Source: Paenibacillus sp. 37 (GTDB lineage Bacteria > Bacillota > Bacilli > Paenibacillales > Paenibacillaceae). Taken from it: a stretch of DNA of 64,000 nt. Below, piece after piece: positions 1 through 64,000 of the stretch (positions are counted from its first letter, which is position 1; the number at the start of each line of letters is the position of its first letter). Under the pieces are notes generated by a model. That model saw only the letters and a program-made list of their open reading frames with translations, was not told where the DNA came from and did not search any database. The translations under genes and the position numbers were made by a program. Where the stretch lies: assembly GCF_008386395.1 (NCBI RefSeq), contig NZ_CP043761.1:3100001-3164000 (forward strand), in the 5' to 3' direction.

Positions 1-153
1 TCATCGGGTCCGAGTGGAATCGTCACGGTTAGTGTCGGGGGTGCAGTACTGGTACCTGATGAGCAGTCAAGTGTATCCGAACTGATTGAAAAAGCTACTC
101 AAGCGCTGGCCCAAGCGAAGAGTGAAGGGAAGAATCGAGCGATCGTTGTCTGA
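1..153 (+). CDS. GGDEF-domain protein (diguanylate cyclase family), C-terminal end only
   Basis: An open frame enters at base 1 and runs 50 codons to TGA at 151-153. The residues have the shape of the end of a GGDEF domain: a TVSVGGAV strand, then an acidic stretch, then ELIEKATQALAQAKSEGKNR, which matches the usual A..ALY.AK..GRN ending. The family makes cyclic di-GMP. The catalytic GGDEF loop and any sensory domain lie outside the window, so activity cannot be judged. A good terminator follows at 226-250, so it is not co-transcribed with the next gene. Confidence 0.7.
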   Translation, partial: SSGPSGIVTVSVGGAVLVPDEQSSVSELIEKATQALAQAKSEGKNRAIVV

Positions 154-225
154 TTTTAGGGAAGGTACCCTTACTGCTGAAAGGAATACACCTGTATGAT
201 CAATATCATATGAATATGAACCAAA

Positions 226-250
226 AGAGAGCAGAACTGCTCTCTTTTTT
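226..250 (+). terminator. Rho-independent terminator after the GGDEF gene
   Basis: A perfect 9-bp stem AGAGAGCAG/CTGCTCTCT with a 2-nt loop is followed by a run of T. It separates the GGDEF gene from the TerB cassette. Confidence 0.85.
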
Positions 251-295
251 GGTTTTAATAATGTGTTAATTTCATCACCGCAGACACAGCACTAG

Positions 296-304
296 TGTTA
301 TAAT
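296..304 (+). promoter_or_regulatory. Extended -10 promoter for the TerB_N cassette
   Basis: TGTTATAAT is a TG-N-TATAAT extended -10 element about 55 bases before the first gene and after the upstream terminator. No good -35 box is visible 16-18 bases upstream, which is usual for extended -10 promoters. Confidence 0.5.
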
Positions 305-362
305 GATCCCTATGGATACACGTGTTCGTATTCTGCCTTGGAGGAGGGTGAGATAACGTTCT

Positions 363-1940
363 ATGAAAGACAACTCTAGACAATTGGAATTCATGGAGAT
401 AGATCTGAGCGAAGAACCCGTAACAGCATCAGTTCCGGTTCCTGATCGTTCAACCATTGTGCAGTCTGCACATGATACGATGCAGCATCGTGGAGTCATA
501 TTGTCCTCGGAGAAACGTTTTGTAGAGGAAGCAAAGCAATGGTCAGAGATGGAAGGAGATGTATCTCCCTGGGTTCCATTTATGAGCTACTGGCCAACGT
601 ATGGTGTAATGAACGAAACCCAACGCAAGTGGTATATGTTTTGGAGGAAGGAAGTTCGTCAGGGGAGGTACCCGGATACTGATCTGTCCTATCTATTTGT
701 TCATATATATGAGTTGATTAACGGCATTGGCTGGCAGAATGCTCAGGATGGTTATGATCAATTAAAGCAGCTATGGGTGAACTACCGTGAACGGCTTCCT
801 CAATTAAATATATATATGCAAGAGTGGATGGTCGATTATGTGCTGGTCCATCAACTGGACATGTTTTTATCCGAGGTCATGGGCCTTTCGGGCGGTTATC
901 TGCCAGCAGAGATGTTGGATAGGGAGCTGCAACGTATTCTGCAGGATAAGGTATCGGATATTTCGCTGAATATGCTGCAAAGATACTATGATTACGATAT
1001 TACACTCAGTAAGTTCTATAGAGATGGCGGTAAAGAAGTGATGGAGCAGTATATTCCACGGGTCACGGCCTTGGTTCATTCGTACCTGGAACGTACGCGA
1101 GAAGTTGGACTGTTGCCAGTGTTTCAACCCAATGATGAACGCACGGTGGAGCGCATACTGTTTCGCAAAGCGGTCTATGATGATTCGATCTATGGAAGAT
1201 CGGTATCATTCAGATATATGCCCATTGGTGAACAGGCTGAATTTGTACAGATGGTTACGCGGATCTATCGATGTACTGAAAATAAACTTCGTGAACTGCT
1301 CGGATTCAGAGGACGATTGCGTGGACAAACATTAGAGCCCGAACTTGCGAATCTGATTGAACGATACCTGGACAAAGCATACGCGACCGAGCAGGCTGAG
1401 GCTGTGGAGCAACCGGTGATCCGTATTGATACGGAGAAACTGGCATCGTTACAGCAGGAAAGTGAGTACGTGCGATTGGCGCTTACAATTGAGAATGATC
1501 ACCCTTCTGAAGTGAAGGATGACGAGGTTAACAACGCAGATATTACAAGCAATCGAGTAGATGCACTGGAAACAAGGAATGAGATCACTTCAACTGAAGG
1601 TCCCATGGGGCCAGCTCCATCTGCAGTAGAGATTGCAACAGGAGCGCAAGTAGAATCTATTAGGTTGCAGTGGGGCGAGTCTGCTGAGGCTGATCTGGAT
1701 GAAGAATGGCTGATCTTTGCCAAGGAACTCTCCCCTCAGCAGGTGCAGACGATTCATGTTCTACTTGGCGCAAGTCCAGATACGGAGCTGATGCGTCTGG
1801 CTGAGCAATATGGAACGATGCCTACGCTTTTGCTGGATGAAATTAATGATGTAGCTATGGAAACGATCGGTGATCTTCTGATTGATGGTGATCGGATTGT
1901 TCCTGATTATATAGATGTGTTCGAACATGTGAAGAGGTGA
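363..1940 (+). CDS. TerB_N / TerB_C domain protein (525 aa)
   Basis: The N-terminal part (about residues 55-200) has the TerB_N pattern: WR.EVRQGRYPDTDLSYLFVHIYELING, followed by an armour of helices. The last 90 residues look like TerB_C (LA.QYGTMPTLLLDEINDVAMETIGD then a DY near the end). A charged, low-order linker (about 370-430) joins them. These domains are described in bacterial Ter-type stress-response and defence neighbourhoods, where they are thought to act as scaffolds or sensors rather than enzymes. It starts a three-gene operon: 6 bases to the ATPase gene, which itself overlaps the helicase gene. A GGAGGAGGG site lies at 340-348. Its biochemical role is unknown. Confidence 0.8.
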   Translation: MKDNSRQLEFMEIDLSEEPVTASVPVPDRSTIVQSAHDTMQHRGVILSSEKRFVEEAKQWSEMEGDVSPWVPFMSYWPTYGVMNETQRKWYMFWRKEVRQGRYPDTDLSYLFVHIYELINGIGWQNAQDGYDQLKQLWVNYRERLPQLNIYMQEWMVDYVLVHQLDMFLSEVMGLSGGYLPAEMLDRELQRILQDKVSDISLNMLQRYYDYDITLSKFYRDGGKEVMEQYIPRVTALVHSYLERTREVGLLPVFQPNDERTVERILFRKAVYDDSIYGRSVSFRYMPIGEQAEFVQMVTRIYRCTENKLRELLGFRGRLRGQTLEPELANLIERYLDKAYATEQAEAVEQPVIRIDTEKLASLQQESEYVRLALTIENDHPSEVKDDEVNNADITSNRVDALETRNEITSTEGPMGPAPSAVEIATGAQVESIRLQWGESAEADLDEEWLIFAKELSPQQVQTIHVLLGASPDTELMRLAEQYGTMPTLLLDEINDVAMETIGDLLIDGDRIVPDYIDVFEHVKR

Positions 1941-1946
1941 TACGCA

Positions 1947-3290
1947 GTGACAGAACTTAAAATACCGAAGCGGCTGACCACCGCACTTGTAAATTCATTA
2001 ACGGCGGGTGTTGTCCCGCGTATAGGACTGGAACAGATTGCAGTTGGCCGGAAATCGGAAGTGGAAGCCATTTTGCGAGATATGGACAATATTGCGGAGG
2101 GTGGCGCAGCGTTCAAACTCATTACCGGCCGTTACGGTAGCGGTAAAAGTTTTCTTTTGCAGATGATTCGTAACTATGCGATGGACCGGGATTTTGTTGT
2201 GGCAGATGCCGATCTGTCGCCAGAGCGACGATTGGTCGGTACCAAAGGTCAGGGACTTGCGACATACCGCGAACTGATGACTCGTCTGTCTACACGCACA
2301 CGTCCGGATGGGGGAGCGTTGGAGCCGATTTTGCAAAAATGGATCGCAGGGTTGCAACAATCCACGATGCAGAGTCAGAACTTGCGCCCGGATGATCCCG
2401 CTCTGCCGCTTGAGGTAGAGAAACAGATTTATGCGGTGACGGGGGAGATGCAGAATCTGGTTCACGGCTTTGATTTTGCTAAAGTACTGGCGTCATACTG
2501 GAACGGATACAAGCTGGCTGATGATGATCGCAAACAGGCGGCCCTTCGCTGGCTTCGAGGAGAATTTGCAACCAAAACGGAAGCGAAAAAAGAACTGGCT
2601 GTTGGCGTTATCATTGACGATGACAACTGGTATGACTACTTCAAATTATGGTCTGAATTCACAGCGCGCATTGGTTACAAAGGATTGCTGTTGTTCATTG
2701 ATGAAGCGGTGAATCTGTACAAAATTACAAACAGTGTCTCCCGTCAAAGCAACTATGAGAAATTGCTGACCATGTTCAATGATACGATGCAGGGCAAGGC
2801 AGAGCACCTGGGTATATTTGTAGGTGGTACGCCGCAATTTGTGGAGGATGAACGGCGCGGACTATACAGCTATGAAGCGCTTCGCTCTAGGCTTATTGAG
2901 GGTCGTTATGCAACCAAAGCGTATGCGAATTACACAGGTCCGATCCTGAAGCTGGCGATGTTATCGCATGAAGAGATTCTGATTCTGCTCCAGAAGCTGC
3001 GACAGATTCATGCCTTGCATTTTGGATATAGTGCAAGTCTTACGGATGAACAATTGGTTGATTTTATGCAAACGGCGGTGAACCGACTGGGGGCGGATGA
3101 ATTGCTGACCACGCGTGAAGTGGTACGAGACTTTATGGATGTACTGCATACGCTCCACCAGAATCCTGAAGTGACTTATAATCAATTACTTGGTGAACGG
3201 GCTGTCAAACCTCAGGAAACGGGCAAAGGGGCGGATGCTTCCGCAAATTCGGATGATCTGGACGACTTTCTGGCGGAGTTTGAATTATGA
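1947..3290 (+). CDS. P-loop ATPase, DUF2791 / BREX BrxD-like (447 aa)
   Basis: Walker A is GRYGSGKS at residues 61-68; Walker B is LLLFIDEA around residue 250. The region after the P-loop (VVADADLSPERRL, then YRELMTRLSTRTRPDGGAL) is the characteristic signature of the DUF2791 family, which includes the BrxD ATPase of type 2 BREX phage-defence systems. A GTG start is set by GAGGTGAT six bases upstream. The gene is sandwiched between the TerB_N gene and the helicase gene (4-base ATGA overlap), so translational coupling is likely and the three products probably work together. No methylase (PglX) or phosphatase (PglZ) is present, so this is not a complete BREX locus. Confidence 0.85.
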   Translation: MTELKIPKRLTTALVNSLTAGVVPRIGLEQIAVGRKSEVEAILRDMDNIAEGGAAFKLITGRYGSGKSFLLQMIRNYAMDRDFVVADADLSPERRLVGTKGQGLATYRELMTRLSTRTRPDGGALEPILQKWIAGLQQSTMQSQNLRPDDPALPLEVEKQIYAVTGEMQNLVHGFDFAKVLASYWNGYKLADDDRKQAALRWLRGEFATKTEAKKELAVGVIIDDDNWYDYFKLWSEFTARIGYKGLLLFIDEAVNLYKITNSVSRQSNYEKLLTMFNDTMQGKAEHLGIFVGGTPQFVEDERRGLYSYEALRSRLIEGRYATKAYANYTGPILKLAMLSHEEILILLQKLRQIHALHFGYSASLTDEQLVDFMQTAVNRLGADELLTTREVVRDFMDVLHTLHQNPEVTYNQLLGERAVKPQETGKGADASANSDDLDDFLAEFEL

Positions 3291-5506
3291 GTGATAATCC
3301 ATTCTATCGGCTGGCGCCATTCGTGCAGGAATTTATTTATAAAAAAAGATGGGAATCGCTTCGGCCTGCTCAGATCGAGGCCTGCAATATCTGTTTTCAT
3401 ACCCCGCATCATATGCTGATTGCGGCAGGCACGGCCTCCGGCAAAACGGAGGCGGCTTTTTTTCCTGCATTGACCGAGCTGCATGAACGGCCTTCCAAAT
3501 CAGTGGGCATTTTGTACATTGGACCTCTGAAAGCCCTGATTAACGACCAATTTGAACGTCTTAAGGATCTGTTAACCGAAGGAAATATTCCGGTTTGGCA
3601 CTGGCATGGGGATGTGCCTCAGGCGGAGAAAACAAAACTGATGAAAAATCCGTCCGGTGTGCTTCAGATTACGCCAGAATCGCTGGAAGGTCTGCTCATG
3701 AATCGACCGAATGCGATCCCGGCGCTGTTTCATGATCTGCGCTATGTCATCATCGATGAGGTGCATGCTTTCATGGGAGCGGATCGGGGCATTCAAGTAC
3801 TCAGCGAGCTTGCCAGAATCGAGCGTATGGCTGATTGTGCACCGCGAAGAGTGGGCTTGTCCGCTACGCTTAGTGACTATGATGCGGCTACATCTTGGCT
3901 TGCTGCCGGAACACAGCAGGGAGTGGATGTGGTCTCTTCTCCAGGTGGTCGCAAGCTGCGACTGCGGGTGGAACATTTCTCTTTTCCAGATGCCCAGGAT
4001 GAAGAGCAGGCGGAGCAGCTTCATAACGCACGCAAAGCTTACTACGACTTCATCTATGAGAGCACACATCGTAAAAAAGCGTTGATCTTCACCAACAGCC
4101 GTACGGACGCTGAGGTCACTATTCTTGAGATGCGGCGGGTCGCTGCTCGCAGGCAAGAGCGTGATGTGTTCCATGTGCATCATGGAAGTATCTCCGCCAT
4201 GCTGAGGGAGGAAACGGAAGCCGCCCTCCGTACTGGAGCAGGCCCCGCGGTTGCTGCGGCAACGGTCACGCTCGAACTGGGTATCGATCTGGGTGAACTG
4301 GAACGTGTGGTTCAGCTCGGTGCACCGTATAGTGCTTCCAGCTTTGTACAGCGTCTGGGACGTTCAGGGAGACGAGAGGACATGGCATCAGAGATGCTTT
4401 TTGTATGTCCGGAGGAAGAGGATGAGGAAGCGCAATTGCCAGCACGTATGCCGTGGACGTTGATGCGTGCGATTGCTGTTATCGAACTATATGTAAAAAC
4501 GAAGTGGGTCGAGCCGCTTGAAGCCCGCAAAATGCCCATAGGTGTGCTCTACCATCAAACGATGAGCATGCTGAAAAGTATGGGGGAGGCGGAGCCGAGA
4601 GATCTTGCAGAAGCCATCCTGTCGCTGGCCCCATTTGCGTTGATTAGACCTGATCAATATCAGGCTTTCCTGAATTACCTCATTGAGACGGATCATCTGC
4701 AATGGACAGAGGATCGAACATTGATTATCGGTCTGACAGGTGAGAAAATCGTGAACAATTATCGCTTCTACGCCGTGTTTAAAGACGATGAGGAACATAA
4801 AGTATTAAACGGCTCAGAAGAGATTGGTTCGATTACAACCGTGCCCCCACCTGGCTATTGCTTCTCGCTCGCAGGCAAACTGTGGAAGGTGGAAGAGGTC
4901 GATCACAAGCACAAGGCTGTGTATGTGAAGTCTGCAAAAGGTAAGGTAGATACGTTATGGCTTGGAGCGGGAGGAGATATTCATACGTCGGTGGTACAGA
5001 AAATGCGTGAAGTGTTGTCCGACTCAGTGATCTATCCTTACCTGTCACCACAAGCCGTCAATCGACTTGAACGGGCGCGCCGCTTAGCTCGTGAAAGTGG
5101 ACTGTTGAAGCAGGTTGTCATTCCGGCAGGGGGAGATTCGATGTATGTTCTTCCTTGGGTGGGAAGTAAATCATTCCGTACATTGGAGCGCCTGATGAAG
5201 CATAATCTGTCCAAGAAACTTGCCTTGCGGTCCGTTGTGCCGATGGAGCCATATTATTTTGTGGTGTCCGGCAAGGTCGATGAACGAACATTATTAGCCG
5301 AGATCATGAGTGAGTGTCGGACGGCTGAAGACGCATCTGCGTTACTGGCTGAAGATGAAGCTCCTTATCTGGGCAAGTATGATGAATTTGTCGCGCCGCC
5401 TTTGATCCGTGAGGCTTTTGCCGTGGATGGGCTGGATCTGGATGGATTGAAGACAGGTTTACAGCAAACATTGGAGTGGGACTCCTCAGGCTCTAATCGA
5501 ACCTGA
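3287..5506 (+). CDS. Lhr-like DEAD/DEAH-box superfamily 2 helicase (739 aa)
   Basis: Helicase motifs appear in order: LRPAQIEA Q-like motif (about 26-33), AGTASGKT Walker A (47-54), IDEVHAFMG DEVH box (near 157), SATLS motif III (near 191), LGIDLGELERVVQ and QRLGRSGRR motifs V/VI (near 330-357). The first half matches Lhr/BrxH-type helicases. The last 280 residues form a family-specific C-terminal region, possibly winged-helix, that I do not recognise in detail. The start codon overlaps the stop of the DUF2791 ATPase gene by 4 bases. Lhr-like helicases are partners of DUF2791 ATPases in BREX type 2 (BrxHI/BrxD), which supports a joint nucleic-acid-directed function. Confidence 0.85.
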   Translation: MSDNPFYRLAPFVQEFIYKKRWESLRPAQIEACNICFHTPHHMLIAAGTASGKTEAAFFPALTELHERPSKSVGILYIGPLKALINDQFERLKDLLTEGNIPVWHWHGDVPQAEKTKLMKNPSGVLQITPESLEGLLMNRPNAIPALFHDLRYVIIDEVHAFMGADRGIQVLSELARIERMADCAPRRVGLSATLSDYDAATSWLAAGTQQGVDVVSSPGGRKLRLRVEHFSFPDAQDEEQAEQLHNARKAYYDFIYESTHRKKALIFTNSRTDAEVTILEMRRVAARRQERDVFHVHHGSISAMLREETEAALRTGAGPAVAAATVTLELGIDLGELERVVQLGAPYSASSFVQRLGRSGRREDMASEMLFVCPEEEDEEAQLPARMPWTLMRAIAVIELYVKTKWVEPLEARKMPIGVLYHQTMSMLKSMGEAEPRDLAEAILSLAPFALIRPDQYQAFLNYLIETDHLQWTEDRTLIIGLTGEKIVNNYRFYAVFKDDEEHKVLNGSEEIGSITTVPPPGYCFSLAGKLWKVEEVDHKHKAVYVKSAKGKVDTLWLGAGGDIHTSVVQKMREVLSDSVIYPYLSPQAVNRLERARRLARESGLLKQVVIPAGGDSMYVLPWVGSKSFRTLERLMKHNLSKKLALRSVVPMEPYYFVVSGKVDERTLLAEIMSECRTAEDASALLAEDEAPYLGKYDEFVAPPLIREAFAVDGLDLDGLKTGLQQTLEWDSSGSNRT

Positions 5507-5528
5507 CGTTTTTTTATGCGGAATAGGG

Positions 5529-5557
5529 TTGACACCATCTCACCTCCCATGTAATAT
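5529..5557 (+). promoter_or_regulatory. Sigma-A promoter for the purine riboswitch transcript
   Basis: TTGACA at 5529-5534 and TAATAT at 5552-5557 are separated by exactly 17 bases. Transcription would begin about 35 bases before the aptamer. Confidence 0.75.
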
Positions 5558-5597
5558 ATGAAAAGTCGTCACACACGAAATACATCAAATTGCATAT

Positions 5598-5721
5598 ATC
5601 ATTTCGTATAACCTCGCAGGCCGAAAGTGTACACAGGGCGAGGGTCTCTACGGGAAGCCTATACTTCCTAACTACGATGCCAAGGAATCAATGTATTCCT
5701 TGCTCGTAGTTAGGATTTTTT
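5598..5721 (+). ncRNA. Purine (guanine-type) riboswitch with overlapping terminator, ON-switch layout
   Basis: The three-way junction can be drawn directly. P1 is TCGTA 5604-5608 with TACGA 5673-5677. J1/2 is TAA. P2 is CCTCGC 5612-5617 with GCGAGG 5638-5643. J2/3 is GTCTCTAC 5644-5651. P3 is GGGAAG 5652-5657 with CTTCCT 5664-5669. J3/1 ends in AAC at 5670-5672. The ligand-pocket positions match guanine aptamers: U22, U47, U51 and C74 (base 5672). L3 begins with CC and L2 ends with GG, as needed for the loop-loop kiss. L2 is 20 nt instead of the usual 7. The terminator stem CCTAACTACGA 5667-5677 / TCGTAGTTAGG 5704-5714 plus T-run reuses the P3 and P1 3' strands, so ligand binding should prevent termination, as in pbuE. 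It precedes an EamA exporter gene. Confidence 0.85.
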
Positions 5722-5800
5722 GCATTTAGATGGTGTCTGTGACCTTGGCATGAACCAACATGCGGGCGTATTTTTCTTATCATCAGGAGGTTTATTCACA

Positions 5801-6754
5801 ATGAAATATTATCTGTCCGTTCTCGCGGGAGCGATGAGCTATGGCATATTATCCACGATTGTGGTTCTGGCGTACGGCGAAGGATATAAACTTGGAGAGG
5901 TTGTGGGAGCACAGCTGATTACGGGCTTTCTTCTATCCTGGATGCTGGCGCTATACACAAGATTTAGAACAAAACGTAAGTCACAGGCAAATGGCAAAAC
6001 ATCAGGAGCCGTGGCACAGGTATTCAAGCGGTTGTCGTGGAAACAACGTCTGTTATTGATGGCTGCTGGAACACCAACGGTAATTACAGGGCTCGTGTAT
6101 TATCAGTCTTTGCGTTATATCCCGGCTTCACTTGCCATTATCCTGTTGTTCCAGTTCACATGGATTAGCGTATTGATTCAGGCGATAAGCAAACGTCAAC
6201 GTCCAGACAAAGTCACGTTCCTGACGTTGATCATTCTGTTTGGTGGAACCTTGCTGGCAGCGGGTTTCCTGGAACAAGGATTGGGTGAGTTTAACGGTCT
6301 GGGTATTACGCTTGGACTAATGGCAGCCGTAAGTTATTCCCTGTTTGTCTTGTTCAGCGGCAAAGCGGTTCCTTCAGCGCATCCAGCCTTCCGCAGTGCG
6401 TGGATGGTTACAGGCGGATTGATCCTTCTGTGCATTTTGTTCCCGCCGACATTCCTCTTTAACGGATTGATCTGGAGCCAGTTGCTTGTATTTGGATTGT
6501 TACTTGGATTCTTCGGGGCATTCATTCCACCCGTACTGTTTGCTATCGGCGTTCCGCATATTGGTGGTGACATGGCCGGAATCTTGGGTGCAGTGGAGCT
6601 TCCAATTGCAGTTTTGTTATCCTCAATCGTGCTCCATGAGCATGTCAGCGGATTGCAATGGTTCGGAGTTATCATTGTACTCATTGGTGTAGCCCTGCCA
6701 GAGTTGTATAAATTACGTATGAGACGAAGTCGGAATACACCGATATATTCCTGA
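5801..6754 (+). CDS. DMT superfamily transporter, two EamA domains (317 aa)
   Basis: Ten hydrophobic segments in two repeats, with the EamA features of a conserved ASLAIILLFQFTWISVLI stretch in the first half and LGAVELPIAVLLSSIVLHE in the second. Members of this superfamily export or import small metabolites across the plasma membrane. The start at 5801 is chosen because CAGGAGG lies 12 bases upstream; an upstream in-frame ATG at 5720 falls just behind the riboswitch terminator and has no ribosome site. The gene lies directly downstream of the purine riboswitch, so a nucleobase or related compound as exported substrate is a reasonable inference, analogous to PbuE. The substrate is not shown by the sequence. 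A terminator follows at 6804. Confidence 0.85.
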   Translation: MKYYLSVLAGAMSYGILSTIVVLAYGEGYKLGEVVGAQLITGFLLSWMLALYTRFRTKRKSQANGKTSGAVAQVFKRLSWKQRLLLMAAGTPTVITGLVYYQSLRYIPASLAIILLFQFTWISVLIQAISKRQRPDKVTFLTLIILFGGTLLAAGFLEQGLGEFNGLGITLGLMAAVSYSLFVLFSGKAVPSAHPAFRSAWMVTGGLILLCILFPPTFLFNGLIWSQLLVFGLLLGFFGAFIPPVLFAIGVPHIGGDMAGILGAVELPIAVLLSSIVLHEHVSGLQWFGVIIVLIGVALPELYKLRMRRSRNTPIYS

Positions 6755-6803
6755 GTTATACAAAAAGGGATATTGCGAAGTATGAACGGGAATACCCGTA
6801 GAT

Positions 6804-6829
6804 AAGCCTGAGAAATCAGGCTTTTTTTA
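6804..6829 (+). terminator. Terminator after the EamA transporter gene
   Basis: AAGCCTGA, a GAAA tetraloop and TCAGGCTT are followed by a T-run. Confidence 0.9.
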
Positions 6830-6959
6830 TTGAAGTAATATGGCTCAATCGCAATAGCCCAGAGGGGTCATTTTCATTGTCACGCGAATCAGGTATGCTT
6901 AAAGAATAAATCCGTCTGTGGATTGAATATGGATGGGACATCGAATGAGGAGTGTTTAT

Positions 6960-7385
6960 ATGAAAAGCTGGTTTGGAAAAACATGGCCTTGGTTAACGCT
7001 GGGTCTGACCGTTGTTGTATTGCTTGGATCATTTTTGGTTTATTTTATGGGCAAAGACGTATCCCCAGGATCGGGAAGTGCGGTAACAGCACAAGCCGAG
7101 ACTCCGGAGGATTTGAAGGGATATGAAGTCATTGATGTGGACGTGAGCAACGATGGTTTTGGACCAGACGTTATCGAGGTGAAAGCTGGTGTACCGACCA
7201 AAATCAACTTTATTCTGACCCGGTCGGTGACACATGTGAAATCAGTGGGATCACAAAAGCTTGGCATGGATCTATACATGCAAAAGGGACCCAATTATTA
7301 TACGGTCGACAAAGATCTGCCCAAGGGAGAATATGAGATCCATTGCGGCATGTACATGATATATGCAACGATTAAGGTCGTATAA
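6960..7385 (+). CDS. Membrane-anchored cupredoxin-like protein (141 aa)
   Basis: An N-terminal basic start and one hydrophobic helix (about residues 9-30) precede a single cupredoxin-like beta-sandwich. The C-terminal EIHCGMYMIYATIKVV carries the Cys/Met pair typical of the copper-binding loop of Cupredoxin_1 proteins, and a candidate His lies in SVTHVKSV. It probably faces the outside of the membrane, where it could bind copper or pass electrons. The start at 6960 is preferred over an in-frame ATG at 6933 because GAGGAG lies 10 bases upstream. The gene is monocistronic, with a terminator at 7390 and a possible TTGTCA/TAAAGA promoter at 6877-6905. Metal binding is inferred from the family. 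Confidence 0.75.
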   Translation: MKSWFGKTWPWLTLGLTVVVLLGSFLVYFMGKDVSPGSGSAVTAQAETPEDLKGYEVIDVDVSNDGFGPDVIEVKAGVPTKINFILTRSVTHVKSVGSQKLGMDLYMQKGPNYYTVDKDLPKGEYEIHCGMYMIYATIKVV

Positions 7386-7389
7386 GCAG

Positions 7390-7428
7390 AAGGAGCATGG
7401 TTTCGGGTTACCGAGCTTTGCTCCTTTT
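7390..7428 (+). terminator. Terminator after the cupredoxin gene
   Basis: AAGGAGCA 7390-7397 pairs with TGCTCCTT 7419-7426, with an inner GGTT/ACC helix, followed by T residues. Confidence 0.85.
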
Positions 7429-7481
7429 TTTGGTGCGTGATATCATGGGAAAGTGGGTAAAATCGATCAGGAGGTGGCGAA

Positions 7482-8504
7482 ATGAAAGCGCTATTTATTG
7501 GAGGGACAGGCACCATCAGTACGGCCATTACGGAGATGCTTGCACAGCAAGGCTGTGAACTGTATTTGATTAATCGAGGCAATCATAACGATGACTTACC
7601 TAGTGAGGTCAACGTACTTCAAGCGGATATTAATGACGAGGCACGTGTAGCGGAACTGATTGCTGATCTGGAATTTGATGTTGTGGCGGATTTTATCGCT
7701 TTTGTACCGTCTCAATTGGAGCGAGATTACCGTTTGTTCAAGGATAAAACCAAGCAGTTTATTTTTATAAGTTCAGCATCAGCGTATCAGACACCTCTGG
7801 CAGATTACCGAATCACGGAAGGAACGCCATTATCGAATCCATTCTGGGAGTATTCGCGCAACAAGATTGACTGTGAAGACTATCTGATGAAACAATACCG
7901 CGAGCACGGATTTCCAGTGACCATCGTGCGTCCGAGTCATACGTATGGCGACAAATCGGTACCTCTCGGTGTTCATGGTGCTCAAGGCAGCTGGCAGGTT
8001 CTCAAACGCATACGTGAAGGTAAACCCGTTATCATCCATGGAGATGGTACCTCACTGTGGACCATTACGCACAATACTGATTTTGCCAAAGGGTTTATCG
8101 GGCTTATGGGAAATATCCATGCCATTGGTGAATCGGTACATATCACCTCAGATGAATCTGTCACCTGGAATCAGATTCATGAGATTATTGCCGGCGTGTT
8201 GGGAGTTAAGCTTCATGCGGTACATGTACCTTCCGAGTTCTTGGCAGCATGTAGTGACCAGGATCTTCGCGGCGGTTTGCTGGGGGACAAAGCCAATACC
8301 GTTGTGTTTGACAACAGTAAGCTGAAACGGCTTGTTCCGGAATTTGTAGCAACGACAAGAGCTGATCAGGGCATTCGAAGTACGATTGAGCACATTCTGG
8401 AGCATCCTGAGTTACAGACCGAAGATCCGGAATTTGATGCATGGTGTGACAAGGTCGTTGGCGCATTGGACGAAGCGTTATTAAAGATCAGAGATGAGAA
8501 ATGA
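7482..8504 (+). CDS. NAD-dependent epimerase/dehydratase family protein (extended SDR, 340 aa)
   Basis: The Rossmann motif GGTGTIS is at residues 8-14, FISSASAY carries the catalytic Ser, and YSRNK gives the Tyr-x-x-x-Lys pair around residue 126. It therefore belongs to the extended short-chain dehydrogenase superfamily, which acts on nucleotide sugars or similar substrates. The overall pattern (IINRGN replacing the acidic NAD motif, VRPSHTYGD) resembles the atypical SDR group containing chloroplast RNA-binding CSP41-like proteins. The substrate is unknown. A strong AGGAGGTGG site lies 6 bases before the ATG. It appears to be a single-gene unit. Confidence 0.8.
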   Translation: MKALFIGGTGTISTAITEMLAQQGCELYLINRGNHNDDLPSEVNVLQADINDEARVAELIADLEFDVVADFIAFVPSQLERDYRLFKDKTKQFIFISSASAYQTPLADYRITEGTPLSNPFWEYSRNKIDCEDYLMKQYREHGFPVTIVRPSHTYGDKSVPLGVHGAQGSWQVLKRIREGKPVIIHGDGTSLWTITHNTDFAKGFIGLMGNIHAIGESVHITSDESVTWNQIHEIIAGVLGVKLHAVHVPSEFLAACSDQDLRGGLLGDKANTVVFDNSKLKRLVPEFVATTRADQGIRSTIEHILEHPELQTEDPEFDAWCDKVVGALDEALLKIRDEK

Positions 8505-8528
8505 GAAGTAAGCGTTCATGATCAAGTG

Positions 8529-8557
8529 TTTACATTCATGCTCTTAATCGTTATAAT
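8529..8557 (+). promoter_or_regulatory. Sigma-A promoter for the giant SLH protein gene
   Basis: TTTACA at 8529-8534 and TATAAT at 8552-8557 with a 17-base spacer. The predicted start near 8564 lies before the hairpin at 8582. Confidence 0.75.
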
Positions 8558-8581
8558 CAAGAAAAAATGACACTTGTTAGG

Positions 8582-8635
8582 GGAGGCACCCCAACTTAGG
8601 ACATCGTTCCTTTGTTGGGGTGCCTCCTTTTTTTT
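8582..8635 (+). terminator. Strong terminator-like hairpin in the leader of the giant surface-protein gene
   Basis: A perfect 14-bp stem GGAGGCACCCCAAC 8582-8595 / GTTGGGGTGCCTCC 8614-8627 with an 18-nt loop and eight T. It lies between a good promoter (8529-8557) and the TTG start at 8660. It can end transcripts of the epimerase gene, but RNA made from the 8529 promoter must pass it too. It could be an attenuator or the end of a short leader RNA. Confidence 0.8.
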
Positions 8636-8659
8636 GTGTGCCAAAAAGGAGAGTAGACG

Positions 8660-11600
8660 TTGAAGAAATCAGGAAAACGTGTGAAAAAACAAGTGAAACA
8701 GTTAACCAAAGTGGTACTGGCATTTGCATTATTATCACCTCAAGCCCTGCTGCTTGAATGGGGCGCAACGATGGTAATGGCTGAAACGGTTGAAACAATC
8801 GGGATTGTATCCGACACGTCCAGCATGAAGGCTGTACAGTCATCCAAGGTGAAAGTAGAGATGAACAGTGATGGCAAATACAGAATTGTATTACTACCAA
8901 ACACAAATGTATTTTATGGTGGTGATACAGGGAATGTATCTACCATTATCGACCATAATGGATCACCCGTGAACTTCAAAACATTGCCTTTGAATTATTA
9001 CCGAATTAACAATAATGTGATTGAAATGTCCCGGCAAAAGGACAATGTGGAATATATTTTGCGTGTTTCTATCGTTAATGCTACCTCACAAGGTGGGTAC
9101 ATGAAGGTTGAACTGGAAGCTATTAACCGAAGTGGAACGGCACTAAATTTGGGTGGAACATTTTATTGGGATACGATGGTGAATGGCAATGATGCTTCTC
9201 CATTTGAAGTCATTGAGAATGGATGGCGCAATTACAGCGGGGGTGTTCAGGTCACGGCTTTTTATGCAAATACGTACAATGTTGTGAATGCAGATCGCAT
9301 ATATATGGGTCAGTACAGCAGCCCAGACAGCGCCCAACTCACAGGAGGGTCTTCACCTTCAGCGTTCACTCCAGGCCAGACCGTTACGGCGAGTGATACA
9401 GCTGCACAATTTTGGTGGGACGCCAAGACAACAGCGAATCAGGCTTCACGTAAATTTTCAACCATTGTGGGGATTGGCCCCAAAAATGCTCCACCTTCAT
9501 TTACCTTAACAGCACCCTCTTCGGGACAAACCTATTACAAAGGCGAGCAACTTCAGATCTCTGGTACAACGCGAGATACGGATGTAGGCGACCTGTTGAC
9601 CGTGAAATGGTCCATTGATGGTGGGTCCGAGAACATTCTTACCCAGATGACCGCAACGGGTTCAAATCAGTCTTTCAACACCAATTACACATTGCCTGAT
9701 ACCCTGCCAGATGGCACACACACATTGCAAGTATGGGTCATGGATGACAAAGGTGGGGTGTCCTCCGCAGGAACCGTTAACTTTACGGTAAGAAGTTTTG
9801 TTGTGCCCGGAACGCCGACATATTCATTGGTTAATTCTAATAACTTGACGGTAAATTGGGATAAGAAGGCGAATGATGCATCCGTTACCTATGAACTGAA
9901 GAATATGACGACGAACCAGATCGTGGATACAGGTATGTCAAACAGTCGGCAAGTGACAGGGCTCACTCCGAATACCAGTTATTCTTTTGCCGTACGGGCC
10001 AAAAATTCAAGTGGTTCCTACACGGGTTACTCCAGTCCAGCTTCCAAGTATACACTGGCTAATCCACCTGCTGCGGCGGCTGTGACACAATCAGGCAACT
10101 CTGTCACAGCGAGCTGGAGTAATAATAGCAATCCTGACGGCACTCAGTACAAAACCGAAATACGCAGTCCAGGTGGGCAAGTTCTCGCAACGGGAACAAC
10201 AACTTCCACTCGTACAACGTTTACCCTGACTGGACTCGCGGATGGAAAATATGAAGTATTTGTTGCGGCACTGAATGGAGAAGGGATACAGACCCCATTT
10301 ATATCCGCTGGAGAGATGATGAAAGATACGACGGGCCCAACTGCTCCTTCTGTTACACTCACGCCATCCTCATGGACCAAGGAAGATGTTCTAGTCACGG
10401 TTGAAGAGGGAAAAGATGCCTTGAGCGGAACTCAAAAGACTGAAGTGAAAGTCGGTCTGGCAGGAGAATGGCGTGAATACAGTGCTGCGTTTACCGTAAG
10501 CAGCGAAGGCAACACAACGGTTATGGCACGCAGTATGGATGCATTTGGTAATACAGGACAGGAAACGGCTGTGACAGCCAGGGTAGATCGGACAGCACCA
10601 ACGCCACCTGTCATCTCGTTGAATCCGCCCGAATGGACAAAAGCGGCAGTAATTGTGACATTAACAGAGGGTACGGACGCAGCAAGCGGCATTGGTCTGA
10701 CACAGTATAAGCTAGGAAGCGAGGGAGAATGGATCGACTACAGGACCCCTTTTACACTCAGTGAAGAAGGGATAACCGAGATTTATGCACGAGGTGTTGA
10801 TCGGGCTGCCAATGTCAGTGCTTCCACTTCGGCAACAGCCAAAATCGACAAGACTGGGCCTGAGCAACCAACGATAAGGTTAAGTGAAGAGAATTGGACG
10901 AATCAGGATGTAACTTTTGCAATAACCAGTGGTGAAGATGCAGGCAGCGGGCTTGCCAAGAGCCAATATCGACTGAGCGAAAAAGGTCCCTGGATCGATT
11001 ACATGGGCGAAGTGAAGGTTACCGATGAGGGAGAAACGATCGTATATGCACGCTCACTTGACCATGTAGGCAATATAAGCACGCTTGCTCAGGCAAAGGT
11101 TAGAATCGACACGACAGCGCCAACCGAACCGATAATTAGTTTAAGTTCTGCTGGATGGAGTAACGAACATGTACAATTTACGATTGCTGGTAGTGTGGAT
11201 GAACGAGCGATATCCTATGAATACAGCATGAATGACGGTCCGTATATGGCAGGAAATATGGGTACAGTAAGTACAAACGGGGCTACTACCATTCGGGCCA
11301 GAGCAAGGGATACCGTTGGCAATGTAAGCAAGGAGGTCAGTCGAATCGCCTATGTGGATCAGATGGCGCCAACCATTACATTTTCACCGAACGGACATGA
11401 CTGGACAGACATGGATATGTCCACTACCATTCAGTATGCCGACGATCACTCAGGCATTCAGGAACTGGAACGATTTTATCAAATTACGAACAGTGCAGAA
11501 TCACCGGATCATTGGCTTGAGGCACGCTCTGACGAGCATAAAATATCCATCGAATCGGAAGGCATATGGTACATCCATGCCAAAACCATGGACAGAGCAG

Positions 11601-14600
11601 GCAATACATATGAGACAACATCATCACCTTACCATGTTCAACGCAAGCCCGAGCAGCCGAAACATGTGAGAATGACACAGATCGCGGAGACATCAGCTGA
11701 ACTTACAGTGGATTTGCCAACGGGGGAAAGATATACCGATGGATATCAGTATGAGATAACGAATAAAACGACAGGACAGTCATGGACACTGGATTATCCT
11801 AACCACAGTATAATCGATCACTCCCTAAGCGGTGGTCAGGTCTATGAATATGAAGTTAGAGTGAGAAACCACACCGGAGTAAGTGATGCAGTAAGCGCTC
11901 AAGTATTAACGATCCCGGCAGCTCCCGGAACGTTGCACGTTCGAAAAGTAGATTTCCAGCCCAATTTGGCCGAAATTCAATTTGATTCAGTAAGGGGAGC
12001 AGATGCTTACCGCATCATCGCTGCTACTTTGGACGGCTCCACCGTGTTTGATCAGACAGTATCTGACCCTGCCAACCTACCCTATATCAGTAACCTCGTC
12101 CCAGGAACCATGCATAACATCTCGGTCACGGCAATGAATGAAAGTGGGGCAGGCGGTAGTAGTAGAACCGGATTTCTCACACTGCCGGCAGTGCCCGGTG
12201 AATTCATGGCTGTTCAAATTCGGGAGCATGATATTTCATTAACATGGGAGACAGTGACTTCTGCAACGTATTATGGTCTTTCGCGTGATGGAACAGCCAT
12301 ATATGAAGGAGAACAGACGGAGTATCTGGACTCGGGTCTGGATAGCGGAACGGAGTACAGCTATACGTTAATTGCCGGAAATGAGACAGGAACAGGACCG
12401 TTGGCAGGATTACCCTTGCTCAAGACGTTACCTGGACAGGTGTCCGGCTTACAGGTATCAGATGCTTCTACAGCGAGCCTTCGTCTGAATTGGGAAGCAG
12501 TACGAGGAGCCGATCGTTATGAGTTATTGTTGAATGGAGAGAAGTCGGGAACGGTTCCTGCTGGAACCCAAGAATGGGTCTTTGCGGGACTGAGTTCAGG
12601 AACATCTTATCAACTGGATGTACAAGCAGTGAACGAAAGTGGACAAGGTATGCGCAGTTCGGTGTCAGGAACAACGCTACCCGAGAGTCCGTCGGGACTT
12701 CATGTTGTTCAAGTAACTGAACAGGGAGCGATCTTGAGCTGGGAGCCTGTAGTTGGGGCAATGAAATATGAGGTGGTCATCAATGGACAGAGCCATGAGA
12801 TATCAGATACACAACTGTCAGTTCACCATCTGTCAAGCAGTCGTGAGTATACCTATGAAGTAAAGGCGGGCAATGCTGCCGGGTACGGTGCATCCACCCG
12901 TAGTACAATTCTTACGCTACCTGGCAGGCCGGAAGGACTGAATGTCACATGGACTGGTGAAACAAGTATGGGGCTTGCATGGCAAGCTGTAGATACGGCG
13001 AATCTCTATATTGTGAAAATCAATGGCATAGAAGTGGGCAGAACAACAGGACTGGCCTACACGGCTGATGAATTGTTGCCAGGTACAGAATACATGTTGG
13101 AAGTTCAGGCTGTGAATACTTCGGGTTCGGGTGAGACAGCGCAGCTCATCCGATTGTCCAAACCTGTGTCGCCTGACGAGATAATTGCAGACCCAGCAGT
13201 ACATCGGGCAAAAGTTTCCTGGTCGGTCGTGGAAGGCGCCGCTGAATATGTGATTGAGCAGAAGGGCAAAGAGATCTATAGGGGAATTGAGAATGAAGCC
13301 ACGATTACAGGGCTCCAGGATGGAACGTGGCATCATTATCAACTATGGGCGGTCAACAGACAGGGGACTCGTTCTGAAGCGACAGATGTATCGCTGCTGA
13401 CTTTGCCTGAGAAACCCGCTAAGGTTGCCGTATATGATGTGGCCAAAAACAGCCTTGGTCTGGATTTCAGCAACACAGGTGTCCAAGGGGCAGATCAGTA
13501 CGTCATTGAACGGGATGGGAGAGAGATTGCTCAAATGGATTCAACTGAAACCCAATTCGTGGACAAGGATCTGTCGCCAGGAACGAAATACACTTATGTG
13601 ATTCGGGCAGTCAATGCGAGTGGAACGAGTGCTCCGCTTACTTTCAGTATAATGACTCAAACTTTGCCATTGGTTGCAGAAGGGATCACAGTGAACGCTG
13701 AAACACATAAGGTGGATCTGGCTTGGGAAGTTGTTAAGGGAGCGGCTGCCTATGAGATTCGCAATCGGGTAACGGGAGATGTGCAGAGCGTGTCTGAACC
13801 GTCTGTACATCTCAATAGTATGCTGGATGGTACAGCGTATGAACTCGAACTCATCGCGATTAATGAAGAGGGTCATCGGTCAGAGTCTATTCAGATTCAG
13901 GTTTTAACGAAACCTATATCCCCTCAGACGGCAGGCATAACACACATCACAGATCAGACTGCGGTGCTGGATCTGACTGGAAGCTCTACACGGGGAGCAG
14001 AGCAATTCATCATCATGCGGGATGACGTTGAAGTCGCTAAGGTTCCGGCAGATCAAAATTCATTTGAAGATCATGGTCTGACACCAGGAGAGCGTTACCT
14101 GTACACCATCAAAACATCGAATGCAACGGGTGAGAGTGATTCTGGTTTCGAAGTTCACGTGCGAACGTTGCCTGCGACCATTACTGAACCTTTACATGCA
14201 AGTATAATTGGGGAAAAAGAGGGATTAATCTCTTGGCCAAAGGTACAAGGTGCTGAGGGATATACCATATGGATCGGAGATCAGATGTTCACCACTATTG
14301 AAGAAGGGGATATTACCGAGGTGAGATTAACTCATCTGGAGAGTGCAACCCGATATGATCAGGTACAGATTATTCCTTATAATACGGCTGGTTCAGGAAG
14401 CCCAATGACCGTGACTCCTTTTTATACCTTGCCTCATGTTGATTCACTGGAAATGAAGATATACCCGGAGACAGACCATGCCAAATTGGAATGGGACTTC
14501 CCTTATGGGAACGAAACATTCGTTGTATTGCTGGATGGTACAGAAGTATACCGTGGCAAGCAAAAAGAGTTTATCGTTGATCAACTGGATGCAGGCAAGC

Positions 14601-16168
14601 AGTACCCGATTGAAATTTACACAGAGAATGATCAGGGAGATGTATCGGAGATGAAGGCGTATTCTGTCCTGACCAAGCCAGCAGCGCCTGCCAAAGTGGA
14701 GTATCATTCGGTGAAGGACCACATTCGTCTTCTATTGGAACAGAGCCGGGTTGAAGGTGCCGAGCAGTTCATCATTGAGCGTGACGGTGTGGAGGTTGCT
14801 CGTGTTCCTGCTGACGAAATGTTCTATGACGACAAGGAACTTGAACCGGGCGTGAACTACAGCTATACGGTCAAGACCATGAATGCTTCGGGCAGTAGTG
14901 ATGGTGGTTATTACCTTCATGCAATGACTTTGCCCGGTAGTGCTGCCTCACCTCCTGTAATAGAGGGGCGTTCAACGCATGGTGCAGACATCGTATGGGA
15001 ACTGATTCCTGGTGCTGCGGGTTATCGAGTCTATCGAAATGAAGAGCTTGTGGGAACAACAACGGAGACATCCATACATGTGACTGAATTGAACAGTGCC
15101 GAGCGTTATACTGACTTTGCAATCATTCCATATAATGAGGCAGGAGAGGGAGATGCGCTCCAGGTTCCGGAATTCGAGACGTTGCCTTCCGAAGATCTGA
15201 CAGTAGCAGCCGTAGCGCAAGGCACTAATACGATTAAGCTAACTTGGGAACTGGATTCAATGAATGAGGTGATTGTAATCACCCATAAAGATCGTGAGAT
15301 CTACCGTGGTACACAGCGCAGTTATGTATGGACAGGACTGAATGCCGAGCAGCATTATGAGGTGGTTGTATGGACGGAGAATTCGGCAGGTGAGAAAAGT
15401 GAAAGCAAACGGGCCGCAGCCATGACTTTTCCGTATCCACCATCCGCCTGGAGCGGTAGTGGTACAGCTTCAAATCCAGCAGATACTTCGGTAAAAGCCG
15501 ATGAGGTGAGTTCACAACCTGAACCTTCTGATGAGCAACCTGAGTTACCTGCGAAAAAAAATATCAAATTTATTGATATCAGCCAAACCTTTAATAAGGA
15601 TCAGATTACCTGGCTGGCGGAACAAAATATCATTCAAGGTGTAAGTGAAACTCGCTTCGAGCCACGCCGTCCGATTACGCGTGCAGAATTTACCGCATTA
15701 ATCGTACGTCTGATGGGTGTGGATACAACGGTTAATGAACAACAACATGGATTTCAGGATGTGAGTGCTAAGGATTGGTTCGCTCCTGAGATTGGGGCAG
15801 CCGTTCACCATGAGATGGTTCAAGGTATGGGAAACGGTAAGTTCGCTCCGTATGCGCTGGTAACACGTGAACAGGCATCCAAGATCATAGCCAATGTGGT
15901 TCGTAAGATCAGACCGGAACCGCTGACTTCCCCAAGAGCGTTTACCGACCAGACTGATGTATCTGATTGGGCCAAAGAAGAAGTGCAGGAGCTTGCAGGT
16001 TTGTACATGATTACCGGATATGAAGACGGCAGCTTCCGTCCCATGCAGCACTTAAGCAGATCCGAAGCTGCAGCGCTGATCTTCCGTTTAAATAAGCTGA
16101 TTCAAGTTATGAATGAGAAGCATACAGATCAAGTGGAGAAAGCGTCAGCGTTCGATCATCATATCTAG
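8660..16168 (+). CDS. Giant secreted surface protein: Ig-like, OmpL47-like, FN3 repeats and C-terminal SLH domains (2502 aa)
   Basis: A TTG start is set by AAAAAGGAGAG upstream. Residues 1-42 form a signal peptide with a basic start, hydrophobic core and AMA-type end near VMAETV. An N-terminal beta-rich module follows (about 43-275), then an Ig-like domain (275-378) and two FN3 domains (380-556). Five OmpL47-like repeats span about 556-990, each opening D-TAP-P..SL and containing W(T/S)..DV. About fifteen divergent FN3 repeats (about 993-2265) have the linker L-P-x-x-P between them. A Pro/Glu-rich hinge leads to three SLH domains (about 2302-2480; FKD-like opening, TRAEF, TREQA, SRSEA) that anchor the protein to secondary cell-wall polymer. 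The likely role is adhesion or a structural spacer. No enzymatic domain was recognised. Confidence 0.9.
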   Translation: MKKSGKRVKKQVKQLTKVVLAFALLSPQALLLEWGATMVMAETVETIGIVSDTSSMKAVQSSKVKVEMNSDGKYRIVLLPNTNVFYGGDTGNVSTIIDHNGSPVNFKTLPLNYYRINNNVIEMSRQKDNVEYILRVSIVNATSQGGYMKVELEAINRSGTALNLGGTFYWDTMVNGNDASPFEVIENGWRNYSGGVQVTAFYANTYNVVNADRIYMGQYSSPDSAQLTGGSSPSAFTPGQTVTASDTAAQFWWDAKTTANQASRKFSTIVGIGPKNAPPSFTLTAPSSGQTYYKGEQLQISGTTRDTDVGDLLTVKWSIDGGSENILTQMTATGSNQSFNTNYTLPDTLPDGTHTLQVWVMDDKGGVSSAGTVNFTVRSFVVPGTPTYSLVNSNNLTVNWDKKANDASVTYELKNMTTNQIVDTGMSNSRQVTGLTPNTSYSFAVRAKNSSGSYTGYSSPASKYTLANPPAAAAVTQSGNSVTASWSNNSNPDGTQYKTEIRSPGGQVLATGTTTSTRTTFTLTGLADGKYEVFVAALNGEGIQTPFISAGEMMKDTTGPTAPSVTLTPSSWTKEDVLVTVEEGKDALSGTQKTEVKVGLAGEWREYSAAFTVSSEGNTTVMARSMDAFGNTGQETAVTARVDRTAPTPPVISLNPPEWTKAAVIVTLTEGTDAASGIGLTQYKLGSEGEWIDYRTPFTLSEEGITEIYARGVDRAANVSASTSATAKIDKTGPEQPTIRLSEENWTNQDVTFAITSGEDAGSGLAKSQYRLSEKGPWIDYMGEVKVTDEGETIVYARSLDHVGNISTLAQAKVRIDTTAPTEPIISLSSAGWSNEHVQFTIAGSVDERAISYEYSMNDGPYMAGNMGTVSTNGATTIRARARDTVGNVSKEVSRIAYVDQMAPTITFSPNGHDWTDMDMSTTIQYADDHSGIQELERFYQITNSAESPDHWLEARSDEHKISIESEGIWYIHAKTMDRAGNTYETTSSPYHVQRKPEQPKHVRMTQIAETSAELTVDLPTGERYTDGYQYEITNKTTGQSWTLDYPNHSIIDHSLSGGQVYEYEVRVRNHTGVSDAVSAQVLTIPAAPGTLHVRKVDFQPNLAEIQFDSVRGADAYRIIAATLDGSTVFDQTVSDPANLPYISNLVPGTMHNISVTAMNESGAGGSSRTGFLTLPAVPGEFMAVQIREHDISLTWETVTSATYYGLSRDGTAIYEGEQTEYLDSGLDSGTEYSYTLIAGNETGTGPLAGLPLLKTLPGQVSGLQVSDASTASLRLNWEAVRGADRYELLLNGEKSGTVPAGTQEWVFAGLSSGTSYQLDVQAVNESGQGMRSSVSGTTLPESPSGLHVVQVTEQGAILSWEPVVGAMKYEVVINGQSHEISDTQLSVHHLSSSREYTYEVKAGNAAGYGASTRSTILTLPGRPEGLNVTWTGETSMGLAWQAVDTANLYIVKINGIEVGRTTGLAYTADELLPGTEYMLEVQAVNTSGSGETAQLIRLSKPVSPDEIIADPAVHRAKVSWSVVEGAAEYVIEQKGKEIYRGIENEATITGLQDGTWHHYQLWAVNRQGTRSEATDVSLLTLPEKPAKVAVYDVAKNSLGLDFSNTGVQGADQYVIERDGREIAQMDSTETQFVDKDLSPGTKYTYVIRAVNASGTSAPLTFSIMTQTLPLVAEGITVNAETHKVDLAWEVVKGAAAYEIRNRVTGDVQSVSEPSVHLNSMLDGTAYELELIAINEEGHRSESIQIQVLTKPISPQTAGITHITDQTAVLDLTGSSTRGAEQFIIMRDDVEVAKVPADQNSFEDHGLTPGERYLYTIKTSNATGESDSGFEVHVRTLPATITEPLHASIIGEKEGLISWPKVQGAEGYTIWIGDQMFTTIEEGDITEVRLTHLESATRYDQVQIIPYNTAGSGSPMTVTPFYTLPHVDSLEMKIYPETDHAKLEWDFPYGNETFVVLLDGTEVYRGKQKEFIVDQLDAGKQYPIEIYTENDQGDVSEMKAYSVLTKPAAPAKVEYHSVKDHIRLLLEQSRVEGAEQFIIERDGVEVARVPADEMFYDDKELEPGVNYSYTVKTMNASGSSDGGYYLHAMTLPGSAASPPVIEGRSTHGADIVWELIPGAAGYRVYRNEELVGTTTETSIHVTELNSAERYTDFAIIPYNEAGEGDALQVPEFETLPSEDLTVAAVAQGTNTIKLTWELDSMNEVIVITHKDREIYRGTQRSYVWTGLNAEQHYEVVVWTENSAGEKSESKRAAAMTFPYPPSAWSGSGTASNPADTSVKADEVSSQPEPSDEQPELPAKKNIKFIDISQTFNKDQITWLAEQNIIQGVSETRFEPRRPITRAEFTALIVRLMGVDTTVNEQQHGFQDVSAKDWFAPEIGAAVHHEMVQGMGNGKFAPYALVTREQASKIIANVVRKIRPEPLTSPRAFTDQTDVSDWAKEEVQELAGLYMITGYEDGSFRPMQHLSRSEAAALIFRLNKLIQVMNEKHTDQVEKASAFDHHI

Positions 16169-16239
16169 ATTGAATTGATTCTTACAAGTGATACTTTAAT
16201 CATCGGCAGTAACGACATTACCGCTTGATTGGTTTTTAA

Positions 16240-16248
16240 TGTTATAAT
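16240..16248 (+). promoter_or_regulatory. Extended -10 promoter for the treR-like gene
   Basis: TG-T-TATAAT, 48 bases before the ATG of the GntR gene. No matching -35 is seen. Confidence 0.5.
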
Positions 16249-16295
16249 AGGTTGCCAATATGATAAAAAAGGGTAATGAACAATGGTGATGAATA

Positions 16296-17006
16296 ATGAA
16301 TAATAAATTTATCCGGATATATGAAGATATTGCAGATCGTATTCGGACTGGAGAGATTGAGGCAGGCACGCTGCTTCAATCGGAACTGGATCTATCGGAA
16401 AGTTATCAAACGTCTCGAGAGACTATTCGCAAAGCATTGAAAATGTTGTACGAAGAAGGTTATATTCAGAAGATTCAAGGCAAGGGCTCAATTGTACTGG
16501 ACATACGCAAGATCGATTTTCCCATCTCAGGTCTGGTTAGCTTCAAGGAATTAGCCAAAAAAATGGGACATCGCGCTCAAACGTATGTGAAGGTTTTCGA
16601 GGAGCAACAAGTGGATCAGGCGTTGCACAAGAAAATTAACTTTGGTCTGAACGAACAGGTCTGGGAGATCAGACGTGTGCGCAAAGTGGATGGAGAGCAT
16701 GTCATACTGGACAAAGATTACATTAGCCAGCGGCTTGTTCCTGGGCTCAGCAAAGAGATCTGTAATGATTCCATCTATCAGTACATTGAGCAAGAGCTGG
16801 GGCTTTCCATTTCGTTTGCCAAAAAAGAGATTTTGGTGGAAGAACCCACCGCTGAGGACAGGGAATTACTTGACCTTGAAGGTTTCCACAATGTAGTTGT
16901 GGTGAGGAGCCAAGTCTACCTGGAGGATGCCAGTCAATTTCAGTATACGGAGTCGAGGCATCGACCGGACAAGTTCAGATTTGTGGATTTTGCACGTCGC
17001 AGATAA
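16296..17006 (+). CDS. treR: GntR-family regulator, trehalose repressor TreR-like (236 aa)
   Basis: An N-terminal winged helix (residues 5-70, with SYQTSRETIRKALKMLYEEGYIQKIQGKGS) is followed by a UTRA effector domain. The wording of long stretches, such as FPISGLVSFKELA, DGEHVILDKDY, EICNDSIYQYIE and the C-terminal QYTESRHRPDKFRFVDFARR, is very close to what I remember of Bacillus subtilis TreR, the trehalose-6-phosphate-responsive repressor of treP-treA. No trehalose PTS or phosphotrehalase gene is nearby, so it is either an orphan regulator or has been recruited to other genes. The ribosome site is weak (GGG at 16271). A terminator follows at 17025. Confidence 0.8.
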   Translation: MNNKFIRIYEDIADRIRTGEIEAGTLLQSELDLSESYQTSRETIRKALKMLYEEGYIQKIQGKGSIVLDIRKIDFPISGLVSFKELAKKMGHRAQTYVKVFEEQQVDQALHKKINFGLNEQVWEIRRVRKVDGEHVILDKDYISQRLVPGLSKEICNDSIYQYIEQELGLSISFAKKEILVEEPTAEDRELLDLEGFHNVVVVRSQVYLEDASQFQYTESRHRPDKFRFVDFARRR

Positions 17007-17024
17007 GTTAATCAAGATCGATCA

Positions 17025-17070
17025 GAGAGTACCTTTCACTGCATTATTCAGTGGATAGGTACTCTCTTTG
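17025..17070 (+). terminator. Terminator after the treR-like gene
   Basis: AGAGAGTACC 17025-17034 pairs with GGTACTCTCT 17059-17068, with an inner CACTG/CAGTG helix. The T-run is short. Confidence 0.65.
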
Positions 17071-17179
17071 GTTATGTGGGAATCCGAAGATCGTCCATCA
17101 AGAACCGCTTAATGTCAATGTTCTTCCTGCATGTCGGAGCGTATGATCACAATATATACGAGGCCGAGGAGTGAGCGAA

Positions 17180-20100
17180 TTGAATCACGTGACAGCAAAA
17201 TCAAATGTTCGCATATGGGAAGAAACCAGAGATATTCCAACCTATGGTACAGGTAAACCGGACAAAAATCCGATGTTTCTTGAAAAGCGAATCTATCAGG
17301 GAAGTTCGGGTAAGGTGTACCCACATCCCGTGATCGACAGCATTGAAGATGAAGCAAAAATGAAGTCGTATCGATTAATTATTCTCGAAAATGAATATGT
17401 ACGTATCGAGATGATGCCCGAACTGGGTGGACGGATCTATCGCGCGCTGGATCGGACCAACAACTACGATTTTGTATATTATAACCGGGTAATTAAACCT
17501 GCACTTGTGGGTCTGGCAGGGCCATGGATTTCCGGGGGAATCGAATTCAACTGGCCACAGCATCATCGGCCCAACACGTTTGGTCCAGTCGATTATACAT
17601 TTGGCAGTAATGAAGATGGAAGCGCTACTGTGTGGGTTGGTGAGATTGATCGCATGTATGGTACCAAAATGACCGCTGGCTTCACATTACATCCCGGCAA
17701 AGCCTATCTGGAAATCCATGCCGAGGTATACAATCGCACCAGCGCACCTCAAACTTTTCTATGGTGGGCGAATCCGGCTGTAGCTGTCAACGATCATACG
17801 CAATCCGTCTTTCCACCTGATGTAACGGCTGTGCTGGACCACGGAAAACGGGACGTATCCCGCTTTCCAATCGCAACCGGCACCTATTACAAGATGGACT
17901 ATTCCGAAGGTGTGGATATCTCGCGCTACAAAAACATACCGGTTCCAACATCCTATATGGCGTATAAGTCGGATTATAATTTTGTAGGGGGTTATGACCA
18001 TGGGATCCAGGCAGGCCTGCTGCATGTAGCCAATCATCATATTTCTCCGGGCAAGAAGCAATGGACCTGGGGGAATGGGGAATTCGGGCAAGCCTGGGAT
18101 CGTCAGTTAACGGACGAGGATGGACCTTATATTGAATTAATGACCGGCATCTATACCGATAATCAGCCTGATTTTACGTGGTTACAGCCGTATGAAGCGA
18201 AATCATTCTCGCAGTATTTTATGCCGTATAAAGGAATTGGCATGGTCAAAAATGCAACGATTGATGCCGCAGTTAATCTGGAAATGGACGAAACGACCGG
18301 AATGGTAACCGTGATGGTATATGCGACGTCGGTTTTTGAACAAGCGACCGTTGAAGTGATAGGACCAATCGCGGTATATCTCCATGAGAAATGTAACATC
18401 TCACCTACGGAACTATATAAGTCTTCATTCCCGTGGAGCGGACAAGATGAATGGCATCAATTGAAGTTAAGTGTTCGAACTGCGGAAGGTAAAGTACTTG
18501 TGACCTATCAGCCTGAAAGGTCTGAGATACAGGAAGTGCCCGATCCGGCGAAACCACTTCCGCTACCATCCGAGATTCTTACGAATGAACAACTATATCT
18601 GGCTGGTCTTCATTTGGAGCAATATCGGCATGCCACGTATGAACCAGAACCTTATTATCTGGAAGGTTTGAAGCGTGATGCAACGGATATCCGTCTAAAC
18701 ATTGCGTATGGCACATTGCTGTTGCGCAGAGGTCTGTTACAAGATGCAGAGAAGCATTTCAGACATGCTGTACAATCGTTGACGTGGAAAAATACGAATC
18801 CATATGATAGTGAAGCATTTTACCAACTCGGTCTGAGTTTGAAACTACAGGGGAAACAGGAAGAAGCCTACGCAGCACTGTATAAAGCCGTATGGTCTGC
18901 ACAGTATCAGGATACAGGTTATTACATGCTTGCTCAGATCGATACGGCGTTACATCGGGACATCGAAGCGTTGGATCACATCGAACGTTCGCTGATTCGC
19001 AACACCAGAAATTATAAGGCTCGGCATCTGAAGGTGGCTCTGTTACGCAGAATGGGTCAAGATAAACAGGCGATCCAATATGCGCGTGAGACATTGGAAC
19101 TGGACCCGGTTGAATTTGGAGCCGCACATGAATTAGTCCTGATCTACAGCGGAGTAACTGCACCTTCAGAGAGAGAACAAGTGGAGCAAGCACGTGAGCA
19201 TTTCCATCGTCTGATGCGAGGAGACGTTTATAATTATCTGAATGTAGCCGCGGATTATGCGGATAGTGGGTTGTGTGAAGAAGCACTTACGGTACTCTCC
19301 TATGTTGAATCCGAAAATTCACGGCCGTATCCTATGGTTGGTTATGCTCAGGCCTACTTGTATCGTCAGCTGGGGGATGTTGAGCAGGCCCGGGAATGTC
19401 TAAGACAAGGGAAAGCTGCTCCAACGGATTATTGTTTTCCTAATACGTTATTTGAATTCATGGTGCTTCAGGATGCATTGGCAGTGGATTCGAATGATGC
19501 GCGTGCTCACTATTACCTGGGAAATTGGTTATATGATCATAAACGATACGAGGAAGCAATCACCCATTGGGAAACTTCACGCGAGGTGGATGCTGCATAT
19601 TCGACTGTACATCGGAATCTGGGACTGGCTTATTATAACAAGTCGAATCGGCCCGATCTTGCACTGGCATCATTAGAGGAAGCTTTCCGGTTGGATTCTC
19701 AAGATGCACGGATCTTCTACGAGTTGGATCAGCTGCGCAAGAAGATGGGGTATTCCTGCGAGCATCGAATCAAACAGCTGGAAGATCACATGGAGCTGGT
19801 TCATCATCGTGACGATCTGTACATTGAGTGGGTAACTTTATTGAATATGCAAGGTAGCCATCAAGAAGCATGGAATGCCCTTCAGACCCGGCGGTTTCAT
19901 CCATGGGAGGGTGGAGAAGGCAAGGTAACAGGACAATATGTTACGGCACTGACGGAACTGGCGAAGCGAAATCTGGAGAAACAACAACCTGAACTGGCAT
20001 TGGAGCTGTTGAAGAAGGCTTTGGTTTACCCGGAGAACTTAGGTGAAGGTAAATTGGAGGGAGCCGGAGACAACCCCGTTTACTTTTATCTTGGCTGTGC

Positions 20101-20518
20101 CTACCAGCAACTGAAGAATAATCAGGCGGCAGAGGAGAATTTCCACAGAGCATCCATCGGTTTGAATGAACCGGCAAGCGCGATGTTTTATAATGATCAA
20201 CCGCCGGAATCCATCTATTATCAGGGTCTGGCCTGGCAGAAGCTTGGCAATGTGAAGGAAGCCAACCGACGCTTTAACAAACTCATTGACTATGCGGAAA
20301 GACATATGCACGATCACATCCGAATGGATTATTTTGCGGTATCTCTGCCCGATTTCCTGGTGTTTGACGATGATCTTAACCAGCGTAATGAAGAACATTG
20401 CCGATACATGCGAGCATTAGGTCTTCTTGGCCTTGGTCGGACAAATGAAGCCGAACTTGAGTTGGAGCGGGTTCTGGAGAAGAACCCCAATCATCAAGGG
20501 GCAGTCATCCATAGATAA
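17180..20518 (+). CDS. DUF5107 domain protein with C-terminal TPR repeats (1112 aa)
   Basis: The N-terminal 330 residues form a beta-rich domain of the DUF5107 type, related to galactose-mutarotase-like sugar-binding folds (ENEYVRIEMMPELGGRIYRALD, GGIEFNWPQHHRP, WWANPAVAVND). The remainder, about 480-1100, is helical with tetratricopeptide-type repeats (AYGTLLLRRGLLQDAEKHFRHA, AHYYLGNWLYDHKRYEEAITHWE). There is no signal peptide, so it is cytoplasmic. A TTG at 17180 is preferred because AGGAG lies 8 bases upstream; an in-frame GTG at 17171 sits on top of that ribosome site. The GH35 gene follows after 52 bases, suggesting a shared galactoside pathway. The enzymatic role, if any, is unknown. 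Confidence 0.75.
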   Translation: MNHVTAKSNVRIWEETRDIPTYGTGKPDKNPMFLEKRIYQGSSGKVYPHPVIDSIEDEAKMKSYRLIILENEYVRIEMMPELGGRIYRALDRTNNYDFVYYNRVIKPALVGLAGPWISGGIEFNWPQHHRPNTFGPVDYTFGSNEDGSATVWVGEIDRMYGTKMTAGFTLHPGKAYLEIHAEVYNRTSAPQTFLWWANPAVAVNDHTQSVFPPDVTAVLDHGKRDVSRFPIATGTYYKMDYSEGVDISRYKNIPVPTSYMAYKSDYNFVGGYDHGIQAGLLHVANHHISPGKKQWTWGNGEFGQAWDRQLTDEDGPYIELMTGIYTDNQPDFTWLQPYEAKSFSQYFMPYKGIGMVKNATIDAAVNLEMDETTGMVTVMVYATSVFEQATVEVIGPIAVYLHEKCNISPTELYKSSFPWSGQDEWHQLKLSVRTAEGKVLVTYQPERSEIQEVPDPAKPLPLPSEILTNEQLYLAGLHLEQYRHATYEPEPYYLEGLKRDATDIRLNIAYGTLLLRRGLLQDAEKHFRHAVQSLTWKNTNPYDSEAFYQLGLSLKLQGKQEEAYAALYKAVWSAQYQDTGYYMLAQIDTALHRDIEALDHIERSLIRNTRNYKARHLKVALLRRMGQDKQAIQYARETLELDPVEFGAAHELVLIYSGVTAPSEREQVEQAREHFHRLMRGDVYNYLNVAADYADSGLCEEALTVLSYVESENSRPYPMVGYAQAYLYRQLGDVEQARECLRQGKAAPTDYCFPNTLFEFMVLQDALAVDSNDARAHYYLGNWLYDHKRYEEAITHWETSREVDAAYSTVHRNLGLAYYNKSNRPDLALASLEEAFRLDSQDARIFYELDQLRKKMGYSCEHRIKQLEDHMELVHHRDDLYIEWVTLLNMQGSHQEAWNALQTRRFHPWEGGEGKVTGQYVTALTELAKRNLEKQQPELALELLKKALVYPENLGEGKLEGAGDNPVYFYLGCAYQQLKNNQAAEENFHRASIGLNEPASAMFYNDQPPESIYYQGLAWQKLGNVKEANRRFNKLIDYAERHMHDHIRMDYFAVSLPDFLVFDDDLNQRNEEHCRYMRALGLLGLGRTNEAELELERVLEKNPNHQGAVIHR

Positions 20519-20570
20519 TTGCTAATCGACTCAACCCTATCCCATATATACCGAAGGAGTTATATAATCC

Positions 20571-22910
20571 ATGAACGATAGTATAGCAGGAAGCCAGATT
20601 CGTTTTATACTGGATGCAAAAGATAAAGAGATTCGTGCGGGTCGCATGACGGGTAGTGGCGGCAAGAATCCACGAGGGGAGTCTTATGACTTTACCAACT
20701 ATTATATGCTTCGTAATGATAAACCTCATATTCCCGTGGTAGGTGAATTTCATTTCTCCAGATTCGCTTACTTACAGTGGGAAGAAGAATTACTGAAGAT
20801 GAAGGCAGGCGGGGTGAACATCGTCGCTTCGTATGTGTTCTGGAATTTTCACGAGGAGCAGGAAGGCGAGTTTAATTGGTCAGGAAATCTGAATTTGCGG
20901 CACTTCGTGGATCTGTGTGGCAAACATGAGCTGCCACTGATCGTGCGGATTGGTCCATTCTGTCATGGGGAAGTTCGTAATGGAGGGATGCCTGATTGGT
21001 TATTCAGTTATCCATTTGAAGTGAGATCGAATGATGAAGGGTATCTATATTATGCCAAGCGATTATATCGTGAGATTGCCCGTCAACTCAACGGTTGTTT
21101 TTATCAGGAGGGTGGCCCCGTAATAGCCGTACAGTTGGAAAATGAGTATATGCACGCTGGGGCACCTATGGATGCCTGGGGGTACACACGTGAAAAATAC
21201 ATTTCCTCTGGCCGGGACGGTCGTGAACATCTGAAGGTGCTTCGCGGTATTGCCGAAGAAGTCGGTATGCACCCCATGTTCTATACTGCTACGGCCTGGG
21301 GTAATGCTGCGGTGCCTGAAGAAGGAACGCTGCCTATGCTTGCGGGGTATGCGTACACACCATGGATTCCCAATCAGCCTCCAAGCCGAGAGTATTTATT
21401 CCAGGATCTGCATATGAATCCTGTTGAAGAAGTGGATTATGACAGTCTGGAGTATCCTGCGGCGTATTGCGAACTAGCAGGTGGCATGCAGGTCAGTTAT
21501 CATGCTCGGCCGGTTGTAGATGCGGACAGTGTTGAGGCGATGACCATTGTGAAGCTGGCAAATGGCAGTAATCTGGTTGGATATTATATGTATCACGGTG
21601 GAACCAATCCGGTAGGGCAAAAAACGTATATGAATGAACAGGCATTGCCTAAAATGACGTATGATTACCAAGCCCCGCTCGGGGAGTTTGGACGTATTGG
21701 TGAATCGTATAACCGCATTCGAACCTTGTCCATGTTTCTGGAAGCATACGGTGAGCTGCTTGCGCCAATGGGCAGTGTTATACCGGAAGAGCAACATTCG
21801 ATAACACCGGAGAACATGATGGATCTGCGCTGGTCTGTTCGTCAACAAGAAGGCTCAGGATTCCTGTTCATGAATAATTATCAGGATCATGTGGCGTTGC
21901 CTGATCGAGATATACAATTGGAGCTGCATACCGGCAAAGGGACTGCTTTTTATCCAAGAGAAGGCACGATGCAGCTGAAATCCGGCATGGCAGCCATTCT
22001 GCCTTTCCATATGAATCTGAATGGAATGAAGATCATTAGTGCTACCGTTCAGCCACTGACCCGATTTATGGTAAATCAGGAGCTCACGGCTGTGTTTTAT
22101 GCCCATGAAGGCATGAAGCCTGAGTATGTTATTGATGCAACATCTGTTATAAATGTGGATATGCCCGAAGGTGCCGTTTCCGAGCAGGGTAATGAAGTTA
22201 TTATTCACCCGATGGCTGGCATGGACCATCATCTGCGTATCACAACATCGGACGGTACGGTCATACGTATCATTACATTGACCCGTGAAGAGGCATTGCA
22301 TGCCTACCGTTTCCGTATGGGCGGAGAAGAGAGACTTGTGATTAGCAGCAGTCATCTGTATGTGCAGAATGAGATGCTCATATGCAACTCCCTGGAGCAA
22401 ACAGAGTTTGAGGTATCCTTCTATCCGGCTCCAGAGCATGTTTCACCTTCTAAATATGCTGTGTCATCCCAGTCAAAGCGGGGAATATTCGGTACGTACA
22501 CATTCCAGATTTCCCCTTACGAGCCGGCTGTAGAGGTTGATTATCCGAAAGAGTATGCAGCAACATTGAGATTGGATACAGCGTGGCCGGAACAAGTAGA
22601 TGACGTATGGGTTGAGATTGATTATGAAGGAGACGTTGCAGCAGCGCATATTCATCATCAGATGTTAACAGATCATATTCACTATGGGCATAGCTGGATG
22701 CTTGGTTTGAAGCAATCCCGTCATTTGTTGGCCGATCACGAGCTTCGTCTTTCCATAACTCCAATTCGAAGAGGAACGATCAAAAGTTATGTGAATCAGG
22801 CTTATGTGGAGCGGTTTGAGGGCGTGGAGATTGGGAAGTTTAACGAGATTCGGGTAAGACCACATTACCGGGTTGGGTTGGTATTGGCGGGAGTTAGGGA
22901 AGACACTTAG
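20571..22910 (+). CDS. Glycoside hydrolase family 35 beta-galactosidase-like enzyme (779 aa)
   Basis: The catalytic TIM barrel spans about residues 40-370: PVVGEFHFSRF, YVFWNFHEEQEGEFNW, RIGPFCHGEVRNGGMPDWL. The acid/base candidate is the Glu in AVQLENEY (near residue 190) and the nucleophile candidate is the Glu in YCELAGGMQ (near 299). C-terminal beta domains follow. There is no signal peptide, so it should act in the cytoplasm on imported galactosides such as oligosaccharides from plant galactans. It lies directly behind the DUF5107/TPR gene and probably shares its transcript. AAGGAG lies about 13 bases before the ATG. A terminator follows at 22981. Confidence 0.85.
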   Translation: MNDSIAGSQIRFILDAKDKEIRAGRMTGSGGKNPRGESYDFTNYYMLRNDKPHIPVVGEFHFSRFAYLQWEEELLKMKAGGVNIVASYVFWNFHEEQEGEFNWSGNLNLRHFVDLCGKHELPLIVRIGPFCHGEVRNGGMPDWLFSYPFEVRSNDEGYLYYAKRLYREIARQLNGCFYQEGGPVIAVQLENEYMHAGAPMDAWGYTREKYISSGRDGREHLKVLRGIAEEVGMHPMFYTATAWGNAAVPEEGTLPMLAGYAYTPWIPNQPPSREYLFQDLHMNPVEEVDYDSLEYPAAYCELAGGMQVSYHARPVVDADSVEAMTIVKLANGSNLVGYYMYHGGTNPVGQKTYMNEQALPKMTYDYQAPLGEFGRIGESYNRIRTLSMFLEAYGELLAPMGSVIPEEQHSITPENMMDLRWSVRQQEGSGFLFMNNYQDHVALPDRDIQLELHTGKGTAFYPREGTMQLKSGMAAILPFHMNLNGMKIISATVQPLTRFMVNQELTAVFYAHEGMKPEYVIDATSVINVDMPEGAVSEQGNEVIIHPMAGMDHHLRITTSDGTVIRIITLTREEALHAYRFRMGGEERLVISSSHLYVQNEMLICNSLEQTEFEVSFYPAPEHVSPSKYAVSSQSKRGIFGTYTFQISPYEPAVEVDYPKEYAATLRLDTAWPEQVDDVWVEIDYEGDVAAAHIHHQMLTDHIHYGHSWMLGLKQSRHLLADHELRLSITPIRRGTIKSYVNQAYVERFEGVEIGKFNEIRVRPHYRVGLVLAGVREDT

Positions 22911-22980
22911 TCTAAATGAGGGATTTAACAACAGATAAACAAGACTTAAGCAAGAGTTAACTGACGTTTATAATGCAGAG

Positions 22981-23020
22981 GGTTCTTTCTCCGAACGATT
23001 GTGAGGGGAGAGAACCTTTT
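22981..23020 (+). terminator. Terminator after the GH35 gene
   Basis: GGTTCTTTCTCC pairs with GGGGAGAGAACC, including wobble pairs, followed by TTTTTATT. Confidence 0.8.
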
Positions 23021-23070
23021 TATTGCTTTGTTATGTAAAACAAATGATTACTATTCATGGTAAAAAGATC

Positions 23071-23099
23071 TTGACTGGTAAGCGTTTTCAATTTATTAT
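23071..23099 (+). promoter_or_regulatory. Promoter of the mannanase gene with embedded cre site
   Basis: TTGACT 23071-23076 and TATTAT 23094-23099 are 17 bases apart. The spacer carries GGTAAGCGTTTTCA (23077-23090), one mismatch from the cre consensus TGNAANCGNWNNCA, which predicts CcpA carbon catabolite repression. The rest of the 361-base gap (to 23271) is an AT-rich untranslated leader of about 165 bases without further motifs that I can name. Confidence 0.7.
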
Positions 23100-23271
23100 A
23101 ACTCCATAACCTTAACGATAAAGTTTATTAAACTAAAAAACGTAATTATAATAAAGTTATTATTTGTTTATTTACTAACAAAAAACCTCTATTACCAACG
23201 ATTTTAGTTAACTTATTGCCTAGAGCAGGGTTAATTGAAATAAAAAAACAAATACAGGAGGTTCCAAACGA

Positions 23272-24252
23272 ATGGTTAATCTGAAAAAGTGTACCATATT
23301 CACGGTTATTGCTGCTCTCATGTTCATGGTATTAGGGAGTGCAGCACCCAAAGCATCTGCTGCCACAGGATTTTATGTAAGCGATAACAAGTTGTATGAT
23401 TCCACAGGCAAGGCCTTTGTCATCAGAGGTGTTAATCACGGACATTCCTGGTTCAAAAATGATCTGAATACCGCTATTCCTGCAATCGCCAAAACAGGTG
23501 CCAATACGGTACGCATTGTTCTTTCGAATGGTAGCCTGTACACCAAAGATGATCTGAACGCTGTTAAAAATATTATTAATGTGGTTAACCAAAATAAAAT
23601 GATTGCTGTACTTGAAGTGCATGACGCCACAGGGAAAGATGATTATAATTCGTTGGATGCGGCAGTGAACTACTGGATTAGTATTAAGGAAGCTTTGATA
23701 GGCAAAGAAGATCGGGTAATCGTCAACATCGCCAATGAATGGTATGGAACGTGGAATGGAAGTGCGTGGGCTGATGGTTACAAAAAAGCCATTCCGAAAC
23801 TCCGTAATGCCGGAATCAAAAATACGCTAATTGTGGATGCAGCTGGATGGGGACAGTTCCCTCAATCCATCGTGGATTATGGACAAAGTGTATTTGCAGC
23901 CGATTCTCAAAAGAATACCGTCTTCTCCATTCATATGTATGAGTATGCTGGCAAAGATGCTGCAACGGTCAAAGCCAATATGGAGAATGTGCTGAACAAA
24001 GGATTGGCTCTGATCATTGGTGAATTCGGGGGATATCACACAAACGGTGATGTGGACGAGTATGCCATCATGAGATATGGTCAGGAAAAAGGGGTAGGCT
24101 GGCTTGCTTGGTCTTGGTACGGAAACAGCTCTGGTCTGAACTATCTGGACATGGCCACAGGTCCGAACGGAAGCTTAACGAGTTTTGGCAACACCGTAGT
24201 TAATGATACCTATGGTATTAAAAACACTTCCCAAAAAGCGGGGATTTTCTAA
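23272..24252 (+). CDS. Secreted endo-1,4-beta-mannanase, GH5 subfamily 8 (326 aa)
   Basis: A Sec signal peptide occupies residues 1-30 (KASA/AT cleavage). The mature part is a single GH5 barrel with no carbohydrate-binding module. The sequence runs closely with Bacillus GH5_8 mannanases as I recall them: FYVSDNKLYDSTGKAFVIRGVNHGH, EVHDATG, NTLIVDAAGWGQFPQSI, FSIHMYEYAG. Catalytic residues are Glu156 in ANEWYG (acid/base) and Glu251 in IGEFGG (nucleophile). The enzyme would cut mannan and glucomannan outside the cell. A promoter with cre lies 170 bases upstream, AGGAGG precedes the ATG, and a terminator follows at 24271. Confidence 0.9.
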   Translation: MVNLKKCTIFTVIAALMFMVLGSAAPKASAATGFYVSDNKLYDSTGKAFVIRGVNHGHSWFKNDLNTAIPAIAKTGANTVRIVLSNGSLYTKDDLNAVKNIINVVNQNKMIAVLEVHDATGKDDYNSLDAAVNYWISIKEALIGKEDRVIVNIANEWYGTWNGSAWADGYKKAIPKLRNAGIKNTLIVDAAGWGQFPQSIVDYGQSVFAADSQKNTVFSIHMYEYAGKDAATVKANMENVLNKGLALIIGEFGGYHTNGDVDEYAIMRYGQEKGVGWLAWSWYGNSSGLNYLDMATGPNGSLTSFGNTVVNDTYGIKNTSQKAGIF

Positions 24253-24270
24253 TCCACCGATGAAACAGGA

Positions 24271-24302
24271 ACACTCTGACGGTTACGTCAGGGTGTTTTT
24301 TT
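24271..24302 (+). terminator. Terminator after the mannanase gene
   Basis: ACACTCTGAC pairs with GTCAGGGTGT (one wobble), followed by a T-run. Confidence 0.9.
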
Positions 24303-24343
24303 AATAAAATAGCTCAATCGTTGATAGTTTTTGAATATTTCCG

Positions 24344-24413
24344 TTTTGTTTTAAAATATTTTGTTTTCAAAATAAAACAAAGATGTTAAACTCGGATTAG
24401 GAATAAAACAAAC
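24344..24413 (+). promoter_or_regulatory. Array of four TTTTGTTTT/AAAACAAA motifs upstream of the rhamnose operon
   Basis: TTTTGTTTT occurs at 24344-24352 and 24359-24367, and the opposite orientation AAAACAAA at 24374-24381 and 24405-24412. Centre-to-centre distances are 15, 15 and 31 bases. Copies 2 and 3 form an inverted repeat. The array lies just before the rhaEW ribosome site and is probably an operator for a rhamnose regulator (DeoR or AraC type) encoded elsewhere. No convincing sigma-A promoter could be fixed in this stretch. Confidence 0.5.
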
Positions 24414-24431
24414 ATTATCGGAGGGAAACAA

Positions 24432-26501
24432 ATGGTACAGAGTTTATGGAATGCATCGCAGGCATCTGAGAAAACAACAGGACTTGAGCAGTTGGTTTAC
24501 CGATCCAATCTGATTGGATCTGATCGCAGTGTATGTAACATCTACGGTGGTAATACGTCTACCAAAACGACAGTGAAGGATTTTCGTGGTCGTGATGTAG
24601 AAGTAATGTATGTGAAGGGAAGCGGCTCTGATCTGGGTTCCATGGAAGCGAAACATTTTACCGGACTTGGGCTTGAAGACATTCGACCATTAATTGAACG
24701 TGAATCCATGTCGGATGAAGAGATGGTTGAATATCTGGGACATTGCATGATTGATGCCAAGCACCCGCGTGCCTCCATCGAGACTCTGCTGCATGCGTTC
24801 CTTCCATATAAACATGTGGATCATACGCACCCGGATGCGATTATCAGCCTGTGTTGTGCGCATAAAGGCAAGGAATTGGCGAAAGAGATCTACGGTGATC
24901 GATTTGTATGGGTGCCTTACGTACGTCCAGGGTTTACGTTATCTAAAATGATTGCTGAAAGCGTATTCTCGAATCCCAATGTCGAACTCGTACTGATGGA
25001 AAAACACGGACTTGTCACTTGGGGTGAAACATCCGAGGAATGTTACGCTCAAACGATCAAGATTATCAATGAAGCAGAAGCTTTCATCGAAGCACGGGTG
25101 AACGAAGAAAGTTTGTTTGGTGGTGTGAAGCACCCGGCGCTTGCCGCTGATGTTCGTCGTCAGATCGTATCACGTGTGATGCCAACGATTCGTGGAGCGG
25201 TATCGGATAGTAAAAAAATGATTTTATCCTTTGATGATCAAGAGGACGTACTTGCTTTTGTGGGAGGAGCAGATTCCCCGGAATTGTCTCAGGTGGGTGC
25301 AGCTTGCCCGGATCATCTGGTACATACCAAAGTGGTACCTCTGTTCATCGATTGGACGCCGGATGCGGAAGATATTGAAGGTTTAAAAGCCAAGCTGGTA
25401 GAAGGTGTAGCTGCCTACAAAGAGCAATATCAGCAGTATTTTGAGAGCAACAAAAACGAAGGTGATGTCATGTTCGAAGCGGCACCACGCGTTATTCTCA
25501 TTCCTGGTGTGGGCATGATTAACACAGGCAAGAGCTGGGCGCTTTCCCAAGTAAGCGGAGCGTTGTATCACAGAGCGATTGCTGTTATGCGTGGAGCTAC
25601 TAGCTTGGGTCAATTTGTATCACTCAGCGCAAACGAGTCTTACAATGTGGAGTACTGGCCGCTGGAATTGTATAAATTGTCTCTGGCTCCGGCCGAAACC
25701 GAATTCTCCCGCAAAGTGGCGTTTATCACAGGTGGCGCAGGTGGTATCGGAAGTGAAACAGCGCGGAGATTGGTATCTGAAGGCGCACATGTGGTGCTTG
25801 CTGATCTCAACCTGGAGGGCGCACAGAAGGTAGCACAGGAAATCAATGATCAGTACGGTGCGAATCGTGCTTATGCGCTAAAAATGGACGTAACCGATGA
25901 GGAAGCCGTTCAATCTGCGTATGCAGATGTTGCGGTGCAATATGGCGGAGTGGATATCATCGTGAACAATGCGGGACTAGCGACATCCAGCCCATTTGAC
26001 GAAACGTCCCTGAAGGAATGGAACCTGAACATGAATGTACTGGGTACAGGGTATTTCCTTGTGGCTCGTGAAGCGTTCAAGCTGATGAAACAGCAGGGTA
26101 TTGGGGGAAGCATGGTATTTATCGGTTCCAAGAACTCGGTGTATGCAGGTAAAAGTGCTTCTGCTTACAGCTCAGCGAAAGCGCTGGAAGCACATCTGGC
26201 ACGTTGTATTGCAGCAGAAGGTGGAGAGTATGGCATTCGTGTCAACACGATTCTTCCAGATGCCATTCTACAGGGTTCAGCAATCTGGAACGGTTCCTGG
26301 AGAAATGAACGAGCAGCTGCATATGGAATTGAACCGGATCAATTGGAAGAGTATTATCGCAAACGGACGACATTGCTCGTGAATATCTATCCAAGAGATA
26401 TTGCGGAAGGAATCGCATTCTTTGCTTCTTCGAAATCCGAAAAAACAACCGGTTGCATGATGACCATTGATGGCGGTGTACCGGCAGCATTTACACGTTA
26501 A
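24432..26501 (+). CDS. rhaEW: Bifunctional rhamnulose-1-phosphate aldolase / short-chain dehydrogenase (689 aa)
   Basis: Residues 1-400 are a class II aldolase (zinc ligands in VDHTHPDAI and the later EKHGL). Residues 430-689 are a classical SDR with the NAD motif [12 protein letters not shown], and Tyr/Lys in AYSSAKA. This fusion is the known rhamnose-catabolic enzyme (B. subtilis RhaEW/YuxG). It cleaves L-rhamnulose-1-phosphate to dihydroxyacetone phosphate and L-lactaldehyde and oxidises the aldehyde. It is followed 19 bases later by rhaA in one operon. Rhamnulokinase and rhamnose mutarotase genes are not present here. GGAGGG lies 7 bases before the ATG. Confidence 0.9.
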
Positions 26502-26520
26502 AATAGGAGGGTTCTTGCGG

Positions 26521-27792
26521 ATGGATAACCAAGTTAAGCAAGCGTATGAAGCAGCCAAGGCATTGTATGCCCAACACGGAATAGATACGGACGAGGTGCT
26601 GAATAAACTCAGGGAGATCAAAGTATCCGTACACTGCTGGCAAGGCGACGATGTCAAAGGATTTCTGAATAAAGATGGGGAGTTAACAGGGGGTATTTCC
26701 GTTACAGGTCAATATCCGGGGGCTGCGACCACACCAGCAGAACTTCGTAACGATCTGGAGCAAGCTTTTGCTCTGATTCCCGGCAAACATAAGGTCAATC
26801 TGCACGCGATTTACACGGATACAGACGAGCAGGTTGAACTGGATCAGATTGAGCCAAAGCATTATGAGAAGTGGGTGAAATGGGCCAAAGAACAAGGACT
26901 CGGTCTGGACTTCAACCCAACATGTTTTTCCCATGAAAAATCAAGTGACGGGTTCACGCTCAGTCATCCAGACCCTGAAATTCGCAAGTTCTGGATTGAT
27001 CACTGCAAGGCATCCCGCCGGATTGGTGCTTACTTCGGGGAACAGCTTGGTCAGACTTGTGTAACCAATGTATGGGTACCGGATGGATTCAAGGATAATC
27101 CCGTTGATCGGTTGACACCACGCAAACGTCTCAAAGAATCGCTGGACGAAGTATTCGCTGAATCACTTAACCCGGAGCACAACCTGGACGCGGTAGAGAG
27201 TAAGCTGTTTGGTCTGGGTTCGGAAGCATATGTGGTGGGTTCTCATGAATTTTATATGGGTTACGGTTTGCAAAATGATACGTTGATCTGTCTTGATGCG
27301 GGTCATTTCCATCCAACAGAGGTTATTTCCAATAAACTGTCGTCCTTGTCATTGTTTACAAGTGGCATCCTGCTTCACGTAAGTCGCCCGATGCGTTGGG
27401 ATAGTGACCATGTGGTAATTATGGACGATGAGTTGCTGGAAATTGCCCGTGAACTGGTTCGACATGATCTGCTTGCGACCACACATATTGGACTGGATTT
27501 CTTTGATGCAAGCATTAATCGTGTAGCTGCATGGGTTGTGGGTACTCGCAACACAATCAAAGCCCTTCTCCGAGCGATGCTCGAACCGGTGAATGCCTTG
27601 AAACAAGCCGAGTTGGAAGGGGATTACACGTTGCGCCTTGCCTTAACGGAAGAGTTCAAATCCTATCCATTTGGCGCGATCTGGGACTACTATTGTGCTC
27701 AGCAAGGCGTTCCAGTCCGTGAAAAGTGGATCACCGATATCAAAACCTATGAACAAGACGTATTGCTACAGCGTGATAAATCGTTGGTGTAA
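26521..27792 (+). CDS. rhaA: L-rhamnose isomerase (423 aa)
   Basis: The sequence matches the RhaA family throughout: [14 protein letters not shown] near the start, [57 protein letters not shown] and [14 protein letters not shown], which include the metal-binding Glu/Asp/His residues of the barrel. It converts L-rhamnose to L-rhamnulose in the cytosol. The start at 26521 is set by AGGAGGG about 11 bases upstream; an in-frame upstream ATG at 26467 lies inside rhaEW and has no ribosome site. It is the second gene of the rhaEW-rhaA operon, closed by a terminator at 27813. Confidence 0.95.
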
Positions 27793-27812
27793 CCGTATTA
27801 TTTTTCGTATAA

Positions 27813-27848
27813 ACCACTATGGAATGAAAATTCCGTGGTGGTTTTTTT
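27813..27848 (+). terminator. Terminator after rhaA
   Basis: ACCAC..GGAAT pairs with ATTCCGTGGTGGT around a short A-rich loop, with seven T following. Confidence 0.85.
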
Positions 27849-27948
27849 GGCATAATCACACTTAATGCATAAGTGAGGCGATTGCTTCCATACTAGGAAT
27901 ATAGATCCGTATCGCATAAGGTTGCCACGCAGAGGAGGAATAATAGCG

Positions 27949-29622
27949 TTGATTCTAGCCCACAACAAACTGTATATCGCTGCACTTGGCGGCGTGAATG
28001 AAATAGGGAAAAATATGTATTTCATCCAGTACAATCAGGACATCATCGTGATTGACTGTGGTTCGAAGTTTCCCGATGAGACATTGCCTGGTATTGATCT
28101 GATCATTCCGGATGTAACGTATCTGCTGGAGAATTTGGATAAAGTAAGAGGTCTTGTGGTTACCCATGGACATGAAGATCACATTGGTGGCATTCCCTAT
28201 TTGTTAAAACAAATGAACATCCCGGTGTATGCATCCAGGCTCACTCGCGGACTGATCGAGCTTAAACTGAAAGAGCATGGCCTGCTGCGCAAGGCGGACC
28301 TGCATACAATCGATGCTCATTCCAGCATTACGCTGGGAGGGATAGAGGTTTCCTTTTTTGCAACCAGTCATAGTATACCTGATTGTCTTGGTATCTTCTT
28401 TAAGACCCCGGCGGGCAATGTCGTGCATACTGGAGATTTCAAATTTGATATGTCTCCTGTACATGGACCTTTCCCAGATCTGCACCGCATGGCCGAGATT
28501 GGCAAACAGGGTGTCCATATTTTGCTATCCGAGAGCACGAATGCAGAAAGACCGGGATTTACACCTTCCGAGCGTGTTGTGGGAGATCACATTCTGGATG
28601 CCTTTATCCGTGCAAAACAAAAAGTATTTATCTCTACTTTTGCGTCAAATGTCAGCAGGGTACAGCAGATTGTGAATGCAGCATTCGAGACGGGTCGCAA
28701 ACTGGCACTGTTGGGAAGAAGTATGGTGAATGTAGTATCGGTGGCCAGTGAATTGGGGTATTTGCAAGTTCCTGATGGATTATTGATTGAAGCTATCGAT
28801 TCGGATCAGTTTCCGCCCGAACAGGTTGTTGTCTTATGTACTGGTAGCCAGGGAGAAGCGATGGCAGCATTATCGCGTTTGGCATCCGGTAAACATCCTC
28901 ACGTAAGAATTAACGCCGGGGACACGGTCATTATTGCTGCCGGAGCCATCCCGGGCAATGAACGGAATCTTGCACATGTCATTGACAACCTGTATGTTCT
29001 CGGAGCACGTGTGATATATGGTTCAAGTGGTGCAGCAGGAATGCATGTATCGGGACACGGTAGTCAGGAAGAACTCAAATTGATGTTAACTCTGATGAAA
29101 CCGGATTATCTGATTCCGATCCACGGTGAGTTTCGCATGTTGTATCAACACAGACTGCTTGCTGAATCCGTAGGTATAGAGCGTGATCATGTGTTTATCG
29201 TGAATAATGGGGATATGGTCCAATACAAAGACGGCATTGCTTCGCTAGGTCCAAAAATTGCATCAGGAAATAGTCTCGTAGACGGTCTGATCATGGGTGA
29301 TGTCGGCAATATTGTACTTCGCGACCGCAGGCAACTGTCCTCCGATGGCATGCTGGTGATTGTGACTACACTGAGCAAAACGGAAAAACAGATGGTCACG
29401 TCACCCGAAATTATCTCCAGAGGGTTTGTATTTGTTAAGGATTCGGAAGAATTCATGCATGAGATTCATGAGCTTGTTCTAAACCGGATGGATGAGTTGA
29501 CCGGGGCTGGGGTCAATCAGTGGAATGTGATCAAAAGAAAGCTGAAAGACGAGATCGGTCACTATATTTACGCTCAAACCAAGAGAAGACCTATGATCTT
29601 GCCAATTATTATTGAGGTCTGA
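27949..29622 (+). CDS. Ribonuclease J family protein (557 aa)
   Basis: A metallo-beta-lactamase/beta-CASP nuclease with the zinc motif THGHEDHIGG (near residue 76), HTGDFKFD, and the late PIHGEFRML motif. Length and layout match RNase J (about 555 residues). RNase J has endonuclease and 5'-to-3' exonuclease activity in mRNA decay and rRNA processing. A TTG start at 27949 is used because GAGGAGG lies about 10 bases before it; an earlier in-frame TTG (27922) has none. The gene stands alone between rhamnose and sucrose genes, not in the usual rnjA or dapA-rnjB setting as I know them, so it may be an additional paralogue. RNase J1 versus J2 cannot be decided here. Confidence 0.9.
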   Translation: MILAHNKLYIAALGGVNEIGKNMYFIQYNQDIIVIDCGSKFPDETLPGIDLIIPDVTYLLENLDKVRGLVVTHGHEDHIGGIPYLLKQMNIPVYASRLTRGLIELKLKEHGLLRKADLHTIDAHSSITLGGIEVSFFATSHSIPDCLGIFFKTPAGNVVHTGDFKFDMSPVHGPFPDLHRMAEIGKQGVHILLSESTNAERPGFTPSERVVGDHILDAFIRAKQKVFISTFASNVSRVQQIVNAAFETGRKLALLGRSMVNVVSVASELGYLQVPDGLLIEAIDSDQFPPEQVVVLCTGSQGEAMAALSRLASGKHPHVRINAGDTVIIAAGAIPGNERNLAHVIDNLYVLGARVIYGSSGAAGMHVSGHGSQEELKLMLTLMKPDYLIPIHGEFRMLYQHRLLAESVGIERDHVFIVNNGDMVQYKDGIASLGPKIASGNSLVDGLIMGDVGNIVLRDRRQLSSDGMLVIVTTLSKTEKQMVTSPEIISRGFVFVKDSEEFMHEIHELVLNRMDELTGAGVNQWNVIKRKLKDEIGHYIYAQTKRRPMILPIIIEV

Positions 29623-29686
29623 GTCAGCAGGGATAGGGATTATCCTTGCCCTAATGGTCTGTGCAAACGGGATATGGAAGCTTAGC

Positions 29687-29744
29687 AGCCTGATGAATGT
29701 GGGATCATACTTCGGTATGAACGTCACATTGTCATCGGGCTTTT
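29687..29744 (+). terminator. Long-hairpin terminator after the RNase J gene
   Basis: GCCTGATGA 29688-29696 pairs with TCATCGGGC 29732-29740. The internal part is also helical (TGTG/CACA and CATAC/GTATG). Only four T follow. Confidence 0.6.
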
Positions 29745-29865
29745 GCTATTACATCGAGAATGTACGATAGATATACCATAAACGGAGGTGAATCTAATTC
29801 GCCATGGCTTTGCGATTCGAAGTATAATAAAAGGTAAACTAGTTAAAGAAACAAGAGGAGTCTTT

Positions 29866-30849
29866 ATGAATAAAACGATTTCTGATATCGCTCAGATGGC
29901 AGGTGTGGCGAAAAGCACGGTCTCTCGCTACCTGAATGGCGGATCGGTTAGTGAAGATACCCGCCAGAAGATTGAGCGTATTATCAAACAATACAATTAT
30001 GTTCCCAACACATTTGCACAGAGTTTAAAGGCCAAGAAAACCAGTATTATCGGCACGGTTGTGCCACGACTCGATTCTTTTGCGACATCCCAGACATTGA
30101 TCGGGATTGATGAAGAACTGCGAAGTAATCAGTATCAGATGCTGATCGCGAATACGAGTCAGGACATGCAGCGCGAGATTGATGCCATTTATGATTTTGC
30201 ACGACAGAAGGTATCGGGTATTATTCTGCTGGCTGCTGAAGTGACTGAAGCACATCTGAAGGCCGTTGAGGATATACGGATTCCGGTGTTATTGGTGGGG
30301 CAACAGCATGAGCAACTGCACAGTCTGGTTCACAATGATGATCAGGCAGGTTATGAGATGGGCAGATATGTCGTCGAACAAGGTCACCGCAAGATCGTGT
30401 ATATGGGAGTTAGCGAGAAGGATCGGGCTGTAGGGATCTATCGTAAACAAGGGTTCCAGCGAGCAATCGCTGAGTGTGGTGGATGTGAAGTGAAGTATTA
30501 TGAGACAAGCTTTAAGATGTCGGAAGCCATCGTTACCGCTGAAGCCATTCTGAAAGAAATCACACCAACGATCATTGTAGGGGCCACGGATAATATCGCA
30601 CTGGGTGTAATGAAGATTGCGTTCTCCAATAAAATTCGCATACCGCAAGATTTGTCCGTTACCGGATTTGGCGGATATGATATTACGGAGATGATTCACC
30701 CCACGCTGACGACTGTGAAATATCATTATTTGCAGGCGGGCAAAGTAGCGGCGAATCACATTATTCGTCTGGTGAAAGGCGAGTCGGTGGAGGAACGAAC
30801 AACACTGGACGTAGAACTAATTCCTCGAGAAAGCGTTGACAAATTATAA
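29866..30849 (+). CDS. scrR: LacI-family sucrose operon repressor (327 aa)
   Basis: The HTH (residues 4-24, ISDIAQMAGVAKSTVSRYLNGG) and hinge PNTFAQSLKAKK are followed by a periplasmic-binding-protein-like effector domain, as in LacI/GalR repressors. It lies directly before scrB and scrA, and two GAACCGGTTC palindromes lie between scrR and scrB, so it is the local sucrose repressor by context. The start at 29866 is fixed by AGAGGAG 9 bases upstream; upstream in-frame GTG at 29788 lacks support. A TATAAT at 29823-29828 may be its -10. The effector (fructose or a fructose phosphate) is not visible in the sequence. Confidence 0.85.
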   Translation: MNKTISDIAQMAGVAKSTVSRYLNGGSVSEDTRQKIERIIKQYNYVPNTFAQSLKAKKTSIIGTVVPRLDSFATSQTLIGIDEELRSNQYQMLIANTSQDMQREIDAIYDFARQKVSGIILLAAEVTEAHLKAVEDIRIPVLLVGQQHEQLHSLVHNDDQAGYEMGRYVVEQGHRKIVYMGVSEKDRAVGIYRKQGFQRAIAECGGCEVKYYETSFKMSEAIVTAEAILKEITPTIIVGATDNIALGVMKIAFSNKIRIPQDLSVTGFGGYDITEMIHPTLTTVKYHYLQAGKVAANHIIRLVKGESVEERTTLDVELIPRESVDKL

Positions 30850-30874
30850 AAACATCATTTATGATAATTCCATC

Positions 30875-30884
30875 GAACCGGTTC
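30875..30884. promoter_or_regulatory. ScrR operator 1
   Basis: The perfect palindrome GAACCGGTTC lies 26 bases after the scrR stop and shares its core with the operator in the scrB promoter, 87 bases away. Confidence 0.7.
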
Positions 30885-30950
30885 CATAGTGGATATCCAA
30901 TACGGATATGCGAATACGGGCAGGCATTAATGCCAGGTGGAATTATTTTT

Positions 30951-30979
30951 TTGTACCCACTGGAACCGGTTCCTATAAT
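30951..30979 (+). promoter_or_regulatory. scrBA promoter with ScrR operator 2 in the spacer
   Basis: TTGTAC 30951-30956 and TATAAT 30974-30979 are 17 bases apart. The palindrome GGAACCGGTTCC (30962-30973) fills the second half of the spacer and touches the -10, so repressor binding should block RNA polymerase. With operator 1 it could form a repression loop. Confidence 0.85.
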
Positions 30980-30989
30980 TTGATTTTCG

Positions 30990-31172
30990 TATAAGTTAAA
31001 TAAGAAATAAACATGACGGAGAGGGCAGAAAAAATCTGAAGAAACGGAGTGTTCGCCTTTATCACCGGATTTCACCCTTTAGATAAGGGATCAGGAAATC
31101 TGGGGATAACAGCGATCGGAGGATTGTTCTGCTATCGTAGTCCCAGTGTGAAATTTCTTGGTCTAACTTATA
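30990..31172 (+). repeat. TIR-bounded non-coding repeat, copy A (scrB leader)
   Basis: Bounded by TATAAGTTA 30990-30998 and TAACTTATA 31164-31172. The interior aligns with copy C at 57758: CGGAGAGG(A/G)CAGAAAAAA, TATCACCGGATTT, then ATCTGGGGATAACAGCGAT. It lacks an internal block of about 40 bases that is present in copies B and C. It occupies almost the whole untranslated leader of scrB, starting about at the predicted +1. Confidence 0.75.
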
Positions 31173-31194
31173 TAAGCAAGAATGGAGAACAGCT

Positions 31195-32670
31195 ATGAAA
31201 ATGACTAGAGAGCAGCGCTACAGACGAATTGAGCAAGCTGAGCCTGGTGAGATTGCGAAGCTTGAAGCACAGATATCCGAGTGTCCATGGAGACAGAGTT
31301 ACCATATTCAGCCTGTAACAGGTCTGCTTAATGATCCTAACGGCTTTGTATATTATAAAGGCTATTATCATCTGTTCTATCAGTGGTTTCCACTTGGAAC
31401 AGAACACGGCATGAAATACTGGTATCATACCCGCTCGAAGAATCTGGTGAACTGGGAAAATGTCGGGATTGGAATCGAACCGGATAGCTGGTATGACTCA
31501 CACGGAGCTTACTCCGGCAGTGCGATTGAAAAAGACGGCAACCTGCACTTGCTGTACACAGGCAATACGAGGGATGAGGCTTGGGTCAGACATCCGTATC
31601 AATGCTTGGCAGTCATGGATGAAAGCGGTTCAGTAACCAAACTGAATTATCCCGTAATCTCGTCTGTTCCAGCCGGATACACGGAACACTTCAGAGATCC
31701 CAAGGTGTGGCAACAAGGAGACACGTATTATTGTGTAATTGGTGCGCAGAGAACAGACGAGACGGGATGTGCGGTACTGTATCGCTCAATTGATCTAAAC
31801 AACTGGGAGTTTCTTGGTGAAATTCGCACGCAATTAACCTCCTTTGGTTACATGTGGGAGTGCCCGGATTATATGGAGATGGACGGGAAAGGTGTACTTG
31901 TTTTTTCCCCACAAGGCTTAGATGCTGCGGAAGATCATTATCAGAATATTTTTCAGTCCGGTTATCTGATCGGTGAGTCGCTCGATCTCCAGACGAGAGA
32001 GTTCAATCATGGTGAATTTCAGGAGTTGGATCGTGGATTTGACTTCTATGCTCCGCAAACCATGCAGGGCCCGGACGGAAGACGTATTCTTGTTGGTTGG
32101 ATGGGGCTTCCCGATCTGGCGTATCCGACAGATGATAACGGTTGGGCACATTGCCTGACCATTCCTCGGCAGTTGACACTACGAGACGGGAAGTTAATTC
32201 AACAACCGGTTGCTGAAATGATCCAATTGCGTCAGCAGGAGGAAGGCACGCATATTCGCGCAACGATTGACCATGAGAGTCGATCTTTCACTGGTTTGAA
32301 GGGAATTTCCTTTGAGCTGATCTGTGAGATAAGCCAAGTAGATGCAGAGATGGTGGGCATCGAATTCCGTGCAAGTCGAACTGAGAAAACGATTCTTCTG
32401 TATGATCGGATTCAGCAGAAAGTTATTCTGGATCGGACGATGTCTGGTGCCGAGCTGGCAGAGCAGAATGGCGTTGTACGACAGTGCACACTTACTGCGG
32501 AAGTGATTAAGTTCCATCTGTTCGTAGATGCATCTTCAGTCGAGGTTTTTGTGAACGATGGGGAAGAGGTCTTTACCAGCCGGATTTTCCCAAGCCGGGA
32601 CAGCGTGGATATTCGTTTCTTTGCACGCGGAGGCAAAGCTGATTTTGAAGCAACACAATGGCATTATTAA
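31195..32670 (+). CDS. scrB: Sucrose-6-phosphate hydrolase, GH32 (491 aa)
   Basis: A five-bladed propeller GH32 enzyme: LLNDPNG with nucleophile Asp47, HFRDPKVW (transition-state stabiliser) near residue 168, and WECPDY with the acid/base Glu near residue 222. A C-terminal beta-sandwich includes the typical LFVDASSVEVFVNDG. It hydrolyses sucrose-6-phosphate delivered by the ScrA permease to glucose-6-phosphate and fructose. AATGGAGAACAGCT precedes the ATG. It is first gene of scrB-scrA (26-base gap), under the ScrR-operated promoter at 30951 and behind a 183-base repeat in the leader. Confidence 0.95.
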   Translation: MKMTREQRYRRIEQAEPGEIAKLEAQISECPWRQSYHIQPVTGLLNDPNGFVYYKGYYHLFYQWFPLGTEHGMKYWYHTRSKNLVNWENVGIGIEPDSWYDSHGAYSGSAIEKDGNLHLLYTGNTRDEAWVRHPYQCLAVMDESGSVTKLNYPVISSVPAGYTEHFRDPKVWQQGDTYYCVIGAQRTDETGCAVLYRSIDLNNWEFLGEIRTQLTSFGYMWECPDYMEMDGKGVLVFSPQGLDAAEDHYQNIFQSGYLIGESLDLQTREFNHGEFQELDRGFDFYAPQTMQGPDGRRILVGWMGLPDLAYPTDDNGWAHCLTIPRQLTLRDGKLIQQPVAEMIQLRQQEEGTHIRATIDHESRSFTGLKGISFELICEISQVDAEMVGIEFRASRTEKTILLYDRIQQKVILDRTMSGAELAEQNGVVRQCTLTAEVIKFHLFVDASSVEVFVNDGEEVFTSRIFPSRDSVDIRFFARGGKADFEATQWHY

Positions 32671-32696
32671 GTATTACGTGAGAGGAATGAGATAAC

Positions 32697-34679
32697 ATGT
32701 CGGAGAATCAACGCATTGCCCAGGAAGTCATTCATGCCATCGGGGGCAAAGAGAATATCGCATCATTTGCACACTGTGCAACACGCCTTCGCATCATGGT
32801 GAAAGATAAAGAAAAGATTGATCAGAAAACGGTCGAGAACATCGAGAAGGTGAAAGGCGCCTTTTTCAACTCGGGTCAATATCAGATTATCTTTGGTACG
32901 GGAACAGTGAATCGAATCTTTGAAGAGGTTGAGAAGCTGGGCATCGAAGGATCGTCCAAGGATGATGTGAAGAGTCAGGGGAAAAAGGAAGGAAATGCTT
33001 TTCAACGGGCTATCCGCACGTTTGGTGACGTATTTGTACCCATCATTCCCGTACTGGTAGCTACAGGGTTGTTCATGGGCTTGCGCGGATTACTTACCCA
33101 GAATGAAATTTTGGCGTTGTTTGGGGCAACACCTGATGATATCTCTTCCAATTTCCTGTTGTTCACTCAGATTCTGACGGATACGGCATTTGCGTTTCTA
33201 CCTGCACTTGTAGCGTGGTCCGCATTCCGCGTATTTGGTGGAAGTCCGGTACTTGGTATCGTACTCGGGCTAATGCTGGTCAATCCCGCATTACCCAATG
33301 CTTACGCGGTGGCAGATGGATCAGCACAGCCGCTGCATATGCTCGGTTTTATACCTGTCGTGGGTTATCAGGGATCGGTTCTGCCTGCGTTCTTTGTAGG
33401 TTTGATTGGAGCCAAGTTTGAAAAGGTATTAAGAAGACGTGTACCTGAGGCACTGGACTTGATTCTGACTCCTTTTATTACGTTAACAGTCATGATTACG
33501 CTTGGACTATTCGCGATTGGTCCCGTTTTCCATTCCCTGGAAGAGTGGGTACTGCATGGAACAACTGCCGTATTGGATCTTCCGTTTGGCATCGCAGGTA
33601 TAATCATTGGATTCTTCCATCAGATTATTGTCGTTACCGGTGTACATCACATCTTTAATTTCCTGGAGATTCAACTACTGGAGAAAACGGGATTCAATCC
33701 GTTCAACGCCATTATTACCTGCGCCATGGCAGCACAAGGAGCGGCTTGTCTCGCAGTCGGTCTGAAGACCAAAAATATGAAACTCAAAGCACTCGCATTA
33801 CCTTCTTCCTTGTCCGCATTTCTAGGCATTACTGAGCCAGCCATCTTCGGAGTTAACTTGCGTTACATGAAACCATTTATTATGGGACTGGTTGGTGGTG
33901 GTGTAGGTGGTTTCATCGCTTCCCTGTTCCATCTGCAAGGTACAGGCATGGCAGTAACGGTTATTCCCGGTACACTGCTCTATCTGAACAGCCAACTGCC
34001 GTTGTATATCTTGTCCAACGTGGTTGCCATGGCCATTGCTTTTGCACTTACCTGGTTCTTCGGATATAAGGACCAACCGGTTGCAGAAGAAGTGGTGAGC
34101 CATGAAAACAGTGGAGTAACATCAACTGAAGTTATAGCAGAGGAATCTAATCCGCGTATTAATTCAGTTACCGATGCCGTTACAAGCAATCGTCCTAAGG
34201 TAGATTTTCTCGAAATAGCTTCGCCAATGAACGGTACCGTCGTTGCTCTGGAGCAGGTTCCTGACCCGGCGTTCTCGGAAAAACACATGGGTGAGGGCAT
34301 TGCCATTGAGCCATCAGAAGGAAAAGTGTACGCACCGTTTGATGGTGTCATCGCACATGTGATGAACAAGAGTAAACATGCGGTGATTCTGGAGCATGAA
34401 ACAGGTGTGCAGATGTTGGTTCATATCGGAATTAATACGGTTGGACTGAAAGGGAACGGTTTTACCGCGCATGTGAATAGCGGAGATCGTGTAACTGCAG
34501 GTCGATTGTTGATTGAATTTGACATGGATGTCATTCAGGCCGCGGGTCTCCCTTTGATTACACCTGTCTTGATCCCAAGTGGAAACGAAGCGATAGAAAC
34601 TGTAACAGCAACGTCAACTGGCCATGTTCAAGCCAATGGGGAAGCAGTACTGGTAGTGAAATTTACTGAGCCACAATAA
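32697..34679 (+). CDS. scrA: Sucrose-type PTS permease EIIBCA (660 aa)
   Basis: EIIB is N-terminal with the phosphorylation Cys27 in FAHCATRLR. EIIC spans about residues 100-455 with roughly ten membrane segments and the GITEPAIFGVNLR motif. EIIA-Glc type is C-terminal (about 500-660), with the active His576 in MLVHIGINTVGL. The transporter imports and phosphorylates a disaccharide, sucrose by context with scrB and scrR. An EIIA domain fused at the C-terminus means no separate EIIA is needed. GAGAGGAATGAGATAAC precedes the ATG. A strong terminator follows. Confidence 0.9.
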   Translation: MSENQRIAQEVIHAIGGKENIASFAHCATRLRIMVKDKEKIDQKTVENIEKVKGAFFNSGQYQIIFGTGTVNRIFEEVEKLGIEGSSKDDVKSQGKKEGNAFQRAIRTFGDVFVPIIPVLVATGLFMGLRGLLTQNEILALFGATPDDISSNFLLFTQILTDTAFAFLPALVAWSAFRVFGGSPVLGIVLGLMLVNPALPNAYAVADGSAQPLHMLGFIPVVGYQGSVLPAFFVGLIGAKFEKVLRRRVPEALDLILTPFITLTVMITLGLFAIGPVFHSLEEWVLHGTTAVLDLPFGIAGIIIGFFHQIIVVTGVHHIFNFLEIQLLEKTGFNPFNAIITCAMAAQGAACLAVGLKTKNMKLKALALPSSLSAFLGITEPAIFGVNLRYMKPFIMGLVGGGVGGFIASLFHLQGTGMAVTVIPGTLLYLNSQLPLYILSNVVAMAIAFALTWFFGYKDQPVAEEVVSHENSGVTSTEVIAEESNPRINSVTDAVTSNRPKVDFLEIASPMNGTVVALEQVPDPAFSEKHMGEGIAIEPSEGKVYAPFDGVIAHVMNKSKHAVILEHETGVQMLVHIGINTVGLKGNGFTAHVNSGDRVTAGRLLIEFDMDVIQAAGLPLITPVLIPSGNEAIETVTATSTGHVQANGEAVLVVKFTEPQ

Positions 34680-34736
34680 GTGATCGTTTGAAATAGAAAT
34701 GTACTGGAACATGGAGGTAGAAAAATACAAATCGCA

Positions 34737-34786
34737 AAAGGCAAAGGGAACCTGTGTGTATCATCAGGTTTCCTTTGCCTTTTTGC
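34737..34786 (+). terminator. Terminator after scrA
   Basis: AAAAGGCAAAGG(G)AACCTG pairs with CAGGTTTCCTTTGCCTTTT over about 18 bp, then T residues. Confidence 0.9.
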
Positions 34787-34820
34787 ATTACTTTCAGCCA
34801 AGGTATTAAGACATTTTGCT

Positions 34821-34849
34821 TTGAATCTGTACATGTAAGCGATTAAAAA
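34821..34849 (+). promoter_or_regulatory. Possible promoter with cre-like site before the 131-aa gene
   Basis: TTGAAT 34821-34826 and TAAAAA 34844-34849 are 17 bases apart, with TGTAAGCGATTAAA (34834-34847, one mismatch to the cre consensus) across the -10 side. Apart from the terminator at 34737, nothing else is evident in the 363-base gap 34680-35042. Confidence 0.35.
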
Positions 34850-35042
34850 GAGATATAAGGAGATCCAGAGCGTAAAGGGCATATTAGACAGGATATGAAC
34901 AGGATTACGGTCTGGAATCAACCAGGAAGGTGCAGAATCGGATACGGCTCAATTGCGGAAAGGAAGATAGAGGACTATGATTCGCACATAACGTACTTGA
35001 AATGAAATATGCGGATCTGATGTGAAGGCGAGGTAGACAGCA

Positions 35043-35438
35043 ATGGATGAAGCAATGATTGTTGTATCAGCAGGGCACAGTGCAGCGGGGATGAATTTTG
35101 TAGATTTATTACTGAAAAAGGGATTAGCCTTCGTTGTGCTTGTACACAGTGAAGAGGAACGGGAACAACTTCAAACCCTTGGAGCATTTCCTGTGCGTTA
35201 TATTCAAGAAACGGAAGGGATGCAACAGACTCGTCCCGAATATATGGTCACCAATGCATTTGTGTTCGAGAATAATCTGCCTCAGTGTTGCCAGGATATC
35301 CAGTTGTGTCACAGCTGGTATCCGCAGCATCTCTATGTCGTTTCCAGTAACAAGGCTCCAGTTGGTCTTGTATATAAAGGGCTTGGTGCAACGTATGTCA
35401 TTCATAGCCAGAGTGGAGATGTTTCGTTTTTATTGTGA
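35043..35438 (+). CDS. Small protein with Rossmann-like N-terminus, function unknown (131 aa)
   Basis: The start IVVSAGHSAAGMNFVDLLLKKGLAFVVLVHSEEE has the strand-Gly-loop-helix rhythm of a nucleotide-binding Rossmann fold (G-x-S-x-x-G), but the protein is too short for a known dehydrogenase, and the second half, with Cys-Cys and WYPQHLYVV, matches nothing I recognise. The ribosome site is GAGGTAGACAGCA before ATG. It lies alone between scrA and the convergent endoglucanase gene, sharing a bidirectional terminator. It could be a divergent NmrA-like or TrkA-N-like fragment. Coding status is supported by length and ribosome site only. Confidence 0.55.
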   Translation: MDEAMIVVSAGHSAAGMNFVDLLLKKGLAFVVLVHSEEEREQLQTLGAFPVRYIQETEGMQQTRPEYMVTNAFVFENNLPQCCQDIQLCHSWYPQHLYVVSSNKAPVGLVYKGLGATYVIHSQSGDVSFLL

Positions 35439-35481
35439 ACGGTCATTCATAATGGGATACGGATTATCTGATTAAAAGGAA

Positions 35482-35557
35482 AAACGTTCTGTTCGAACCG
35501 CTGGCTCTGGACAGAACGTTTCGTGATTCCCCACAGGTATAGATCAAGTGGGGAATC
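35482..35557. terminator. Two hairpins between convergent genes (bidirectional terminator)
   Basis: Hairpin 1 is AAACGTTCTGT/ACAGAACGTTT (35482-35521). Hairpin 2 is GATTCCCCAC/GTGGGGAATC (35525-35557). They serve the plus-strand 131-aa gene and the minus-strand endoglucanase gene. Confidence 0.75.
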
Positions 35558-35567
35558 CTTATAACTA

Positions 35568-37292
35568 TTATGAAGCTACGCCAACAACGCTGGTTCCATT
35601 TTTCGTGATTTTGTACGTCAGCACATCTCCGTTCCAGAAATGGAACTTAAGCGTGACTTCGCCATCATTGGTTTCATTGAAGAAGTTAGGTTTCAGCTCA
35701 ATCACATTACGTTCGTAATCTGGGCTAAATGTGTAGGAGAATTCTTTGAACGAAGTCCAGTTCTGTGGACCGGCGTTCTCTCCGTTTGCATATGTTGCTT
35801 CCATCGTGGCCAGCTGATTGCCGTTAAACGTAGTCGGAATGGCAAATGCACTGGTTGTACCAGTTGCATCGTTCAACTTAGGTGTGTCATATTTAATGAT
35901 ATTGAAGTTCCACTCAGCACCTTGGTTGAATCCAGCTGTGAGTGTGGCATTTACGCCCAAATCACCAGAGGCTGTCAATTGGGTTAACAGATTGGATTTT
36001 AACGTAAGTACATCTTTTTTGATCGTATAGTCTTTACCTCTGACAAGAGGGGTAGTGCCATTCTTCAACGAATTGAATTTGTTCCCATTCAGATTGAGTT
36101 TTACCTTTTTATCTTGAATAGCTTCATTTTGTTTAAGATATACGAGGTCCGTTTCGGCTGTGGATGAGCGACCTGTCCAGCTGGCTTTCATGGTATTGAA
36201 TAGTTCCTGATCAGACCAAGTAAAACTTGTGCGCCCGAAGTGCTGTCCGTTGTCCCACAACATCGTTGTCATCTGTTTTTGGCGCAGATATTGTCCAACA
36301 AATTCGAAGAATTTCAGTTTTTCGCCTTGCTCGATGACACCTGTGTGCTGGTCAAAACCAAGCAAGCCATACTCACCAACGATAACCGGAATGCCTTTCG
36401 CTGAGAGTGCATTGTATACCCGATCAAATGTGTCAGTAACGTCCTTCTGTACTTCCTCGTTATATTTGGTGTAACCCGCGATGTTCACACTGAATGGCCA
36501 GAACCCGTAGTAGTGAACGGTTGCAATAATATTGCTGTCATTCAATTTTTGAATGGTCTTATTAAGTTCATCCAGATCAGGTTGAGCGGAAGAGGTATGC
36601 ATCGTTGGAAGCACAAGTGGACGTGTCTCGTTGTTTCCACCCGAAGTTCTTACGATCTTGTGAAAAGAAGTATTCAACTCGTCCAGCATGCGATATCCAA
36701 TCGCTGCATCTGTTGTGCCGCCTTCGGAGAAACGTGGTTCGTTAACACTTTCGAAGATAAGTTTATCGGATGCATCTTTGAATTTGTCCGCAATCTGAGT
36801 CCAAGCAGCGTTGTAACGTGCAAGCACGTTGTCATGGTCTTTCTCCATGTAACTGATCCAGCGCCAAGAATCATGGTGAAGATTGATCATGACGTAGAGA
36901 TCCGCATCGAGGGCCCAGTTTACCACTTCTTGAACCCGATTCATGTAAGCGGAATCAATTATGTAGTCGGGTGCGTCACCGATGTGGGCTTCCCAGGTCA
37001 CAGGAATACGGATACTGTTGTAGCCCTCAGCTGCAATCAACTGAATTAGTTCCTTCGTAATGCGTGGGTTGCCCCAGGCTGTCTCATCCTCACCAACGGC
37101 GTCCAGAGAGTTACCCAGATTCCAGCCAGGCTCCATGGCGTTCACATAGGTCTGCATTTTACTTGGAGGGGGTGAGGCACTGGCCTGTTCGCTGTTGTCA
37201 GTTGCAGCTGAAGCCATAGCGGAGGAGAATAGGGATAGAATCAGGGCAGTCACAAGTGTAAGAGATAGGACTGATTTGCGGTTTTTTTTCAT
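35568..37292 (-). CDS. Secreted GH5 endoglucanase with CBM_X2 and CBM46-like modules (574 aa)
   Basis: A signal peptide of about 30 residues (MKKNRKS..., ending ASAATD) precedes a GH5 barrel (about 40-360) with GWNLGNSLDA, SIRIPVTWE, INLHHD, acid/base Glu in FESVNEPRF and nucleophile Glu in VIVGEYG. A CBM_X2/Ig-like module follows (about 370-455: LKQNEAIQDKKVKLNLNGNKF), then a C-terminal module (about 470-574, FSPDYERNVIELKPNFFNETNDGEVTLKFHFWNGD) resembling CBM46. This GH5-X2-CBM46 order is that of BhCel5B-type GH5_4 enzymes acting on cellulose and xyloglucan. The start is set by GAAGGAG 14 bases upstream; an in-frame earlier start would precede the signal peptide by 27 residues. A cre-like site lies upstream. 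Confidence 0.9.
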   Translation of the reverse strand: MKKNRKSVLSLTLVTALILSLFSSAMASAATDNSEQASASPPPSKMQTYVNAMEPGWNLGNSLDAVGEDETAWGNPRITKELIQLIAAEGYNSIRIPVTWEAHIGDAPDYIIDSAYMNRVQEVVNWALDADLYVMINLHHDSWRWISYMEKDHDNVLARYNAAWTQIADKFKDASDKLIFESVNEPRFSEGGTTDAAIGYRMLDELNTSFHKIVRTSGGNNETRPLVLPTMHTSSAQPDLDELNKTIQKLNDSNIIATVHYYGFWPFSVNIAGYTKYNEEVQKDVTDTFDRVYNALSAKGIPVIVGEYGLLGFDQHTGVIEQGEKLKFFEFVGQYLRQKQMTTMLWDNGQHFGRTSFTWSDQELFNTMKASWTGRSSTAETDLVYLKQNEAIQDKKVKLNLNGNKFNSLKNGTTPLVRGKDYTIKKDVLTLKSNLLTQLTASGDLGVNATLTAGFNQGAEWNFNIIKYDTPKLNDATGTTSAFAIPTTFNGNQLATMEATYANGENAGPQNWTSFKEFSYTFSPDYERNVIELKPNFFNETNDGEVTLKFHFWNGDVLTYKITKNGTSVVGVAS

Positions 37293-37416
37293 TAATATAG
37301 TCTCCTTCGAATAGAGAATGGTTGAACGTGAATAGCGGTTAAGCAGGGTGAAAATAGAGCTCAACGCAAACAAAAATTCACTTGTTTAATACTGGAATCA
37401 CCACCGATTTATGTAC

Positions 37417-37430
37417 TGAAAGCGTTTTCG
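37417..37430 (-). promoter_or_regulatory. cre-like site upstream of the endoglucanase gene
   Basis: Read on the minus strand it is CGAAAACGCTTTCA, one mismatch from TGNAANCGNWNNCA, 125 bases before the endoglucanase start and downstream of a TTGTCC/TATAGT-like sequence. It lies in the divergent space shared with the amidohydrolase gene, so it could act on either. Confidence 0.6.
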
Positions 37431-37551
37431 TAATTTACTATATCATGATTTAATATTGGACAATACCTGCACAATTGGAATAAAAATCATGTGAAAATCA
37501 GTGATTGCTTTTTAATGATAATAAATTTAAATACCCTGGGAGAGATCTAAT

Positions 37552-38382
37552 ATGAAGCTGGATGCACATCAACATTTCTGGGAATACAATGTCGCCGAGT
37601 ACGGATGGATTGGCGAAGAGATGAAAACCATTCGTCAATCTTTTCTTCCGCAAGATCTTGAACCTTTATTGGTCCAATCAGGACTGGTTGGATGTATTGC
37701 GGTACAAGCCAGACAATCACTGACAGAAACCGAGTGGCTTCTGCAGCTGGCAGATCGGCATGAATGTATCAAAGGTGTTGTCGGATGGGTAGATCTTTGT
37801 TCAAATGAAGTTCGGAATCAGCTTGAACTATTCGCATCCAATCCGTATTTGAAGGGCGTACGTCATGTCATACAGGATGAACCTGATCTGGATTATGTAT
37901 TGAGAGAAGACTTTCAGCGCGGAATTTCATTGCTAAAAGAGTATGATTTGGCCTATGATCTGTTGGTATCCAAGGAGCAACTGCCTTATGCCGTTGAATT
38001 GGTTAAGGCGTTTCCTGAGCAGCGATTTGTACTTGATCATCTTGCCAAACCCGACATAAAATCAGGTATAATCTCACCATGGAAAGAAGCACTTGAGTCA
38101 TTGGCCGCACAACCTAATGCGTACTGTAAACTTTCAGGAATGGTGACGGAAGCAGACTGGGCGAATTGGACTCCGAGCGACTTTACAGCCTATCTGAATA
38201 TCGCCATAGAAGCCTTTGGTGCGGAACGGTTGATGTTTGGGTCCGACTGGCCGGTGAGCAACGTTTCAGCTACGTATTCTGAAGTATACGGTCTCATTAA
38301 CTCTCACATTAATGTCTTACCTATACTAGATCAACAGATGATTCTTGGCGGCACATGTGCTGCGTTCTATCAAATATCGTAG
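37552..38382 (+). CDS. Amidohydrolase-fold lactonase, COG3618 type (276 aa)
   Basis: The metal motif HQHFW (His5, His7) opens a small TIM barrel. Later motifs are FVLDHLAKPDI and the closing MFGSDWPV with the catalytic Asp. This is the amidohydrolase_2 family that contains L-fuconolactonase and L-rhamnono-1,4-lactonase, enzymes that open sugar lactones. Given the rhamnose and sugar genes in the region a sugar lactone is likely, but the substrate is not shown. The ribosome site is GGGAGAG, 8 bases before the ATG. It is divergent from the endoglucanase gene and followed by a terminator at 38495. Confidence 0.8.
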   Translation: MKLDAHQHFWEYNVAEYGWIGEEMKTIRQSFLPQDLEPLLVQSGLVGCIAVQARQSLTETEWLLQLADRHECIKGVVGWVDLCSNEVRNQLELFASNPYLKGVRHVIQDEPDLDYVLREDFQRGISLLKEYDLAYDLLVSKEQLPYAVELVKAFPEQRFVLDHLAKPDIKSGIISPWKEALESLAAQPNAYCKLSGMVTEADWANWTPSDFTAYLNIAIEAFGAERLMFGSDWPVSNVSATYSEVYGLINSHINVLPILDQQMILGGTCAAFYQIS

Positions 38383-38397
38383 TGGGCAATCCGAAGC

Positions 38398-38407
38398 AAA
38401 ACCGGTT
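38398..38407. promoter_or_regulatory. Palindrome AAACCGGTTT with adjacent promoter-like boxes
   Basis: AAACCGGTTT shares the ACCGGT core with the ScrR operators. TTGACA 38416-38421 and TAAAGT 38439-38444 (17-base spacer) follow. It lies 16 bases after the amidohydrolase stop, but a terminator intervenes before the GH1 gene. The function is uncertain. Confidence 0.35.
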
Positions 38408-38494
38408 TCAAGAAGTTGACAACTGTTCTGATTCTTGCTAAAGTTTTATCCAATCCGCATAATCATGATCTGGGAATGTTACCGATATGGGCAT

Positions 38495-38550
38495 AACCTG
38501 AGCTGGCTTGTTTACACGTAATCGTGTACCCAGGCTGGTTCGGGTTTTTT
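38495..38550 (+). terminator. Terminator after the amidohydrolase gene
   Basis: A long imperfect hairpin: AACC..AGC with GCTGG..GGGTT outside and TACACG/CGTGTA inside, followed by six T. Confidence 0.65.
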
Positions 38551-38551
38551 C

Positions 38552-40289
<1,738 letters not shown>

Positions 40290-40325
40290 TCATAAAGGTA
40301 AATCGGATTAGCTCTAATTATAAGC

Positions 40326-40365
40326 AATCGGAAGAACCATGAATTTATGGAACTTCCGATTTTCC
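40326..40365 (+). terminator. Terminator after the GH1 gene
   Basis: AATCGGAAG 40326-40334 pairs with CTTCCGATT 40353-40361, with inner CCAT/ATGG, then TTCC. Confidence 0.75.
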
Positions 40366-40371
40366 TCACAT

Positions 40372-40408
40372 TGAAAGCGTTGACATATAGTCAGGTTCGC
40401 GCTATACT
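40372..40408 (+). promoter_or_regulatory. licT promoter overlapped by a perfect cre site
   Basis: TGAAAGCGTTGACA (40372-40385) fits the cre consensus TGNAANCGNWNNCA at every defined position, and its last six bases are the -35 TTGACA. TATACT 40403-40408 is the -10 after a 17-base spacer. CcpA bound here would block initiation. Confidence 0.85.
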
Positions 40409-40429
40409 TGACGCAATTATATCGTTTCT

Positions 40430-40522
40430 GGGATTGTTACTACTTGAAGTAGGCAAAACCTAAGCACCAAAAAAAGCAGACCACCATGTCTTGTTTATTT
40501 TGTGATGCTTCAGGTTTTTTTT
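40430..40522 (+). promoter_or_regulatory. RAT antiterminator and overlapping terminator before licT
   Basis: The RAT at 40430-40463 has the LicT/BglG pattern: GGATTGTTACT, a short variable stem loop, then AGGCAAAACCTAA. Its 3' end is the 5' strand of a terminator (AACCTAAGCA 40457-40466 with TGCTTCAGGTT 40506-40516 and eight T). Binding of the antiterminator protein to the RAT would prevent terminator folding, giving autoregulation of licT. Confidence 0.9.
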
Positions 40523-40581
40523 GTATGCCCAAAAGACGATGTATAACTGCCAAGAGAGTGGAACGTGACGGGGGGATTGAA

Positions 40582-41412
40582 GTGAAAATAGCAAAGGTTA
40601 TCAACAATAACGTCATTAGCATCTATCAGGCGGATGGAGCAGAGCTTGTGGTGATGGGACGTGGGATTGCCTTTAAGAAAAAGCCGGGGGATAAAGTAGA
40701 CGAGACCCGCATCCAGAAAGTATTTGCATTGAAAAACAAACAAACTTCCGATAATTTCAAAATGCTGCTGCGTGAAGTTCCGATGGAACTGATTGAAATT
40801 GTGGAAGAGATCATCACGTATGCGCGTGAGAATCTGGGCCGAAAGCTCAATGAGAACATCTATGTGTCCCTTACGGATCATATTAACTTTGCCATCGAAC
40901 GTTATCGGGAAGGCGTGGAGATCAAGAACGCATTAATGTGGGAGATCAAACAGTTGTACAAGCCCGAATTCGAACTCGGCCTGAGGACGCTGGAACAGAT
41001 CAACACCCGAATGAATATTGAGCTTCCACCAGATGAAGCCGCTTTTATTGCCCTTCATATTGTCAACGCAGAGATGAACGAAGAAGTTATTACAACGATG
41101 AATATTACGAAGTTTATCCAGCAGATTATTAATATAGCGAAGTATCATTTCAAAATGGAATTTGATGAGGACTCTCTTAGTTATTTTCGCTTTATCACAC
41201 ATCTGAAGTTCTTTTCCCAGCGTGTGCTCAGTGGTATGCATTACGACAACAACTATGATCATTTCTATGACATGATCAAGGAGAAACATCCGGATGCCGC
41301 AGCGTGTACGGAGAAAATTGAGTTGTTTGTCAAAAAGGAATACAATCATGAGCTGACCAATGAAGAAAAATTGTATCTGACGGTTCATATCGAACGAGTG
41401 GTTAATCGATAA
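40582..41412 (+). CDS. licT: BglG/LicT-family transcriptional antiterminator (276 aa)
   Basis: An RNA-binding CAT domain is first (residues 1-57, VKIAKVINNNVISI, GRGIAFKKKPGD), then two PTS regulation domains PRD1 (about 65-170) and PRD2 (about 171-276) with conserved His in SLTDHINFA, FIALHIVNA, RFITHLKFF and LTVHIERV. Phosphorylation of these His by HPr and the cognate EIIB sets its activity. A GTG start is chosen because the CAT domain begins there and GGGGGGATTGAA lies just upstream; the frame extends upstream through the terminator and is not likely translated. It lies between two RAT elements and just before bglP. Confidence 0.9.
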   Translation: MKIAKVINNNVISIYQADGAELVVMGRGIAFKKKPGDKVDETRIQKVFALKNKQTSDNFKMLLREVPMELIEIVEEIITYARENLGRKLNENIYVSLTDHINFAIERYREGVEIKNALMWEIKQLYKPEFELGLRTLEQINTRMNIELPPDEAAFIALHIVNAEMNEEVITTMNITKFIQQIINIAKYHFKMEFDEDSLSYFRFITHLKFFSQRVLSGMHYDNNYDHFYDMIKEKHPDAAACTEKIELFVKKEYNHELTNEEKLYLTVHIERVVNR

Positions 41413-41422
41413 TATTTAAATG

Positions 41423-41452
41423 TTGACAAAAATGGTTTAATTATAATAATAT
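41423..41452 (+). promoter_or_regulatory. Promoter before bglP
   Basis: TTGACA 41423-41428 and TAATAT 41447-41452 with an 18-base spacer, 32 bases before the second RAT. Confidence 0.65.
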
Positions 41453-41483
41453 GTGATTAACAGGAATTGAATACGATTTAACT

Positions 41484-41569
41484 GGGATTGTTACTGGTTA
41501 TGCAGGCAAAACCTAAGTCATGAGAAGGTCAGGACCATTGTGTCCCCCTGCTCAAGGCTTAGGTTTTTT
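41484..41569 (+). promoter_or_regulatory. Second RAT antiterminator and overlapping terminator, before bglP
   Basis: The RAT at 41484-41517 (GGGATTGTTACTGG..., CAGGCAAAACCTAAG) closely matches the one before licT. AAAACCTAAG 41508-41517 pairs with CTTAGGTTTT 41558-41567 to give the terminator. LicT with no glucoside present should be inactive, leaving bglP off. Confidence 0.9.
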
Positions 41570-41602
41570 GCGTGCAAAAAAATCGGTAAAGGGCCTGTTT
41601 GA

Positions 41603-43507
<1,905 letters not shown>

Positions 43508-43555
43508 AAGTAGATTGATGTATTAATCTGATGGTGAAGTGTTTTCATCGTTCCG

Positions 43556-43584
43556 TTGACATGGTGGAATTGGAAAATTATAAT
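43556..43584 (+). promoter_or_regulatory. Consensus sigma-A promoter of the ABC-F gene
   Basis: TTGACA 43556-43561 and TATAAT 43579-43584 with a 17-base spacer: a perfect consensus promoter, 405 bases before the ABC-F start. Confidence 0.9.
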
Positions 43585-43630
43585 TAGGATTGTACATCTA
43601 TACATGATAATGAAAGGTGGATTATTGAAC

Positions 43631-43675
43631 ATGACACATGCGATGAGACTGCGTTTCCTCCCTTTGAATCGGTAA
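43631..43675 (+). CDS. Leader peptide 1 of the ABC-F gene (14 codons)
   Basis: A short ORF reads MTHAMRLRFLPLNR and stops with TAA. AAAGGTGG lies about 10 bases before the ATG, and the promoter is 46 bases upstream. The last codons (CCTTTGAA 43661-43668) can pair with TTCAAAGG 43685-43692, so a ribosome stalled in the ORF would change folding of the leader before the terminator at 43789. From memory, similar short MRLRFP-type leader peptides precede ABC-F and other ribosome-directed resistance genes in Firmicutes; I could not check this. Confidence 0.75.
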   Translation: MTHAMRLRFLPLNR

Positions 43676-43823
43676 TTGAATACGTTCAAAGGCTCTGACC
43701 ATTGGTTCAGAGTAAACGGGATCAGTCTGTCATTTTCAATCATCCTGACCTTAAAATAAGTGTTTTACTCGCTTTCCCGTTTACGTTGAATCACAGGCTG
43801 TGGCCTGTGATTCTTTGTTTTTT
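43661..43823 (+). promoter_or_regulatory. Leader hairpins and terminator: transcription attenuator of the ABC-F gene
   Basis: Four hairpins follow leader peptide 1: CCTTTGAA/TTCAAAGG (43661-43692), CTCTGA/TCAGAG (43693-43712), GTAAACGGGA/TCCCGTTTAC (43712-43784), and the terminator AATCACAGGC/GCCTGTGATT (43789-43812) with a T-rich tail to 43823. The second and third share base 43712. The terminator lies inside the transcript made from the 43556 promoter, so it must be overcome for expression. Confidence 0.7.
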
Positions 43824-43881
43824 CTTCTGATTATTTTAATCAGGTAAAGGCGCTCAATACAGACTACCGGAGGTAACCGCT

Positions 43882-43905
43882 ATGATGACGTTACTGTTCT
43901 ATTGA
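43882..43905 (+). CDS. Leader peptide 2 of the ABC-F gene (7 codons)
   Basis: MMTLLFY followed by TGA. A strong GGAGGTAA lies at 43869-43876. Its stop codon overlaps the 5' strand of hairpin 1 of the translational attenuator (43904-43913), so a ribosome held in this ORF would melt that hairpin. Confidence 0.75.
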   Translation: MMTLLFY

Positions 43906-43988
43906 TACGAGCTGGCACGATAAGCTCGTATCGATAGAAGCGTGCTTCGCTATCGATACGAAATAAATCTTATTTCGGAGGTAGCGAA
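43904..43988 (+). promoter_or_regulatory. Translational attenuator hiding the ABC-F ribosome site
   Basis: Hairpin 1: GATACGAGCT 43904-43913 with AGCTCGTATC 43923-43932. Hairpin 2: CGTATCGATAG 43927-43937 with CTATCGATACG 43950-43960, excluding hairpin 1. Hairpin 3: CGAAATAA 43959-43966 with TTATTTCG 43970-43977. Alternative hairpin 4: TTCGCTATC 43946-43954 with GGTAGCGAA 43980-43988, excluding hairpin 2 and covering the GGAGGT ribosome site and the bases up to the start codon. States 1+4 (off) and 2 (on) give an ermC-like switch. Confidence 0.75.
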
Positions 43989-43989
43989 T

Positions 43990-45459
43990 ATGGAAAAGAT
44001 ATGTTTTGAATTAGAACAGGTTGAGATGACCTATATGGATAAAGTAATACTGAACATTGAGCGACTGGCTGTGCATCAACTGGATCGCATTGGTGTAGTA
44101 GGTGGTAATGGTCAGGGTAAAAGTACACTATTGAAACTCATTACGGGGCAGATCCAGCCAACTGCCGGAAAGGTAAAACGTTTTGCAGATTTTGGTTATT
44201 TGGAACAAGTGGAACCACCCCAGTCTAACGAAAGTATTGAAGTTGATGGGGCTTTACTCAGTAAATTAGCCATACCTCAACACGATCAACCATGGAGTGG
44301 CGGAGAACAGACCCGTCTAAAACTGGCTCAAATGTTCACTCATTATCATGAAGTACTGTTACTGGATGAACCAACAACACACCTGGATCAAGAGGGCATT
44401 ACATTTTTACTGGATGAATTGCGTTATTACTATGGGGCAATCGTGCTGATCAGTCATGACCGTGCGCTTCTGGATGAGCTGGTGACCACGATCTGGGAAA
44501 TTCATCAGGGAGAGGTACACGTATATTCCGGTAACTATAGCGATTATCGGCAACAGAAGAGGCTGGAGCGTGAACAGCAGAATCTGGCCCATGAACAATT
44601 CTCCAAAGAGAAAAGACGATTGGAACTGGCCGCCCGGGAAAAGATGAAGAAAGCCGAGAAAATAACGCAGGCTGGAAGCATGTCCAAAAAAGAATCCAAG
44701 GCAAAAGCAAACCGCATGTTTGAAACCAAATCCAAAGGTACAAGTCAAAAAGCAGTGCATCGTGCTGCTAAAGCGATTGAACAACGCATGCAACAACTTC
44801 AAGAGGTGAATGCGGTGCAGGAGGATCGGCCGATTATCTTCCGTCAGCCGAAGACATTGGAGTTGCACAACCGATTTCCAATTATGGCAGATCGCCTTAC
44901 GCTTGAAGTGGGTGGAAACATATTATTGAAGGATGTAAGTTTTCAAATTCCATTAAAACAAAAAATAGCGATTACCGGAGCCAATGGCAGCGGGAAAAGC
45001 ACATTGCTTAACCATGTTTTCCTTGCTGGAGATGGCATCACGATGTCTCCAAAAGCAAAGCTCGGTTATTTTCAGCAAATGAGCTATCGTTTCACGATGA
45101 AAGATACTGTATTACAATTTCTGAAAAATCGTTCGGAATATGAGGAATCAGAGCTGAGAAGTGCGTTGCACGCGATGCAGTTTACAGGGAATGACTTGCT
45201 CAAGAATGTGGGGACATTAAGTGGAGGAGAAGCGATTCGTCTTCAATTATGTCACTTGTTTCTAGGACAATATAACATTCTATTGTTGGATGAGCCGACG
45301 AATTTTCTTGACATGCATGCCTTGGAAGCGTTGGAACGTTTTATGAAGGCGTATGAAGGAACGATTCTGTATGTATCTCATGATCAGAGGTTTATTGAAA
45401 ATACAGCGGATCAACAATTTCAGATTACAGAGCGTCAATTAATTCAGGTGAATATATAA
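43990..45459 (+). CDS. ABC-F ribosomal protection protein, Vga/VmlR-like (489 aa)
   Basis: Two ABC ATPase cassettes: Walker A GGNGQGKST and GANGSGKST, signatures WSGGEQTR and LSGGEAIR, Walker B LLLDEPTTHLD and LLLDEPTNFLD. There is no membrane domain. The linker between them (about residues 190-290) is long, basic and helical (KKAEKITQAGSMSKKESKAKANRMFETK), as in antibiotic-resistance ABC-F proteins that reach into the peptidyl-transferase centre. It probably dislodges lincosamide, streptogramin A or pleuromutilin-type drugs from the ribosome. The start is set by GGAGGT 8 bases upstream. The complex leader supports drug-induced expression. The stop codon lies in the end of repeat copy D. The drug range is inferred. 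Confidence 0.88.
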   Translation: MEKICFELEQVEMTYMDKVILNIERLAVHQLDRIGVVGGNGQGKSTLLKLITGQIQPTAGKVKRFADFGYLEQVEPPQSNESIEVDGALLSKLAIPQHDQPWSGGEQTRLKLAQMFTHYHEVLLLDEPTTHLDQEGITFLLDELRYYYGAIVLISHDRALLDELVTTIWEIHQGEVHVYSGNYSDYRQQKRLEREQQNLAHEQFSKEKRRLELAAREKMKKAEKITQAGSMSKKESKAKANRMFETKSKGTSQKAVHRAAKAIEQRMQQLQEVNAVQEDRPIIFRQPKTLELHNRFPIMADRLTLEVGGNILLKDVSFQIPLKQKIAITGANGSGKSTLLNHVFLAGDGITMSPKAKLGYFQQMSYRFTMKDTVLQFLKNRSEYEESELRSALHAMQFTGNDLLKNVGTLSGGEAIRLQLCHLFLGQYNILLLDEPTNFLDMHALEALERFMKAYEGTILYVSHDQRFIENTADQQFQITERQLIQVNI

Positions 45460-45581
45460 GTTGAACTAAAGAATATTTACACTGGACACTACGATGACAG
45501 AACAACCTTCCGATCGCTTCGCTTCTTCAGGCTCTTTCTGTCCTCTCCGTTTCGTGTAAATGTTTATTTCAATTTATATAG
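45453..45581 (-). repeat. TIR-bounded non-coding repeat, copy D (129 bp, internally deleted)
   Basis: Ends TATATAAGTTGAAC (from 45453) and TTCAATTTATATAG (45568-45581). Both subterminal regions match copies B and C (GACAGAACAACCTTCC; CTGTCCTCTCCG), but about 100 central bases are missing, with the junction at the CGATCGCTTCGCTTC region. The left end overlaps the ABC-F stop codon TAA (45457-45459). Confidence 0.8.
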
Positions 45582-45612
45582 AATATAAATTTATAGGGGA
45601 TGAGAAGTAACG

Positions 45613-45641
45613 AAAACCGCCAAAGTGATTTTGGCGGTTTT
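45613..45641. terminator. Bidirectional terminator between the ABC-F and bioY genes
   Basis: AAAACCGCCAAA pairs perfectly with TTTGGCGGTTTT around a 5-nt loop. It has A-rich and T-rich flanks, serving both convergent genes. Confidence 0.9.
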
Positions 45642-45686
45642 GTCGTTTTCAAAGATAGGCAGATCGGATGCCTTATGTAGCTTCTA

Positions 45687-46277
45687 TTAAGACTCCGCTT
45701 TTACAACCGCTGAATGCATGTTACCTGTGAGACGTTGAGGTGGGAAAACCATGCGCACGGGCGCAATGATGATGGCAGCAAATACAGCTTTAATCAGATC
45801 CCCAATAATGTAAGGATAAAACCCTTGAATCATGGCCTCAGGTAGGTCCATTTTGTAAGCATAAGCAAGCCAAGGGACACCCGATACATACACGAGCAGT
45901 GAACCAAATAGTTCAAATACAACAAAAGCGAGAATGAATCCTGTGACACCTTTGATGTTGATTCGTGCAAGCAACAGTCCAATTAATAAAGCGGAGATCG
46001 GCCACATCATCACATATCCTCCGGTAGGTCCAAGAAGTACCGCAAGTCCTCCGGTCCCGTGCAGCAAGGGGAAACCAAGAGCGGTGAGCAGAACAACCAT
46101 GGTAACGCTTAGGAAACCATATAGTGGACCAAGTAATCCTCCGGCCAGCATGACAGCCAAGGTTTGTAATGTTATCGGTACAGGGGAGAAGCCAATGGGA
46201 ATGCTTATGTAACCAAAAAGTACTAAAATTGCGGCCATAAGTGCGCTGAATACAATACCTCGCAAAGATAATTTCAT
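45687..46277 (-). CDS. bioY: BioY biotin transporter, ECF substrate-binding (S) component (196 aa)
   Basis: Six hydrophobic segments with the BioY hallmarks: GFSPVPITLQTLAVMLAG, GFPLLHGTGGLAVLLGPTGGY and PYIIGDLIKA. It binds biotin in the membrane and works with an ECF energizing module, which is encoded divergently at 46390-48998. A BirA box lies between them, so biotin-dependent repression of both is likely. GGAGAGGATTG precedes the ATG. The gene is converging on the ABC-F gene and ends at the shared terminator. Confidence 0.92.
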   Translation of the reverse strand: MKLSLRGIVFSALMAAILVLFGYISIPIGFSPVPITLQTLAVMLAGGLLGPLYGFLSVTMVVLLTALGFPLLHGTGGLAVLLGPTGGYVMMWPISALLIGLLLARINIKGVTGFILAFVVFELFGSLLVYVSGVPWLAYAYKMDLPEAMIQGFYPYIIGDLIKAVFAAIIIAPVRMVFPPQRLTGNMHSAVVKAES

Positions 46278-46310
46278 GTTTGAACAATCCTCTCCATTTT
46301 GGTAATATGA

Positions 46311-46342
46311 TTGTTAACCAATTATATAAATGTGGTTGACGA
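46311..46342. promoter_or_regulatory. BirA operator between bioY and the ECF genes
   Basis: TTGTTAACC 46311-46319, 14 bases, then GGTTGACGA 46334-46342: the two-fold pattern of a biotin-repressor box in Firmicutes. It is centred in the 112-base divergent space and would repress both directions when biotin is plentiful. Confidence 0.85.
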
Positions 46343-46389
46343 TTAGGATCGTACCACATAAAAATAGAAAGGGAAAGGACTAATTTACG

Positions 46390-47244
46390 ATGCAAGGCAA
46401 CCTGCCTATAATTACATTAGAAGATGTTCGAGTGCATTATGCTTCCGAAGGTGGTCAGGTGAGAAAAGCACTGGATGGGGTCTCACTTATGCTGCACCAA
46501 GGAGAATGGATTAGTATTGTAGGGGCGAATGGCAGTGGAAAAAGCACACTCGCTGGACTACTGATTGGATTCATTCCACTATCTGGAGGGGTACGGGATA
46601 TCTCGGATGAACTTACCGTTCGGGGTGTATTGCAGCAACCGGATGCACAGGTACTAGGCGATACGATTGAAGAGGAGTTTCATTTTGCGCTGTCACCATT
46701 GATGGATTCTGTAGAAGAGCAATTGGAGCACAGGCAGGATGCATTACATACCGTAGGACTTCAATATCCCCCGGAGAAGGCCGTCTCACAATTATCCGGT
46801 GGACAGAAACAACTGCTTAATATTGCTGTAGCGCTCGCAGCCAAACCGGATATATTGATTCTGGATGAGCCAACAGCAATGCTTGATCCGGGAGCAAGAG
46901 ACCGTATCGAGGCCATCGTTCAGAAGATTACCCAGCGGGGGACAACGGTGGTCTGGATTACACACCATCTGGAGGAAGCAACCCTGTGTGATCGAATCAT
47001 TGCTATGGAGAGGGGACGTTGTGTGTACAACGGGGAGCCGGAGTCCTTTTTCTATGAAACAGAGCTGAATGAGAAGGCTACACGGGAAAATGTACAGCTA
47101 TCCCCCTGTGAACGGTTAGGGTTGGATCCTCCTTTTACTGTAAAAACTGCGTTATTGCTCAAGCAAAAAGGTATGATGCCAGAAGCCATGCCACTGCGAC
47201 CTGAGCAACTGGCTAAGGAGGTCGCACGTTGGAGATCGAGCTAA
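46390..47244 (+). CDS. ECF transporter ATPase subunit (EcfA type, 284 aa)
   Basis: An ABC ATPase with Walker A GANGSGKST, Q-loop region VLQQPDAQ, signature LSGGQKQ, Walker B ILILDEPTAMLD and the switch His in WITHHLEEA. The QQPDAQ segment is characteristic of EcfA/CbiO ATPases. It energises uptake together with the fused EcfA-EcfT protein downstream, whose TTG start overlaps this gene by 16 bases. BioY opposite is the probable substrate subunit. AAAGGACTAATTTACG lies before the ATG. Its product likely acts at the inner face of the plasma membrane. Confidence 0.88.
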   Translation: MQGNLPIITLEDVRVHYASEGGQVRKALDGVSLMLHQGEWISIVGANGSGKSTLAGLLIGFIPLSGGVRDISDELTVRGVLQQPDAQVLGDTIEEEFHFALSPLMDSVEEQLEHRQDALHTVGLQYPPEKAVSQLSGGQKQLLNIAVALAAKPDILILDEPTAMLDPGARDRIEAIVQKITQRGTTVVWITHHLEEATLCDRIIAMERGRCVYNGEPESFFYETELNEKATRENVQLSPCERLGLDPPFTVKTALLLKQKGMMPEAMPLRPEQLAKEVARWRSS

Positions 47245-48998
47245 CCAGTATACGTATAGAAGCATCGGAATCGAGCAAACGTGCACTGCTTGAAGATGTG
47301 AGTGTCCAGTTGAACAGTGGGGAAATCACCTTGCTGCTGGGCTGTACGGGTTCAGGAAAAACGACTTTACTACAGACGTTGGCTGGTCTGAGACCACCCG
47401 ATGCAGGAAGTATCACATTGGATGGCACACCTTTCTGGAAAGAAGGAAAAGTGCCGCAGTCGATTTTATTGCAAATGGGACTACTGTTTCAATTTCCGGA
47501 ACAACAACTGTTTGCCCGAAGTATTCAGCGTGAATTCACATATTCTCTGCGTCCCTATCGACTTTCAGAGAAACAGCAACAAGAGCAGATCACAAAAGCA
47601 CTGAAGCAATGGGACCCGCCAGTGTCCTCAGAGTTGGACCGACGTTTTCATCTGGACAGGTCGCCATTTGCTCTAAGTGGGGGAGAGAAGCGCAGGTTAG
47701 GTCTTGCTCTCGGAGGTGTGACCAATCCACACTGGCTTCTGCTGGATGAGCCAAGCGCCGGGTTGGAAGCGCAAAGTGTCGGGCTTTTGCTGGATGTATT
47801 GGAGCAACATCGTCTGGCAGGTGGTGGGGGCGTGGTAGCAACCCATGATCTGGATACATTTTTGCCTTGTGCGGATCGAGTATTGCTGTTGCAGGAAGGC
47901 CGTTTAATCGCCGATCTTACGCCGAGAGAACTTCACAAAAGGCCTGAACTGCTGGAGCAGACAGGAATCGGACTGCCACCATCGATGAGACTGGCACAGC
48001 AGTTTAGAGCAGCGGGCCTTGAGCTGCCTTTGACCGCGATGACGCCAGAAGAGATGACTGAGTGTATTGTTCAGTCCAAGCCAGTTGAAGTACAGATTCA
48101 AAATGAATCGATAGAAGCATCATGGACGGTAACGAAGGAAGTCAAGAGCGTTGCAATGGAATATGAAGAAGAAGCACTGATGCTGTCGTCCATTAAAACG
48201 GTAGATGATCCAAAGCTTCTTCCAAACACATTGACTCATTCAGGCGGATTATATGGCGTCATGGACCCGCGTCTGAAATGGATTCTGTATATCTTGCTGG
48301 TCACTGCTGCGATGCTTCAACAGCGCTGGTTGGGATTGACGTTAACACTGGTGCCGGTAATAGCAGCACTTGCCGTGCTCCCGCGTCAGACTTTGGCTGG
48401 ATGTATGAAGTTAATGAAGCCACTGTTATTCTTTTTCATCATATCAACGGCGTTATCTGGGACAACCCTTTCAACAGAGGGAGGAGGTCTGCACTTTGGC
48501 TTTTCCCTGATGCAGGCGGAGGGCACTTTGCTGAATGTGTATCGTTTGTTTATCGTCACGTTGGCAAGTCTATGGTTTTCACTGACGACGCCTTATGGGC
48601 GAATGGTAGAAGGGCTTAACTGGGTACTCGGTATCGGTAAAAAGATCAGGTTGCCCGTAGCTTCGTTCGCTCTAGCTGTTTCGTTAATCTTTCGGTTTAT
48701 CCCGATGATCTGGAGTGAGTGGCAGCGATTCTCACTGATCGTACGGGCACGTGGAAAGGCAGCTTTAAGACCAAATACCGTTCGAATTCGTGACCTGGGT
48801 CCGATGGTGATTCCCTTGTTAATGGCACTGTTCCAACGTGCAGAGGATATGACCATTGCGATGGAAATGCGTAAAGTTAGAGAGCACTCTATGCTCGGAG
48901 GACGTTCATCGTTATTAGTATGGTCCAAACGTGATACCTGGATTAGCCTCGCTGGCCTCATTGTTTTTGTACTATTAATATGGATTCGCCAATTGTGA
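47229..48998 (+). CDS. Fused ECF transporter protein: EcfA ATPase plus EcfT transmembrane subunit (589 aa)
   Basis: Residues 1-230 are an ABC ATPase (Walker A GCTGSGKTT, LLFQFPEQQLFA Q-loop, LSGGEKRR signature, LLLDEPSAGLE, ATHDLD). After an acidic linker (about 265-335), residues 336-589 are an EcfT membrane protein: DPRLKWILYI at its start, several hydrophobic helices, and coupling motifs RARGKAA and AMEMRKVRE. A single polypeptide carrying A and T subunits is unusual; they are normally separate. The TTG start is supported by AAGGAGG 6 bases upstream and overlaps the upstream ATPase gene. No frameshift or stop interrupts the fusion, so it looks real. Confidence 0.88.
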   Translation: MEIELTSIRIEASESSKRALLEDVSVQLNSGEITLLLGCTGSGKTTLLQTLAGLRPPDAGSITLDGTPFWKEGKVPQSILLQMGLLFQFPEQQLFARSIQREFTYSLRPYRLSEKQQQEQITKALKQWDPPVSSELDRRFHLDRSPFALSGGEKRRLGLALGGVTNPHWLLLDEPSAGLEAQSVGLLLDVLEQHRLAGGGGVVATHDLDTFLPCADRVLLLQEGRLIADLTPRELHKRPELLEQTGIGLPPSMRLAQQFRAAGLELPLTAMTPEEMTECIVQSKPVEVQIQNESIEASWTVTKEVKSVAMEYEEEALMLSSIKTVDDPKLLPNTLTHSGGLYGVMDPRLKWILYILLVTAAMLQQRWLGLTLTLVPVIAALAVLPRQTLAGCMKLMKPLLFFFIISTALSGTTLSTEGGGLHFGFSLMQAEGTLLNVYRLFIVTLASLWFSLTTPYGRMVEGLNWVLGIGKKIRLPVASFALAVSLIFRFIPMIWSEWQRFSLIVRARGKAALRPNTVRIRDLGPMVIPLLMALFQRAEDMTIAMEMRKVREHSMLGGRSSLLVWSKRDTWISLAGLIVFVLLIWIRQL

Positions 48999-49138
48999 TG
49001 GCGATAATGATCGTGATGGATCCGGTAATGGATCGAAACCTAAACGCAGTGTTTTCCAAAGATCATGCATAAATGCGTTTGTCCTCGCTCACAATAAGTG
49101 GACGTTGATCATCTGAAGTGGATCAGGAGGGATAAACG

Positions 49139-49438
49139 ATGAAAGATAAGTTTTTGCGTGAAGAACGGCAAGAATATACCGATGTGTCTACGGTGGAGTC
49201 GCAGCGAAACGATATCACTCTTGAAGAATTCCCGGAGGGTCCTTACGGTTCATCTCTGTTATCCGAGTCTCTCGGGAAAAGTTCTCCGTGGCGGGTGGAT
49301 CAAAGGTCTGCACATCGTTTTGATTATGAAAATCATGAACTTCACGAGGGAGACGTACGGGATTATCCGGGTCAGGATGTTTTTGACGAAACGGTTCCGG
49401 ATAACGTGTCCAAACCTAAATACCCGGAAGAATCGTAA
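49139..49438 (+). CDS. Small acidic hydrophilic protein, function unknown (99 aa)
   Basis: It is rich in Asp, Glu, Ser and Arg with no hydrophobic core, so it is probably disordered and cytosolic (EEFPEGPYGSSLLSESLGKSSPW, HRFDYENHELHEGD). GGAGGG lies 9 bases before the ATG, and a terminator follows at 49467. I do not recognise a family. The coding call rests on the ribosome site, composition and the clean frame; the overlapping 98-codon frame in another register has no ribosome site. Confidence 0.6.
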   Translation: MKDKFLREERQEYTDVSTVESQRNDITLEEFPEGPYGSSLLSESLGKSSPWRVDQRSAHRFDYENHELHEGDVRDYPGQDVFDETVPDNVSKPKYPEES

Positions 49439-49466
49439 TGACAATTTGAGATAAATTAGAGTATAG

Positions 49467-49505
49467 CCTCCGACAGGTTTTGTCCTGTTCGGGGGGTTAT
49501 TTTTC
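49467..49505 (+). terminator. Terminator after the 99-aa gene
   Basis: CTCCGA-CAGG pairs with CCTGTTCGGGG around TTTTGT with one bulge, followed by TTATTTTT. Confidence 0.7.
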
Positions 49506-49605
49506 GTTGTATTTAATGAAAACAAATCTCCTCCAATTCCACATTATGGGTTATTATGTTTGTAGCTCGGAGTAAAAAATTGGTTGAATAGGCGGAGGAT
49601 TCGGA

Positions 49606-50181
49606 ATGAGAGAGATCGATTATAGTCAATATTTCTGGCAGGATGATAAGGTCAGGTTGCGTGCTTTGCGTGAAGAAGATTGGGAAGATCATTATTACAA
49701 CCGCTTTGATACACCTGCCCGGCGGTTATTGGAGTGTGCAGTAGAGTTACCGCCAACCCATGTTGAAGCGAAGAATTTCACGGAAAACTTCTCTGATTTT
49801 TCTTTAGCCAAAGGACGGATCATGTTTACCATTGTAAATATGGATGGTGAAAATGTCGGAGGTGTGAATCTGAACAGCATTGATGAAAGGAACGGTACCT
49901 TTAGCATTGGCATTCAAATTGACAGGGATCATCGAGGAAAAGGATACGGAACCAGAGCCGTACGAATCTTGCTGAAGTATGCCTTCTTCGAACGCAGGCT
50001 CAACAAATTCAATGATTCTGTACTTGAAGGAAATGAACCTTCTGCAGCCATGATGAGAAAACTTGGATGTGTTCAGGAAGGTGTGCGTCGCCAGGTGATC
50101 TACACCGATGGAAAATACCAGGATATGATCCTCTTTGGATTAACCAAAGACGAGTTTATGGCAAAAGAGGGCCTTGTTTGA
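49606..50181 (+). CDS. GNAT-family N-acetyltransferase (191 aa)
   Basis: A GNAT fold of the RimJ/RimL-like group: VRLRALREEDWE at the start, then IGIQIDRDHRGKGYGTRAVRILL with the acetyl-CoA loop RGKGYG (about residues 106-122), and NEPSAAMMRKLGCVQEG in the last third. It transfers an acetyl group from acetyl-CoA to an amine or N-terminal substrate that cannot be named. GGCGGAGGATTCGG precedes the ATG. A second GNAT gene follows after 44 bases, possibly in the same transcript. Confidence 0.85.
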   Translation: MREIDYSQYFWQDDKVRLRALREEDWEDHYYNRFDTPARRLLECAVELPPTHVEAKNFTENFSDFSLAKGRIMFTIVNMDGENVGGVNLNSIDERNGTFSIGIQIDRDHRGKGYGTRAVRILLKYAFFERRLNKFNDSVLEGNEPSAAMMRKLGCVQEGVRRQVIYTDGKYQDMILFGLTKDEFMAKEGLV

Positions 50182-50225
50182 AGTAAAGGCTAATAAGGTG
50201 TAATTAATGTGAAGTAGGAGGAACT

Positions 50226-50807
50226 ATGAACCAACCCATACTAACCGATGAGTTAATCATCGATTGCAAGGATATTTATTTGCGCGAATATCGACTTGAA
50301 GATTTGGAGAAACTGCAAGAAATTACGTGGCAACCTGAGGTGTATGAATTCTTACCGGGATGGAACGCTACAATGGAAGAGAGGACCCTGTGGCTCACCG
50401 AATATGAAATTCCTGAGAATCAGCGTTTTAAACAAGCTGTGATGGCGGGTGGCAATATCGGAGAGTTATATTTACGTATGGCTATCGTACTTAAAGAGAA
50501 TGATGAGTTCATAGGATGGTGCTGCTCAGGGATCAAGGACGAACTGCCAGCACCCAATCGGGAGATTATGTACGGTATTTCGAAACACTTCAGGAATCGT
50601 GGCTATACAACGCAGGCAGTAAAAGGAATGACACAGTATTTGTTTGAACATACCAACGTGGAAATATTAAATGCCATCGCTTTGATTACCAATCAGGCAT
50701 CCAACAAGGTCATACAGAAATGTGATTTTGAACGGTTAAATTTGATCGAGATCGAGGATGAACCCTATATCCATTATCAACTGTGTAAGCGCGAAGGTCT
50801 TTTTTGA
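50226..50807 (+). CDS. GNAT-family N-acetyltransferase, RimJ/RimL-like (193 aa)
   Basis: LREYRLEDLEKLQEITW opens the domain. The acetyl-CoA-binding region is YGISKHFRNRGYTTQAVKGMTQYLF, with RNRGYT replacing the more usual RGKGYG loop. NAIALITNQASNKVIQKCDFERL is the typical distal part. The substrate is unknown. AGGAGGAACT is 5-6 bases before the ATG. It is probably co-transcribed with the GNAT gene at 49606, and it faces the minus-strand MerR gene. Confidence 0.8.
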   Translation: MNQPILTDELIIDCKDIYLREYRLEDLEKLQEITWQPEVYEFLPGWNATMEERTLWLTEYEIPENQRFKQAVMAGGNIGELYLRMAIVLKENDEFIGWCCSGIKDELPAPNREIMYGISKHFRNRGYTTQAVKGMTQYLFEHTNVEILNAIALITNQASNKVIQKCDFERLNLIEIEDEPYIHYQLCKREGLF

Positions 50808-50924
50808 TTGAACTTTTTTATCCTCTTTAAAATCGCTATAGGTTAAACACTTCAGATCAGGTTAGACAGTTATTGCTGGCTGCCTGATCTTTTTCTTTCA
50901 TTTAATTTATAGGACAAGATTATT

Positions 50925-51284
50925 TTAAAAATTTTCTCCTCGATAATAGCGCTCCAGTTTGTTATCCAAATGAACAAGCTGCGCTTTTTTCTCCTCGATA
51001 TCATTCAGCAACTTTTGCTTTTGGTCCTCAATCAGCTTGGTTCTTTCCTTCAGGGTGGAGGTTCCTTCATTGACCTGATCATAATACTTTTTGATGTCTT
51101 CCACACTCATCCCCGTTTCGCGAAGGCATTTGATAAAGACCAGCCAGTTCAGATCATCCTCCAAATAAAGACGGTTATTCTGCTCATTTCGTGCAGCAGG
51201 TTTCAGCAGTCCCTTTCTTTCATAAAAGCGGATCGCTCCAATTGAAATCTCAACTTTTTTCGCTACTTCTCCGATCGTTAACAT
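50925..51284 (-). CDS. MerR-family transcriptional regulator (119 aa)
   Basis: The N-terminal winged helix MLTIGEVAKKVEISIGAIRFYERKGLLKPAARNEQNNRLYLEDDL is standard MerR, followed by a dimerisation coiled coil (about 75-115) and a very short end with no obvious effector domain or metal Cys. It is divergent from the SDR gene at 51386 and a MerR-type operator lies between them, so it most likely controls that gene and itself. GGGAGATTCAC lies upstream of the ATG. Confidence 0.88.
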   Translation of the reverse strand: MLTIGEVAKKVEISIGAIRFYERKGLLKPAARNEQNNRLYLEDDLNWLVFIKCLRETGMSVEDIKKYYDQVNEGTSTLKERTKLIEDQKQKLLNDIEEKKAQLVHLDNKLERYYRGENF

Positions 51285-51310
51285 GTGAATCTCCCTTTTA
51301 TAAAAATAAT

Positions 51311-51341
51311 TTGACCTACACTAAGTGTAGCATAGTAACTT
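51311..51341 (+). promoter_or_regulatory. MerR-type operator/promoter for the SDR gene
   Basis: TTGACC 51311-51316 and TAACTT 51336-51341 are 19 bases apart, the elongated spacer typical of MerR-activated promoters. The spacer carries the palindrome CTACACT-A-AGTGTAG (51316-51330). Confidence 0.8.
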
Positions 51342-51385
51342 ATACATTGTTAAATAAAAATCATATTAGGGAAAGAAGGATTCGC

Positions 51386-52096
51386 ATGAAAAAGACTGTT
51401 TTTGTAACCGGAGCAAATAAAGGGATTGGATATGAGATCGTAAAACAGTTGGGTGAAGCAGGTTGGAAAGTTATCCTCGGCGCACGCAGTGTCGAACGAG
51501 GGGAAGCAGCTGTTTCGGAGTTAACTTCCAGGGGATTAGATGTAGAATTTGTGCAGATCGACATGATCGACATGAAGAGTATCGAGCTGGCAGCTGATAC
51601 GATCTATAAGAAGTATCCCTCAATAAACCTTCTGATCAATAATGCAGGTATGCCTGGTGCATTCTCTCATTCCTTCACGGATACGAAAGAGGAAGATCTG
51701 CGGAACGCCTTCGAAGTGAACTTTTTCGGCACGTTCCGTTTGAATCAGCGCTTGTTCCCGTTAATCAAAGATAATGAAGGTACAATTATTAATGTATCGA
51801 GCGACATGGCTTCTCTGGACCATATGCAAAATGCGGAATTTACTTTAAATGCCTTCGACTATAACTCATCCAAAACGGCCAACAGTGCCATGACACTTTC
51901 GATGGCTTATGAAGTCAAAAACAGCAGGGCTCAAGTCTTTGCGGTAACACCGGGATTCACGTCAACAGATCTTAACGGCAATGCCGAAGGCGGTAAATCA
52001 AAAGAAGCCGGCGCTGCAATTATCGTGCGCTATGCGACAGACGGTAAACGTCATAACGGGGAGTTCCTTGATGAGAATGGCGTATACCCTTGGTAA
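51386..52096 (+). CDS. Short-chain dehydrogenase/reductase (236 aa)
   Basis: A classical SDR: TGANKGIGYEI cofactor motif (residues 8-18), NNAG, INVSSDMAS with the catalytic Ser, and YNSSKTA with Tyr/Lys. Resembles NADPH carbonyl reductase-like SDRs; ARSVERG after the second strand suggests NADPH preference. The start at 51386 is set by GAAAGAAGGA upstream; the longer frame would run back through the MerR operator. It is divergent from the MerR gene, presumably activated by it in response to an aldehyde, ketone or stress. The substrate is unknown. Confidence 0.88.
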   Translation: MKKTVFVTGANKGIGYEIVKQLGEAGWKVILGARSVERGEAAVSELTSRGLDVEFVQIDMIDMKSIELAADTIYKKYPSINLLINNAGMPGAFSHSFTDTKEEDLRNAFEVNFFGTFRLNQRLFPLIKDNEGTIINVSSDMASLDHMQNAEFTLNAFDYNSSKTANSAMTLSMAYEVKNSRAQVFAVTPGFTSTDLNGNAEGGKSKEAGAAIIVRYATDGKRHNGEFLDENGVYPW

Positions 52097-52393
52097 TTCA
52101 TAAGATGATGTGTATGAGGATCTAAAAATTTTTGAGGTGCATTCTGCTGATCTTGTCCCTTGGATGATAGCGAAAGATTAGATTAAGCTATTGGTGTGGT
52201 TCCGTTACTTAGGTAGCAAGGAATATGAGAATAGAACGTCGAATAAGAAAAATATGTTAGTTCTAACTTGTTTATTTGTTGAAAGTGAAACAAATACCAA
52301 ACGTAGACGAACATCTTTCTTGTACCAAGGTAACAGAGCACGTACTATAAAATCGTATTTCTAACAAGTGTATCAATCGGAGGTATTTATTTA

Positions 52394-52864
52394 ATGGGGG
52401 TTTCATTGGATAAAGCAGATTTGAAAGATGCAGTGACTGTTCATGAGATGAAAGTCAAAGCATTTATGCCTTTGTTAGAAAAATATCAGGATTTTGAAAC
52501 AAGCCCCGCTAATGAAACCGTAGAAAGAATTATTACTCAAATCAATCAATCTTTTACAGATTATTTCATAATTCGTCATCTTGAAATTGCTGTTGGTGGA
52601 ATTAGAGTCGTGAAAAAAGATAATCGGATCTACAGTATTAGCCCAATTTTTATACTGCCAGAACATCAAGGAAAAGGAATTGCTCAAAAAGTCTTAACAA
52701 TGGTCGGGCAGATATATGATGATGCAAAGTCATGGAAATTGGGTACCATCTTACAAGAGAAAGGGAACTGTTATTTGTATGAAAAGATAGGCTACAAAAA
52801 AACGAGTGCAACAAAAGCAATTAACGACAAAATGACAATGGTATTTTATGAAAAGCACTTATAA
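52394..52864 (+). CDS. GNAT-family N-acetyltransferase (156 aa)
   Basis: The acetyl-CoA motif is LPEHQGKGIAQKVL (near residues 92-105), then LYEKIGYKKT near the C-terminus. The gene is clearly richer in A and T than its neighbours, hinting at recent transfer. CGGAGG lies 13 bases before the ATG. The 297-base stretch before it (52097-52393) has no clear gene: only a start-less 25-codon frame and AT-rich sequence. Confidence 0.8.
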   Translation: MGVSLDKADLKDAVTVHEMKVKAFMPLLEKYQDFETSPANETVERIITQINQSFTDYFIIRHLEIAVGGIRVVKKDNRIYSISPIFILPEHQGKGIAQKVLTMVGQIYDDAKSWKLGTILQEKGNCYLYEKIGYKKTSATKAINDKMTMVFYEKHL

Positions 52865-52962
52865 GTTTCAAAGCCTTGAATAAGACGCCTTAGATTCGTT
52901 AGCCTGAAAGTCTGAAATTCCGAAACCAATTGGACTACCACTATACCAATTGGATACCCAAA

Positions 52963-53003
52963 GAATCCCCCACTCATTTCTCAACCGAAATGATGGGGGA
53001 TTC
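52963..53003. terminator. Hairpin between convergent GNAT and histidine kinase genes
   Basis: GAATCCCCCACTCATTTC pairs with GAAATGATGGGGGATTC around TCAACC. It could end transcripts from either side. In the rest of 52865-53163, only twin CCAATTGG palindromes at 52926 and 52946 stand out. Confidence 0.7.
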
Positions 53004-53163
53004 TTCGTGCAGTGAAAAGCGGAATTAATGTGAAGAACCTGAATTAAACTGGAAGAAAAGAAGCGTTTGGTGAGCTGGACCAGGAGCTTGCGTAATGATC
53101 AAGTAGATTTTACGTAGAGCTGCTAATAGCCAACTTATAGCTTACGTAGAACCTACGCTCAGT

Positions 53164-54681
53164 CTAGACATCAGTCTTATATAGCGGCATCAAAATCATA
53201 AATTCAGTTCCCACGCCTACCTGACTTCGTACTGTAATTTTCCCACCATACGACTCCACAATTGAGCGGGTAATGGCTAGACCGAGACCTGCACCACCTT
53301 GTTTGCGCGAACGAGAACTGCTTGTGCGGTAAAATCGCTCAAAGATATGAGGCAGATGTTCAGGTTCGATGCCTGTGCCGTTATCCTTTACTGACAATTC
53401 AGCCTTATGGTGCGTGGCATACAACGTTATGGAGATGGCTCCGTGCTCTGGATCGGTGTGCTGCACCGCATTATGGAACAGATTCAGCACAACCTGCTTC
53501 AGCTTGTAAGGGTCAGCCAGTACATATACTTCAGCCGTCAGATCGAGATAAATGGATCTTCGTTGAGCCATCATGGCAAGTTGTGGTTGCATTTCGAGCA
53601 GCAGACTATCCAGCTGAATGACCTCCCGCTCCTGCCTTGGAGCCTGATCCAGCTTGGTTAGTAACAGCAAATCTTCAACCAGCTTGTTAATTCGTACGGA
53701 TTCGCCGTGCATGCTGTCCAGTGCTTTATACAATTGATCTTGATTGGTCGCTGCACCCCGTTGTAGAACTTCAATGAAGCCGTGAATGGAGGTGAGCGGG
53801 GTACGAAGCTCATGGGAAGCATCAGACAAGAAACGCTGCATCTGCTCTTTCGATTCCCGCTCCGCTTCAAACGAGTTCTCCAGCCTTTCAAGCATGCCAT
53901 TGAATGAAACTGCGAGCTGATCCACTTCCTCTTGTCCCTGAACGACAGGAAGGCGTTCTGCGAGGCTACCTGCATCGATCTGCTGTACTTTATTCACCAT
54001 GTTGGACAGGGGAACCAGCGTCCGGCGTAATACCTTAGTGTATAAAATAAGACCGGCTACCATGGCCAACAGCGATAACATGAGGAAGATCAGAAGCTGT
54101 TTAATAATCAAGTCTCTCAGTGGCTTCGTAGCTGTGCCCATCTGGACCATGGGTAAGCCTCGATTGCGTGGACCCGGTGAGGCGAATACAATCAATTGTT
54201 CATTCCCTTGGCTATCCGTTACGATCCGGTAGGGAATATGTTTTTGTTCTTTCAACTCTTCTGTAATGTCTTGATATTCAACGCTTGATAGATGAGGAGC
54301 TTTCAGACCGTCTTCCCCAAAAACATCCTCGAACGTACCTTGATTATCAAACAGGGCCAGTGAACGGTCCGGAATAAATAGCACCCGATTGCCAGACCCG
54401 TTTCCTGCCTGTCCACCGAAAGGATTGTTGGAAGAGCCACTACGTGACTGAATTCCGAGCCAAACCGGGGGCATGGACATGAGCTGTTCTTCCATGGTTT
54501 TTGCCTGATTCCGATAGAGAAAGCTTTCCATGATCCAGAATTGCAGGATACCGATTAACAATAGTAGCCCAGCAAGCACGAACAGAGAACGTGAGAGCAA
54601 TTGAGAACGCAGTGAACGAGGCCAGATCCATTGGTGAAGACGTCTTAAACGTAGTTTATTTTTCTTAGGCAGCGAGTTCAT
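53164..54681 (-). CDS. Sensor histidine kinase (505 aa)
   Basis: Two membrane helices (about 30-53 and 190-215) enclose an extracytoplasmic sensor of about 135 residues. HAMP follows (PLSNMVNKVQQIDAGSLAERLP), then HisKA with the phospho-His in SDASHELRTPLTSIHGF, and a C-terminal HATPase with NLFHNAVQHT, DNGTGIEPEHLPHIFERFYR and GGAGLGLAI. It would autophosphorylate and pass the phosphate to the OmpR-type regulator encoded directly upstream; start and stop share a base (TAATG). The pair is divergent from the GT39-GT2-GtrA cluster, so it may sense envelope stress and control it. The signal is unknown. Confidence 0.92.
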   Translation of the reverse strand: MNSLPKKNKLRLRRLHQWIWPRSLRSQLLSRSLFVLAGLLLLIGILQFWIMESFLYRNQAKTMEEQLMSMPPVWLGIQSRSGSSNNPFGGQAGNGSGNRVLFIPDRSLALFDNQGTFEDVFGEDGLKAPHLSSVEYQDITEELKEQKHIPYRIVTDSQGNEQLIVFASPGPRNRGLPMVQMGTATKPLRDLIIKQLLIFLMLSLLAMVAGLILYTKVLRRTLVPLSNMVNKVQQIDAGSLAERLPVVQGQEEVDQLAVSFNGMLERLENSFEAERESKEQMQRFLSDASHELRTPLTSIHGFIEVLQRGAATNQDQLYKALDSMHGESVRINKLVEDLLLLTKLDQAPRQEREVIQLDSLLLEMQPQLAMMAQRRSIYLDLTAEVYVLADPYKLKQVVLNLFHNAVQHTDPEHGAISITLYATHHKAELSVKDNGTGIEPEHLPHIFERFYRTSSSRSRKQGGAGLGLAITRSIVESYGGKITVRSQVGVGTEFMILMPLYKTDV

Positions 54682-55394
54682 TAGAGATCCACCCTGTACC
54701 CAACACCCCGAAGCGTGCGTATGAGTTTATGCTCTTTGTCCCCGAGTTTGTCGCGCAAGGAGCGAACATATACCTCCACAATATTTTCTTCTCCGCCAAA
54801 ATCATACCCCCATACCCGGCTCAAAATGGTTGCTTTGCTAAGTACAATCCCATGATTAAGCACAATAAATTTTAACAGTTCGTATTCGGTAGGAGATAGC
54901 TCCAGGACCTGATTCTGATAGGTTATTTCTTTGCGCTGATCATCAATTCGGAAGGGACCGTGGGTGACAGCTCCTATTAATAAAGGAAATTGATTGCGCA
55001 GTCTGGCCTGAATCCGAGCGAGCAGCTCGTCGAAGGCAAAGGGTTTGATCATGTAATCATCAGCACCTAGCCAAAGGCCCTTAACCCGATTCTCGACTTC
55101 GTCCTTCGCTGTCAGCATAATAACGCCAACCTGAGTTCCGGTCTTACGAAGTCGCTCGACCACTTCGAATCCATCCATCTCTGGCATCATGACATCCAGA
55201 ATAGCCATATGTGGCCTGAATTCAAGTGCCAACTCAAGCGCAGCCGCTCCATCCGGTGCCGTACGCACATCGAAGCCTTCATTGCTTAATCCAAGCTCCA
55301 GAAATTGCAAAATATGCGGTTCATCATCAGCCAATATTATTTTAATTCCGCTGCTAAGCTTCATAATGCGGGGTTCCTCCTTGCTTGCTTCCAT
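54681..55394 (-). CDS. OmpR/PhoB-family response regulator (237 aa)
   Basis: The receiver domain has DDE (near residues 22-24), the phospho-Asp in LDVMMPEMDG (near 66), Thr/Lys in MLTAKDE and IKPFAFDELLARI. The C-terminal winged helix includes SPTEYELLKFIVLNHGIVLSKATILSRVWGYDF and VYVRSLRDKLG. It is translationally coupled to the kinase gene. Two starts are possible: 55394 (GGGAG upstream) and 55364 (AAGGAGG upstream), the latter giving a more usual N-terminus. Target genes probably include the divergent glycosyltransferase cluster, by position only. Confidence 0.92.
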   Translation of the reverse strand: MEASKEEPRIMKLSSGIKIILADDEPHILQFLELGLSNEGFDVRTAPDGAAALELALEFRPHMAILDVMMPEMDGFEVVERLRKTGTQVGVIMLTAKDEVENRVKGLWLGADDYMIKPFAFDELLARIQARLRNQFPLLIGAVTHGPFRIDDQRKEITYQNQVLELSPTEYELLKFIVLNHGIVLSKATILSRVWGYDFGGEENIVEVYVRSLRDKLGDKEHKLIRTLRGVGYRVDL

Positions 55395-55570
55395 CTTAGT
55401 TCTCCCTCAATTAAGAGAGGGACTGTATGTTGTATTATCGCTTGCCAAACTGAAATTTAGCTGAAAGGATTGTGAATTATCCTCAGACAACATTCAGCGG
55501 GTACTCATCCCAGTTTTATTTTGGCATGTCACAATATTAGACATGAAGAACTTTGAAGGAGTGATTAACA

Positions 55571-57757
55571 TTGAATAACACCAAAAGAAGGATGGATCTT
55601 GTCCTTCTGCCGATTGTATTACTGGCGGCGTTTCTGAATGGGTACGGTATCTGGAACGATCAATATGCCAATTCCTACTATACGACTGCCGTTGGTAGTA
55701 TGCTCAGCAACTTCCATAACTTTTTCTATGCTTCATTAGACTCGGCAGGCTCGGTCACTGTAGATAAACCACCTGTTGTCTTCTGGATTCAAACGGCCTT
55801 TGCCTATGTCTTCGGATTGCACGGATGGAGTGTTATTTTGCCTCAGGTATTAGCGGGGATCGGTTCGGTGCTCCTGATCTATTTCATGGTGAAACCTACA
55901 TACGGTCTTGCAGCAGCACGGATCTCGGCGCTTGCAATGGCGACTGTGCCTGTCGTGGCGGCAGTCAGCCGGACCAATAATATTGACAGCATGCTGGTGT
56001 TTACACTACTGCTGGGTTCATGGTTTTTGTTCAAAGGCAGCAAACAAGGCAGTGCTTGGCGCATTCTCGTTGCCTTTGGGTTAATAGGCATAGCCTTTAA
56101 TATGAAAATGCTTCAAGCCTACATGATTCTCCCGGCTTTTTATTTGTTCTATTTGCTTGCATTTCAGGCGAAATGGAGAAGGAAGATCATCCTGATGATC
56201 GGCAGCACAGCAGTTCTGGCGGTCGTTTCCTTATCCTGGGCAGTCACAGTGGATTCTATCCCTGAAGACCAAAGACCTTATATCGGCAGTAGTGAAACGA
56301 ACTCGGTCATGGAACTCGCCTTTGGATACAATGGTCTGGCTCGCCTAACGGGTCAGCAGAATACCGCAGGTAACGCCGGTAAGCCAAATGGGATCGGACA
56401 GGGAAATAATCGTGGCAATCGAGGGGATTCGACCTCATCTCCCAATCAGACAGGCAGTGGTGTGACTGAGGCTGGGCAAGATGTCGATGCACCGGATAAC
56501 GATAATATGAATGGTTCGAACGGCTTGAACGTCATGGGCGGCATGAAGGGGACGAATGGTAATTTCCCGAATGGGCAGATGCCAAATGATATGGAAATGC
56601 CAAACGGAAGAAATTTTGGCGGTAATGGTGGCGGAGGCATGGGAGGCATGTTTGGTACGGGGGAGAAAGGTCCTCTGCGTCTGTTCCAGACTGAACTTTC
56701 AGGTCAAGCTAGCTGGCTTATGCCAGTTGTGCTGCTTGGGTGCATTGCCATATTTGCAGGGTTAAGACGGAGAAGTATAACCAGCAAGCACAAGGAGGCC
56801 TTGTTCTGGTTGGCCTGGCTGCTTCCGGTTGCTGCCTTTTTCAGTGTGGCAGGTTTCTTCCATCAGTATTATCTGATTATGCTTGCACCTCCAATTGCAG
56901 CGCTGACTGGTGCAGGATTTGTAGCGATGTGGAAATTATATCGTGATCGCAGCGGATGGCAGGCATGGTTGCTTCCGGTGTCCGTGCTGCTGACGACACT
57001 GTTTGGCTGGTATATCATGCAGGCGTATAACGATACGATTGGTGCAGGATGGTCCATAAGTGAATTAATTGCAGGCATTCTGGTCACGGTCATCCTGGTC
57101 GTTATGCTTCATCGCACACATAGATGGAAACAGGGCTTCATTATTGCGGGATTCATGGTGATGCTGATCGGTCCGATCTATTGGGCATTCACCCCAATTA
57201 CTTATGGTGGTAACAGTATGATTCCGGCAGCAGGACCGACGGGTTCCAATAGCATGTTTGGTGGAGCCGGAATGGGCATGCCGATGGGCAACGGTGCAGG
57301 AGATACAGAAATGCCTTCAATGGGCGGCCGTGGCGGAATGGGCAACCGTAACGAAGGATTGGATACAGTCACACTGAATTATCTGAAAGAGCACAATACA
57401 GGCGAAACGTATCTCTTCGCCACTACGGACTATAATCAGGCAGCACCTTATATCATCGATGAGAAAGAAGCAGTGATCACGCTTGGCGGTTTTTCCGGAT
57501 CAGACCCGGTGTACACAACAGAGGAACTTGAGCAACTCGTCAAGAGCGGGCAAGTGAAATACTTCATGGTTGGTGGCATGGGTGGTCGCGGAGGAAACTC
57601 AGAAATTACCGATTGGATCAAAGAGCATGGAACCGAGATTCCAACTTCAGAATGGAAGACAGGCACCGACAGCGGATCTATGGATAACGGAGACACCGGA
57701 AACAGAGCTGGCTTTGGATTTAGCGGACAGACCACCTTGTACGAAGTGAAATTGTAG
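55571..57757 (+). CDS. GT39-type membrane glycosyltransferase, ArnT/YkcB-like (728 aa)
   Basis: About twelve membrane segments; the first loop has SLDSAGSVTVDKPPVVFWIQ, typical for lipid-linked-sugar glycosyltransferases of the ArnT/PMT superfamily. A low-complexity hydrophilic insert rich in Gly, Asn and Met spans about residues 258-372, and a second, shorter one is near 560-600. The C-terminal external domain begins near VTLNYLKEHN. It would use a polyprenyl-phosphate sugar made by the GT2 enzyme encoded next and modify a cell-surface polymer. The TTG start is set by GAAGGAGTG. Repeat copy C begins at the base after its TAG stop. Confidence 0.88.
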   Translation: MNNTKRRMDLVLLPIVLLAAFLNGYGIWNDQYANSYYTTAVGSMLSNFHNFFYASLDSAGSVTVDKPPVVFWIQTAFAYVFGLHGWSVILPQVLAGIGSVLLIYFMVKPTYGLAAARISALAMATVPVVAAVSRTNNIDSMLVFTLLLGSWFLFKGSKQGSAWRILVAFGLIGIAFNMKMLQAYMILPAFYLFYLLAFQAKWRRKIILMIGSTAVLAVVSLSWAVTVDSIPEDQRPYIGSSETNSVMELAFGYNGLARLTGQQNTAGNAGKPNGIGQGNNRGNRGDSTSSPNQTGSGVTEAGQDVDAPDNDNMNGSNGLNVMGGMKGTNGNFPNGQMPNDMEMPNGRNFGGNGGGGMGGMFGTGEKGPLRLFQTELSGQASWLMPVVLLGCIAIFAGLRRRSITSKHKEALFWLAWLLPVAAFFSVAGFFHQYYLIMLAPPIAALTGAGFVAMWKLYRDRSGWQAWLLPVSVLLTTLFGWYIMQAYNDTIGAGWSISELIAGILVTVILVVMLHRTHRWKQGFIIAGFMVMLIGPIYWAFTPITYGGNSMIPAAGPTGSNSMFGGAGMGMPMGNGAGDTEMPSMGGRGGMGNRNEGLDTVTLNYLKEHNTGETYLFATTDYNQAAPYIIDEKEAVITLGGFSGSDPVYTTEELEQLVKSGQVKYFMVGGMGGRGGNSEITDWIKEHGTEIPTSEWKTGTDSGSMDNGDTGNRAGFGFSGQTTLYEVKL

Positions 57758-57988
57758 CTATATAAATTGAACTTGTCATTTACACAATAACGGAGAGGAC
57801 AGAAAAAACCTGAAAAAGCGAAGCGTTCGCCTACAAGCTTTCTGCAAGAAAGCTACATCGGAAGCATACGCTATCACCGGATTTTCCCTTTAGAAAGGGA
57901 ATCAAAAAATCTGGGGATAACAGCGATTGGAAGGTTGTTCTGTCATCGAAGTGTGCAGTGTAAATATTCTCTAGTTCAATTTATATAG
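57758..57988 (+). repeat. TIR-bounded non-coding repeat, copy C (231 bp)
   Basis: Perfect 15-bp terminal inverted repeats CTATATAAATTGAAC (57758-57772) and GTTCAATTTATATAG (57974-57988). Internal hairpins include AGCTTTCT-GCA-AGAAAGCT and TTCCCTTT-AG-AAAGGGAA. Both subterminal regions contain TTTACAC and GACAGAA in mirror order. It lies between two co-directional operon genes, immediately after the GT39 stop codon. Confidence 0.85.
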
Positions 57989-58034
57989 AGTGAAAATCTC
58001 GAACGAAGTCCATTGGAAAAAGGAGGGGACGAAC

Positions 58035-59021
58035 ATGGCTCAAGCGTACCGATACAGCATTATTATTCCCATGTATAACGAGGAAGCGGTGATCGAGGAG
58101 ACTTATCGGCGTCTGAAGAAGGTCATGGGCAGCACAGGAGAGAGCTATGAACTGTTGTTTATCAATGATGGCAGCGTGGATCGAAGTGCACAGATGATCC
58201 GTGATTACGCACGTTGGGACGAGAGTGTGAAGCTGATTGATTTTGCTCGTAACTTCGGACATCAGATTGCGATAACAGCGGGTATGGATTACGCAGTGGG
58301 GGATGCGGTGGTTATTATTGATGCGGATCTGCAGGACCCTCCCGAACTGATACTGGATATGATCGCCAAATGGAAAGAGGGTTATGAAGTCGTATATGCC
58401 CGTCGCACCAGACGAAGTGGAGAAACTCGCTTCAAGAAATGGTCGGCAAGTCTGTTCTATCGTGTACTTCGTGCCTCAACGGATACGGATATCCCAGTGG
58501 ACACCGGAGATTTTCGCCTGATTGACCGCAAAGTATGTGATGAGATGAAACGTCTTCCGGAGAAAAACCGATTTGTGCGCGGGTTGGTCAGTTGGGTTGG
58601 ATTTCGTCAGACGGCTATTGAATATGAACGTGATGAACGTCTGGCAGGCGAAACAAAATATCCGCTAAAACGCATGCTGAAGCTGAGCCTGGACGGCATT
58701 ACTTCATTTTCGTATAAACCGCTCAAACTTGCAGGTTATGTAGGTGCGATCCTGTCGGTTGGCGGATTCATCTATATGTTAACGGTTATTGTTTCGGCCA
58801 TATTTACGGATTCAACAATTAAGGGATGGCCATCCATTGTGAGTATCATGCTGATGTTTAATGGATTCATCCTGATCATGCTGGGTATTCTGGGCGAGTA
58901 CGTTGGCCGAATCTATGATGAGACCAAGGCACGTCCACTATACATCGTAAGAGATGTGGTTCAGGCCGAGAGTCAGCAAGCGCAATCCCGATTGACAGCC
59001 CGAGTTGCTCATCATGACTAA
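58035..59021 (+). CDS. Glycosyltransferase family 2, polyprenyl-phosphate sugar synthase (YkcC/GtrB-like, 328 aa)
   Basis: The GT2 domain has YSIIIPMYNEEAVIEETYRRL, FINDGSVDRS, FARNFGHQIAITAGMDYA, DADLQDPPEL and DTGDFRLIDRKV, followed by two C-terminal membrane helices (about 240-262 and 275-300). It should transfer a sugar from a nucleotide donor to undecaprenyl phosphate. The GT39 upstream and GtrA downstream fit the donor-flippase-transferase set. The start at 58035 is set by AAAAAGGAGGGG. It overlaps the GtrA gene by 8 bases, so they are coupled. Confidence 0.9.
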   Translation: MAQAYRYSIIIPMYNEEAVIEETYRRLKKVMGSTGESYELLFINDGSVDRSAQMIRDYARWDESVKLIDFARNFGHQIAITAGMDYAVGDAVVIIDADLQDPPELILDMIAKWKEGYEVVYARRTRRSGETRFKKWSASLFYRVLRASTDTDIPVDTGDFRLIDRKVCDEMKRLPEKNRFVRGLVSWVGFRQTAIEYERDERLAGETKYPLKRMLKLSLDGITSFSYKPLKLAGYVGAILSVGGFIYMLTVIVSAIFTDSTIKGWPSIVSIMLMFNGFILIMLGILGEYVGRIYDETKARPLYIVRDVVQAESQQAQSRLTARVAHHD

Positions 59022-59406
59022 GCGTCTGGTAACAATCTTCAAGTTTGGTATTGTAGGTGTTGCGAATACGGTAGTGGATGCGTTGGTGTTTGCTTTACTC
59101 GCAGTGGTCGGTGTGCCGGTTCTGATTGCCCAGGTAATCTCGTACAGCTGCGGTGTTGCGAACAGTTATTGGCTGAATGGTAGGTGGACTTTTCGAAATG
59201 CGGCACGAGGGGGTAACGCTAGAGCGAAACTTATTCGTTTTCTAATCACCAATCTCGTCGTTCTCGCGTTATCTGCCCTCATTCTGATGACTTTGCACGA
59301 TATGTTGGGTTGGAGTCTCGTGATGAGCAAGATCCTGGCGACATTGATGGGAATGGTCCTGAACTATATGGCTAGTAGATATTGGGTGTTTCGTATAGCA
59401 ACTTAG
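59014..59406 (+). CDS. GtrA-family membrane protein, probable polyprenyl-linked sugar flippase (130 aa)
   Basis: Four membrane helices, with FKFGIVGVANTVVDALVFALL at the start, SCGVANSYWLNGRWTF after helix 2 and NYMASRYWVF at the end, all typical GtrA features. The family is thought to flip lipid-linked sugars across the membrane. ATG at 59014 lies inside the end of the GT2 gene; an in-frame TTG at 59005 is an alternative. It is third gene of the GT39-GT2-GtrA set. Confidence 0.88.
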   Translation: MTKRLVTIFKFGIVGVANTVVDALVFALLAVVGVPVLIAQVISYSCGVANSYWLNGRWTFRNAARGGNARAKLIRFLITNLVVLALSALILMTLHDMLGWSLVMSKILATLMGMVLNYMASRYWVFRIAT

Positions 59407-59463
59407 CTGCGCGCAGTATGAAATATTAGTTATACGAAGCATATGAAAGGAGTGTGTGATGAA

Positions 59464-60336
59464 ATGCGAATTAAAAAAGCAGTTATTCCGGCAGCGGGTC
59501 TCGGAACTCGGTTCCTGCCAGCGACCAAAGCACAGCCCAAAGAGATGTTACCGATTGTAGACAAACCAGCTATCCAATACATTGTTGAAGAAGCAGTGCA
59601 ATCAGGCATTGAGAATATCCTCATTGTGACCGGACGCAACAAAAAATCCATAGAGGATCATTTTGATAAATCAGTTGAACTTGAACATTCGTTATACGCC
59701 AAGGGCAAACAGTCTTTGTTGGAAGAGGTGCAAGCGATCAGCGAGATGGCCAATATTCATTTTATTCGTCAAAAAGAACCGCTGGGTCTGGGGCATGCCA
59801 TTGGGTGTGCACGGCAGTTTGTAGGAGATGATGCCTTCGCAGTACTGCTCGGTGATGACATTATGGTGTCTGATCCGCCTGCACTTGCGCAGATGGTTCA
59901 TCTCTATGAAAAGACAGGTAATCAGATTATAGGTGTCCGTCAGGTAGACACGGCAAATGTGAGCAAATATGGCATCATTGATTCCAACGGTGCAGAGGAC
60001 CGGGTTCATCGAGTCACTAATTTGGTTGAAAAACCTTCCCTTGCAGAAGCCCCATCCCGAACAGCTGTAATGGGACGATACATTCTGAAACCTTCCATTT
60101 TTCCAATCCTTGATCAGATTGAGAGAGGGGCTGGAGGGGAATATCAGTTAACGGATGCCCTGAAAGTAGTGAGTCAAGTGGAGGAACTGTTGGCCCTTGA
60201 ACTGGAGGGACGTCGCTACGATATTGGCGATCAATTCGGATATATTCAGGCGATCTTGGAGATCGGATTGATGCGCAAGGAATTACAGCCCATGCTGACA
60301 CCCTATCTTCAAAAGCTTGCAACCCAGTGGGCATAG
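59464..60336 (+). CDS. galU: UTP-glucose-1-phosphate uridylyltransferase (290 aa)
   Basis: The nucleotidyltransferase signature AAGLGTRFLPATKAQPKEMLPIVDKP opens the protein. Other GalU marks are GRNKKSIEDHFD, QKEPLGLGHAI, LLGDDI and GEYQLTDAL. It makes UDP-glucose from UTP and glucose-1-phosphate. It follows GtrA by 57 bases and could supply the nucleotide sugar for the GT2 enzyme. The start at 59464 has AAGGAG 11 bases upstream; an in-frame ATG at 59443 contains that ribosome site and is less likely. Confidence 0.93.
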   Translation: MRIKKAVIPAAGLGTRFLPATKAQPKEMLPIVDKPAIQYIVEEAVQSGIENILIVTGRNKKSIEDHFDKSVELEHSLYAKGKQSLLEEVQAISEMANIHFIRQKEPLGLGHAIGCARQFVGDDAFAVLLGDDIMVSDPPALAQMVHLYEKTGNQIIGVRQVDTANVSKYGIIDSNGAEDRVHRVTNLVEKPSLAEAPSRTAVMGRYILKPSIFPILDQIERGAGGEYQLTDALKVVSQVEELLALELEGRRYDIGDQFGYIQAILEIGLMRKELQPMLTPYLQKLATQWA

Positions 60337-60418
60337 AAATTAATTTGTAGCAGAGGTTCATATCTGTTGGTACAAGAGAGCCTCTCCTTCGTACATGGTT
60401 CTTTCTTAGAATCCGGCA

Positions 60419-60447
60419 TTGTACAATGTTTCCAGTAACGCTACAAT
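60419..60447 (+). promoter_or_regulatory. Promoter of the methyltransferase gene
   Basis: TTGTAC 60419-60424 and TACAAT 60442-60447 with a 17-base spacer, 41 bases before the start. Confidence 0.75.
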
Positions 60448-60487
60448 GAGCAAGAAGTTCAAGTTGCTCTTTGAGGAGTGAGGAATC

Positions 60488-61333
60488 ATGAATGAGACTA
60501 TCATCAGGGACCTTATTAAGTATATGGACGTGGAGGACAACGCCGCCATTCAGTACATTCAGACTGAGCATCGGATGAAATTGGGACTCTTTTGGGGAAT
60601 CAAGGAAGGAAGCCGTGTTCTGGAAATCGGGTGTGGTCAGGGAGATACAACGGCCGTGCTTGCACATCTGGTGGGGGAGCATGGGTACGTTCATGGTGTA
60701 GATATTGCTCCAGAGAATTATGGTTCACCGCTGACCGTAGGCGAAGCGGCAGCCAAGTTGCGGAGTTCTCCGCTGGGTGATCGAATTCGAATGGATTATG
60801 ATTTTGACATTTTAAGCGATCAAGCCCAATTTGCCGAGAATGAGTATGATGTGATCGTACTTTCCCATTGTTCCTGGTACTTGAAATCGTTTGACGAACT
60901 CGCCCGGATTCTTAGCAAGGTCCGGACTTGGGGACATCAGTTATGTTTTGCCGAATGGGATGCACGCGTTACAGATGTGAGCCAGCTCTCGCACTGGTTA
61001 TCTGTTCTCATTCAGTCCCAGGTTGAATGTTACAAGGAGAACAGCTTCTCCAATGTGCGTACGCTTTTTACACCGGAGGATATACAAGAACTTGTCACTT
61101 CGGCAGGCTGGACGATCAAGGAAGAGGCTTCAATCCATTCTCCTGAGCTGCAAGACGGTCGGTGGGAAACTGAAATGACACTGGCAGAAGCACCTGTGGA
61201 ACTAAAACTGCTTCCGATCCCGGAAAAGGTAAAAACTCTTCTTCTTTCCGAACTGAAATTACTTAGGACACATCATGCCTTGGGGCCTGGGAGTCCACTC
61301 GGAACGTATGCGTTGGTTGCCAACAAACAGTAA
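60488..61333 (+). CDS. Class I SAM-dependent methyltransferase (281 aa)
   Basis: Motif I VLEIGCGQGDTTAVLA (about residues 45-60) and VHGVDIAPENY (motif II) define the SAM-binding Rossmann fold. YDVIVLSHCSWYLKSFDELARILSKV is the usual post-motif region. The substrate is unknown; small-molecule methylation is most likely given its length and lack of nucleic acid-binding parts. GAGGAGTGAGGAATC precedes the ATG. It is a single-gene unit with its own promoter at 60419. Confidence 0.85.
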   Translation: MNETIIRDLIKYMDVEDNAAIQYIQTEHRMKLGLFWGIKEGSRVLEIGCGQGDTTAVLAHLVGEHGYVHGVDIAPENYGSPLTVGEAAAKLRSSPLGDRIRMDYDFDILSDQAQFAENEYDVIVLSHCSWYLKSFDELARILSKVRTWGHQLCFAEWDARVTDVSQLSHWLSVLIQSQVECYKENSFSNVRTLFTPEDIQELVTSAGWTIKEEASIHSPELQDGRWETEMTLAEAPVELKLLPIPEKVKTLLLSELKLLRTHHALGPGSPLGTYALVANKQ

Positions 61334-61371
61334 GGAAATAACGAATAAATTCCATGATCTAAAAAAATGTG

Positions 61372-61401
61372 TTTACTTCATCACGGTAATTTTGATATTA
61401 T
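61372..61401 (+). promoter_or_regulatory. Promoter of the T-box/asd transcript
   Basis: TTTACT 61372-61377 and TATTAT 61396-61401 are 18 bases apart; a TATAAT at 61399-61404 overlaps. The start would be near 61410, directly before stem I of the T-box. Confidence 0.6.
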
Positions 61402-61414
61402 AATCGCAATATCA

Positions 61415-61717
61415 AATGCGACGAAGAGACGAGTAGATAAAAATCATTCTTTCAAAGAGAGCTCCGGTAGCTGAAAAGGAGTAAAGAATCTTTTATTGAA
61501 TAAAGACTCAGAGCAGCACATCGGAACTTGGCATTAAGGGGATGGTGTGACAGGCGCTCCTGTTACAGAGCTAGAGTATGGATGGTCTACAGCTTGCAAT
61601 ATGGTTGTATACCTTTACTTGAAGAGGCGGATATGGTGACATATTGGCGAATCTGGGTGGTACCACGAGAGTTCAATCTCGTCCCTGAGACTATTGTCTT
61701 GGGGATGGGATTTTTTG
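61415..61717 (+). ncRNA. T-box riboswitch upstream of asd, specifier reads AAA (Lys)
   Basis: The core T-box GGGTGGTACCACG is at 61655-61667. Upstream is a stem I with GACGAGTAG (loop E side), GAGAGCTCCGG and ATTCTTT/AAAGAAT plus ATAAAA/TTTTAT helices. On the 3' side of the specifier loop the order GAA-T-AAA-G-ACTC (61498-61509) lines up with glyQS GAA-A-GGC-A, making AAA at 61502-61504 the specifier. The terminator (61676-61711 with wobble pairs, T-run to 61717) ends in GGGATGGGATTTTTT-like sequence. Uncharged tRNA-Lys should permit read-through. Confidence 0.88.
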
Positions 61718-61777
61718 GTTTTTTTCGGGGCTGTGACTACACGCTTTGAAATTGCCTGAATAGTGTTAATTAGGAAG

Positions 61778-61817
61778 TCCATTTCATAATACGTTTTTTG
61801 TGAGTTATGAAATGGAT
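61778..61817 (+). other. Hairpin between T-box and asd
   Basis: TCCATTTCATAA (from 61778) is perfectly complementary to TTATGAAATGGA ending near 61817, with a T-rich 15-nt loop. There is no T-run after it. It may be an RNA-processing or stability element. Confidence 0.5.
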
Positions 61818-61859
61818 CAATGAGAAGAATCACTTAAACCGAAAGGAAATGATGATTGA

Positions 61860-62945
61860 ATGTCAGCAAAATTGAAAGTTGGTATCGTCGGAGGAACGGG
61901 AATGGTAGGGCAGCGTTTTGTGGACCTGCTCGATCAACATCCATGGTTTGAAGTAACAGCTATTTCTGCAAGCGCCAATTCGGCAGGTAAAACATATGAA
62001 GAATCCGTACAAGGCAGATGGAAACTCGCAGTTCCTATTCCGGAAGCTGTGAAGAAAATCGTTGTTCAGGATGCTTCCCAGGTCGAAGCTTTTGCCAGCC
62101 AGGTTGATTTTATTTTCTGCGCGGTTGATATGAAAAAGAATGAGATTCAAGCGCTCGAAGAGGCTTATGCCAAAACAGGAACACCTGTCGTGTCCAACAA
62201 CTCGGCTCACCGCTGGACAGCAGATGTACCTATGGTAATCCCTGAGATTAACCCGGGACATCTTGATGTGATTGAAGCTCAACGCAAACGTCTGGGTACC
62301 AAAACTGGATTCATTGCCGTAAAACCAAACTGCTCGATTCAGAGCTATGTGCCAGCACTGCACGCCTTGCGTGAGTTCAACCCGACTCAGGTTGTTGCTT
62401 CCACGTATCAAGCCATCTCCGGTGCAGGTAAAAACTTTACGGACTGGCCTGATATGCTCGATAATGTCATTCCATACATCGGTGGCGAGGAAGAGAAGAG
62501 TGAGCAGGAACCACTACGCATCTGGGGCAGCATCGAGAACAATCAGATCGTCAAAGCTTCTGCTCCATTAATTACGACTCAGTGTATTCGTGTGCCAGTA
62601 ACGGATGGTCATCTGGCTACCGTGTTTGTAAACTTCGAGAAAAAACCAAGCAAAGACGAAATTCTGGAGCGTTGGTTGCAGTTCAAAGGTCGTCCGCAGG
62701 AACTGGCTCTGCCAAGTGCACCAAAACAATTCATTACGTATTTTGAAGAAGAGAACAGACCACAGACAAAACTGGATCGTGACATCGAACGCGGAATGGG
62801 TGTCTCCACCGGCCGACTGCGGGAAGATTCACTCTATGATTACAAATTCGTTGGATTGTCCCACAACACGCTCCGCGGAGCGGCAGGTGGGGCGGTTCTG
62901 ATCGCTGAATTGCTTAAAGCTGAAGGATATATCCAGCCGAAATAA
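61860..62945 (+). CDS. asd: Aspartate-semialdehyde dehydrogenase, large-form type (361 aa)
   Basis: The NADP motif GIVGGTGMVGQRF is at residues 8-20. Catalytic Cys158 is in VKPNCSIQSY, and the conserved His near RDDH-type position appears in DGHLATVFV. Length and wording (NNSAHRWTADVPMVIPEINPGH; GMGVSTGRLRED) match the fungal/archaeal-like branch of Asd. It reduces aspartyl phosphate to aspartate semialdehyde, the branch point to lysine, diaminopimelate, threonine and methionine. It is controlled by the T-box upstream. AAAGGA lies 12 bases before the ATG. A terminator follows at 62997, so it is monocistronic. Confidence 0.93.
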   Translation: MSAKLKVGIVGGTGMVGQRFVDLLDQHPWFEVTAISASANSAGKTYEESVQGRWKLAVPIPEAVKKIVVQDASQVEAFASQVDFIFCAVDMKKNEIQALEEAYAKTGTPVVSNNSAHRWTADVPMVIPEINPGHLDVIEAQRKRLGTKTGFIAVKPNCSIQSYVPALHALREFNPTQVVASTYQAISGAGKNFTDWPDMLDNVIPYIGGEEEKSEQEPLRIWGSIENNQIVKASAPLITTQCIRVPVTDGHLATVFVNFEKKPSKDEILERWLQFKGRPQELALPSAPKQFITYFEEENRPQTKLDRDIERGMGVSTGRLREDSLYDYKFVGLSHNTLRGAAGGAVLIAELLKAEGYIQPK

Positions 62946-62996
62946 GCATCAAAGAATCATGAACAGCAACAGATTTCTGCAAAGAATGATTAGATG

Positions 62997-63027
62997 AAAA
63001 CCATCACTTGTTGATGGTTTTTTTTGT
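62997..63027 (+). terminator. Terminator after asd
   Basis: AAAACCATCA pairs with TGATGGTTTT around ACTTGT, with eight T in total following. Confidence 0.9.
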
Positions 63028-63111
63028 GGGCTATATCGGAAAACGGAGTGGAGTCATGGAGTGGTATGAAATATGTAAAGTAAAAAACGCCGACAGGATT
63101 GTCAGCGTTAT

Positions 63112-63606
63112 TTACTGCGCAGCTGCCGGGCACTGACTCGAAGCTTTGGTTTCAGGAAGAATACGACTCTTTAGCCGAGAAGCGGGACAGCTACCTTCTT
63201 CGTCGCGTTTGGTTTCCCAATTAATAGGATTGGTCATATCCGGGATGTGTTGCTCCAAAATGGCCTGATATTGACGTGCTTTCTCTTCCAAATGAGCAAC
63301 ACGGCTCTTGGCTTCTTCAAGCTGAATCAGCGCTGCTTCCTTGTACTCCATCATAAGTGCGAATCGTTGTGCAACGGTTGAATCTCCTTCAAGACAGAGA
63401 TCGACGTATGTTTTAATGTTTTCAATCGGTAAGCCTGTCTGTTTAAGGCATTTGACGCCGTGCAGCCAGTTGATGGATTCCTCATCAAACACCCGAATGT
63501 TATTTTTATTGCGTTGAATGCTTGGAACCAAACCTTTATCCGTGTAAAAGCGTACCGCGTGCTCTGTGAGTCCCGTAAGCTGGGCAGCATCCTGAACCGT
63601 ATACAT
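63112..63606 (-). CDS. MerR-family transcriptional regulator (164 aa)
   Basis: The winged helix MYTVQDAAQLTGLTEHAVRFYTDKGLVPSIQRNKNNIRVFDEESINWL is followed by a long coiled coil (about 85-130) and a short polar tail with two Cys. The start is set by GAGGAGG 8 bases upstream; the frame extends further 5' through the promoter region but without a ribosome site. It is divergent from the aldo/keto reductase gene with a MerR-type promoter between. By analogy with AdhR-type regulators it may respond to electrophiles or aldehydes. Confidence 0.9.
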   Translation of the reverse strand: MYTVQDAAQLTGLTEHAVRFYTDKGLVPSIQRNKNNIRVFDEESINWLHGVKCLKQTGLPIENIKTYVDLCLEGDSTVAQRFALMMEYKEAALIQLEEAKSRVAHLEEKARQYQAILEQHIPDMTNPINWETKRDEEGSCPASRLKSRILPETKASSQCPAAAQ

Positions 63607-63643
63607 ATGTAATCCTCCTCGTAAAAAATATATTGGAGACCGC

Positions 63644-63674
63644 TTGACTTCGTGTAACACGAAGGAGCTAGGGT
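63644..63674 (+). promoter_or_regulatory. MerR-type operator/promoter for the aldo/keto reductase gene
   Basis: TTGACT 63644-63649 and TAGGGT 63669-63674 with a 19-base spacer. The spacer region holds the perfect palindrome CTTCGTGT-A-ACACGAAG (63648-63664). Confidence 0.8.
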
Positions 63675-63740
63675 TATTGTAACGCAAGTCGGACGGAAGT
63701 GGAACAACTGCTTTTTTTGCTGAATTTCAGCAATACGTGA

Positions 63741-64000
<260 letters not shown>

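Follow-up and report, generated by a model that had tools for sequence, protein, structure and literature searches.

The ABC-F gene at positions 43990–45459 of the window, by which we mean the whole 64,000-nucleotide stretch of Paenibacillus sp. 37 DNA analysed here, is preceded by a leader with two short upstream open reading frames (uORFs), raising the questions of what each uORF controls and which drugs the leader senses (all features below lie on the forward strand; papers given by PMC number are cited from excerpts). The 489-amino-acid product matches the model of Msr-family ABC-F ribosomal protection proteins (NF000168) with 740 bits (cut-off, 680); its best PDB chain is 5zlu_EE (425.8 bits), and its profile scores fall below the cut-offs of the Vga (449 bits; cut-off, 725), Lsa, Sal and CplR models. 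These scores place the gene in the Msr family (macrolide/streptogramin B). Because the Msr cut-off is passed and both leader peptides are like published macrolide-stalled leader peptides, macrolides would be the expected inducers, instead of the lincosamides, pleuromutilins or streptogramin A that a first-pass annotation of this DNA had proposed. A two-tier leader that senses those other drugs in a vmlR-like manner has precedent in the known vmlR-type ABC-F attenuators, which join transcription and translation attenuation (PMC9226507), but we regard it as highly improbable here: the gene fits the Msr model and misses the four other cut-offs, the published uORFs for those drugs comprise 3–4 residues in the excerpts (MIN, MR[I/M], MK[L/Q] and MAGN; PMC10201436), and uORF1 bears a macrolide arrest motif. 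The vmlR-type pattern of a 3-codon uORF before a PLSA-type ABC-F gene is absent, the two uORFs having 14 and 7 codons.

The leader begins with a perfect sigma-A promoter (TTGACA-17-TATAAT, 43556–43584; 12/12 matches), which was recognised by eye in 18/18 aligned close leaders, L021 included (in L021 it is shifted to adjoin the terminator). No second promoter-like forward-strand site was found within 43000–45000; a downstream start, for which 43585–43990 was checked, has no such site either. uORF1 (43631–43675; MTHAMRLRFLPLNR), the 14-codon uORF of the first-pass annotation, follows a ribosome-binding site (AAAGGTGG, 43613–43620) and encodes an ErmDL-type +x+ leader peptide. It equals ErmDL (MTHSMRLRFPTLNQ, as quoted in PMC10314930) in length, is identical to it at 10/14 residues and starts with MTHAMRLR, fitting the ErmDL/ErmK pattern of M-T-H-[SA]-M-R-L-R behind a ribosome-binding site; its Ala at position 4, where ErmDL has Ser, is a replacement said to be tolerated in view of the ErmDL–erythromycin structure (PMC8298421). 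RLR is unchanged in 22/25 close leaders, the remainder reading RLY (L013) or RLH (L016) or being without uORF1 (L021).

Several alternative helices surround uORF1. A long-range helix pairs its ribosome-binding site and start (43614–43636) with 43728–43752, folding places its last codons in the P1 hairpin (43661–43668 with 43685–43692), a pairing that had been seen before, and the P2 hairpin (43693–43698 with 43707–43712) serves as a predicted anti-antiterminator. The antiterminator (43704–43720 with 43776–43792) overlaps the 5′ arm of an intrinsic terminator stem that is followed by a T-run (43788–43813; previously placed at 43789–43812). The first-pass annotation was without the antiterminator and the long-range helix. 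Terminator and antiterminator exclude one another, as in an ErmDL/ErmK-type attenuator; the ermD/ermK attenuator likewise carries both after its peptide, whereas the window has an ABC-F gene downstream, one terminator and a second sensor. No Rfam family covers the leader at gathering thresholds. Across 17 leaders, 98.7% of cells are paired in the antiterminator and 92.1% in the long-range helix, where 4 of the 12 counted pairs changed on both sides. As a duplex, the long-range helix beats all but ≤5 of 200 shuffles in 10/12 leaders, is weakly better than shuffles in L025 (14/200 as good) and no better in L041 (80/200 as good); L010 lay outside this test, the search pattern giving no match there, and these shuffle controls, like those below, ignore relatedness among leaders. 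The region 43591–43822 folds with a z-score of −4.1 against shuffles. When a stalled ribosome is modelled on uORF1, masking just part of the long-range helix, the outer antiterminator in nascent RNA rises from 0.35 to 0.97 at 43793 and from 0.31 to 1.00 at 43808. Counting against this first tier, at 43797–43804 the antiterminator already dominates when no ribosome is present (0.83–0.95), and from 43813 on the terminator prevails with or without one.

The second half of the leader contains uORF2 (43882–43905; UGA stop at 43903–43905), which encodes the MsrDL-like peptide MMTLLFY in 7 codons behind a strong ribosome-binding site (GGAGG, 43869–43873), both as first annotated. Its last two sense codons (6 and 7) lie, together with the stop, in hairpin H1 (17 bp, 43897–43913 with 43923–43939); the stop had been correctly assigned to this hairpin, which is longer than the 43904–43932 given for it. 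H2 (43928–43937 with 43950–43959; 43927–43960 in the earlier reading) is exclusive with both H1 and H3. The latter, a previously recognised 9-bp stem (43946–43954 with 43980–43988), closes the GGAGG ribosome-binding site of the ABC-F gene (43977–43981), and an inner hairpin that had been missed (43959–43966 with 43970–43977) completes the closing structure. These exclusive helices, with the ribosome-binding site closed when no ribosome is stalled, are those of a translational attenuator. The region 43882–43995 folds at −46.6 kcal/mol, compared with a shuffle mean of −25.3 (s.d., 3.5; 200 shuffles; z, −6.1), and among 34 distinct leaders 95.6%, 99.3% and 100% of cells are paired in H1, H2 and H3, respectively; covariation in H3 is slight (1/6 pairs changed on both sides), and a version slid by +3 scores equally high.

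Folding with ribosome footprints, proposed in the first-pass annotation as a check on its two tiers, shifts nascent RNA to the antiterminator and to H2, though not at every length. In nascent RNA at 43961–43982, H2 goes from 0 without a ribosome on uORF2 to 0.96–1.00 with one; with a stalled ribosome it forms in 35/35 relatives, and without one it forms anyway in 14/35. At full length, with the uORF2 ribosome in place, the window RNA at equilibrium still prefers H3 (0.95–0.98), the computed accessibility of the ribosome-binding site is 0.4 with and without that ribosome, and H2 exceeds 0.5 in 16/35 relatives, the window lying outside those 16. Because the window RNA closes the site again at equilibrium, the second tier would need kinetic trapping, and since the stalled-ribosome shift is confined to certain lengths and H3 is regained at full length, both switches would depend on folding order. 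The second lock looks to act on translation. Control of transcription or RNA stability in the manner of msrDL is quite unlikely, even though MsrDL relieves a terminator (PMC10314930) and ribosomes stalled in a leader can shield the transcript (PMC4335068): H1, H2 and H3 are followed by no T-run, no terminator-like forward-strand site occurs from 43814 to 45282, so that the MsrDL-type overlap of uORF and intrinsic terminator is absent, and H3 masks the ribosome site in 35/35 relatives folded without a ribosome.

The uORF2 peptide resembles MsrDL (MYLIFM, read in phi1207.3) and has the MsrDL-type ending L-[LI]-F-x-stop directly upstream of msr. In MsrDL, L3 and I4 are required; msrDL variants mostly end in UAA, and changing UAA to UGA reduced induction (PMC10314930). 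The UGA of uORF2 departs from this prevalent stop, which counts against drug-induced stalling here. In 33/68 same-family leaders, msr is preceded by a uORF that ends in LLF[YFH]-stop and whose codons vary synonymously; its last four codons occur as 21 distinct strings (5 codons encode the first Leu, 5 the second Leu and 2 the Phe), and the length upstream of them varies. Another msr branch has a uORF ending in ...YFFI-stop (28/31). We rejected the explanation that the uORF2 codons are conserved merely through H1 pairing: codons 6 and 7 pair only in the close clade, and leaders beyond it retain LLF[YFH] with only the stop-proximal core of H1.

Among loci found through uORF1 alone, an LLF[YFH]-stop uORF is present in 22/37 msr-like and 4/13 mef-like loci and in none of the 10 RlmA-like or 10 erm loci; the other 15/37 msr-like loci have uORF1 without uORF2. 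Conversely, of the 8 LLF leaders from the same family that lie beyond the close clade, 1 (L041) has uORF1 nearby. Both uORFs and the alternative helices are kept in relatives, as the first-pass annotation required, but by these co-occurrence counts the two tiers are separable, a point against the tandem reading. In one alternative, uORF1 is the sole drug sensor and uORF2 is ordinarily translated, passing ribosomes opening H1 so that translation is coupled without stalling. For it speak the UGA stop of uORF2, stalling there being a prediction, and the several leaders that have uORF2 without uORF1, in which uORF2 would therefore have a role of its own. Against it, the last four residues and their distance from the stop are under selection whereas length and start are not, the residues are MsrDL-like, and were passage alone enough to open H1, msr would be on in undrugged cells; we consider it unlikely.

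The arrangement, or its second half, recurs in other Bacilli. A pattern search for the RNA switch alone matched 20/398 Bacilli genomes, once each and always before an Msr-like gene start; the reversed-pattern control gave no match in the same 398 genomes. All 8 matches outside the genus have a uORF ending in [LF]F[FY]-stop, and in 7/8 an ORF of 482–486 amino acids with an Msr-like start follows the switch; the eighth reads MGQICFELENV by eye. A pattern of MQFLLFY plus the switch start had no match in 296 genomes of the order; being too narrow to match even the window, it is uninformative. Short ORFs are common, yet conservation across genera, the absence of control matches and the fold z-scores of the two halves leave a negligible probability that these hairpins and small ORFs arose by chance, a reading that the comparative data already contradict.

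We think it likely that the leader is a tandem macrolide-gated double lock. Sequence and comparison agree with the earlier proposal of two tiers, each with its own uORF and exclusive helices, transcription preceding translation. Without drug, ribosomes would complete uORF1 and depart, the long-range helix, P1 and P2 would hold the antiterminator apart, and the terminator would end transcription (lock 1); in transcripts that escape, H1 and H3 would fold and close the msr ribosome site (lock 2). In the presence of a macrolide, a ribosome stalled at Arg-Leu-Arg of uORF1 would keep P1 from forming and obstruct the beginning of the long-range helix, so that the antiterminator forms and RNA polymerase continues. 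A second drug-bound ribosome, stalled at the end of uORF2 (LLFY-stop) as on MsrDL, would mask the 5′ arm of H1, and the freed 3′ arm would form H2; this hairpin would capture the 5′ arm of H3 while the ribosome site is still untranscribed, leaving msr open to translation. Ketolide reportedly stalls ribosomes on ErmDL and not on MsrDL; cladinose macrolides should open both locks, and a ketolide lock 1 alone.

That one uORF serves each layer had been thought unusual. A double lock of two erythromycin-sensing peptides, MefAL (MTASMRLR) and MsrDL, is already described for streptococcal mefA-msrD (PMC10314930, PMC4335068). There, however, mefA separates the peptides and both are reported as transcriptional, whereas the window has both in a single-gene leader, with no terminator after uORF2 and the ribosome-binding site inside the switch; what looks new is both sensors in one leader and a seemingly translational second lock. 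The vmlR leader of Bacillus subtilis likewise joins transcription attenuation with a hairpin sequestering the ribosome-binding site of an ABC-F gene, but has a single uORF (MIN), responds to other drugs and, in the excerpts, shows no related peptide (PMC9226507). The ermA and ermB leaders also place two leader peptides upstream of one macrolide-resistance gene; ermB differs in that its control is described as translational and its ermBL2 peptide is by eye unrelated to LLFY (PMC8274638). A search of titles and abstract openings of openly accessible papers found none on an LLFY peptide or such a tandem leader; the Macrococcus mef(F)/msr(G) genes are treated in subscription papers. Translational attenuation of the ermC type frees the ribosome-binding site by a three-way hairpin exchange, as in the window, which differs in having a peptide of another class and a transcription lock upstream.

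More tentatively, and with somewhat less than even confidence, the leader may work as an AND gate in which an ErmDL-type sensor (cladinose or not) licenses transcription and an MsrDL-like, cladinose-requiring sensor licenses translation. LLF[YFH]-stop peptides could then be widespread drug-dependent stop-codon stallers in Bacilli, forming with the conserved ribosome-binding-site switch a module that stands before msr or mef-like pumps, alone or behind an ErmDL tier, with up to three sensors in a row in mef-msr operons (L164). One single-gene leader would allow direct comparison of two nascent peptides of published macrolide-sensing types, one gating transcription and the other, it seems, translation, and offers a testable reason for keeping two sensors, namely drug discrimination or tight silencing of a costly gene. 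Sensors of the MsrDL kind would also extend from mobile streptococcal elements to many Bacilli genomes, which suggests a possible origin of the clinical mef-msr control region. In staphylococcal msrA, we read a uORF1-type peptide (MTASMRLK) and no LLF-type uORF within the stretch read. Bacillales mef-msr operons (L043, L044 and L164) look like a link between mefA-msrD and the window type: in L043 and L044, an LLF-type peptide lies between a mef-like gene and msr, the place of MsrDL in streptococci (L163), and their mef-like proteins are 70% and 73% identical, respectively, to that of L101.

The ABC-F gene of Paenibacillus sp. 37 (7.6-Mb genome; among named species, Paenibacillus xylanexedens and P. 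amylolyticus have near relatives of this locus) is preceded by a real, conserved two-sensor leader, best read as a predicted macrolide-controlled double lock for msr. The gene (43990–45459, + strand) is of the Msr family (NCBIfam Msr model, 740 bits; cut-off, 680) and, in the family-model comparison, does not reach the cut-off of the Vga, Lsa, Sal or CplR model; its best solved relative, 5zlu_EE, carries the deposited name macrolide efflux protein. The leader spans 434 bases (+ strand) from promoter to ABC-F start. The perfect sigma-A promoter claimed by the first-pass annotation is present at its 5′ end, and uORF1 (MTHAMRLRFLPLNR), the terminator, uORF2 (MMTLLFY) and three mutually exclusive hairpins were all found again, with some corrections of detail.

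The uORF1 peptide (43631–43675) is close to the macrolide-sensing leader peptide ErmDL, given as MTHSMRLRFPTLNQ (PMC10314930), and contains the macrolide arrest motif Arg-Leu-Arg. For ErmDL, stalling by telithromycin is reported to require this motif and stalling by erythromycin not to, with Ala allowed at residue 4 (PMC8298421), and MTHS/MTAS-type peptides have been catalogued for mef, msr and erm genes (PMC4335068). Among close leaders, uORF1 is present in 24 of 25 and Arg-Leu-Arg is intact in 22 of 25. The motif is altered to RLY and RLH in L013 and L016; by analogy with the published ErmDL data, these two might keep an erythromycin response yet miss ketolides. A natural loss of uORF1 occurs in L021 (gene start, 1501), in which a deletion has removed uORF1 and most of tier 1, the antiterminator region included, and the promoter now adjoins the terminator hairpin; promoter, terminator hairpin, uORF2 and uORF2 hairpins are kept.

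A scan of 84,980 species (one genome per species) for MTH[SA]MRLRF returned 86 stretches, in which the next gene was Msr-like ABC-F (37), Mef-like (13), RlmA-like (10), Erm (10) or unrelated (6), with 10 stretches ending too early; family models were run on examples of each class, and the Mef-like and RlmA-like examples fell below curated cut-offs. An LLF[YFH] uORF2 accompanied 22 of the 37 ABC-F loci (15 of 30 without seven apparent repeat loci), 4 of the 13 Mef-like loci and none of the 10 RlmA-like or 10 Erm loci. In nine of the ten uORF1-led RlmA-like loci (L082–L084, L112, L113, L125, L131, L132 and L154), an ABC-F gene lies directly 3′ of the RlmA-like methyltransferase gene; no LLF-type uORF2 was found between uORF1 and the first gene in these nine.

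In tier 1, an antiterminator (43704–43720/43776–43792, + strand) occupies the 5′ edge of the terminator (43788–43813), and a long-range helix joins the uORF1 ribosome-binding site (RBS) region to 43728–43752 (+ strand), excluding the antiterminator because the two cross. Across 17 leaders, 98.7% of antiterminator cells are paired, with G-C to A-U exchange in four; for the long-range helix, both sides are changed in 4 of 12 counted pairs. Folding of nascent RNA placed the outer antiterminator at 0.35 free versus 0.97 with a ribosome stalled at uORF1 codon 7 (RNA to 43793), and at 0.31 versus 1.00 (RNA to 43808). For RNA ends 43797–43804 the antiterminator was favoured with and without the ribosome (free, 0.83–0.95), and from 43813 the terminator won in both states. 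These figures therefore suggest that a stall tips the balance before and during terminator completion; as modelled, tier 1 falls short of a clean on–off switch.

The uORF2 peptide (43882–43905) and MsrDL (MYLIFM) have the common ending L-[LI]-F-x-stop. MsrDL is reported to stall at its own stop codon with erythromycin and azithromycin, not telithromycin, and to require L3 and I4 (PMC10314930). Searching 394 genomes for ABC-F relatives (E ≤ 1e-100) yielded 69 places in 67 genomes; 68 leaders were examined, the 69th place (L032) being the second half of a split gene that starts at L076. An LLF[YFH]-stop ending was found in 33 of 68 same-family leaders, and seven (L045–L048, L054, L074 and L075) had neither uORF2 ending. 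Over 35 rows of LLF leaders, the last four codons comprise 21 different strings, in which the three fixed residues are encoded by 5, 5 and 2 synonymous codons; 2–5 residues precede these four (8 for L049 if the distal start is taken). The ABC-F genes of L024, L030–L032 and L076 gave partial or split matches and look truncated or broken; despite this, the leaders of L024, L030, L031 and L076 contain both uORFs.

In tier 2, H1 (43897–43913/43923–43939), H2 (43928–43937/43950–43959) and H3, which closes the ABC-F RBS (43946–43954/43980–43988 plus an inner hairpin), have arms in common, which leaves two possible states: H1 together with H3, or H2 by itself. The H1/H2 pattern alone, with the peptide not used, matched once in each of 20 of 398 genomes of the class; a reversed control pattern gave no match in the same 398. 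Twelve matches within the genus were loci already in the related set. The eight outside it have a uORF directly 5′ (LLF[FY]-stop in seven, LFFF-stop in one) and an Msr-resembling start 3′ of the switch (482–486-aa ORF in seven, the eighth judged by eye). Standard pairs fill 95.6, 99.3 and 100% of pair cells in H1, H2 and H3 (35 leaders, 34 distinct), one H1 pair being broken in 13 of the 34. The H1 and H2 covariation score exceeded all 500 shuffles, a control that ignores relatedness; H3 is nearly invariant, and covariation therefore says little about it.

Folded in full without a ribosome, 34 of 35 leaders formed H1 and all 35 formed H3; for RNA up to the RBS, a ribosome placed on the stop codon of uORF2 gave H2 in all 35. 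Against the model, RNA to the H2 end prefers H2 without a ribosome in 14 of 35, and when the RNA is extended to take in the RBS and H3 3′ arm, H2 is above 0.5 in 16 of 35 and H3 is above it in 19 of 35. In the window, ribosome-free RNA folds H1 with certainty, and a ribosome brings H2 to 0.96–1.00 for RNA ends 43961–43982. Because the computed end state is H3 (0.95–0.98), with RBS accessibility of 0.4 in both states, the mechanism needs H2 to form first and then be kept by slow exchange or by an initiating ribosome.

A second msr branch (41–46% identity to the window protein over the matched part) has a [YF][FI][FY][IT]-stop uORF ending in 28 of 31 leaders, typically MRYMHWYFFI; two of the three misses (L074 and L075) are truncated matches whose true gene start was not located. 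In leaders L033–L037 and L050–L073 the ending is present in 28 of 29, about 75–140 bases 5′ of the first matched ABC-F codon, and uORF1 occurs, by the criteria applied to this set, in 17 of 29 untruncated leaders, mostly with 8 codons and ending RLR or RIR. In a protein tree (n = 25), this branch joins MsrD and MsrE, and the LLFY-leader proteins join the window. By eye, bases after uORF2 can pair with the ABC-F RBS in five aligned second-branch leaders. On an Acinetobacter plasmid, a hydrophobic uORF, MLAFVFT-stop, with GGAGG (L166:2420–2443) lies 5′ of msr(E), possibly another MsrDL-like sensor.

Both L043 and L044 have the uORF2 switch between msr and a Mef-like gene (protein 70% and 73% identical to that of locus L101), with a copy of peptide and switch also 5′ of the Mef-like gene. 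A Metabacillus plasmid mef–msr operon (L164:700–2505) encodes three leader peptides (MTHSMRLRFPSLNQ, MMLFFY and MQFLLFY) in the order uORF1, two terminator-like hairpins (by eye), MMLFFY, MFS gene, MQFLLFY and msr(G); the streptococcal order (L163) is MefAL, mefA, MsrDL and msrD. The window leader resembles such an operon minus mef. The two msrD attenuators have been termed a double-lock system (PMC10314930), and uORFs are given for CplR, VmlR, VmlR2 and LsaA in a paper calling dedicated follow-up on uORF consensuses warranted (PMC10201436). Our literature search, at the level of titles and abstract openings, found no earlier description of the tandem leader or LLFY peptides. Between its terminator-like hairpins, L164 also has a mini-ORF, MTATFA (985–1005), and similar mini-ORFs of the MTA type are also present in some other leaders from Bacillaceae. 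Elsewhere, the window contains a T-box leader (103.7 bits) at 61412–61689 and, at 5584–5694, a weak match to the purine riboswitch (38.5 bits versus a gathering threshold of 37).
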